32,068 bases of DNA. Source: Desulfosarcina sp. (GTDB lineage: Bacteria > Desulfobacterota > Desulfobacteria > Desulfobacterales > Desulfosarcinaceae). The translations under genes and the position numbers were made by a program. The DNA is taken from positions 1 to 32,068 of the forward strand of contig JABZFO010000091.1 in the NCBI GenBank assembly GCA_014237405.1, written 5' to 3'. Positions 1 through 32,068 of this stretch are shown piece after piece (position 1 is the first letter of the stretch; every line of letters begins with the position of its first letter). The notes under the pieces were generated by a model that saw nothing but the letters and a program-made list of their open reading frames with translations, had not been told where the DNA came from and ran no database searches.

Positions 1-72
1 CCTTTGCAAAGGTTGTGGGGACAACTCAGCATCGGAGTATCATATCTGCCGTTCAACTGGCAGAGCCGTTGA

Positions 73-113
73 ACTCTGACCATACCCAGAGGGTATGGTT
101 TTCTATGTTAGAA
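73..113 (+). repeat. 41-nt structured element, copy 1
   Basis: By eye, 34 of 41 positions match 30501-30541, in the same orientation. The last 17 bases (97-113), ending in the small palindrome TTCTA-TGT-TAGAA, are identical. Upstream, CTCTG (74-78) pairs with CAGAG (87-91) and ACCATACC (79-86) pairs with GGTATGGT (92-99). The order is A-B-A'-B', so the element could form an H-type pseudoknot or two mutually exclusive hairpins, or it could be a compound protein-binding site. This copy lies upstream of the 265-293 promoter, so it would not be in a transcript started there. Confidence 0.55.
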
Positions 114-264
114 TAAATCTGATTGAAATCTCCGAGTTTTACTTCCCGGCCTTCACTTCCACCCATTATTTTTTACATCGTCCAAGATGGAAAATCCAGG
201 CATCCATGCCATCCTCCCACCCCAAGCAGTTGTGTCGGGATTTGATTGACTACCCCATATTCAG

Positions 265-293
265 TTGACAAAACAGCGGAATAAACATAGAAT
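265..293 (+). promoter_or_regulatory. Sigma70-type promoter for the kinase pair
   Basis: A perfect -35 TTGACA (265-270) and a -10 TAGAAT (288-293) are separated by exactly 17 bases. Transcription would start near 300, giving a leader of about 30 nt before the ATG at 332. It is the best promoter match I found in the window. Confidence 0.75.
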
Positions 294-331
294 TAAAAAA
301 ATTATACCTGCTGACCACATGAGAAGATTCA

Positions 332-2506
332 ATGGAACTGGCTGTCGCTGTACGCGCTGCTTCAGAATTCACTGGCAGGGTACAACTTTCTGTTTTCCCC
401 TATCTGTTAGAAAGGCTCATTAACGCCCGTCATGAGCCAGATGTAGAACTGCCCTCGCTATCTCGATTCATAAAAATGGACCCGGCGTTGTGTTTCATGG
501 CCATGCGCCTTGACCGGTCAATGGGGTCGAATTCCCAATCAGCAGAGACACCCAGCGTTGATGAAGTGATCAGCCGCATCGGGATAACCGGCATCGACGC
601 CATCACGGCCCAAGCCTTGGCAAATCAGGTGTTTAGCGAGGTCCACCATCGACAGGGGTTATCCCTTGCATGGCTGTGGCGACATTGCCTCACCACGGCC
701 CTGCTGGCACAAAGGCTGGCCCTGGAACTCAACTTTCGTCCGGTAGCGGATGCCTATATCGCCGGCCTGCTTCACGACATCGGCAAACTGGCCCTTTCCG
801 CCCAGACGCCAGTTGCGTGTGCGCCCCTGCTGGCAGACCCCACCCAGGCAAACCCATTGCTCGAAGCAGAGGCTCAGGTTGCCGGATCAGATCATGGTCG
901 AATCGGGGCGTGGCTAATCCGCCGGTACACCGATGCATGGTTTGCGGCAGATGCTGCCAGATACCACACGGCCCCCGCATTACAGGTGAAAAACGCCCTC
1001 CCCCTGGTCCAGATCGTCTGGGCGGCCAACCGCTTGGCCAATGAATCGCATCCGTCATCCGGGGCCTGCCAAACCGCTGCGAAGCTGCTGAATCTGGATC
1101 CCCAGGAATTGAATCGTCTTTCCCGAACCGCTGTCGAGCAGGCCCTGGCAGTGGCTGACGAACTTGGCGTGCCCCCTGATGTGCCGGAGAAAGGCCGGCA
1201 CTCCGATGAGAACGCAGCCCTTCTGAACCAAAAGATAAAATCCAGCACCATCCTGTCCAGCGTCTATGGAGAACTACTGGCGGCAACGGACAGCAACGCC
1301 ATCATCCGGGTATTGCGGCAAAGCCTCAGTGTCCTTTTCGGCATCGATACCCTGCTCATGTTTGCCCATGAGCCGCAAAACGATCTTTTAGTTGGGCGTT
1401 TCGCGGCGGGGAGAGCCCTCCCGGGGCCGGCAGACCGGCTGCGCATTCCCCTGATCGCATCGGACAGCCTGCCGGCTATCTGCCATATCAGCGGTGAACC
1501 GGTGGACTCTTTTTCGCGTTCCAGCCAGCGGGAACTAACGATCATCGACCACCAACTCATGGAATACATGGGCAAGGATGGCATTGTCTGCCTGCCGGTC
1601 CGATCAGGCATCGGTGGCAGCAGGGGGTGTCTGCTCCTGGGAATCGACGGCAGTGATTGGCCATTGGTTAAGAAACAGGCAGATCTTTTGAAAGCTATTG
1701 CCGCCACCGTGGCCGGGGCGCTGGAAAGAGAACGCCAGCGTCAAGAGCAGATAGACCGCCAGGCTGCTGATTGCTTTGCATCGACCCTGGCAAAAACCCG
1801 CAAAATCGTTCATGAAATCAACAACCCATTGAGCATCATTAAAAACTATCTCAAGGTTCTTGCCTTGAGGACCGATAAAAACCCGTCGGGTATCGATGAA
1901 CTCCGTATTATCAATGAGGAAATCAACCGCGTGGCTGGGTTGATAAAATCCCTGACTTCACCGTCGGAGAAGATTCCAAAACGCCTTGAAACCGTTGACG
2001 TGAATGCCATGATCGCGGATATTTTGGGCTTGTTCCGGAGAAGCCTTTCCGGAAAGAAGACCATCACCCTGAACCAGGATCTGGATGCACGCATCCCCGC
2101 AATCGCTACCGATCGGGACCTGTTGAAGCAGGCATTGATGAACCTGCTGAAAAATGCGGCGGAGGCAATGCCCGACGGGGGAACCATTACCGTCAGCACC
2201 CGGATGTCCACAGACACCCCCCGATATGCCGGCCACAGCGATGGAATGGGCCATATCAAAATCAGCATCTGTGATGACGGCCCGGGCATTGACGAACAGA
2301 TCAAAGAAAAGCTGTTCACGCCTTATGTAACCTCGAAAACAGGTCATGACGGGCTGGGGTTGCCCATCGCCCACGAGGCAGTGTTGCGCCTCAAGGGTTC
2401 CCTGCTGTGCGAAAGTGCCGCCGGCGGGGGAACCTGTTTTTTCATAGAGCTGCCCGTAGGCGACGATGGACCGGAAAACCCCACTGCACTGGACTCAGCC
2501 ACTTAG
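332..2506 (+). CDS. HDOD-GAF sensor histidine kinase
   Basis: The 724-residue protein has no obvious membrane segment, so it should be a cytoplasmic sensor kinase. Residues about 10-280 form an HDOD domain, an HD-like fold that keeps an HDIGK motif near residue 148. Residues about 310-470 look like a GAF domain. A HisKA dimerisation region follows with HEINNP, putting the phosphoacceptor at about His494. The ATPase has an N box (LLKNAAEAMPDGG, about 604), a G1 box (DDGPGID) and a G2 box (DGLGLP). HDOD proteins commonly act in signalling and development, and HDOD-GAF-kinase fusions are typical of Desulfobacterota. The next gene starts 9 nt after the stop, and its receiver domains are the likely phosphotransfer partners. 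The ATG at 332 follows a weak purine-rich site. The signal sensed is unknown. Confidence 0.88.
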   Translation: MELAVAVRAASEFTGRVQLSVFPYLLERLINARHEPDVELPSLSRFIKMDPALCFMAMRLDRSMGSNSQSAETPSVDEVISRIGITGIDAITAQALANQVFSEVHHRQGLSLAWLWRHCLTTALLAQRLALELNFRPVADAYIAGLLHDIGKLALSAQTPVACAPLLADPTQANPLLEAEAQVAGSDHGRIGAWLIRRYTDAWFAADAARYHTAPALQVKNALPLVQIVWAANRLANESHPSSGACQTAAKLLNLDPQELNRLSRTAVEQALAVADELGVPPDVPEKGRHSDENAALLNQKIKSSTILSSVYGELLAATDSNAIIRVLRQSLSVLFGIDTLLMFAHEPQNDLLVGRFAAGRALPGPADRLRIPLIASDSLPAICHISGEPVDSFSRSSQRELTIIDHQLMEYMGKDGIVCLPVRSGIGGSRGCLLLGIDGSDWPLVKKQADLLKAIAATVAGALERERQRQEQIDRQAADCFASTLAKTRKIVHEINNPLSIIKNYLKVLALRTDKNPSGIDELRIINEEINRVAGLIKSLTSPSEKIPKRLETVDVNAMIADILGLFRRSLSGKKTITLNQDLDARIPAIATDRDLLKQALMNLLKNAAEAMPDGGTITVSTRMSTDTPRYAGHSDGMGHIKISICDDGPGIDEQIKEKLFTPYVTSKTGHDGLGLPIAHEAVLRLKGSLLCESAAGGGTCFFIELPVGDDGPENPTALDSAT

Positions 2507-2515
2507 GAGCGTTTC

Positions 2516-4447
2516 ATGGAGAACCGTCCCAAGATATTGATCTGCGACGATGAACCATTGATGACCGAAAGCATCAAAGCGATCTTAGGCGCCGGCAACT
2601 ATCGGGTTCAAACCACCAACAGCTCCCGCCATGCCCTGACCCTCATTCATGCCGAATCCCCCGACGTGGTAATCCTGGATGTCATGATGCCTGAGATGAC
2701 TGGCTTTGAGGTGCTCGATGCCGTAGACCGGGAGCGGTGTGACACCACTTTCATCATTGTCACCGGAGAGGCCTCCGTCGATTCGGCCATCGAGGCTATC
2801 CGCAAGGGGGCCGGCGATTATCTGAGGAAGCCCTTCGAACCCGACGAACTGATCATCCGTGTGGAGAACGTACTGAAACAGCGGCAAATGAAGCACGATC
2901 ACATGTGTGTCCAAGCCGAAAAACGGCAGCTGAAAAATCAGCTGCGCCAGTCCCAGAAGATGGAAGCCATCGGCACCCTGGCCGGCGGCATCGCCCACGA
3001 CTTCAACAATGTGTTGAGCATCATTTTAGGCAATACGGAACTGGCCTTGGCCGACATGCCCGACGAGCACACCGCCCGCAATAACCTGGAACGAATCCTC
3101 ACGGCCAGCCTGCGGGCCCGGGAAATGATTCAGCAGCTGCTCAGCTTCAGCCGCAAGGAAGAATCCGGCCGTAAGCCGATTCGCCTCAACAGCGTCATCG
3201 CGGAATCGCTCAAGCTTATGCGCGCCTCCCTGCCCACCGATGTCTCCATCGAACGCAATATCTGCGAAACCGAATGCACCACCATCGCCGACGCCACCCA
3301 GATTCACCAGATCATGCTCAACCTGTGCACCAATGCCGCCCATGCCATGGAACCCAATGGCGGTGTTCTGACTATCCAACTGGAGCCGGTGACGCTGGAC
3401 GACGCCACCGCCGCCGATATCAATGGCCTTGCCCCGGGCAACTACGCCAGATTGGTGGTAGCCGACACCGGCCGCGGCATCGAAAAGGATATCATCGACC
3501 GGATTTTCGACCCCTATTTCACCACGAAGGAAACCGGCAAAGGCACGGGCATGGGGCTCTCGGTCGTTCACGGCATCATCAAGGGAAACGGCGGCGCCAT
3601 ACGGGCATTCAGCCATCCGGGCCAGTTCACGGAATTTCACCTCTACCTGCCGGTGGTTGACATGATCGTTGACGCGGAACCCGCCATTTTCAACCAGCAG
3701 CACCTGCCGGGCGGCCATGAGCATATCCTGATCGTGGATGATGAAGAGATGCTCGTGGACATGATGCGGCAGGTGCTGGAGCAACTGGGGTACACGGTCA
3801 CCGCCCATACGGAGAGTGCCGACGCTCTCAAGGCGTTTCTCTCCTGCCCCCAGGCCTATGATCTGCTGATCACCGACATGACCATGCCAGGGATGACGGG
3901 CACCGGCTTGGCCAAATCGGTGAAGGCAGTACGCGATGACCTTCCCGTTATTCTGAGCACGGGGTTCAACGAGCAGATCAGTGAAGAGAACTCGCAGTCG
4001 TTGGGCATCCAGGCATTGATCATGAAACCCGTGGGCATGCAGCAACTGGCGGAAACCATCCGGAATGTGCTGGTGCCATTATCGACGGAGCGCCGCAAAT
4101 ATCCAAGATACGCAGCTCCGGCGGGCACCTTCGTGATTTCCCGCACCCACCCCTACGAGCGGTGCAGCCTGGTGGACATCGGCATATCCGGACTGGCCTT
4201 CAGCCATGAGATGGAACTGGCGCCGGGCAATCTATCGGACCAGCTGGCCATTATGACCCCTGATGGTAATATTTTTATAAACGGCGTCCGTTGCCGCGCC
4301 GTTTCCGACATCCCAGCCAGCAGCGGCATTGCTCTTTCCGAAGCGGGCCAGGCCCGGCGCAGCGTGCGATTCGAGAACCTCACCATGCTCCAGGCGGAAC
4401 TGATCAATCAGTTCATCCACCACCACGCCACAGCACTGAAACACTGA
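2516..4447 (+). CDS. REC-histidine kinase-REC-PilZ hybrid signalling protein
   Basis: The 643-residue cytoplasmic hybrid kinase has four visible parts. Receiver 1 has phosphoacceptor Asp55 in the LDVMMP motif. A HisKA/HATPase unit has IAHDFNN, with His161, and later DTGRGI and GTGMGLS. Receiver 2 has Asp454 in the ITDMTMP motif. A C-terminal PilZ-like domain begins near residue 526 with RRKYPR, which fits the RxxxR c-di-GMP-binding motif. The second PilZ motif reads DIGISG where DxSxxG is usual, so the Ser is replaced by Gly and binding is uncertain. The gene is 9 nt downstream of the HDOD kinase and probably cotranscribed. The domain order suggests a phosphorelay whose output is tuned by c-di-GMP. 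No DNA-binding output domain is present. Confidence 0.9.
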
Positions 4448-4461
4448 CCCCGGCCCGCCGA

Positions 4462-5556
4462 TCACCCCCTATCTGCCGGCCACACCCCGGGGATAGGAGT
4501 GCGGCAAAATTCGCAGCGACCCGCCACGATATGAAAGGTGGGTATATGGTAGCCCTGCCGTTCCACCAACAGCTTTTTGCAGTGGTGGCAGAAGGTGTGG
4601 TTGCCCGCATGTCCCGGAACATTCCCCAGGTACACGTATCGGACCCCTTCGGCCATGGCCAGTTCCCGGAACCGGATCAGGGTGGCCACCGGCGTGGGGG
4701 CCAGGCGGTCCAGTTTGTAACGGGGAAAAAAGCGAAGAAAATGGAGGGGATGATCGGGGCCCAGATGTTCCAGAATCCAGCCACACATGCGCTGGACCAT
4801 GTCATTGCTGTCCCCGTAACCGGGAACCACCAGGTGGGTCATCTCAAAATGGACCCCCTGCCGGTGAAGAGTTGCAAACGTGCCCAGCACCGGTTCCAGC
4901 CGCCCTCCGTTAAGCCGGCGATAGATATCGTCGCTGATGGATTTGAGGTTTACGTTGGCCCCGTCCAGCACCCGGCACAGGGCCAGCAACGGATCCCGAT
5001 TGATATAGCCGTTTGAAACCCAGACATTTTTAAGGCCCTTCACCCTGGCGATGCGAGCCGTGTCGATCATGTATTCATAGAAAGTGGTGGGTTCGCTGTA
5101 GGTGTAGGCGATGATTTCACACCCGCTTTTCATGGCAGCAAGCACCACTGCCTCGGGAAACAGGTCAATGTGACGCACATCCTCGGGTCGGACCTGGGAA
5201 ATTTCCCAGTTCTGGCAGTTGAGGCAACGGAAGTTGCACCCGGCGGCTGCAATGGAAAAAGCGCTGGTGGCGGGCAGGAAATGAAACAAGGGTTTCTTCT
5301 CGATAGGGTCGAGTCGGCACCGGTTGGGGCACAAGGTACACATGACGGCGCCATGGTCCAACCGGTTGAAGTGATAGGCGGCCTTGGACCATTTCCACAG
5401 GGACGTGGGAGCCTCATTTTTAAAGATCGTGCCCCGGATGTCCGGCGACGGGCTGTCAGCGGGCCCGAAGAAGGGCCAGCGGGCATGGCTGGTGGCCGTG
5501 CTGCAAAGGCTGACCGCAGCGGCCAGCATGAATTGTCGCCGGCTAAGAGGTTTCAT
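4462..5556 (-). CDS. AmmeMemoRadiSam-system radical SAM enzyme with Tat-type leader
   Basis: The 364-residue protein carries the radical SAM motif CNFRCLNC (Cys107, Cys111, Cys114), which binds the 4Fe-4S cluster that cleaves S-adenosylmethionine. Another cysteine set, CTLCPNRC, lies at 73-80, and C-terminal CxxC pairs (CHHC and CEFC) may bind metal. This layout matches the radical SAM member of the AmmeMemoRadiSam system, whose reaction is not settled. The N terminus reads SRRQFM followed by an Ala-rich hydrophobic stretch, a credible twin-arginine signal. I chose the ATG at 5556 because the longer TTG option (5571) adds only five residues before this leader. The gene overlaps the end of the spermidine-synthase-like gene by 14 nt, so the two are probably translationally coupled. 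It ends 14 nt from the convergent kinase gene. Confidence 0.88.
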   Translation of the reverse strand: MKPLSRRQFMLAAAVSLCSTATSHARWPFFGPADSPSPDIRGTIFKNEAPTSLWKWSKAAYHFNRLDHGAVMCTLCPNRCRLDPIEKKPLFHFLPATSAFSIAAAGCNFRCLNCQNWEISQVRPEDVRHIDLFPEAVVLAAMKSGCEIIAYTYSEPTTFYEYMIDTARIARVKGLKNVWVSNGYINRDPLLALCRVLDGANVNLKSISDDIYRRLNGGRLEPVLGTFATLHRQGVHFEMTHLVVPGYGDSNDMVQRMCGWILEHLGPDHPLHFLRFFPRYKLDRLAPTPVATLIRFRELAMAEGVRYVYLGNVPGHAGNHTFCHHCKKLLVERQGYHIPTFHIVAGRCEFCRTPIPGVWPADRG

Positions 5557-7642
5557 GAATCGATCCTGCAACCAGAAAGCTGATGAGTTTGATACCTGCC
5601 AGGCATAGGGTCGCCCACAGGAGCCCCAGAAAAGGGATCAGCACCAGGCTCACCAGCAGGACGCCGATGGCCGCGCCCACCAGGTCCGCGGAAAAGCTTT
5701 CCGAGGCTGCGGCGGTGCTGTCCCCGGACACCATGAGGGCCAAAGGGAACTGGAATCCGCAGCAAAAGGAGACCGCCAGGCCGAAGCCGTATAAAACCGT
5801 GGGCGGCATTCCCTGCCGTGCAGCGACCAGGAACAAGGCAAACAGCAGCAGCAGCAGGCACAACAGCAGATCACCGGTCATCAACGCCCGACGCCGGTTG
5901 CCGGCAAACCGCCCGCCTGCCCAGGCACCGGGCAGCAGCCCGGCCAGGAACACGGTAACCAGCACCCCGATTTGAAGGTAAATATAACCATAAAGAACCT
6001 GGAAGGTAAAGATGGTCAGCATTTCAGCACCGATATTGACGCAGCCGGTCGTCAGCAGCACCCACTGGGGGCGGGAAATCTGAAGCAGGTAAACCAGCGC
6101 CGCAACCGTCAATACCAGGGCGAACCAGCGCGGTGACTCCCCGTGGCGCTCAAACCACCCGAAAAATTCCAGCCGCATCAAACGGGGAGACAGATCCAGG
6201 TTTTTGGGGGTGCCGGTATCCACGGCGTCGTTGATCTGCCGGATCCGCTGGCCGGTCAGATCGCCGGCAAAATACCGGCGGATGTGTTGGGTGTCGATTC
6301 CCTTTTTTTCCAGAAGAACCGGGATGTCGGTACGAACCGGCCGGTCACGGCAGATAAAAAACAGCCGTTCCCCGGGCATGAGCACGACATGGTCAAAAAA
6401 GGTTCCGGCCGTGTTGGCCAGCGATGATATTTTCTGTTGCCGGATCTCGGAAATATAATTGGCCACCCCTTCGACGCTGAAGCTGAAAACGCCGCCCGGC
6501 GCAAGACGTTTTTTTACCAGATCGAAGAACCCGGCCGTGTAGAATCGATTCATCTGAAAGGTCTCCGGCTCCGGCAGGCTGACCAGGATGGCGTCGTAAC
6601 GCGTCGATGTCACAGACAGATAAGCACGGGCATCCTGTGCGATGACGGTCATTCCGTCCATGGGCGTCACCAGACCAAAACGGAGCTGCACCTGGGCAGC
6701 CAGCGGGTCCAGCTCCACATAATCCACCCTGTCAGGGTGGTATTTGGCCACCTCTGCCATCATGCCCCCGACGGCGGAGACCAGCAGCAGGTGCCGGGGA
6801 TGGTCTACCTGGGAGAGCGGGAAATGAACAGTCTCCTCCGCCAGCGCCGGATCCTGGGAAGAAAGGCTCGGCTCGCCGTCAGTAAAAAGGGAGACCTGTC
6901 CTCCCGACTCGATCACCTCGATGCGGCCGTACCGGCTCTCTGCATAATGAACCCGCCGGCCTTCCCGGGTGGGCAATAGCCGATCTTCAAAGGCAGTTCC
7001 CGCCACCAGGGTAAAAAACGCCACGAGGCCGGCTGCTGCGGTTCGGCGAGAAAAGGCCGATTCCAATCGCAAAAGGGATGCCAGCAGAGGCAGATGGACC
7101 GCCAGCAGGATCTGAAACGGGGTCAGCCAATAAACCAGGGCAAAGGAGAAAACCGCCCCGCCGGCCACATCTCCCGCGTTGTCCGCCATATAAATCCAGT
7201 TGCCGGGATATCGGACCGATCGGCGTCTGACCACCAACAGGCTGTATGGCAGCACGAACCCCATCAGCAAGGCATAGGGAAGGATGGTGGCGGCAACGAA
7301 ACCGAAGGTGGGATAAAACCCCACGGAAGCGCCATGGATGAAGACCAGGTCCCGCAGCCGGCGAATGGCAACGACCTGCCCCACAGAAAGAATGGTCAGC
7401 AGGCAGGAGAGAAGGGCCAGGATTTTTGGAGACGGGGGCAAAACTATCGCCCGAAATCCCTTGGCCGCAACGGCCCCGATACCGCCGAAAACCAGCCAGC
7501 AGAAAAAGATCATGGCAATGACGATCTCATTGCCATGGAATTGAGCCAGGTATTCCCGAATAAACACCAGCTGAACGGCCACGGAGGCAATGCCCGTGGC
7601 CACCACTACCGCGCGGATGCCGCCGTCATCGGGCCTCTTCAA
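5543..7642 (-). CDS. Membrane spermidine-synthase-like protein
   Basis: The 699-residue protein has a hydrophobic N-terminal block of about six or seven membrane segments. A central soluble domain (about residues 215-430) resembles spermidine synthase or methyltransferase, with a nucleotide-binding loop SAVGGMMAE, an acidic YVELDP, and the segment LPEPETFQMNRFYT. A second hydrophobic block ends the protein. These fused transporter/spermidine-synthase-like proteins are widespread, but few have a proven substrate. Aminopropyl transfer is therefore possible but not shown. The glycine loop differs from the usual GGGDG form. Translation probably starts at TTG 7642, overlapping the stop of the Memo-AMMECR1 gene by 17 nt. 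An internal GTG near codon 13 is an alternative. Its place inside the AmmeMemoRadiSam operon suggests it acts in the same pathway at the membrane. Confidence 0.85.
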   Translation of the reverse strand: MKRPDDGGIRAVVVATGIASVAVQLVFIREYLAQFHGNEIVIAMIFFCWLVFGGIGAVAAKGFRAIVLPPSPKILALLSCLLTILSVGQVVAIRRLRDLVFIHGASVGFYPTFGFVAATILPYALLMGFVLPYSLLVVRRRSVRYPGNWIYMADNAGDVAGGAVFSFALVYWLTPFQILLAVHLPLLASLLRLESAFSRRTAAAGLVAFFTLVAGTAFEDRLLPTREGRRVHYAESRYGRIEVIESGGQVSLFTDGEPSLSSQDPALAEETVHFPLSQVDHPRHLLLVSAVGGMMAEVAKYHPDRVDYVELDPLAAQVQLRFGLVTPMDGMTVIAQDARAYLSVTSTRYDAILVSLPEPETFQMNRFYTAGFFDLVKKRLAPGGVFSFSVEGVANYISEIRQQKISSLANTAGTFFDHVVLMPGERLFFICRDRPVRTDIPVLLEKKGIDTQHIRRYFAGDLTGQRIRQINDAVDTGTPKNLDLSPRLMRLEFFGWFERHGESPRWFALVLTVAALVYLLQISRPQWVLLTTGCVNIGAEMLTIFTFQVLYGYIYLQIGVLVTVFLAGLLPGAWAGGRFAGNRRRALMTGDLLLCLLLLLFALFLVAARQGMPPTVLYGFGLAVSFCCGFQFPLALMVSGDSTAAASESFSADLVGAAIGVLLVSLVLIPFLGLLWATLCLAGIKLISFLVAGSIHETS

Positions 7643-9122
7643 AGTATTGAACCTGATAGACCTGCACCGTCAGATCCCCTTCCCGCCACTGGCCGGCAGG
7701 CAGACCGGCTTTCATGCACAGGTGAGAGAGGAACTGTTCCGGCTGGGGCAACTGCTCCCACACCTGGGGCAAAAAGGTGGCGCTGGCGAATCCCTTTTTA
7801 ATGATCACCCCGTCAATGCCGGGCCTCAGCTTGGACAGCAGGTCATCGGCATCGGTGTAGGCAAGCGGGACCGGCTCGGTGAGCACGCTTACTTCGATGT
7901 GCACCGCATCCAGTTCCGTTTTGCGCAATGGCGAAAACCTCGGATCGTGAAAGGCCGCGTTAAGCGCATTGTCCCGCACCCCGGACACAAGGGGTGCGGT
8001 GGCCGACAGGCTGCCAATGCAGCCCCGGAGCTGGTTGTTGCTTTTCAAGGTGACGAAGGTACCGCAGCGGGCCTGAAGCGCCTGATCCGCAAGGGCCGTC
8101 TTCAGGTTCTGAGACTCGGCCGGCGTGATCGTTTCGCCGAAATGGCCGGCCAGGGTCTGCCGGGCCAGGGCCACCAGGGCCGCCCCCTGTTGCAGGGTCA
8201 GCGGTTGATTGGCATCGGTTTTGTTTTGCATCCGTTCATCTCCATAAAAGGCAACGGCACCATATCCCACCACGGCGTCCTTGTCGCCGGCGGTATCGCC
8301 GCTGTTGCTGTAATGCAGCAGTTCCGGCCGCCAGTGGTGTTTTCGGGCCAATTCCAGCAGCACCCCCACCGGGTAGCGGCCGCAGGTGCGGTTGTCCTGA
8401 TCCTGTTCCCATTTCGGGTCCAGCGAAAGGATCCGGTCCAACGTCTCCCGATCCCGTTTAACGGCGTTGTCATAGGGCAGGTAATGGGACAGGTCGGCGC
8501 TGACCACCAGCAGCGTCCGCGGGTCCTGGAGCAGAGGCGCCATCGCTTGCGCCATCCTTCCTGCATCGCAGGGCCCCAGTACCACGGGAATCAATTCGAA
8601 TCGCGACAGGCGGGATTGCAAAAAAGGAATCGTCACCTCCAGGCTGTGCTCTTGCCGATCCGATTCCGCCACCGTCGAGAACAGTTCCGGTTGGTCTCTC
8701 AGCATTCGGGTAAAATCGCCAACGGGGACCACGCCCAGGGGGGTTCGCCAGTGGGACGCACCGGTGACCGAGGCATTGCGAAACCCCACCCGGTGATCGG
8801 GACCCAACAGGACCACCCGATCGAACCGGTCACGAGCGATGGCCAGGGCGGCATGGGCAGCAGTGGCGCCGGAATAGGCGTAACCGGCGTGGGGCATAAT
8901 CAGGGCTCGCAGCCCAGCGCTTGAGCGGTTGGCGTTTTGTTCCTGCTCGGCCGCGTCGGTGAGGTGGCGAATCAGCAGGTCCAACCTCTCGCGGGTTGCA
9001 GGATAAAATTTGCCGGCCCAGACGGGATCCCGCACAGCGGCACCACTTGTGCCCACCGGTGCAATGAGACACCATAGGACAACGGTCGCTGTTAAAAGAA
9101 GCAGACACCGCGGAGCGAACAC
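7626..9122 (-). CDS. Exported Memo-AMMECR1 fusion protein (AmmeMemoRadiSam system)
   Basis: Residues about 35-300 form a Memo (MEMO1-like) domain related to class III extradiol dioxygenases, with PHAGYAYSG, LGPDH and ADLSHY carrying the conserved histidines. Residues about 315-498 form an AMMECR1 domain with its hallmark LRGCIG near residue 364. In many genomes these are separate genes; here they are fused. I prefer GTG 9122 because AAGAGG lies 8 nt upstream and the product then opens with a clean signal peptide (MFAPRCLLLLTA..., small residues before AAVRDP). A TTG at 9161 gives 13 more residues but no ribosome-binding site. It is the first gene of a three-gene operon with the spermidine-synthase-like and radical SAM genes. 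The substrate is unknown. Confidence 0.87.
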   Translation of the reverse strand: MFAPRCLLLLTATVVLWCLIAPVGTSGAAVRDPVWAGKFYPATRERLDLLIRHLTDAAEQEQNANRSSAGLRALIMPHAGYAYSGATAAHAALAIARDRFDRVVLLGPDHRVGFRNASVTGASHWRTPLGVVPVGDFTRMLRDQPELFSTVAESDRQEHSLEVTIPFLQSRLSRFELIPVVLGPCDAGRMAQAMAPLLQDPRTLLVVSADLSHYLPYDNAVKRDRETLDRILSLDPKWEQDQDNRTCGRYPVGVLLELARKHHWRPELLHYSNSGDTAGDKDAVVGYGAVAFYGDERMQNKTDANQPLTLQQGAALVALARQTLAGHFGETITPAESQNLKTALADQALQARCGTFVTLKSNNQLRGCIGSLSATAPLVSGVRDNALNAAFHDPRFSPLRKTELDAVHIEVSVLTEPVPLAYTDADDLLSKLRPGIDGVIIKKGFASATFLPQVWEQLPQPEQFLSHLCMKAGLPAGQWREGDLTVQVYQVQYFEEAR

Positions 9123-9263
9123 GAAGAGAACCTCTTGCCGTTCATTCTTTGATGATAACAAAAAAAATGGGTGCAGAGCGAGCTAAAAATCGCTCAACTC
9201 AGGTTAGAAGTACAATGGAGGAAAACGGCATGTCAAGGGATTTGCCGTGGGGCGAAAACCGAT

Positions 9264-9665
9264 TCAGCCGGCAGTGGGGGAACCGGCCGGCACCGTTTGA
9301 CTGTCATCGGCGGCAACCAGGGACTCATGGGTCCCAGGATCGGCGCCAGGACCGGGAAGTTTCCAGTATCCGAGCAGCCCGGTGTCTTCCGAATCAATGC
9401 CGAAGTAGTATCCCGCCGGTGCAAGGCCCTTCATGAGCGGCAGTATCCGCGTGCGAAAGAGGTTTTCCTTGAACTCACAACCGGCCGGGGTCCGGCCCAG
9501 GTAAACCATATCGTACAGGGCCGCTTCAATCTGGCCGATATCCCTGCGCATTTCATACCCCAGATCTATGGAATAAAGAAACCCCAGGCAGTTGTCGATC
9601 AGGACACCGATATCCCGGTCCAGCCTGCTGATCAACTTGAAACCGTTTGTGATGAATTGTCCCAC
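9264..9665 (-). CDS. Hypothetical protein, 133 aa
   Basis: I do not recognise this family. The GTG start has GGAG eight bases upstream. The first about 105 residues read as a sensible folded protein: amphipathic segments, then aromatic and glycine-rich stretches such as AGYYFGID and LLGYWKLPG. The last about 25 residues are low in structure. There is no signal peptide or membrane segment. The middle is faintly reminiscent of an extracellular sensor-domain fragment, but that is too weak to name. It lies 141 nt upstream of the Memo-AMMECR1 start on the same strand and could share its transcript. The opposite strand is also open here but has a less protein-like composition. Confidence 0.5.
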   Translation of the reverse strand: MGQFITNGFKLISRLDRDIGVLIDNCLGFLYSIDLGYEMRRDIGQIEAALYDMVYLGRTPAGCEFKENLFRTRILPLMKGLAPAGYYFGIDSEDTGLLGYWKLPGPGADPGTHESLVAADDSQTVPAGSPTAG

Positions 9666-9811
9666 GACGGCATCTCCGTATGTACACGGGTGGTTTCTTG
9701 TTTTCTTGAAATCGCATCTTCCGGCGGCTTAGAATAGTATCGGCCGCTTCAGGCGGATGCTTTAGGGCCTCGGAAAAAATAATTGACCTGAGATTGCACA
9801 GGAATAACGCG

Positions 9812-9991
9812 CTATTTCGCGGATATCGCGATAGGAGGACCGCAGGCATGGGTGGAAGGGCGTAGATTCAATCGGTTTCGGTCTGTCTCCGGTCCGGTCT
9901 GGCCCGCCGGTCTTTCTGATAGGATAAGCTGACCACCACACCGTCCCGGACACTTTTTCGCCGATCCGTTGCTGATCACAACGATGTCCAT
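9812..9991 (-). CDS. Possible small protein, 59 aa
   Basis: The only strong argument is the start: AAGGAG sits 8-11 nt upstream of a GTG-ATG pair (9994 and 9991). The product begins MDIVVISNGSAKKCPGRCGG and has a CxxxC pair; the rest is Pro/Arg-rich and could be unstructured. No family is recognised. It is on the strand of the 9264-9665 gene and lies between it and the PRPP synthetase gene. The alternative reading is noncoding DNA with a chance Shine-Dalgarno sequence. Confidence 0.3.
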   Translation of the reverse strand: MDIVVISNGSAKKCPGRCGGQLILSERPAGQTGPETDRNRLNLRPSTHACGPPIAISAK

Positions 9992-10094
9992 CACTGAGTC
10001 TCCTTACCAAGGAATATCGGCAACGATTGGAATCACTTTAACAAATAATGCGCTTGGCCATGTCGGCTATTCTCAAAAAAGGGCTAAAGTAGGA

Positions 10095-11036
10095 TTAATC
10101 GAACAGGGCACCGACGCTTTCCCCGGTGTGGATGCGCCGGATGGCCTCGGCAAACAGCGGGGCCACAGAGAGGGTGTGGATCTTCTCCGCCTGTTTTTCC
10201 CGGGGGATGTGTACCGTGTCGGTGACGGCCACGGACTCGATTGGACTGTCCGCCAGCCGTTTTACGGCCGGGCCGCACAGCACCCCGTGGGTGGCCCCAA
10301 CGTGAATGCTTTTCACGCCGGCCGACGCAAGAGTTTTCACCGACGCGACCAGCGTGCCGCCCGTGGAAATCTCGTCTTCGAAGATGATGGCGTCACGCCC
10401 CCTCACTTCTCCCACCACCAGCCCCTGGACGACTTCGGTATCGGCCACGCGCCGCTTGTCGATAATGGCCATGGGCAGATGAATGCGTTTGGCAAACCGG
10501 CCGGCCCGTTTAGCACCGCCGGCATCCGTGGCCACCACCACGGCGTTGGCCAAATCCAGTCGATTACGGAAGTGGTCCACGAAATAGGGGATGGCAGTGA
10601 GGTGGTCCACCGGAATGCTGAAAAAGCCATGCACCGCGTCCGAGTGCAGGTCCATGGTGAGCACCCGGTTGGCGCCGGCGGTCCTGATCAGGTCCGCCAT
10701 GAGCCGGCCGGTGATGGAGATGCGCGGGGCGTCCTTCTTGTCAGACCGGGCATAGGAAAAATAGGGAATCACCGCCGTAATGCGCCGGGCCGATGCACTT
10801 CTCAGGGCATCCAGGATAATGAACAGCTCCATGATGGTATCGCTTACCGGTGTGGTGAAGGGCTGAATCACGAACACATCCTTTTCCCTTACGTTCTCCT
10901 GGATCTGAACAAACAGGTTGTCGTTGGAAAAGCGGGATACCGCCAGCCGGCTGAGGCCGATGTCCAGCGTGTGGCAGATCGACTTGGCCAGCTGCGGGTT
11001 GGCGCCGCCGGCAAAAAGCTTGAGATCGGTCGACAT
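10095..11036 (-). CDS. prs: Ribose-phosphate pyrophosphokinase (PRPP synthetase)
   Basis: The 313-residue enzyme makes phosphoribosyl pyrophosphate from ribose 5-phosphate and ATP for nucleotide, histidine and tryptophan synthesis. Typical family segments are present: KLFAGGANPQLA at the N terminus, FSNDN, IPYFSYARSDKK, the divalent-metal motif TMDLHSD, and the PRPP loop FEDEISTGGT. In many class I enzymes the loop reads VDDMIDTGGT, so this protein is somewhat divergent there and may belong to a paralogous subgroup. Its length is normal. The ATG follows GGGGAGAAAAGACC, an adequate ribosome-binding site. It is on the same strand as the SagB-like gene but 104 nt downstream, so it may have its own promoter. 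Confidence 0.93.
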   Translation of the reverse strand: MSTDLKLFAGGANPQLAKSICHTLDIGLSRLAVSRFSNDNLFVQIQENVREKDVFVIQPFTTPVSDTIMELFIILDALRSASARRITAVIPYFSYARSDKKDAPRISITGRLMADLIRTAGANRVLTMDLHSDAVHGFFSIPVDHLTAIPYFVDHFRNRLDLANAVVVATDAGGAKRAGRFAKRIHLPMAIIDKRRVADTEVVQGLVVGEVRGRDAIIFEDEISTGGTLVASVKTLASAGVKSIHVGATHGVLCGPAVKRLADSPIESVAVTDTVHIPREKQAEKIHTLSVAPLFAEAIRRIHTGESVGALFD

Positions 11037-11140
11037 GGTCTTTTCTCCCCGGTGAAATATGAACGGATTAGACGGGTTTATAAGCCAGGGAGGGCAACCG
11101 GAGCAACCCCTTTAAGGAAGGGTGGCGTTTCGGCCGGGCA

Positions 11141-12649
11141 TCAACGCGTTTTGACAGGGCCGGCGCCTACCAGGTAGAGAAGCGCACCGTCGACCGCCAG
11201 ATCCAGCAGGACCGCCGCTTCCCGATCATAGATGGCACCGATACCGCAGACCCCCCATCCCAGGACGGTGGCGGCCAGGTAGGCTTGCTGGCCCAGGCTC
11301 CCGGCCTCGATCATGGCATAGCGGTAGCCCCGCGGTCCCCAGGTTTGGTCCAGGGCAGCCAGATCGGTCATGAACAGCAGATGCAGGGCGGCATGCTTCA
11401 GCCACATCTGATCCAGACAGGCCGCAGCCACGGGTTCCGTGAGCCGGCCATCGAACACTCGCCCCAATCGTTTCGCGTCCGGATCCAGCAGATAAAAACC
11501 GGGTGAAATCGGCATCCCCATGCCCGTCAGAAACCCGGTGGTCAGGACGGATCGGCACGCTGAAGGCATGACCGAGGCCTTCCCCATACTGCGGGTCATC
11601 AGGTCCACGAAAGTCATGAAGCCGTCCCGGGGCACGGACGCGGGAACAAAGTTTCGACGGGAACGGCGCTGCCACAGCACACGGGCATAGTCCGCAGATC
11701 CCGGATGATCCGGCGGGTTCAGATCGATCCACGCCGCCGGCTGGTTTCCGAGCACATGAAACGTCGGGAGGGCATCAACGGATCTATTGTTTGCCACATT
11801 CCCGGCCCGGTGAACCGTGAGGATATCCGCATAGGCGACCTCTTTATCCGATACCGTCGATGCCTGGAGAATTTCACCGGAAAGGGGTTTCGGACCGTTG
11901 GCGGCTCCAGTCTTTTTTTTCCCGGTGTGATCACCATGAAGATGAACGCAGACCAGACAGGCTTCCCGCTGCGGATCCAGTCCCAGCAGGGTCGCGGCCC
12001 GTTCATCCTCGAAATCCAGATGGATGGAAAAGGAAAGATCCAGTGCGCCCAATGCCAGCCGCAGGTTCTCCAGCAGGTGGCCGGCATCAAGCAGCACATA
12101 GCGGTATGCGCGGCTCCGGTATTTCCATGCACTGCGGAAAAAGATGCCGGTGACATAAACGGTGGCCACAACGCCGCAGTCCACCGGCGGAATCTCAGGC
12201 ACCGGGCCCCGGCGCAGAGCAGTCAAGGAAAAATCTAAAAGGTGATAGTGGTACACACCCGGATCCAACCCATCGATGTGGTGGACGGCCAGGTAAAGCT
12301 CAAAGGGGTACAGAGCGCCGGCCGAGGCGACGCTGCGGTAGTAGAAAGGCTGGCCCATATACTCCCTACGGGCGGTAACGTCGTGGGTCAGGCGAAATGC
12401 CGTTGACAGTTTCTGAATGTCCAGTGGTTCCGAACGGCTGCTGTCGATGGTCCGGCAGCGGTGCACCAGGTCGAAATAATCGATTTCCGGCAGTTTCTCG
12501 CTACGGTCCAGCGCCACGCGGGGCAGCTCCGGGTAGCGCTTGACCAGCACCGGCTGGTGCGCCCAGTCCAGGGTGTGGGGTGTCAGCCGGTGGCGACGGT
12601 AGCTGGTGGCCCGGTGGTATTCTGCAGCTGTTAATATCTGTTGGGTCAT
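11141..12649 (-). CDS. SagB/ThcOx-family nitroreductase-like dehydrogenase
   Basis: The 502-residue protein contains two nitroreductase-like halves. The first (about 80-230) has RRxYMGQPFYYRSVASAGALYPFE, matching the FMN-binding core of SagB-type enzymes (shown here only as a pattern). The second (about 320-500) has QRRSRRNF, a PSACRS segment and a C-terminal GWGVCGIGAIYD motif. Related enzymes oxidise thiazoline or oxazoline rings to azoles in peptide natural products, but many free-standing members have no known substrate. No YcaO cyclodehydratase or precursor peptide gene is visible nearby, so a RiPP role is not supported. It ends at 11141 and starts 2 nt after the stop of the TIGR01777 gene, so the two are coupled. 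It is cytoplasmic by appearance. Confidence 0.8.
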   Translation of the reverse strand: MTQQILTAAEYHRATSYRRHRLTPHTLDWAHQPVLVKRYPELPRVALDRSEKLPEIDYFDLVHRCRTIDSSRSEPLDIQKLSTAFRLTHDVTARREYMGQPFYYRSVASAGALYPFELYLAVHHIDGLDPGVYHYHLLDFSLTALRRGPVPEIPPVDCGVVATVYVTGIFFRSAWKYRSRAYRYVLLDAGHLLENLRLALGALDLSFSIHLDFEDERAATLLGLDPQREACLVCVHLHGDHTGKKKTGAANGPKPLSGEILQASTVSDKEVAYADILTVHRAGNVANNRSVDALPTFHVLGNQPAAWIDLNPPDHPGSADYARVLWQRRSRRNFVPASVPRDGFMTFVDLMTRSMGKASVMPSACRSVLTTGFLTGMGMPISPGFYLLDPDAKRLGRVFDGRLTEPVAAACLDQMWLKHAALHLLFMTDLAALDQTWGPRGYRYAMIEAGSLGQQAYLAATVLGWGVCGIGAIYDREAAVLLDLAVDGALLYLVGAGPVKTR

Positions 12650-12651
12650 GA

Positions 12652-13548
12652 TTAATCCACCAGATCCGCCAAAGCGCTGTTGACGTCCGGAAAGCGGAAG
12701 GAGAAACCGTCGGCGATCAGCCGGTCGGAAAGAACCTTCTGACTGGCCAAAAGCACGCCGGCGACTTCCCCCATCATCAGCCGCAGGGCAAGGGAGGGGG
12801 CGGGAACCACTGCCGGCCGCCCCAGCACCGCCCCCAGGGCCCGGGCGAAATCCTTTTGGCGGACGGCACCCGGCGCGCAGAAATTATAAGGGCCTCGCGC
12901 ATTTTCATTTTCAAGGAGAAATTGAACAGCAGAGAGAAGGTCAGCCATGTGAATCCAGGGGAACCACTGCCGGCCGTTTCCCAAAGGACCGCCGGCAAAC
13001 ATGCGAAAGGCCGGCAACATTTGGGCCAGGGCACCACCACCGGCGCCCAGCACCACGCCGAAACGCATGATAGCTACCCGGACACCCTGCTTCTCGGCAG
13101 CAAGAGCCGCTTTCTCCCAGTCCACACAGAGGCGTGCCAGAAAATCGGTTCCCGGAGTCGAATGCTCGCTAAGCGCCTCATCACCCCGGCTGCCGTAGTA
13201 GCCCACAGCCGATGTGCTGACCAGGATCTTTTTCTCACCGGTCATGGCCCTGACGACATTCCGGGTGGTCTGTATGCGGCTGTCGACCAGCTGCGCTTTA
13301 TAGGCCCGGGACCAGCGTTTAAAAATGGTACGTCCGACCAGATTGACCACGGCATCGGCATCGCCTAGCGCCGCCTGCCATGCCCCCGAACAGGTGGTGT
13401 CCGCGCTGACCCACGTGAAGCGCGCCATCGATTGCAGCGGATGGGCGTCTGAGGTTCCCAGTCCGGTCACCACGTGTCCGGCGTCCAGCAGAAAGCGGGT
13501 TAATACCGTGCCCACGAATCCCGATGCCCCTGCAATGGCGATCTTCAT
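12652..13548 (-). CDS. TIGR01777-family NAD(P)-dependent epimerase-like protein
   Basis: The 298-residue short-chain-dehydrogenase-fold protein opens with the dinucleotide loop GASGFVG. It has DAVVNLVG, STSAVGYYGSRGDE with the Ser/Tyr region, and a C-terminal domain ending FRFPDVNSALADLV, all typical of the YfcH/SDR39U1-like TIGR01777 group. Members bind NADP(H), but their substrate is generally unknown. The C-terminal DUF1731-like tail is present. It lies 16 nt downstream of the thioredoxin gene and 2 nt upstream of the SagB-like gene, so a thioredoxin-epimerase-SagB operon is likely. The ATG follows GGAG in the upstream gap. Confidence 0.88.
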   Translation of the reverse strand: MKIAIAGASGFVGTVLTRFLLDAGHVVTGLGTSDAHPLQSMARFTWVSADTTCSGAWQAALGDADAVVNLVGRTIFKRWSRAYKAQLVDSRIQTTRNVVRAMTGEKKILVSTSAVGYYGSRGDEALSEHSTPGTDFLARLCVDWEKAALAAEKQGVRVAIMRFGVVLGAGGGALAQMLPAFRMFAGGPLGNGRQWFPWIHMADLLSAVQFLLENENARGPYNFCAPGAVRQKDFARALGAVLGRPAVVPAPSLALRLMMGEVAGVLLASQKVLSDRLIADGFSFRFPDVNSALADLVD

Positions 13549-13564
13549 CTCTATCTCCTTACGG

Positions 13565-14020
13565 CTACCTGGACAGAAAACGCCACAGGTAGCGCTCGAT
13601 CTCTTGCCTCGGCAAGGCGCCGGCAGCCGTATCCACCAGTTTCCCGTCCCTGAAGAACAAGAGCGTCGGCAGGCTCATGACGCTGTACCTGCTGGCGGTC
13701 ACCGGATTCTGATCCACGTTGAGCTTGGCGACTTTCAATCGGCCCGCATAGGTCCTTGCCAAGTCTTCCAGGACCGGGGCCATGGCTCCGCACGGGGCAC
13801 ACCAGGCAGCCCAGCAGTCCAGCAGCACGGGCAGGGGGTTGGCGATCACCTCATCGGCAAAGGTGCGATCGGTCACCATCACCGGCCGGCTGGGGGTCGG
13901 AATGGGCGGAAAGGGATTTTTACAGCGACCGCAGCGGGGGCCATCCGGCAGTCTTGCTGTGGGGATCCGGTTTCGGGTGCCGCAGCTGCGGCACCGAATC
14001 AGCACGCTCTCATTTGCCAT
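13565..14020 (-). CDS. trxC: Thioredoxin 2-type protein (TrxC-like)
   Basis: The 151-residue protein has an N-terminal zinc ribbon made from CRSCGTRN and CGRCKNPF, followed by a thioredoxin fold. The zinc ribbon is the mark of thioredoxin 2. The active site reads WCAPC instead of the usual WCGPC, which can shift redox potential. The cis-Pro loop SLPTLLFF is present. It reduces disulfides in cytoplasmic proteins and may serve the adjacent thiol peroxidase. AAGGAGG sits 4 nt before the ATG, a strong translation start. The thiol peroxidase gene lies 100 nt upstream on the same strand. Confidence 0.9.
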   Translation of the reverse strand: MANESVLIRCRSCGTRNRIPTARLPDGPRCGRCKNPFPPIPTPSRPVMVTDRTFADEVIANPLPVLLDCWAAWCAPCGAMAPVLEDLARTYAGRLKVAKLNVDQNPVTASRYSVMSLPTLLFFRDGKLVDTAAGALPRQEIERYLWRFLSR

Positions 14021-14120
14021 TGACCCTCCTTAGGACTCGCTTAGCGTGATCCGTCGTTGCTGTGAATATCCATCAATTCGTCGAATCCTTGCCTCTCCTG
14101 AACGTATTGCTTTTTGCAAA

Positions 14121-14720
14121 TTAACCGCCGCTCCGGCCGTCGTCGCAGGGACCGTCATCGTCCATGGCCCGGGAATGCTCCGCCGTAAAACTGGCCGTGC
14201 ACGCCTGCAGGACATCATCACTGGACAGGCAGGCCAGTGCCTTGTCGTAGTCAGGCTCCTGGGAAATCTCGTCCACCAGTTGCGTGTAGGCCACCTTCCC
14301 CTGCCCGTCGATCACCACCACCGCCCGTGCCATGAGACCGGCCAGCGGCCCGCCGGTAATCCGCATGCCGTAGGCATCGCCGAAGCCGGGGCTGCGAAAG
14401 GTGGATGCAGCAACCACGTGGTCCAGCCCTTCGGCCCCGCAGAACCGGGCATGGGCAAAGGGAAGATCGGCCGATACGCACAACACCACGGCATTGTCGG
14501 TGTTGCCGATTTCGGCGTTGAATTTTCTCACCGACATGGCGCACACCGGTGTGTCGATGCTGGGAAAGATATTGAGAACGACGGTTTTCCCGGCATAATC
14601 CTTCAGCGAGACATCGGAGAGGTCGCTGTGGGTCAGGGTGAAATCCGGAGCGGCCGTACCCGGCTGGGGAAGATCGCCGGACAATTGAACAGGTGATCCT
14701 TTAAATGCGGTTTGAGCCAT
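14121..14720 (-). CDS. tpx: Thiol peroxidase (Tpx) with C-terminal extension
   Basis: The 199-residue atypical 2-Cys peroxiredoxin reduces hydrogen peroxide and alkyl peroxides with electrons from thioredoxin. The peroxidatic Cys60 is in DTPVCAMSV and the resolving Cys94 is in ARFCGAEG, close to the positions in E. coli Tpx (61 and 95). The start is set by GGAGG just upstream of the ATG at 14720; a longer reading upstream has no such site. The family is usually 165-170 residues. About 30 extra residues follow the conserved end, with additional cysteines and an acidic, Gly-rich tail. TrxC lies just downstream as the likely reductant. The gene is divergent from the rubrerythrin-like gene, so the shared intergenic region may coordinate both. 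Confidence 0.9.
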
Positions 14721-14820
14721 ATGGTCCTCCTTGGATGTAATTGGATGTAAAAGGTGATTGTCAAACAGGGTTGGGCCGGGGCAATTGGCCCGAAGCAGGT
14801 GTCGACAACACGCTGCCTTC

Positions 14821-14848
14821 AATATAATCAATAAACATGCCAATGCAA
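14821..14848 (-). promoter_or_regulatory. Possible sigma70 promoter for tpx
   Basis: On the minus strand, TTGCAT (14848-14843) and TATATT (14826-14821) are 16 bases apart. The start point would lie about 95 nt before the tpx ATG. The spacing is one short of ideal and the -35 is imperfect. Confidence 0.35.
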
Positions 14849-14972
14849 AAAACACTTGCCGACCAATGGCATTAATATTGCTTTTGTTTACTCAAGACAC
14901 ACAAAATAACTCACTTTTCGAAACCTTCAAATCATCGGGAGGCTGACCATGGCTCGGAAACGCTACCATATC

Positions 14973-14985
14973 AAATGAGTCATTT
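14973..14985. promoter_or_regulatory. 13-bp palindrome, candidate operator
   Basis: AAATGA-G-TCATTT is a perfect inverted repeat with one central base. It lies 10 bp upstream of the TTGACA at 14996, in the divergent control region of tpx and the ferritin-like gene. The position fits a redox or metal regulator site, but no known consensus is matched. Confidence 0.35.
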
Positions 14986-15102
14986 ATTTTTTAGGTTGAC
15001 AGCACACCGGTGAATTGGGCATGTATCGCTCATTGACCATTTTGGCAAATGCCCGTTTTGAAACAACTCCCACCCATTTGGGAAAGAAAGGCAGATCCCA
15101 CC

Positions 15103-15576
15103 ATGAGCTACGATTTTAACGCGAAAGATGTATTTGAAATGGCTGAACAGATCGAAAGAAACGGTGCCGCCTTCTATAGAAATGCCGCCGCCGATATCAC
15201 GGACCCGGATGCCAAAAATTTTCTTTTAGACCTGGCGGCCATGGAAGATGATCACGAAAAAACCTTTTCCGCCATGAGAAAAAAGCTCCCCGAAGCGGAG
15301 AAGGCCCCGACCGCGTTTGACCCGGAAGGCGAGGCGGTATCGTACCTCAAGGCGCTGGCGGATACCCGTATCTTTTTCAAAAAAGAGATCGACACCACCT
15401 CCATGCAGGCGATTCTAAAGGCTGCCATTCTGGCTGAAAAGGATTCCATTGTTTTTTACCTGGGGATGAAAGACCTGGTTCCCGAATCCCTGGGCCAGTC
15501 CCGGCTGGATGACATTATCAGGGAAGAGATGTCCCACATCAAGCTGCTCAGCCATCGCCTCATCGCCACCAAGTAG
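15103..15576 (+). CDS. Rubrerythrin-like ferritin-fold protein
   Basis: The 157-residue protein is a four-helix ferritin-like domain without a C-terminal rubredoxin. Candidate diiron ligands are in EMAEQIERNGAAFY, EDDHEKTF, AEKDSIVFY and EEMSHIKLL, giving paired Glu and ExxH motifs in the expected helices. Such proteins are thought to bind a diiron site and act in peroxide or iron handling with a separate rubredoxin, which this window supplies twice. I chose the ATG at 15103 (MSYDFNAKDV), not an upstream start at 15049, because family similarity starts there and GGAAAGAAAGG lies upstream. It stands alone, with a terminator-like hairpin downstream and its own upstream region shared with tpx. 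Confidence 0.82.
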   Translation: MSYDFNAKDVFEMAEQIERNGAAFYRNAAADITDPDAKNFLLDLAAMEDDHEKTFSAMRKKLPEAEKAPTAFDPEGEAVSYLKALADTRIFFKKEIDTTSMQAILKAAILAEKDSIVFYLGMKDLVPESLGQSRLDDIIREEMSHIKLLSHRLIATK

Positions 15577-15606
15577 CCGTTTCGCCATGGTCTTTCGACT
15601 GAAACG

Positions 15607-15652
15607 GGGAAGCACCCGAAATCATGTGGCTCCGGTGCTTCCCGTCACTTTT
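15607..15652 (+). terminator. Terminator-like hairpin after the ferritin-like gene
   Basis: GGGAAGCACC (15607-15616) pairs perfectly over ten bases with GGTGCTTCCC (15634-15643), with a 17-nt loop, followed by GTCACTTTTC. The T run is short, so efficiency is uncertain. Confidence 0.55.
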
Positions 15653-15663
15653 CTCGGTTTTTA

Positions 15664-15690
15664 GGTGTTTCAGTGGTGGTATGAGACACC
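15664..15690 (+). promoter_or_regulatory. Hairpin upstream of the exported thioredoxin-like gene
   Basis: GGTGTTTCA (15664-15672) can pair over nine bases, with one G-U, with TGAGACACC (15682-15690) around a nine-base loop. No T run follows, so it is not an obvious terminator. It lies about 90 nt before the ATG at 15779 and could be a leader structure or operator. Confidence 0.35.
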
Positions 15691-15778
15691 AGTGTGCCAT
15701 GTTCGCACCTGATACGCATCACACATCCCTGACGAACACCAAGCGGTACTAATAACAGCCTGTTAGAAAGGTATTACC

Positions 15779-16348
15779 ATGAAAACCCTCTGCCTGTGGT
15801 GGATGGTGGCCCTGGTCATGTTGGCCGCACCCGGTATGGCATCGGAGGGGAAAGTTCCGGCCACCGGGGATCTGCTGGTGGGCATGCGGATGGACAGTCC
15901 CGAAGATCCCGACAAGCGAGCGTACCTGGGACTTGAAGACCGTGGCAACTTCGACCCTACAGACATCACCGGTCGACTGCTTGTCATTGAAATCTTCAGC
16001 ATGTACTGTCCCCACTGCCAGCGGGAGGCACCGGTTGTCAACCGCCTGTATCAGGCCATTGAAGCGTCGAAAGCCTTGCGTGGTCAGGTAAAAATGATCG
16101 GGATCGGGGTAGGCAACTCTACCTACGAGGTCGACCATTTTCGGAAACACTATAAGATCGAGTTCCCTCTATTTCCTGATGAAGACTTTGTTATCCATAA
16201 ATCATTGGGTGAGGTTCGCACCCCGTTTTTCATCATCTCCACCATCGGTTCAGATAACAAAGGAAAAATTCTGTGGACCGGCGCCGGTAACATGGAACCG
16301 CTGGAAACTTTTATGGACCGCCTGAACGGTTTTTTAAAAAAGCGGTGA
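15779..16348 (+). CDS. Exported thioredoxin-like protein with CPHC active site
   Basis: The 189-residue protein begins with a classic signal peptide (MKTLCLWWMVALVMLAAPGMAS). The mature part has a TlpA/peroxiredoxin-like thioredoxin fold with MYCPHCQRE at about residues 75-83. CPHC is the DsbA-type dithiol, usually oxidising, while the surrounding fold is more TlpA-like. A cis-Pro loop VRTPFF is present near residue 157. It should work in the periplasm on disulfides or as partner of the exported peroxiredoxin next door. The downstream gene overlaps its stop by four bases (GTGA), so the two are translationally coupled. The substrate is not known. Confidence 0.8.
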   Translation: MKTLCLWWMVALVMLAAPGMASEGKVPATGDLLVGMRMDSPEDPDKRAYLGLEDRGNFDPTDITGRLLVIEIFSMYCPHCQREAPVVNRLYQAIEASKALRGQVKMIGIGVGNSTYEVDHFRKHYKIEFPLFPDEDFVIHKSLGEVRTPFFIISTIGSDNKGKILWTGAGNMEPLETFMDRLNGFLKKR

Positions 16349-16977
16349 ACTCAATGAACGATTCAAAGCTGCTGATGGGTGCTTTGGTTTGTGCAGCCAT
16401 GCTGTCGGTTGCCCCTCTTCATGGCCAATGTCTGGCTCAGGAACAGACCATCAAAACCCTGATTTATGACCCCGGCCAGCTCAAACCGGTGGACAGTCAG
16501 TTGAGAGTAAAGGTCGGTGATCCGGCCCCGCCCTTTTCCCTGCCGTCCCTGGCGGATAAAACCATTTCCCTGGCGCAGTACAGGGGAACACATAACGTGG
16601 TGATCTCTTTTGTGCCGGCCGCGTGGACGCCGGTCTGCTCGGATCAGTGGCCCGGCTACAATATCACCAAAGATATCTTCGAGCAGTATGATGCCGTACT
16701 CTTGGGGATCACTGTGGACAACTTGCCCACCCTTTTCGCCTGGACCCGACAGATGGGCGACCTCTGGTTTCCCGTGCTGTCGGACTTCTGGCCTCATGGC
16801 AAGGTGGCCCAGCGGTTTGGCGTGCTTCGCACCGACGGGACTGCCGAACGGGGCCTGTTCATCATCGACAAAGCGGGCATCATTCGCTACATATCGGTAT
16901 CCGATATCAACCGCCGCCCCAATTTAAAGGATATGGTAGAGGCGTTAAAGGCAATTCACCAGCCCCGGAAAAACTAA
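16345..16977 (+). CDS. Exported AhpC/TSA-family peroxiredoxin
   Basis: The 210-residue protein has an N-terminal signal peptide (hydrophobic stretch about 7-22, then QCLAQ) and a peroxiredoxin fold. The peroxidatic motif PAAWTPVC follows the PxxxTxxC pattern, placing the active Cys near residue 97. A DxxGxxR-like region and RRPNLKDMVEAL close the domain. It probably removes peroxide in the periplasm using electrons from the CPHC protein encoded just upstream. The GTG at 16345 overlaps the previous stop codon; an ATG at 16354 is an equally plausible start. Which cysteine, if any, resolves the sulfenate is unclear. Confidence 0.8.
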   Translation: MNSMNDSKLLMGALVCAAMLSVAPLHGQCLAQEQTIKTLIYDPGQLKPVDSQLRVKVGDPAPPFSLPSLADKTISLAQYRGTHNVVISFVPAAWTPVCSDQWPGYNITKDIFEQYDAVLLGITVDNLPTLFAWTRQMGDLWFPVLSDFWPHGKVAQRFGVLRTDGTAERGLFIIDKAGIIRYISVSDINRRPNLKDMVEALKAIHQPRKN

Positions 16978-17238
16978 ATCGTCCCACCTTTTGTGTCTTG
17001 CGAGACATCTGTGTATCACAAAAAACGTGAGACCCTGGATGCCGGACGCTTCCACCAGCGATCACAAGAAATCCAGATAACCTCCTTCACCACACGGTTT
17101 CCCAAGAAAATAGGCACGATCGACAGAAACGGCGACCATGGGCGTAGAAAAACATTTTTTTTAAATATTTTCATAACGTTACTTGATATTCAAACCATTA
17201 TAAACACCTTGGCATGCATCTTGATATTCTCAGAAGTG
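16978..17238. other. Intergenic region before the small Cys protein and rubrerythrin
   Basis: TTTTGTG (16989-16995) pairs with CACAAAA (17017-17023), enclosing a smaller hairpin TGTCT/AGACA (16994-16998, 17003-17007); this could act as a transcript end for the peroxiredoxin. From 17150 to 17205 the sequence is very AT-rich, with a TATAAA at 17199-17204 and an inverted TTGA/TCAA at 17183-17193. A promoter for the rubrerythrin set is likely here, but I see no clean -35/-10 pair. Confidence 0.4.
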
Positions 17239-17508
17239 ATGCTGTCGGCCCCACTTGCCCGGCCGGTGGCACCGAACCCCTTCGGAGAGCTTCAATCCGT
17301 GAAACCGTGTGACAACAATCTAAAACAGGCCCTTCTGCTGGCCGAGAGAATGATCAAGCTGGCCGACAAAGGTGACGACGACCGTGAGGACACCGGTTGC
17401 GGCATCCTTTACGGCATGCTTCGCGATTCGGGCTACAAGATCAAGCAACTGGCCGAAGACGAAAAGCTCAAGCACATCGCCAAAGGCTGGTGGAATGAAA
17501 GCTGCTGA
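17239..17508 (+). CDS. Small conserved-looking protein upstream of rubrerythrin
   Basis: I read this as an 89-residue protein from the ATG at 17239; the frame is open further upstream, but that part looks noncoding and AT-rich. The core is helical and charged: KPCDNNLKQALLLAERM, then ADKGDDDREDTGCGILYG and a GWW near the end. Cysteines occur in the PCD, TGCG and NESC segments. Its length and pattern look like a conserved small protein seen near redox genes in Desulfobacterota, but I cannot assign a named family. The rubrerythrin start is 55 nt downstream, so cotranscription is likely. It could bind metal or a partner protein; no function is assigned. Confidence 0.6.
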   Translation: MLSAPLARPVAPNPFGELQSVKPCDNNLKQALLLAERMIKLADKGDDDREDTGCGILYGMLRDSGYKIKQLAEDEKLKHIAKGWWNESC

Positions 17509-17563
17509 CGCACGACAAGCGTCCAAATTAAAAACCCTAAACATCATTAAAGGAGGATAAGGC

Positions 17564-18139
17564 GTGGCAACTCTTAAAGGAACAAAAACGGAGAAGAATA
17601 TCTTGACGGCATTTGCCGGTGAATCCCAAGCTAGAAACCGTTACACCTACTTTTCCAAGCAGGCAAAAAAAGAAGGTTTTGTCCAGATTGCAGACATTTT
17701 TGAAGAGACCGCCAACCAGGAGAAAGAGCATGCCAAACGGCTGTTCAAACTGCTGGAGGGGGGCGAAGTGGAGATCACCGGTGCATTTCCGGCCGGCGTG
17801 ATCGGCACCACCGTCGAGAACCTCAAAGGAGCAGCCGGCGGCGAGAATTATGAGTGGACCACCATGTATCCCGACTTTGCCAAGGTCGCCCGGGAAGAGG
17901 GTCTGGATCACGTGGCATTCATCTTCGAGGCCATTGCCGTGGCTGAAAAACAGCACGAAAAGCGCTATGTAGACCTGGCCGCCAACATCGAAGCCGGACG
18001 GGTGTTCAAGAGAGACCAGAGCGTCACCTGGCGCTGCCGCAACTGCGGTTATCTTCATGAAGGTACCGAACCCCCCGAAATGTGTCCGGCCTGTGCTCAT
18101 CCCCAGGCGCATTTTGAGATTCTGGGAGAGAACTGGTAA
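17564..18139 (+). CDS. rbr: Rubrerythrin
   Basis: The 191-residue rubrerythrin has an N-terminal ferritin-like diiron domain and a C-terminal rubredoxin domain. The diiron ligands are carried by [32 protein letters not shown] and [14 protein letters not shown]. The Fe(SCys)4 site comes from CRNCGY and CPACAH. It reduces hydrogen peroxide to water in the cytoplasm, taking electrons through rubredoxin. The start is a GTG at 17564 placed 6 nt after AGGAGG, a strong site. Length is normal for the family. Desulfoferrodoxin follows 51 nt downstream and provides the peroxide that this enzyme would clear. Confidence 0.96.
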
Positions 18140-18190
18140 TCGGCAACACTAAATTACCAACCGTTTAATCGCAACTGATAAGGAGAAAAA

Positions 18191-18565
18191 ATGGCGGAAA
18201 GATATGAGGTTTACAAGTGCGATGTTTGTGGAAATATCGTCCAGGTGCTCGTCGGCGGCGGCGGTGAACTGGTTTGCTGTGGGCAACCCATGAATAAGCT
18301 GACGGAAAACACCGTTGATGCGGCAAAGGAAAAACACGTGCCGGTCATCGAAAAGATCGACGGCGGATACAAGGTCAAAGTGGGCGACGTCCCCCACCCC
18401 ATGGAGGAGAAGCACTGGATTCAGTGGGTCGAGCTGATTGCAGACGGCAAATCCTACTTCCAATTTCTCGATCCGGGCCAGACGCCCGAAGCCGAATTCA
18501 AGGTTGATGCGGCGTCGGTTTCGGCCAGAGAATACTGCAACCTTCACGGGTTGTGGAAAGCGTAA
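18191..18565 (+). CDS. dfx: Desulfoferrodoxin (two-iron superoxide reductase)
   Basis: The 124-residue protein has both iron sites. Centre I, a desulforedoxin-like Fe(SCys)4, uses Cys10, Cys13, Cys29 and Cys30. Centre II, the superoxide reductase site, uses His49, His69, His75, Cys116 and His119. The conserved EKH loop (Glu47-Lys48) that guides superoxide is present. It reduces superoxide to peroxide without making oxygen, which suits an anaerobe. AAGGAG is 6 nt upstream of the ATG. It sits between rubrerythrin and a small rubredoxin-like protein, as often seen in sulfate reducers. Confidence 0.96.
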
Positions 18566-18666
18566 ACGACGCGTCTTTCTTCGGGAGGCGGTGGCCCCTC
18601 CTCAGCTGCCGTCTCCCGTTAACCGAATTCCAGTCCCGACTCCCTGCCAGGGACTGCATGTGACCC

Positions 18667-18695
18667 GTGTCCGCCAAATAGCCATTGACGGACAC
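18667..18695 (+). promoter_or_regulatory. Hairpin upstream of the 51-aa zinc ribbon gene
   Basis: GTGTCCG (18667-18673) pairs over seven bases with CGGACAC (18689-18695) around a 15-nt loop. It ends 35 nt before the ATG at 18731. There is no T run, so it is more likely an operator or leader structure than a terminator. Confidence 0.3.
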
Positions 18696-18730
18696 CGGCC
18701 ACATGATCAACATCCACAAGGAGGTACCCC

Positions 18731-18886
18731 ATGGGTAGCTGGAAATGCGGAAACTGCGGATATGAACTTCAGGCGGATGCACCGCCTGAAAAATGTCCGT
18801 CATGCAAGGAAAAGTGCAATTTTCTGGATAACACCTGCTACACGCCGGACTGCCAGTACGAGGGCAAGGATCCCCGAATCAAGTAG
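18731..18886 (+). CDS. Small rubredoxin-like Cys-rich protein, 51 aa
   Basis: This short gene has an excellent start, with AAGGAGG about 6 nt before the ATG. Residues 4-25 form a rubredoxin-like knuckle pair, WKCGNCGYEL (Cys6, Cys9) and EKCPSC (Cys22, Cys25), very like the C-terminal domain of rubrerythrin. Unlike a rubredoxin it adds Cys29, Cys36 and Cys41 in a tail ending DPRIK. It could bind one Fe or Zn and pass electrons to rubrerythrin or desulfoferrodoxin. The spacing between the two CxxC motifs is shorter than in ordinary rubredoxins. The family function is not known to me. Confidence 0.85.
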   Translation: MGSWKCGNCGYELQADAPPEKCPSCKEKCNFLDNTCYTPDCQYEGKDPRIK

Positions 18887-18998
18887 CAATCAACGCTGAC
18901 CATACACACCGGTTGACGGTGCTGCGATTGGCGTCATGGTGCCGGACCGGGCACCCACAGCCAGACACTACCAATCCATTGACGAAAGGGAGCAGGAA

Positions 18999-19433
18999 AT
19001 GGCTAAAGCACTTATTGTATACGCCACACGCACAGGCGAAACCGAACAGATCGGCAACCTCATCGCCGAAGGGATTCGTTTTTCAGGCCATGAGGCGGAT
19101 GCGGTGAAAGTGACGGACATTAAAAAAGAGGACAATCTGAAAGGGTATGACGCCGTGGTGTTTGGCTCCCCCACCTATCATGGGGATATGGTCCAAGGCA
19201 TGAAAACGTTGCTGTTCATGGCTGAAAAGGCGGAGCTCGAAGGCAAGGTGGGTGGTGCCTTCGGCGCCTTCGGGTGGAGCGGCGAAGCCCCGGACCGCAT
19301 CTTCGACACCATGAAAAACATTTACAAAATGAATATGGTGAGCGCTCCGTTGCGGCTCAAATCGGCCAACCTGGGCGGCGGGATAAAAATGGCCCAGGAC
19401 TACGGCCGGGAGATTGCCGAGAAGCTCGCCTGA
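18999..19433 (+). CDS. Stand-alone flavodoxin resembling the flavodiiron C-terminal domain
   Basis: The 144-residue flavodoxin-fold protein binds FMN by prediction. The phosphate loop reads YATRTGETEQ (residues about 8-17), followed by VFGSPTYHGD and GGAFGAFGWSGE. The last motif closely matches GGAFGSYGWSGE in the flavodiiron protein encoded at 24678-25865, so this looks like that domain without its diiron half. Ordinary flavodoxins are about the same length. The ATG at 18999 follows GGGAGCAGGAA; a longer reading upstream adds sequence that is not flavodoxin-like. It may carry electrons to the oxygen- or peroxide-reducing enzymes around it. Confidence 0.87.
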   Translation: MAKALIVYATRTGETEQIGNLIAEGIRFSGHEADAVKVTDIKKEDNLKGYDAVVFGSPTYHGDMVQGMKTLLFMAEKAELEGKVGGAFGAFGWSGEAPDRIFDTMKNIYKMNMVSAPLRLKSANLGGGIKMAQDYGREIAEKLA

Positions 19434-19494
19434 CAATGAACGCATATTATACCACAAAACCACAACAACCCAGATTTAAAAAAAGGAGGCTGTC

Positions 19495-19680
19495 ATGTCC
19501 ACACCCCAACATTGCCCCGGCTATGAAACGTTTAAAAACCTGAAATCCTTTACCTGCAAGTGCCCCGAATGCGGCGAGAGCAAAGAGATCTTTTCCGATG
19601 AGTTCAACAAGGATCACACCTGCGCAAAATGCGGGAAACCCATCGACTTTAACCAGTGCACCCTGGACGGGGGAGCATAG
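19495..19680 (+). CDS. Small zinc-ribbon protein, 61 aa
   Basis: The 61-residue product has two knuckles, CKCPECGES and CAKCGKP, about 20 residues apart, forming a plausible zinc or iron ribbon. AAAGGAGG lies 6-7 nt upstream of the ATG. There is no signal peptide or membrane segment. It is 61 nt downstream of the flavodoxin and probably cotranscribed. I do not recognise a named family. Small proteins of this kind occur among redox genes in sulfate reducers, but the role here is unknown. Confidence 0.75.
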   Translation: MSTPQHCPGYETFKNLKSFTCKCPECGESKEIFSDEFNKDHTCAKCGKPIDFNQCTLDGGA

Positions 19681-20003
19681 GCCGGCGCCGGGCACCGTAT
19701 GCCCGCTCCCGCACTTCGCCGTTTAAACATAATTCAGGCGTCATCCTGGAATCGCATCATTGATGTGTCTTTCCGGCGAAGGGGAGATTGATCGGCAACC
19801 GCAATCACGATTCCATCTTGCATTCAAGATGGCACCACGGCGGCAAAAAAGAGGCGACGCACGCGTGCATGGTGCACGTCGAGGCCTCATGACGCAGCCG
19901 ATACAGGTGGCGTATTGCCTGCGAACTGGAATTAAAACCCATTTTCGGCAACCGGCCGTCCTTCACGGGCTGGCTGCCGGTATCTGTTCAAGGAGGAATT
20001 TGT
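19681..20003. other. Intergenic region upstream of cydAB
   Basis: No gene is seen in these 323 bases. A short hairpin CGGGCA/TGCCCG (19689-19694, 19700-19705) just after the zinc-ribbon gene could end that transcript weakly. A perfect hairpin lies at 19813-19832. The cydA ribosome-binding site AAGGAGG is at the right edge. I could not find a clean sigma70 promoter or an FNR box. Confidence 0.45.
19813..19832. promoter_or_regulatory. Perfect 8-bp inverted repeat before cydA
   Basis: CCATCTTG and CAAGATGG are exact reverse complements around the loop CATT. The site is about 170 nt before the cydA ATG. No T run follows, so an operator is more likely than a terminator. No named regulator consensus fits. 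Confidence 0.4.
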
Positions 20004-21320
20004 ATGGACGTTGTCATGTTATCCCGGCTCCAGTTTGCCGCAGCCACCATGTTCCATTTCCTCTTCGTCCCCCTGACCCTGGGGTTGTCTGTTCTGGTGG
20101 CATACATGGAGACCCAATATGTGCGAACCGGGGATGAAACCTACCTGCGCATGACCAAGTTCTGGGGCAAACTCTTTCTGATCAACTTCGCCTTGGGCGT
20201 GGTCACCGGCATCACCCTGGAGTTCCAGTTCGGCACGAACTGGTCCCGGTACTCCGCCTATGTGGGAGACATTTTCGGATCCCTGCTGGCCATCGAGGCG
20301 TCAGTGGCCTTCTTTTTGGAATCCACCTTTATCGGCATCTGGATCTTCGGCTGGAACAAGCTGTCCAAAAAGGCCCACGCCACGGTCATGTGGCTGGTGG
20401 CCGGTGCCGGCAACGTCTCGGCCATCTGGATCCTGCTGGCCAACGGCTGGATGCAGCACCCGGTGGGCTTCACCATCCGCGACGGCCGGGCGGAACTGAC
20501 CGATTTTCTGGCCGTGGTCACCAACAAATTCGGGCTGTTGGAAATTGCTCACATGATCCCCTCCGCCTTCACGCTGGCCGCCTTCTTCATGATGGGCATC
20601 AGCGCCTGGCACCTGCTGAAAAAACAGCATGTCGACTTTTTCACCCGATCCTTCAATATCGGCCTGGTGGTGGGACTGGTGTCATCACTTATTGTCGTCA
20701 TCACCGGTGATATGCACGCCGTTCACGTCACCCAGACCCAACCGGCCAAACTGGCCGCCATGGAATCCCACTGGGAAACCCAGCCCCAGGCCCCCATCGT
20801 CATGTTTGCCGTGCCCGACGAGAAAAATGAGCGCAACAAGATCGAAATCGGTCGACTGCCCGGCGCCTTGAGCTTTCTGGGGCATCACGATGTCAACGCA
20901 GTGGTGACCGGGTTAAAGGATATTCCCAAGGACGAACGGCCGCCGGTTCTGCCGACGTTTGTATCATTTAGAACCATGGTGGCCCTGGGAACCCTGTTCC
21001 CACTGCTCACCATCGTCGGATGGTTTCTGCGAAAACGACTGGTTGAATCCCGCTGGTACTTGTGGGTCATGCTCTTGGCCATCCCGCTGCCCTATCTGGC
21101 CATCGAGATGGGATGGGTACTGGCCGAAGTGGGCCGCCAGCCGTGGATCGTCTACGGTCTGCTAAAAACCGCCAATGCCGCCTCGCCGATAGCAGCTTCC
21201 CAGGTGATGACAACCCTGGTGGGATTCATATTGGTCTACGGACTGTTGGGAATCGCCGGCTTTTACCTGATCGCCAATTTGGCGAAAAAAGGCCCGGAAC
21301 CGGCTACGGAAGACGCATAA
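20004..21320 (+). CDS. cydA: Cytochrome bd quinol oxidase subunit I
   Basis: The 438-residue membrane protein carries the haems of cytochrome bd, which oxidises quinol and reduces oxygen to water. Likely haem ligands are His18 (FHFLFVP), His183 (EIAHMIPSAF) and Met325 (SFRTMVALG). The hallmark GWVLAEVGRQPW is present near Glu375. At 438 residues it is shorter than E. coli CydA (522), as expected of enzymes with a short quinol loop. AAGGAGG lies upstream of the ATG. cydB follows 51 nt downstream. In an anaerobe it should serve oxygen removal and perhaps limited energy conservation. Confidence 0.97.
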   Translation: MDVVMLSRLQFAAATMFHFLFVPLTLGLSVLVAYMETQYVRTGDETYLRMTKFWGKLFLINFALGVVTGITLEFQFGTNWSRYSAYVGDIFGSLLAIEASVAFFLESTFIGIWIFGWNKLSKKAHATVMWLVAGAGNVSAIWILLANGWMQHPVGFTIRDGRAELTDFLAVVTNKFGLLEIAHMIPSAFTLAAFFMMGISAWHLLKKQHVDFFTRSFNIGLVVGLVSSLIVVITGDMHAVHVTQTQPAKLAAMESHWETQPQAPIVMFAVPDEKNERNKIEIGRLPGALSFLGHHDVNAVVTGLKDIPKDERPPVLPTFVSFRTMVALGTLFPLLTIVGWFLRKRLVESRWYLWVMLLAIPLPYLAIEMGWVLAEVGRQPWIVYGLLKTANAASPIAASQVMTTLVGFILVYGLLGIAGFYLIANLAKKGPEPATEDA

Positions 21321-21371
21321 CCGGTCATTGAAAATGATTTGACTATTACAGACGAAACACGGGGGTTATAA

Positions 21372-22400
21372 ATGGTATTACAAACCGTATGGTTTTTTCT
21401 CTGGGGCCTGCTGTGGGCAATTTTTTTCATGACGGACGGCTTCGATTTTGGAATCGGCACTTTATATCCCTTCCTGGGTAAATCGGAACGGGACAAGAAC
21501 ATGATGATCCACGCCATGGGGCCGCTGTGGGACGGCAATGAAGTGTGGCTGATCACCGCCGGGGGCGTTACTTTTGCCGCCTTTCCGCTGTTCTACGCGG
21601 TCATGTTCTCATCCCTTTACTCGGCGCTGATGCTGATCCTGTTTGCCCTGATCCTGCGGGGTGTCTCCTTCGAGTTCCGCAACAAGGTGGAAAGCCCCGC
21701 ATGGAAAAAAGTGTGGGACACCTGTATCTTCGTCGGTAGTTTCCTGCCGGCACTGCTGTTCGGTGTGGCCTTTGCCAATATCTTCCAAGGCGTTCCCATC
21801 GATCAGGACGGCATTTTCCAGGGGAATCTGTTCACCCTTCTCAATCCTTACGGGCTGTTAGGCGGCGTCCTGTTTGTCTGCCTCTTTCTGCTTCACGGCG
21901 CCCTGTGGCTCACTATCCGTGCAGACGGGGATCTGGCCCAACGGGCCGAAAGCCTGTCCGGCAAGCTGTGGCCGGTGCTCACCGGCGTAGCAGTCGTCTT
22001 TCTGGTGGCCTCATATATCTTCACCCCGCTGTACAACAACTATCTGGCCAACCCGGTCCTGTTCCTGGTTCCGGCGATCGCCGTCGCCGCCATCGTGGGT
22101 ATCAAGTACTTCCTCATGCAAAAAGCCTTTTTCAAGGCGTGGCTCGCTTCGTCGGCCACCATCGTTTCCTGCATCTTCTTTGGCATTATCGGACTGTATC
22201 CAAACCTGTTCCCCTCCAGCATCGATGCCAAGTACAGCCTGACGGCCTTTAACGCCTCGTCCAGCCCCTTGACCCTGAAGATCATGCTCATCGTGGTGCT
22301 GCTTTCCATACCAGTGGTGCTGGCTTATCAGATCTGGGCCTACAAGCTGTTCAGCGGCAAGGTAACCGACGAAGAGCTGGCCCATGAAGAGACGTACTGA
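21372..22400 (+). CDS. cydB: Cytochrome bd quinol oxidase subunit II
   Basis: The 342-residue integral membrane protein pairs with CydA. Family motifs DGFDFGIGTLYPFL near residue 22 and GPLWDGNEVWL near residue 50 are present, and about eight or nine hydrophobic segments follow. The length is typical of the shorter CydB group. Translation starts at ATG after GGGGG. No small cydX-like gene is visible in the 108-nt gap that follows, and no cydDC exporter genes appear in the window. Confidence 0.96.
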   Translation: MVLQTVWFFLWGLLWAIFFMTDGFDFGIGTLYPFLGKSERDKNMMIHAMGPLWDGNEVWLITAGGVTFAAFPLFYAVMFSSLYSALMLILFALILRGVSFEFRNKVESPAWKKVWDTCIFVGSFLPALLFGVAFANIFQGVPIDQDGIFQGNLFTLLNPYGLLGGVLFVCLFLLHGALWLTIRADGDLAQRAESLSGKLWPVLTGVAVVFLVASYIFTPLYNNYLANPVLFLVPAIAVAAIVGIKYFLMQKAFFKAWLASSATIVSCIFFGIIGLYPNLFPSSIDAKYSLTAFNASSSPLTLKIMLIVVLLSIPVVLAYQIWAYKLFSGKVTDEELAHEETY

Positions 22401-22508
22401 TCCCTTAGATGACATCCGCCGTATCTGCCCGGCACCATCCCGGACTGACGCGGCGGGTGATTTCAAGTTCACACACCAACATTAGGACAACCTGAAACGG
22501 AGCTTTTC

Positions 22509-22856
22509 ATGAGCCGCAATTTTGTTGTGGTCGCCATTGTCACCGCCTTGATCTTCATCCTCCCCATGGCCGCGGCCAGTGCCGCGAACCGGGGACCTGA
22601 CCAGATCGATATCTTCGGTGGCGAGCGGGGAAAGATACCCTTCCCTCACGCCAAACACCAGGACAACCTGAAAGATTGCAATATCTGCCACAGCGTCTTC
22701 CCCCAGGAAGCCGATGCCATAAAAACGCTCAAGGCGCAGGGTACGCTGAAAAAGAAAAAAGTGATGAACCTGCAGTGTATCAAGTGTCACAAGCAGGAGA
22801 AGAAGGCTGGCAAGCCCCATGGCCCCGTCACCTGCTCCACATGTCACGTCAAATAG
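22509..22856 (+). CDS. Triheme cytochrome c (c7/c3-like), exported
   Basis: The 115-residue protein has a signal peptide ending near AAASAANRG and three CxxCH motifs: CNICH, CIKCH and CSTCH. FPHAKHQDNLKDCNICH is the common c3/c7 start pattern, in which the upstream histidines act as distal ligands. Three haems and a small size fit the c7 type. It probably shuttles electrons in the periplasm, and its place after cydAB suggests a link to a membrane quinol or oxygen-reducing complex. GGAG lies 7 nt before the ATG. The next gene starts 21 nt after the stop. Confidence 0.88.
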   Translation: MSRNFVVVAIVTALIFILPMAAASAANRGPDQIDIFGGERGKIPFPHAKHQDNLKDCNICHSVFPQEADAIKTLKAQGTLKKKKVMNLQCIKCHKQEKKAGKPHGPVTCSTCHVK

Positions 22857-22877
22857 CGCGAAAAGAACCGACAAACC

Positions 22878-23852
22878 ATGTTAATCTTGGGACTTCAAGG
22901 CAGCCCGCGCAAAGGCGGCAACACCGACAGCCTGCTGGCTGCCTTTCTGGAAAAGGCCGGCCAGGCAGGTGCTGCCGTCAAAACCATCCAGGTGGCCAGG
23001 GCCGGGATCGTTCCCTGCAAAGGCTGCGGATACTGCGAAAGTCACGGAACCTGCGTCATTGCCGACGATCCCATGTCAACCGAAGTTTACGGTCTGATGA
23101 GGGAGGCGGACATGGTCGTGGCCGCATCCCCGGTTTTTTTCTACGGCATCTCTGCCCAACTCAAAGGCCTGATTGATCGCAGCCAGACCCTGTGGTCGCG
23201 AAAATATGTGTATAAACTCAAAGACCCCCTGGCGGCCACCCGTAAGGGCTTGCTGCTCAGCGTGGGGGCTTCCCGGGGCCGGCAGCTCTTCGACGGCGTT
23301 CACCTCACCGCCAAATACTTTTTCGACGGCATCGACGCCGCATTCAGCCACGCGCTGACCTACCGGGGCGTTGAATCAAAGGGCGCCATCCGCCATCAGG
23401 AGGGGGTGGCCGCAGACATTGACGAGGCCATCGAAAAAACCGTCGTGCCCCTGGTCAGCCGTAAAAAAGTCCTTTTCATCTCACCGAAAGGCGCCTGCCG
23501 GGCGCCCATGGCGGCGGCAATGGCCCAACAGCAGTACGGCGAATGCGTCCGCACCGGTTTTGGTGGATGGTCTCCGGCGTCCGCCCTGCATGATCCAATG
23601 GTGCGGGCCATGGAACGGATCGGCGTGGACATGGCCTATCGCAAACCGGAGAACATTGAACAGGCTTTATATGGCGCCAGGCCCGATCTAACGATCGCCA
23701 TTGGCGAAGGTGTTGATGAAATACCGGTTCCCGGCGTAAAAACGGTGCAATGGCCCCTGCCCGACCCGGTTTCATCAGATGATGAAACAATGGACCGGCT
23801 GCGCCTGGAGATTGAAGCGCACGTCGGTACGCTGATGCAATTGTTCGAATGA
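22878..23852 (+). CDS. Iron-sulfur flavoprotein fused to an inactive LMW-phosphatase/ArsC-like domain
   Basis: Residues about 1-190 form an NAD(P)H:FMN-reductase-type flavodoxin fold with the FMN loop GSPRKGGNTD and a compact Cys47-x2-Cys50-x2-Cys53-x5-Cys59 motif, the pattern that binds a 4Fe-4S cluster in iron-sulfur flavoproteins. Residues about 196-324 resemble a low-molecular-weight tyrosine phosphatase or arsenate reductase: VLFI-S-PKGACR, then LPDPVSSDDE. The family nucleophile, the first Cys of CX5R, is Ser202 here, while Cys207 and Arg208 remain. Phosphatase or arsenate chemistry is therefore unlikely and the domain may only bind a ligand. The flavin/Fe-S part could feed electrons to the neighbouring rubredoxins. 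The protein is cytoplasmic. The start has only a weak ribosome-binding site. Confidence 0.85.
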   Translation: MLILGLQGSPRKGGNTDSLLAAFLEKAGQAGAAVKTIQVARAGIVPCKGCGYCESHGTCVIADDPMSTEVYGLMREADMVVAASPVFFYGISAQLKGLIDRSQTLWSRKYVYKLKDPLAATRKGLLLSVGASRGRQLFDGVHLTAKYFFDGIDAAFSHALTYRGVESKGAIRHQEGVAADIDEAIEKTVVPLVSRKKVLFISPKGACRAPMAAAMAQQQYGECVRTGFGGWSPASALHDPMVRAMERIGVDMAYRKPENIEQALYGARPDLTIAIGEGVDEIPVPGVKTVQWPLPDPVSSDDETMDRLRLEIEAHVGTLMQLFE

Positions 23853-23880
23853 CCTGAATCTGAAAGAAAAGGAGTCAAGA

Positions 23881-24060
23881 ATGGCTGAACCCCATGAAAT
23901 GTACCAGTGTCAGACCACCAACTGCGGATATATCTACAACCCCGATAAGGGTGACCGCAAGGGCAAGATCGCCAAGGGAACATCATTTGACGATCTTCCC
24001 GACGACTGGAAGTGTCCCATTTGCGGCGCCAGTAAAAAGATGTTCCGGCCCCTGGGATAG
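23881..24060 (+). CDS. Rubredoxin with CX4C knuckle
   Basis: The 59-residue rubredoxin has a C-terminal knuckle CPIC (Cys45, Cys48) with LPDDWKCP, but the first knuckle reads CQTTNC (Cys10, Cys15), four residues between cysteines instead of two. Atypical CX4C rubredoxins are known in sulfate reducers. The different loop should alter the iron site and potential. AAAAGGAG lies 9 nt before the ATG. It starts 28 nt after the Isf-like fusion gene, which may reduce it. A normal rubredoxin follows. Confidence 0.93.
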   Translation: MAEPHEMYQCQTTNCGYIYNPDKGDRKGKIAKGTSFDDLPDDWKCPICGASKKMFRPLG

Positions 24061-24168
24061 CCGCTGTCAATTTCGATTAGACACCGCAAGGCCCTTCATG
24101 GTAAAGGGAAACACGTTTTTTCAAGGCGGTACCTTTTACAATTAACGCAAAACTTTACGGAGGTAACA

Positions 24169-24330
24169 ATGGACAGGTATGTTTGCACACTCTGCGGCTA
24201 CGTTTACGATCCCGAAGCGGGCGACCCCGACAATGATGTGAATCCCGGCACCAAGTGGGAAGATGTGCCCGAGGACTGGGAATGCCCGGTCTGCGGGGCG
24301 GGAAAAGACGATTTCGAGAAAGAGGAATAA
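24169..24330 (+). CDS. Rubredoxin (classical CX2C type)
   Basis: This 53-residue rubredoxin has [16 protein letters not shown] (Cys6, Cys9) and [14 protein letters not shown] (Cys39, Cys42), the normal four-cysteine iron site. GGAGG lies 5 nt before the ATG. It is the likely electron donor to the flavodiiron protein encoded downstream and to rubrerythrin. A hairpin at 24378-24411 follows, so the flavodiiron gene may have its own promoter. Confidence 0.96.
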
Positions 24331-24377
24331 TTCTACCCTTCTTTTCGGCGCATTCCTTTTTCCATCGACCGGCACCG

Positions 24378-24411
24378 GATGCCCTTTTTCTACTCACGGG
24401 AAAAGGGCATC
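24378..24411 (+). terminator. Hairpin after the rubredoxin gene
   Basis: GATGCCCTTTT (24378-24388) pairs with AAAAGGGCATC (24401-24411) over eleven bases with a 12-nt loop. The downstream tract is TCGATTATTG, not a strong T run, so termination may be partial. Confidence 0.5.
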
Positions 24412-24472
24412 TCGATTATTGTTTAGTGTCCTTCCAGAAATGAGGATTATCGTTCAAGATCAAGGCCTGCGA

Positions 24473-24519
24473 AAAATTTTACCACAGGCATATAGTTGAT
24501 ATTCCGAGGATAAAATTTT
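24473..24519. promoter_or_regulatory. Paired AAAATTTTA / TAAAATTTT sites
   Basis: Two identical palindromic octamers AAAATTTT (24473-24480 and 24512-24519) sit about 39 bp apart, and with one flanking base each they form an inverted repeat. The spacing is near four helical turns. A pair of bound regulator dimers is possible, but plain AT-rich promoter DNA is the simpler reading. Confidence 0.3.
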
Positions 24520-24677
24520 GAGCATAACGCAGAGATTGGGCGATAAGACCGTTTCCGGATGGGCACTGATCAACCGACACCAATTCGGATCCACACCATG
24601 GCCCTGCCCTGGTACGCACGGCAGGCGATGTGGGTTCACGTCAGTGCCCTTTGGGGCACGGTAAAAGGAACCTGCAC

Positions 24678-25865
24678 ATGAAACCAACAAAAATTGCAGA
24701 TGGCGTCTATGATGTCGGCGTCATCGACTGGAATATCAGGGATTTTCACGGCTACTCCACCGACCAAGGAACCAGCTATAACGCTTATTTGGTGATCGAC
24801 GAGAAAGTGGCCCTCCTCGACACGGTAAAGGCGCCTTTTGCCGATGAACTGATCGGCAATATCTCCCAGATCATCGACCCGAAAAAAATTGATGTGGTGA
24901 TCAGCAACCACACGGAGATGGATCATACGGGATCACTGCCGCGCATCATGAACCTGGTGGGTGAAGACAAACCACTATACTGTTCGAAAATGGGTGCTAA
25001 AAATATAGCCGGCCATTTTTCCAACGCCTGGAACTATCACCCTGTAAAAGATGGTGAGACATTGTCTTTGGGAAAGCGCACCCTCACCTTTATGGAAACC
25101 CGAATGATCCATTGGCCGGACAGTATGTTCACCTATCTGAAAGAGGACCACATCCTCTTTTCCAGCGACGGGTTCGGCCAGCACTATGCGGGTTTTGAAA
25201 AATTCGACGATCAGGCCGGTCCCGAGGCCATGGTGCAAGCCAAAAAGTATTTCGCCAATATTTTGATGCTCTACGGCCCGCGCATCCTGAAACTGGTGGA
25301 AAAAGTGGTGGCGTCGGGTATTCGGATCGACATGATCTGCCCGGACCATGGCGTCATTTGGCGGGAAAAGCCCGGTGAAATCATAGACGCCTACCTGAGG
25401 TGGAGCCGTCAGGAACCCGAGAAAAAGGCGGTGGTGATTTACGACACCATGTGGAAAAGCACCGAAACCATGGCCAACGCCATTGCCGAGGGCATCTCTC
25501 AAACCGGCGTCAAGGTCAAGCCCATCCACATCCGCAGTTCCCACCGCAGCGACATCATGACCGATGTGCTGGATGCGGCGGCCGTGGTGGTGGGATCCCC
25601 CACGCTGAACAACCAGATGTTTCCCACGGTGGCAGATGTACTCACTTACATGAAGGGGCTTAAACCGGCGAACAAGATCGGTGGGGCCTTTGGCTCCTAC
25701 GGCTGGAGCGGCGAGTCGGTGAAGCTGGTGGCCGCGGAGCTGGAGGCCATGAAATTCAAGCTGATCGAATCGGGTCCCCGGCTTCAGTACGTCCCCGATA
25801 AGGCCGGCATCGAGGCCTGCATCGAGTACGGAAAAAAAATCGGCGAGGCCGTAAACGCCGGTTAA
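24678..25865 (+). CDS. roo: Flavodiiron protein (rubredoxin:oxygen oxidoreductase, FprA/ROO type)
   Basis: The 395-residue protein joins a metallo-beta-lactamase-like diiron domain to a C-terminal flavodoxin domain. Diiron ligands are His78, Glu80, Asp82 and His83 (HTEMDH), His145, Asp164 and His224. The flavodoxin part has YDTMWKSTETMA, VGSPTLN and GGAFGSYGWSGE. The enzyme reduces oxygen to water, or nitric oxide to nitrous oxide in some members, with electrons from rubredoxin. There is no extra rubredoxin domain. I chose the ATG at 24678 (MKPTKIADGVYDVGVIDW) because the family starts there; AAAGGA lies upstream. A ferredoxin gene starts about 12 nt after the stop. Confidence 0.96.
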   Translation: MKPTKIADGVYDVGVIDWNIRDFHGYSTDQGTSYNAYLVIDEKVALLDTVKAPFADELIGNISQIIDPKKIDVVISNHTEMDHTGSLPRIMNLVGEDKPLYCSKMGAKNIAGHFSNAWNYHPVKDGETLSLGKRTLTFMETRMIHWPDSMFTYLKEDHILFSSDGFGQHYAGFEKFDDQAGPEAMVQAKKYFANILMLYGPRILKLVEKVVASGIRIDMICPDHGVIWREKPGEIIDAYLRWSRQEPEKKAVVIYDTMWKSTETMANAIAEGISQTGVKVKPIHIRSSHRSDIMTDVLDAAAVVVGSPTLNNQMFPTVADVLTYMKGLKPANKIGGAFGSYGWSGESVKLVAAELEAMKFKLIESGPRLQYVPDKAGIEACIEYGKKIGEAVNAG

Positions 25866-25877
25866 CCGTTGATCCAA

Positions 25878-26069
25878 ATGAAAATACCTGTGGTCGATAT
25901 CGGCCCATGCACCCTGTGCATGGGCTGCGTGGAGGTTTGCCCGGAGGTGTTTCAACAAAACGATGCCGGATACATTGAAGTCATCGAGTTGGAGACCTAT
26001 CCCGAAGCAGTGGTGAACGAGGCCATCAAATATTGCCCTGAAGACTGCATCCTCTGGGAAGATCAATAG
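25878..26069 (+). CDS. Single-cluster 4Fe-4S ferredoxin
   Basis: The 63-residue ferredoxin has CTLCMGCVEVC (Cys11, Cys14, Cys17, Cys21) and a later CPEDC (Cys53, Cys57). Cys11, 14, 17 and 53 would hold one 4Fe-4S cluster, as in small Desulfovibrio ferredoxins with Cys-x2-Cys-x2-Cys and a distant Cys-Pro. A TTG at 25869 is an alternative start; neither has a clear ribosome-binding site, so translational coupling to the flavodiiron gene is likely. It probably serves as low-potential electron carrier in the same operon. Confidence 0.9.
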   Translation: MKIPVVDIGPCTLCMGCVEVCPEVFQQNDAGYIEVIELETYPEAVVNEAIKYCPEDCILWEDQ

Positions 26070-26078
26070 AAGTCAATT

Positions 26079-26693
26079 ATGGGCAACCGAGAACTCAAAG
26101 CCCGCATCAGGCAGCTGCTTGAACAGGATGATTTCCAAAACGCCCTGGAAACCATCCTGCGGATACCCGGCCGCCAGGCGGTGAACCCCCTGTTCTCTTT
26201 TTTTTATTCGGGAGAAGAGCAGTTCCGCTGGCGGGCCGTCACAGCCATGGGGGCGGTGGTTTGCCATATGGCCGACACCTCCATGGAATCGGCGCGGGTG
26301 GTGATGCGCCGGATCATGTGGAACCTTAACGACGAGTCCGGTGGTATCGGCTGGGGATCGCCCGAAGCCATGGGTGAAATTACCGCCGGCCACGCCGGTC
26401 TTGCGGACGAGTTTGCCTGCATCGTGGTCTCCTACATCAACCCGGACGGCAATTTTCTCGAACATGAAATGCTCCAGCGGGGATCATTGTGGGCGGTTGG
26501 CCGGCTGCCGGATCCTTTTCTCAGGGGCACGGCCGCATGGGCAGCCGGACCCATTGTGAACGACGCCCTGGCCCCGCTTTTAAAGGCCTTGCAGCCAGAT
26601 GACGCCCCCCTTCGGCTCTATCGGCAACGGCAGATCACGGAAACCACCGTCGGCAGCCTGGCCAAGGCTGCCCTGGCCGCCGGCACCCGCTGA
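26079..26693 (+). CDS. DVU0298-like HEAT-repeat-type protein
   Basis: The 204-residue protein is helical and resembles the DVU0298 family of sulfate reducers, whose function is unknown. FRWRAVTAMGAVVCHMAD and WGSPEAMGEITAGHAG look like HEAT-type helical repeats, and NFLEHEMLQRGSLWAVGRLP is a typical conserved segment. HEAT folds often bind partner proteins. It has no signal peptide or metal motif. It starts 9 nt after the ferredoxin stop and so belongs to the flavodiiron-ferredoxin transcript. Assignment to DVU0298 is from memory of the family pattern. Confidence 0.72.
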   Translation: MGNRELKARIRQLLEQDDFQNALETILRIPGRQAVNPLFSFFYSGEEQFRWRAVTAMGAVVCHMADTSMESARVVMRRIMWNLNDESGGIGWGSPEAMGEITAGHAGLADEFACIVVSYINPDGNFLEHEMLQRGSLWAVGRLPDPFLRGTAAWAAGPIVNDALAPLLKALQPDDAPLRLYRQRQITETTVGSLAKAALAAGTR

Positions 26694-26786
26694 TGCCTGC
26701 CCGCCGGGATGATGTCAGCAGCCGGCATCGACCGACCGGTCTGTCTGATCCGGCAGCACCCGTGTTTGTTCAAGGAGGCATCTCTC

Positions 26787-27770
26787 TTGGAATTTGCATT
26801 TCTCGTTCCCGCACCTGACCCGATCCCCATCCCGTGGATGTGGCTCCAGGGACTGCTGCTGGCCACCTTCGTACTCCACCTGCTTTTCATGAACGCCATG
26901 CTGGGCACCGGCATCATCGCCCTGGTGGCCATGTTTCGCCGCAGGGCAAGCGATCTGCCGGTGGCAAAAGCCATCAGCACCACGCTGCCCACCCTTATCG
27001 CCTTTACGGTGAATACGGGTGTGGCCCCCCTGCTGTTCATTCACGTGTTGTACGGCCAGTTCATCTTTACCAGCAGCATCCTCATGGCGATCTGGTGGCT
27101 GTCGGCGGTGGGCATTCTTCTCATTGCCTATTACGCGGCCTACCTCTCCAACAACATGACTCTCATGCTCTCCCCGGGCCGGTGGAGCCGCTACCTGGAC
27201 ATCCCGGGCGGCAGTCTGCTCAACCTGGCCGAACCCATGCTGATTCCCCGCTACCTGCATTTCGTAACCGCATCGGTGGCCGTGGGCGGCCTGGTGATGG
27301 CCTGGATATGGCAATTGAAGGGACGAAAAGGATTCGCCGACGCCGAAGAGAAATCCCGGCAGGCCATGGGCTGGTTTACCGGGGCCACGGCCGTCCAGTT
27401 TGCAGTAGGCACCATTTTTCTATTTACCTTGCCCCGAGGAATCCGATCCTTATTTCTGGGCGGTGAGGCTACGGCAACATTCCTTTTCGCCGCATCGATA
27501 ACCGGAGCCATCGTCGCCCTTTATTTGGGTGTTCGACGCAAGATCCGATCCTGCACTGCAGCCACCGTGACCACCATTATCCTTATGGCCCTGGTACGGG
27601 ACCGGGTCAGGCAGGCCTTTCTCGCCCCGATCTTCTCGCCGGCAGAGCTGCCGGTTGCCCTGCAGACCGGTCCCTTTGTGCTCTTTCTGGTATCTCTGAC
27701 CCTGTGTATCGCCGCCGTGATGCTCATGATCCGCCTGGCCTTCGGCCGCAGGCAGGAGATACGGCCATGA
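26787..27770 (+). CDS. CydA-like membrane protein, small subunit of a haem c-linked complex
   Basis: The 327-residue protein has about eight or nine membrane segments. The first reads VLHLLFMNAMLGTG, and the histidine (His31) lies nine residues before Gly, exactly as in CydA (HFLFVPLTLG). A second histidine, His158 in PRYLHFVTASVAVGG, matches the haem b558 ligand region of CydA. No haem c motif is present. AAGGAGG (26772-26778) sits 8 nt before a TTG, which I take as the start. Its stop overlaps the next start (ATGA), so the two subunits are coupled. It probably forms, with the next protein, a bd-superfamily complex that may oxidise quinol; whether it reduces oxygen is not shown. Confidence 0.75.
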   Translation: MEFAFLVPAPDPIPIPWMWLQGLLLATFVLHLLFMNAMLGTGIIALVAMFRRRASDLPVAKAISTTLPTLIAFTVNTGVAPLLFIHVLYGQFIFTSSILMAIWWLSAVGILLIAYYAAYLSNNMTLMLSPGRWSRYLDIPGGSLLNLAEPMLIPRYLHFVTASVAVGGLVMAWIWQLKGRKGFADAEEKSRQAMGWFTGATAVQFAVGTIFLFTLPRGIRSLFLGGEATATFLFAASITGAIVALYLGVRRKIRSCTAATVTTIILMALVRDRVRQAFLAPIFSPAELPVALQTGPFVLFLVSLTLCIAAVMLMIRLAFGRRQEIRP

Positions 27771-30310
27771 ACTATCCGATCTGGGAACGCACCCTGGCCG
27801 GCGGTGGTCTGCTCATCGCCGTGATTGCCGTGGTTCACGTCTATGTAGCCCATTTTGCCGTGGGCGGCGGTTTTTTTCTCGTGGTCACCGAATGGATGGG
27901 GTACCGGAATAAGCGCCCGGACATTGTAGCCTACGTCAAAACCCACAGCCTCTTTTTCCTGCTGGTCACCATGGTGTTCGGCGCCATCACCGGCGTGGGC
28001 ATCTGGTTCACCATTTCCCTGCTCAGCCCTGGCGTCACCTCAATCCTAATTCACACCTTCGTCTTTGGCTGGGCCACGGAGTGGGTCTTTTTTGCCGGAG
28101 AGATTGTGGCCCTGTTGCTCTACTGGTACCGCTTCGGAAAAATAAGCGAGAAAAACCATCTGGCCATCGGCTTGTTTTACGTACTTTTCGGCTGGCTCTC
28201 ACTGTTCATGGTCAACGGTATCATCGCCTTCATGCTCACGCCGGGCCGATGGCTGGAAACGGGCAACTTCTGGGACGGGTTCTTCAATCCTTCCATGTGG
28301 CCGTCGTTGGGCTACCGCACCTGTATCGCCCTGATGTTTGCCGGCATATTCGGCTTTGTCACCGCTGTATTCATAAAGGATGACCGGCAGCGCAAGACCC
28401 TGGTGAACTGGTGCGTGTGGTGGACCGTCATCCCCTTCATCCTCTCCTGCCCTTTTCTCTTCTGGTATTTCAAGGCGCTCTCTCCGGACCAGCAGGAGAT
28501 GATTCTGCGTCTGTCTCCAGAATTGTCCGACGCTGTGACCTTCTTCGTGTTCACGATCCCGCTGCTGTTTATCGGTATCGTGGTCATGGTGGCCAGGTCT
28601 CGTGGCGGCGTTCAAAAAACCGCGGCCTTCGTGGTGCTGCTGGCGGGCCTGGGCTACATGGGCGGGTTCGAATGGCTGCGCGAAGGGACCCGGCGGCCTT
28701 ACTTGATCTATGGCCACACCTACTCCAACGGCATCGCCGTGGATCAGGAGACGGCCATCAACGAAGCAGGTATTTTAAAAACCGCCCGCTGGGTGAACCA
28801 CCGCGAGATTTCCGAGGAGAACATGCTGGCCGCCGGCCGGGAGATTTTCCGGCTCCTTTGCATCAGCTGCCACTCCGTGGGCGGACCGGCCAATGACATC
28901 CTGCCCCTGACCAACGGCTTTGGCGCCTTCGGCATGGATGCCCAGCTATCCGGCCAGGGGAAGCTGTCCGGCTACATGCCACGGTTCATGGGAACCGAAC
29001 AGGATCGGATGGCCCTGGCCCGGTTCATCGTCGAAGCCCTTCACGGCAAAAAAGATGCGCCACCTGCGGTTGAAATCGAGCCGCGACCCGTCGATGTCTC
29101 CCCGATCGACCCGGAAACAAACCGATATGTACTGCTGGTCGCCAGCACCCTGGGCATGCACGAATTTTCCGGTGCACCGGAAATATGGTCCCTGCGGCCG
29201 TCGCCCCGGGCCACTATCCGGGCCCAGTTAATCCGCCGCGACGAGACACCCGAACACGTCATGGACGGGGTGTCGCTGACCTATACGGTGTCGGACAACC
29301 AGGGAACGCCGGGAGAGATGATCTTCTCCGATGCGCACATGGCCTTTTCAGCCCAAATCAATACTCTGACACCAAAAGATGAAGACGGCCGCTTCAATCC
29401 CTACCCCTTGGTAACGGTGACCGCAACGGAGGACGACCGGATACTGGCCCGCACCCGCATCACCCTGCCGGTGACCACGGAGATGGGATGCAGCAGCTGC
29501 CACGGAGGCAATGCAGCGTCCACAGGCCCGGGAATGAACGAAGAGACGGCCCTCAACGTGCTCCGTGCCCACGACCGCAGGAGTAGAACCGCTCTGGTCC
29601 GGCAGGTGAGCAAAGGAATGCCGGTGACCTGCACGGCCTGCCACGAATCCGACGCTGCGGACGCACCGCATCGACTGAATCTTTCGTCAGCCATGCACGG
29701 ATTCCATGCCGTTTACCTCTCTGGAAAAGGGAGCGAAGCCTGCGGTGCCTGTCACGCTGTCGGCAACACCGGGGCCACCCGCTTTTACCGGGGTATTCAC
29801 CACGAAATCGGCCTGGAATGCAGCAACTGCCATGGTACCATGGCGGACGTGGCTGCCAGCCTGCTGATGGCCGACAGCGAAAGAGGCAAACCTTCTGCCG
29901 GCCGCATCATGAAATGGCTGACCGCGTCACCTAAAACCGATGCAAAGGAAATTGCCGGCCGCCGGCCCTGGGTGAACCTGCCCAAATGTCTCAATTGCCA
30001 TGTCGATTTCCAACCGCCGGACACCGATGAGGCGCCTCTGAACAACTGGAGCCAGTCGGAAGCGGCGCTGTTCCGTTCCAGGACCGACGACGCGGGTATC
30101 CTGTGCATCAACTGCCACGGCAGCCCCCACGCGCTCTACCCGGCCACAAATCCATACAACCTCGACCGTGACAACATCCCTGCATTTCAATTCCAGGGAT
30201 CGCCCTATCCCATCGGGTCCGACGGCGGGTGCCGGGTCTGCCACACCGCGGTCATGGAGGAGACCATTCACCATTTCGATGCGTCTGCCGCGTTTCGAAA
30301 TACGCGATAG
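27767..30310 (+). CDS. CydA-like protein fused to octaheme cytochrome c
   Basis: Residues about 1-320 are a CydA-like membrane domain with eight or nine segments. His24 lies nine residues before Gly as in CydA, and FEWLREGTRRPY (about 301-312) matches the GWxxxExGRQPW motif in altered form. The His183-equivalent of CydA is not evident here but is kept in the partner at 26787. Residues 350-440 are a monohaem class I cytochrome c with CISCH at 365 and GYMPRFMG as likely Met-ligand region. A beta-rich segment follows (about 455-565). The C terminus has seven more CxxCH motifs at 575, 622, 659, 685, 741, 780 and 822, giving eight in all. It fits the haem c-bearing branch of the bd superfamily described in comparative surveys. 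Oxygen, a cytochrome or another acceptor is possible. Confidence 0.82.
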   Translation: MNYPIWERTLAGGGLLIAVIAVVHVYVAHFAVGGGFFLVVTEWMGYRNKRPDIVAYVKTHSLFFLLVTMVFGAITGVGIWFTISLLSPGVTSILIHTFVFGWATEWVFFAGEIVALLLYWYRFGKISEKNHLAIGLFYVLFGWLSLFMVNGIIAFMLTPGRWLETGNFWDGFFNPSMWPSLGYRTCIALMFAGIFGFVTAVFIKDDRQRKTLVNWCVWWTVIPFILSCPFLFWYFKALSPDQQEMILRLSPELSDAVTFFVFTIPLLFIGIVVMVARSRGGVQKTAAFVVLLAGLGYMGGFEWLREGTRRPYLIYGHTYSNGIAVDQETAINEAGILKTARWVNHREISEENMLAAGREIFRLLCISCHSVGGPANDILPLTNGFGAFGMDAQLSGQGKLSGYMPRFMGTEQDRMALARFIVEALHGKKDAPPAVEIEPRPVDVSPIDPETNRYVLLVASTLGMHEFSGAPEIWSLRPSPRATIRAQLIRRDETPEHVMDGVSLTYTVSDNQGTPGEMIFSDAHMAFSAQINTLTPKDEDGRFNPYPLVTVTATEDDRILARTRITLPVTTEMGCSSCHGGNAASTGPGMNEETALNVLRAHDRRSRTALVRQVSKGMPVTCTACHESDAADAPHRLNLSSAMHGFHAVYLSGKGSEACGACHAVGNTGATRFYRGIHHEIGLECSNCHGTMADVAASLLMADSERGKPSAGRIMKWLTASPKTDAKEIAGRRPWVNLPKCLNCHVDFQPPDTDEAPLNNWSQSEAALFRSRTDDAGILCINCHGSPHALYPATNPYNLDRDNIPAFQFQGSPYPIGSDGGCRVCHTAVMEETIHHFDASAAFRNTR

Positions 30311-30425
30311 GCGCATCTGTAACCCGCAGCCAAAATGGGGCTCTAAAGAGATGAACCAAAGAAGTCAGGAGCCAGTAGTCAGAAGAACTCGGATGTTGCT
30401 GCACTCCGGCAAATTTGATATTTTA

Positions 30426-30456
30426 TTGACTGAGCCGAAGGCGAATTCCTTATTCT
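30426..30456 (+). promoter_or_regulatory. Possible promoter for the efflux operon
   Basis: TTGACT (30426-30431) and TATTCT (30451-30456) are 19 bases apart, wider than ideal. The start point would lie about 95 nt before the ATG at 30561 and would place the 41-nt element in the leader RNA. ATTCTGG is repeated in tandem across the -10. Confidence 0.3.
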
Positions 30457-30500
30457 GGATTCTGGATTCCTTTTGGGACTGATTCCGGCTAAGCCTGCTG

Positions 30501-30543
30501 CCTCTGACCTAACCCAGAGGACCAGGTTTTCTATGTTAGAAAA
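30501..30543 (+). repeat. 41-nt structured element, copy 2
   Basis: Matches 73-113. CCTCTG (30501-30506) pairs over six bases with CAGAGG (30515-30520). ACCT (30507-30510) pairs with AGGT (30524-30527), where copy 1 has ACCA/TGGT, so the fourth pair changes from A-T to T-A without losing pairing. The palindrome TTTTCTA-TGT-TAGAAAA follows (30527-30543). The element ends about 20 nt before the start codon, immediately upstream of the ribosome-binding site GAGGAGGAGG, so it is well placed to control translation or transcription of the efflux genes. Confidence 0.55.
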
Positions 30544-30560
30544 AAAATGAGGAGGAGGCA

Positions 30561-31965
30561 ATGCCAAGGACCCCGGTTTTACTGGTGATGGCCTGCGCCC
30601 TGCTGTGGGCCGCAACGTTTATCGGATGTGCATCGAAAGATGCCTATCGCTACGACACCATCAAGGCCCAGTATGCCGACCTGGCCTGCAACCTGAGTAA
30701 ATCACAGGCTGCCGATACGCCCAATGCCACCTGTGCCGTTAACAGCAGCCTGACATTGCAGGACGTGCTCGACATTGCCCAGGCCAACAACCCGGATCTA
30801 CTCATGGCTGTAGCCCGCATCGAACGGGCACGGGCTATGCTTGAAAAGTCAGCCGCCCCTTTCTACCCCCAAGTAAACGTCTACACCGAGTACCTGCAGG
30901 GCGACGCGCCGTCGGCCTATCTGTTCAAGACCATCGACCAGCGCAAACTGCCGCCGGGTACCGATTTCAACGACCCGGGCTGGTTCGAGAATTATGAAAG
31001 CGGTGTCAGCGCCGGCATCAACCTGTTCAACGGCGGCAGAGACAGCCTTAACCGGGAGATGGCCAAAACCGGCCTGACCATTTCTCAACTGGATCGTGAC
31101 GGCATCGAGAACCAGATTATAGCCACAGCCATCGGCGCCTACTACGATGTACTCGCCGCAACCAGCTTCACCACCGTTACTGTCCCTTCAGGTGCGCATG
31201 GCGGAAACCGAAGAAATTCTCGTCCAGATCCGTAATCGGCAACGTCTGGCCAAGGCAGCGCTGGCGGAAATCCTCGGTGTGGAGCCGGAAGTGCCCTTTG
31301 GTCTCGCCGAGGTAACCGCCCATGCCATCGATATCCCTGAAGACCCCTTTCCGGCAATGGATTACGCCCTGGCCCATCGGCCCGAACTGGCCAGTGTCCG
31401 GGAAAAACTGCGCCGATCAAAAATGGCCCTGGATGCGGCCCGGGCCGGCTATCTGCCCCAGGTGGATTTCATGACCCGTTACTACGCCGACGACCCCGAC
31501 ATGAAATACAGCTCCGCCAGGGACAACTGGACCGCCGGCCTTTACCTGAACTGGAAGATCTTCGACGGATTTGCCACCAAGAGCGACAGGGCCGAAGCCC
31601 TGTCCCAGCTGCAGGAAACCATGGCCGCCGACCGCAAAACCCTGCTGGCCGTCAAGTTTGACGTAAAAAAGGCCTACCTCAACCTCAACGAAGCGCAGGA
31701 ACGGCTGAAGGTGGCCACGTCCAATGTTCAAACAGCCAAGAAGACCCATCAACTGATCAAGCGCCAGTACGAGGGAGGATCGGCGGACATCACCCGCTAC
31801 CTGGAAGCCGAACTGGCCTACAACCGGGCCAGAATGCGTGAATCCACCGCTTATTTCGACCGTGAAAAAGCCCGCGCTCAGATTGCCCGGGCCATCGGAT
31901 ACTGGACCGGCAGCCGCCAAACCGAACCAAGGTCCGAACCAAGTTCCGGCACCAAGGAGGGATAG
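30561..31965 (+). pseudogene. TolC-family outer-membrane efflux protein, disrupted
   Basis: Two reading frames together form one TolC/OprM-like outer-membrane factor. The first (30561 to the stop at 31235) opens with a lipoprotein signal (FIGCAS) and contains the N-terminal repeat up to AYYDVLAA, near 31141-31161. The second frame (+1) resumes at about LLSLQVRMAETEE, near 31178, and continues to 31965 with the C-terminal repeat, including DGFATKSDRAEA and GSADITRYLEAE. In intact relatives about 30-35 residues of coiled coil lie between these points, so a deletion of about 100 bases that is not a multiple of three has broken the gene. The start has a strong GAGGAGGAGG site. A sequencing or assembly error is the main alternative. 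Confidence 0.8.
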
Positions 31966-31969
31966 CCCA

Positions 31970-32068
31970 ATGAAGAGAGAACCACGATCTGCAGTTCTGC
32001 GAACCAGCCTGTGCGTCGCCGCCGCATGGATGCTGCTGAGCGGATGCGACAAGATCGAACCCGGCGCG
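31970..32068 (+). CDS. Lipoprotein start, probable RND efflux adaptor (partial)
   Basis: Only the first 33 codons are inside the window; the gene runs off the right edge. They encode a lipoprotein signal with the lipobox LLSGC and then DKIEPG. AAGGAGG overlaps the stop codon of the TolC-like gene, so the genes are cotranscribed. Position directly after a TolC-like gene and a lipoprotein signal fit a membrane-fusion (HlyD/AcrA-like) adaptor, but no adaptor domain is visible yet. Confidence 0.6.
   Translation, partial: MKREPRSAVLRTSLCVAAAWMLLSGCDKIEPGA

Follow-up and report, generated by a model that had tools for sequence, protein, structure and literature searches.

A CydA-like gene pair with an eight-haem cytochrome c extension in Desulfosarcina: a putative oxygen reductase of the bd superfamily fed by cytochrome c

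Two adjacent genes of a Desulfosarcina sp. encode a pair of CydA-like membrane proteins, the larger of which continues into a cytochrome c extension with eight haem-binding motifs. Our analysis suggests that this pair is a haem c-bearing oxygen reductase of the bd superfamily that would take its electrons from periplasmic cytochrome c and not from quinol, a reading to which we assign a probability of about 0.6. The pair lies in a stretch of 32,068 nucleotides (contig JABZFO010000091.1), hereafter called the window.

Results

The boundaries that a first-pass annotation of this DNA had given to the pair, positions 26787 to 30310, proved right. The small subunit (26787..27770, + strand), a CydA-like membrane paralogue of 327 aa with conserved H31 (26877-26879), R155, H158 (27258-27260), R271 and R275, starts at the TTG codon at 26787, with AAGGAGG directly ahead of it, and its stop codon ends at 27770; the small subunits of the relatives, with which this start was compared, begin with MDPxxLIPxPD or similar. 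The large-subunit gene (27767..30310, + strand; 847 aa) opens with an ATG at 27767 that overlaps the stop codon of the small gene as ATGA. Its product consists of a CydA-like membrane domain with eight long helices carrying H24, E105, E112, E306 and R309 (residues 1-323; 27767..28735, +), a monohaem cytochrome c domain with C365xxC368H369 and Met404 (residues 325-425; 28739..29041, +), for which the PF13442 score of 26.3 bits is slightly below the cut-off of 27, a beta-sandwich domain (residues 454-566; 29126..29464, +), and a seven-haem cytochrome c domain matching PF14522 and PF14537 (residues 575-836; 29489..30274, +). One monohaem domain and seven further CxxCH motifs had indeed been noticed beforehand, and all eight could be located, at residues 365, 575, 622, 659, 685, 741, 780 and 822; 2000 shuffles of the large protein yielded a mean of 0.011 such motifs and a maximum of one.

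Both membrane proteins are predicted to adopt the CydA fold and, as had also been remarked at the outset, both resemble CydA at the first haem-ligand helix, where a histidine lies nine residues ahead of a glycine (H24/G33 in the large subunit, H31/G40 in the small one). The large subunit scores above the cut-off for PF01654 (28.8 versus 26.2 bits), and its N-terminal domain matches canonical CydA in profile comparison with an E-value of 3.6e-6, whereas the small protein found no match in the Pfam (PF01654 included), NCBIfam or PHROGs profiles. When aligned with hhalign, small and large subunit match with an E-value of 2.1e-9 over 270 columns, and the profile comparisons gave 0.023 for the small subunit and CydA and 0.17 for the large subunit and CydB; the fold scores of the small subunit were 21.8 for CydA versus 20.0 for 9r2g_D, a chain taken as CydB. 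Judged by these comparisons the two subunits are paralogues, and the large one is not paired with a CydB as in canonical CydAB (qOR), its partner matching the large subunit itself, and CydB at an E-value of 0.057.

Relatives of the pair were sought by a contig scan with six short peptides taken from the window protein, in which at least 80 relative stretches were confirmed among 81 candidates; the matches listed come from Desulfobacterota, Thermodesulfovibrio, Gemmatimonadales, Bacteroidetes, Verrucomicrobia, Zixiibacteriota, Acidobacteria and others. In the relatives search, 30 of 97 genomes had a match (the window's own included), some of them to the tail only. Large subunits with eight motifs are common in this set of relatives: of 92 distinct sequences, 54 have eight motifs, 18 have two, 13 have one, two have three, one has five, and in four the contig ends after six or seven; L056 (five motifs) and L064 (two motifs) resemble broken frames and were counted as they stand. 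An unfused tail, as a separate frame or gene, is seen in L016, L063 and L068 (perhaps frameshifts) and in L073/L074, where it has ten motifs and an N-terminal hydrophobic stretch of its own, and in four further loci (L200, L202, L203 and L204) CxxCH occurs twice in the small subunit, and a two-haem gene lies ahead of the large one. Tail-related cytochromes with eight or nine CxxCH motifs and without a membrane domain are present in L130-L134. An Ignavibacteria genome (L075:10001-12599) encodes two tandem large subunits followed by one small subunit, with a FixO-type gene near by.

Based on HMM searches, the small gene lies beside the large one in 82 of 94 loci, which are not 94 independent places because the same contig appears under two ids (L139, L034 and L008; L142 and L005). 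Five of the 12 loci without it (L007, L017, L022, L053 and L082) are short of sequence on a possible side, and L077 has too little sequence downstream, the side on which its clade carries the gene. A search with the small-subunit alignment found a match somewhere in all 11 genomes covered, that is, nine behind loci or regions without an adjacent small gene plus two that were added (G019 and G075), the match in G021 being in two pieces; these matches elsewhere indicate that the two genes need not stay together. In the tree, a separate clade is formed by lone CydA-like proteins (L128:3471-4706 and L129:3943-5196), each some 415 aa long and bearing one CxxCH, and no small gene was found within either stretch; rubrerythrin genes lie near both, and flavodiiron and FMN reductase genes also near the latter.

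Residue conservation was assessed in two alignments of 62 large rows each (A1 and A3) and one of 64 small rows (A5), drawn from 92 large distinct references and 77 small ones with the H31 motif; small-row starts were set by a search for this motif, and two references without it (L038 and L073) are cut by contig ends. The tree was built from 63 rows picked for spread, with the small subunits left out. In this tree, a comparison by which the first-pass annotation had wanted kinship to be judged, the large subunit falls in a haem c-bearing clade apart from canonical CydA. The canonical, OR-N-like and large-family rows form separate clades, each with support of 100/100, which sets the large family apart from OR-N under the assumption that the eight rows representing OR-N here, from Nitrospirota and lacking haem c, deserve that label. 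The 14 octahaem rows, joined by three monohaem rows (L065, L066 and L074), make up a 17-row clade (100/98). Long branches separating the canonical from the large-family rows drew a program warning and make the deep order insecure. The placement of L179 and L180, short CydA-like proteins from Nitrospirota that lack haem c motifs (two in tandem in L180), is uncertain.

The residues of the bd active site are kept in the large subunit. H24, E105, E112, E306 and R309 occur jointly in all 35 large-family and all 15 canonical rows; H24 is found in all 61 large rows having a residue there (62 rows, one of them cut), and E105, E112 and E306, which the first-pass annotation did not mention, all belong to the large subunit, in 62 rows out of 62. 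Besides these three glutamates, R184, W233, E302, R305, R309, P311, C365, C368, H369 and M404 are invariant in the 62 large rows, while H24, G33, G72, G76, E105, F109, E112, S145, an Ile column, M156, F168, E306, R309 and P311 are near-invariant and alike in the 35 large and 15 canonical rows. We take the E. coli CydA counterparts of the active-site set to be H19, E99, E107, E445 and R448, and in the Geobacillus chain 5doq_A the set aligns with H21, E101, E108, E378 and R381, as counted from the alignment. The motif QPxKxxAxE, which we presume to be the quinol-loop pattern of canonical CydA, is present in none of the 35 large rows versus 14 of the 15 canonical ones, and where the GRQPW region has its Trp, all 35 have Glu302. 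The histidine of TM5, in subunit I presumably the b558 ligand, is likewise found in 0/35 large rows versus 15/15 canonical and 8/8 Nitrospirota rows. The quinol route entertained in the first-pass annotation is unsupported; of its interpretation, the reduction of O2 stands as the best reading, but quinol as the source of electrons does not.

In the small subunit, H31, W104, Y115, Y119, R155 and R271 are invariant in 64 rows, and H158 and R275 are each present in 63 of them. H158 had earlier been read as the b558 histidine, evident only in the small subunit; its role as a putative haem b558 ligand is suggested by its position. The companion remark, that a GRQPW-like motif is present only in the large subunit, holds less well, as R271 and R275 of the small subunit fall in the alignment columns of R305 and R309 in the large one and the small subunit is thus not wholly without the motif. 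With its CydA fold and its own nearly invariant His and Arg residues, the small subunit could in principle be the point of quinol entry (H31, H158, R155, R271) in a quinol oxidase whose tail would be a side branch. We consider this highly doubtful, because no known quinol motif was recognised in the small subunit and eight haems would be left without a clear role.

Among the 64 small subunits compared, the window's alone lacks about 30 residues, namely a loop and most of a hydrophobic helix, at a junction located at 27146..27147 (+ strand); they are present in the other 63, and at this site the relatives have at least 30 residues (median 32) and the window 2. The small subunit of a relative matches that of the window in two pieces, residues 4-120 and 151-355, which meet at 27146/27147; the reading frame stays open across the junction, and model confidence is lowest there (pLDDT 46 for residues 111-120). 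No second genomic match to the small subunit was found in the window's genome, which is given as 92% complete. The deletion could be genuine or could stem from faulty assembly, and the argument for the family is independent of the window's own small-subunit copy. A TolC-like outer-membrane factor in the window is seemingly split over two reading frames (30561-31235 and 31147-31965), and L137 has a single homologue of 493 aa directly downstream of the pair; the split seems to be due to a frameshift or an assembly fault.

The two cysteines, the histidine and the methionine of the monohaem domain are conserved in 62 of 62 large rows and would hold a His/Met haem c (H369/M404), and the seven haems of the tail are probably bis-His. 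The candidate distal histidines in the window are 602, 644, 647, 678, 788, 835 and 836, with a valine at 695; the first five are invariant in 42 octahaem rows, 835 is present in 41 and 836 in 40, and 39 have His695, the window belonging to the other three. It could be argued that a haem left open by the absence of H695 from the window and two more rows, or the core itself, reduces NO, nitrite or peroxide instead of O2, the more so as NO and peroxide are substrates of canonical bd enzymes too. However, there are eight distal candidates for seven haems, so that H695 may not be a ligand at all, and the candidates of the remaining haems are conserved, which makes such a substrate improbable in our judgement.

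Bis-His haems are generally of low potential and His/Met haems of higher potential. With the low-potential haems outside and the higher-potential one next to the membrane, inward flow of electrons would be favoured, and an outward path would probably run uphill. This argues against a quinol:cytochrome c oxidoreductase, in which the membrane pair would oxidise quinol and the tail would pass the electrons to periplasmic or outer-membrane acceptors. Such a function would fit a tail that weakly resembles MtrC/OmcA-type cytochromes in profile matches and a fold partly common to quinol-binding proteins of the NrfD kind, and it would also fit the octahaem proteins of PF11783 or PF13447 that adjoin the core in L070, L071 and L076, neighbours that could also speak for NO, nitrite or peroxide as substrate. 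We nevertheless hold it to be unlikely, as the quinol-loop motif is lost, the O2-site residues are kept in all rows compared, and the island neighbours are related to O2.

In the window and in several relatives, in fact, the pair sits in an oxygen-defence island. Directly upstream is a DVU0298-family gene (26079..26693, +; NCBIfam NF045662, 212.9 bits), a recurrent neighbour, and the island also contains a flavodiiron-type protein, by its domain make-up (PF19583 and PF00258) of the rubredoxin:oxygen oxidoreductase type (24678..25865, +), a recurrent FMN-reductase-like domain fused to a low-molecular-weight phosphatase-like domain (22878-23852), and a small cytochrome c of the class III/c7 type (22509..22856, +; PF02085 and PF14522), a candidate electron donor with homologues in the islands of the relatives. 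Canonical CydA (20004-21320, +; PF01654, 598.5 bits) and CydB (21372-22400, +; PF02322, 357.2 bits) are part of the same island, as are, based on Pfam, a rubrerythrin (17564-18139, +) and a desulfoferrodoxin (18191-18565, +); the window also holds thioredoxin, redoxin/AhpC-TSA proteins and flavodoxin, and two rubrerythrin-family proteins in all. Much the same run is seen in L137, L138 and L139, and in L135 without the small gene and with the large gene cut by the contig end, and parts of it are seen in L023, L026, L136 and L142. The 94 loci have very different flanks, 11 of them with at least one O2-related island gene and nine with DVU0298. By PF01654, 15 of 60 genomes show the family and six of these 15 have CydA within 10 kb, where by our own estimate about 0.1 would be expected by chance, with relatives that are not independent; a later set of fetched regions was partly picked for CydA near by. 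In two more of the 15 genomes (G053:C149:35542-36594 and G039:C1:1252196-1253275), the small gene lies about 5 kb from CydA and the large octahaem gene elsewhere.

Rieske-like and cytochrome b genes precede the core in L093, and a divergent bc cluster lies near it in L066. In the order of genome G182, the family was matched in 144 of 242 genomes; searches with two seeds each revealed neither cytochrome b nor Rieske genes in 20 regions from the matches in this order, and cytochrome b, matched in 24 of 43 genomes of this set, was not near the core among the matches listed. Ten of 13 genomes holding the family show no match to haem-copper oxidase (COX1).

Discussion

If the pair is indeed a cytochrome c-fed oxygen reductase, reduced low-potential periplasmic cytochromes, such as the class III cytochrome of the island, would deliver electrons to the seven-haem tail, whose bis-His haems would hand them to the His/Met haem c and from there to two active-site haems in the large subunit near H24, E306, E105, E112 and R309, where O2 would be reduced with cytoplasmic protons. 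The place of CydB would be taken by the small subunit, in which H31 and H158 may bind an additional b haem. The fold, the conserved residues, the missing quinol loop, the haem motifs and the genes near by are observations; haem occupancy, electron direction, O2 as the substrate, the donor and the proton path are inferred from them. Alongside CydAB and the flavodiiron protein, the pair would probably help an anaerobe to remove O2.

Some strict anaerobes reportedly reduce O2 with periplasmic electrons, and in many cases it is uncertain which enzyme connects periplasmic cytochromes with O2. If our reading is true, this gap would be filled by an enzyme of the bd type that receives electrons from cytochrome c along a multihaem wire. 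We tentatively propose, as a possibility that we rate below even odds, that the octahaem branch is a widespread copper-free cytochrome c oxidase through which sulfate reducers and other anaerobes connect their low-potential periplasmic cytochrome network directly with O2, without passing through the quinone pool. On this view its monohaem kin would include the unassigned CydA homologue found in cable bacteria, which would be a candidate for O2 reduction at their cathodic end. According to passages of PMC10030654 and PMC13047784, cable bacteria have no complete bd oxidase but do have a CydA homologue, and the pair might offer a model for the question raised there; this homologue (CydAh) has a cytochrome c domain according to the latter source, and a CydA homologue is listed for a further strain in passages of PMC12093952. 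No cable-bacterium locus was among the matches listed from our contig scan with six short peptides.

As to known systems, passages of PMC10839748 and PMC13189123 name the qOR, OR-C and OR-N families within the bd superfamily, after a 2021 paper, and bear out the earlier remark that haem c-bearing members are already in print, together with non-quinol ones. A description of the octahaem form was not found in the open literature searched, whose coverage misses many papers; non-quinol and haem c-bearing bd members are thus known, and the octahaem variant appears new. The membrane subunits of alternative complex III and PsrC are also among the closest known systems. With canonical cytochrome bd (CydAB; 5doq, 6rko, 7ose), the large subunit shares the CydA fold and the active-site residues, but the pair differs from it in having neither the quinol-loop motif nor the TM5 histidine, in its eight helices ahead of a haem c tail, and in a CydA-like partner that replaces CydB. 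The OR-N-like Nitrospirota rows resemble the pair in the absence of the quinol loop and in their tandem paralogues, but unlike the large family they have no CxxCH (0/8), a Tyr at the E105 column (8/8) and the TM5 histidine. OR-C is reportedly marked, following Murali, Gennis and Hemp in 2021, by haem c on subunit I. The large subunit, which carries such a haem c domain and lacks a quinol site, in keeping with that family, and which stands beside the Nitrospirota rows in the tree, probably belongs to this published OR-C family.
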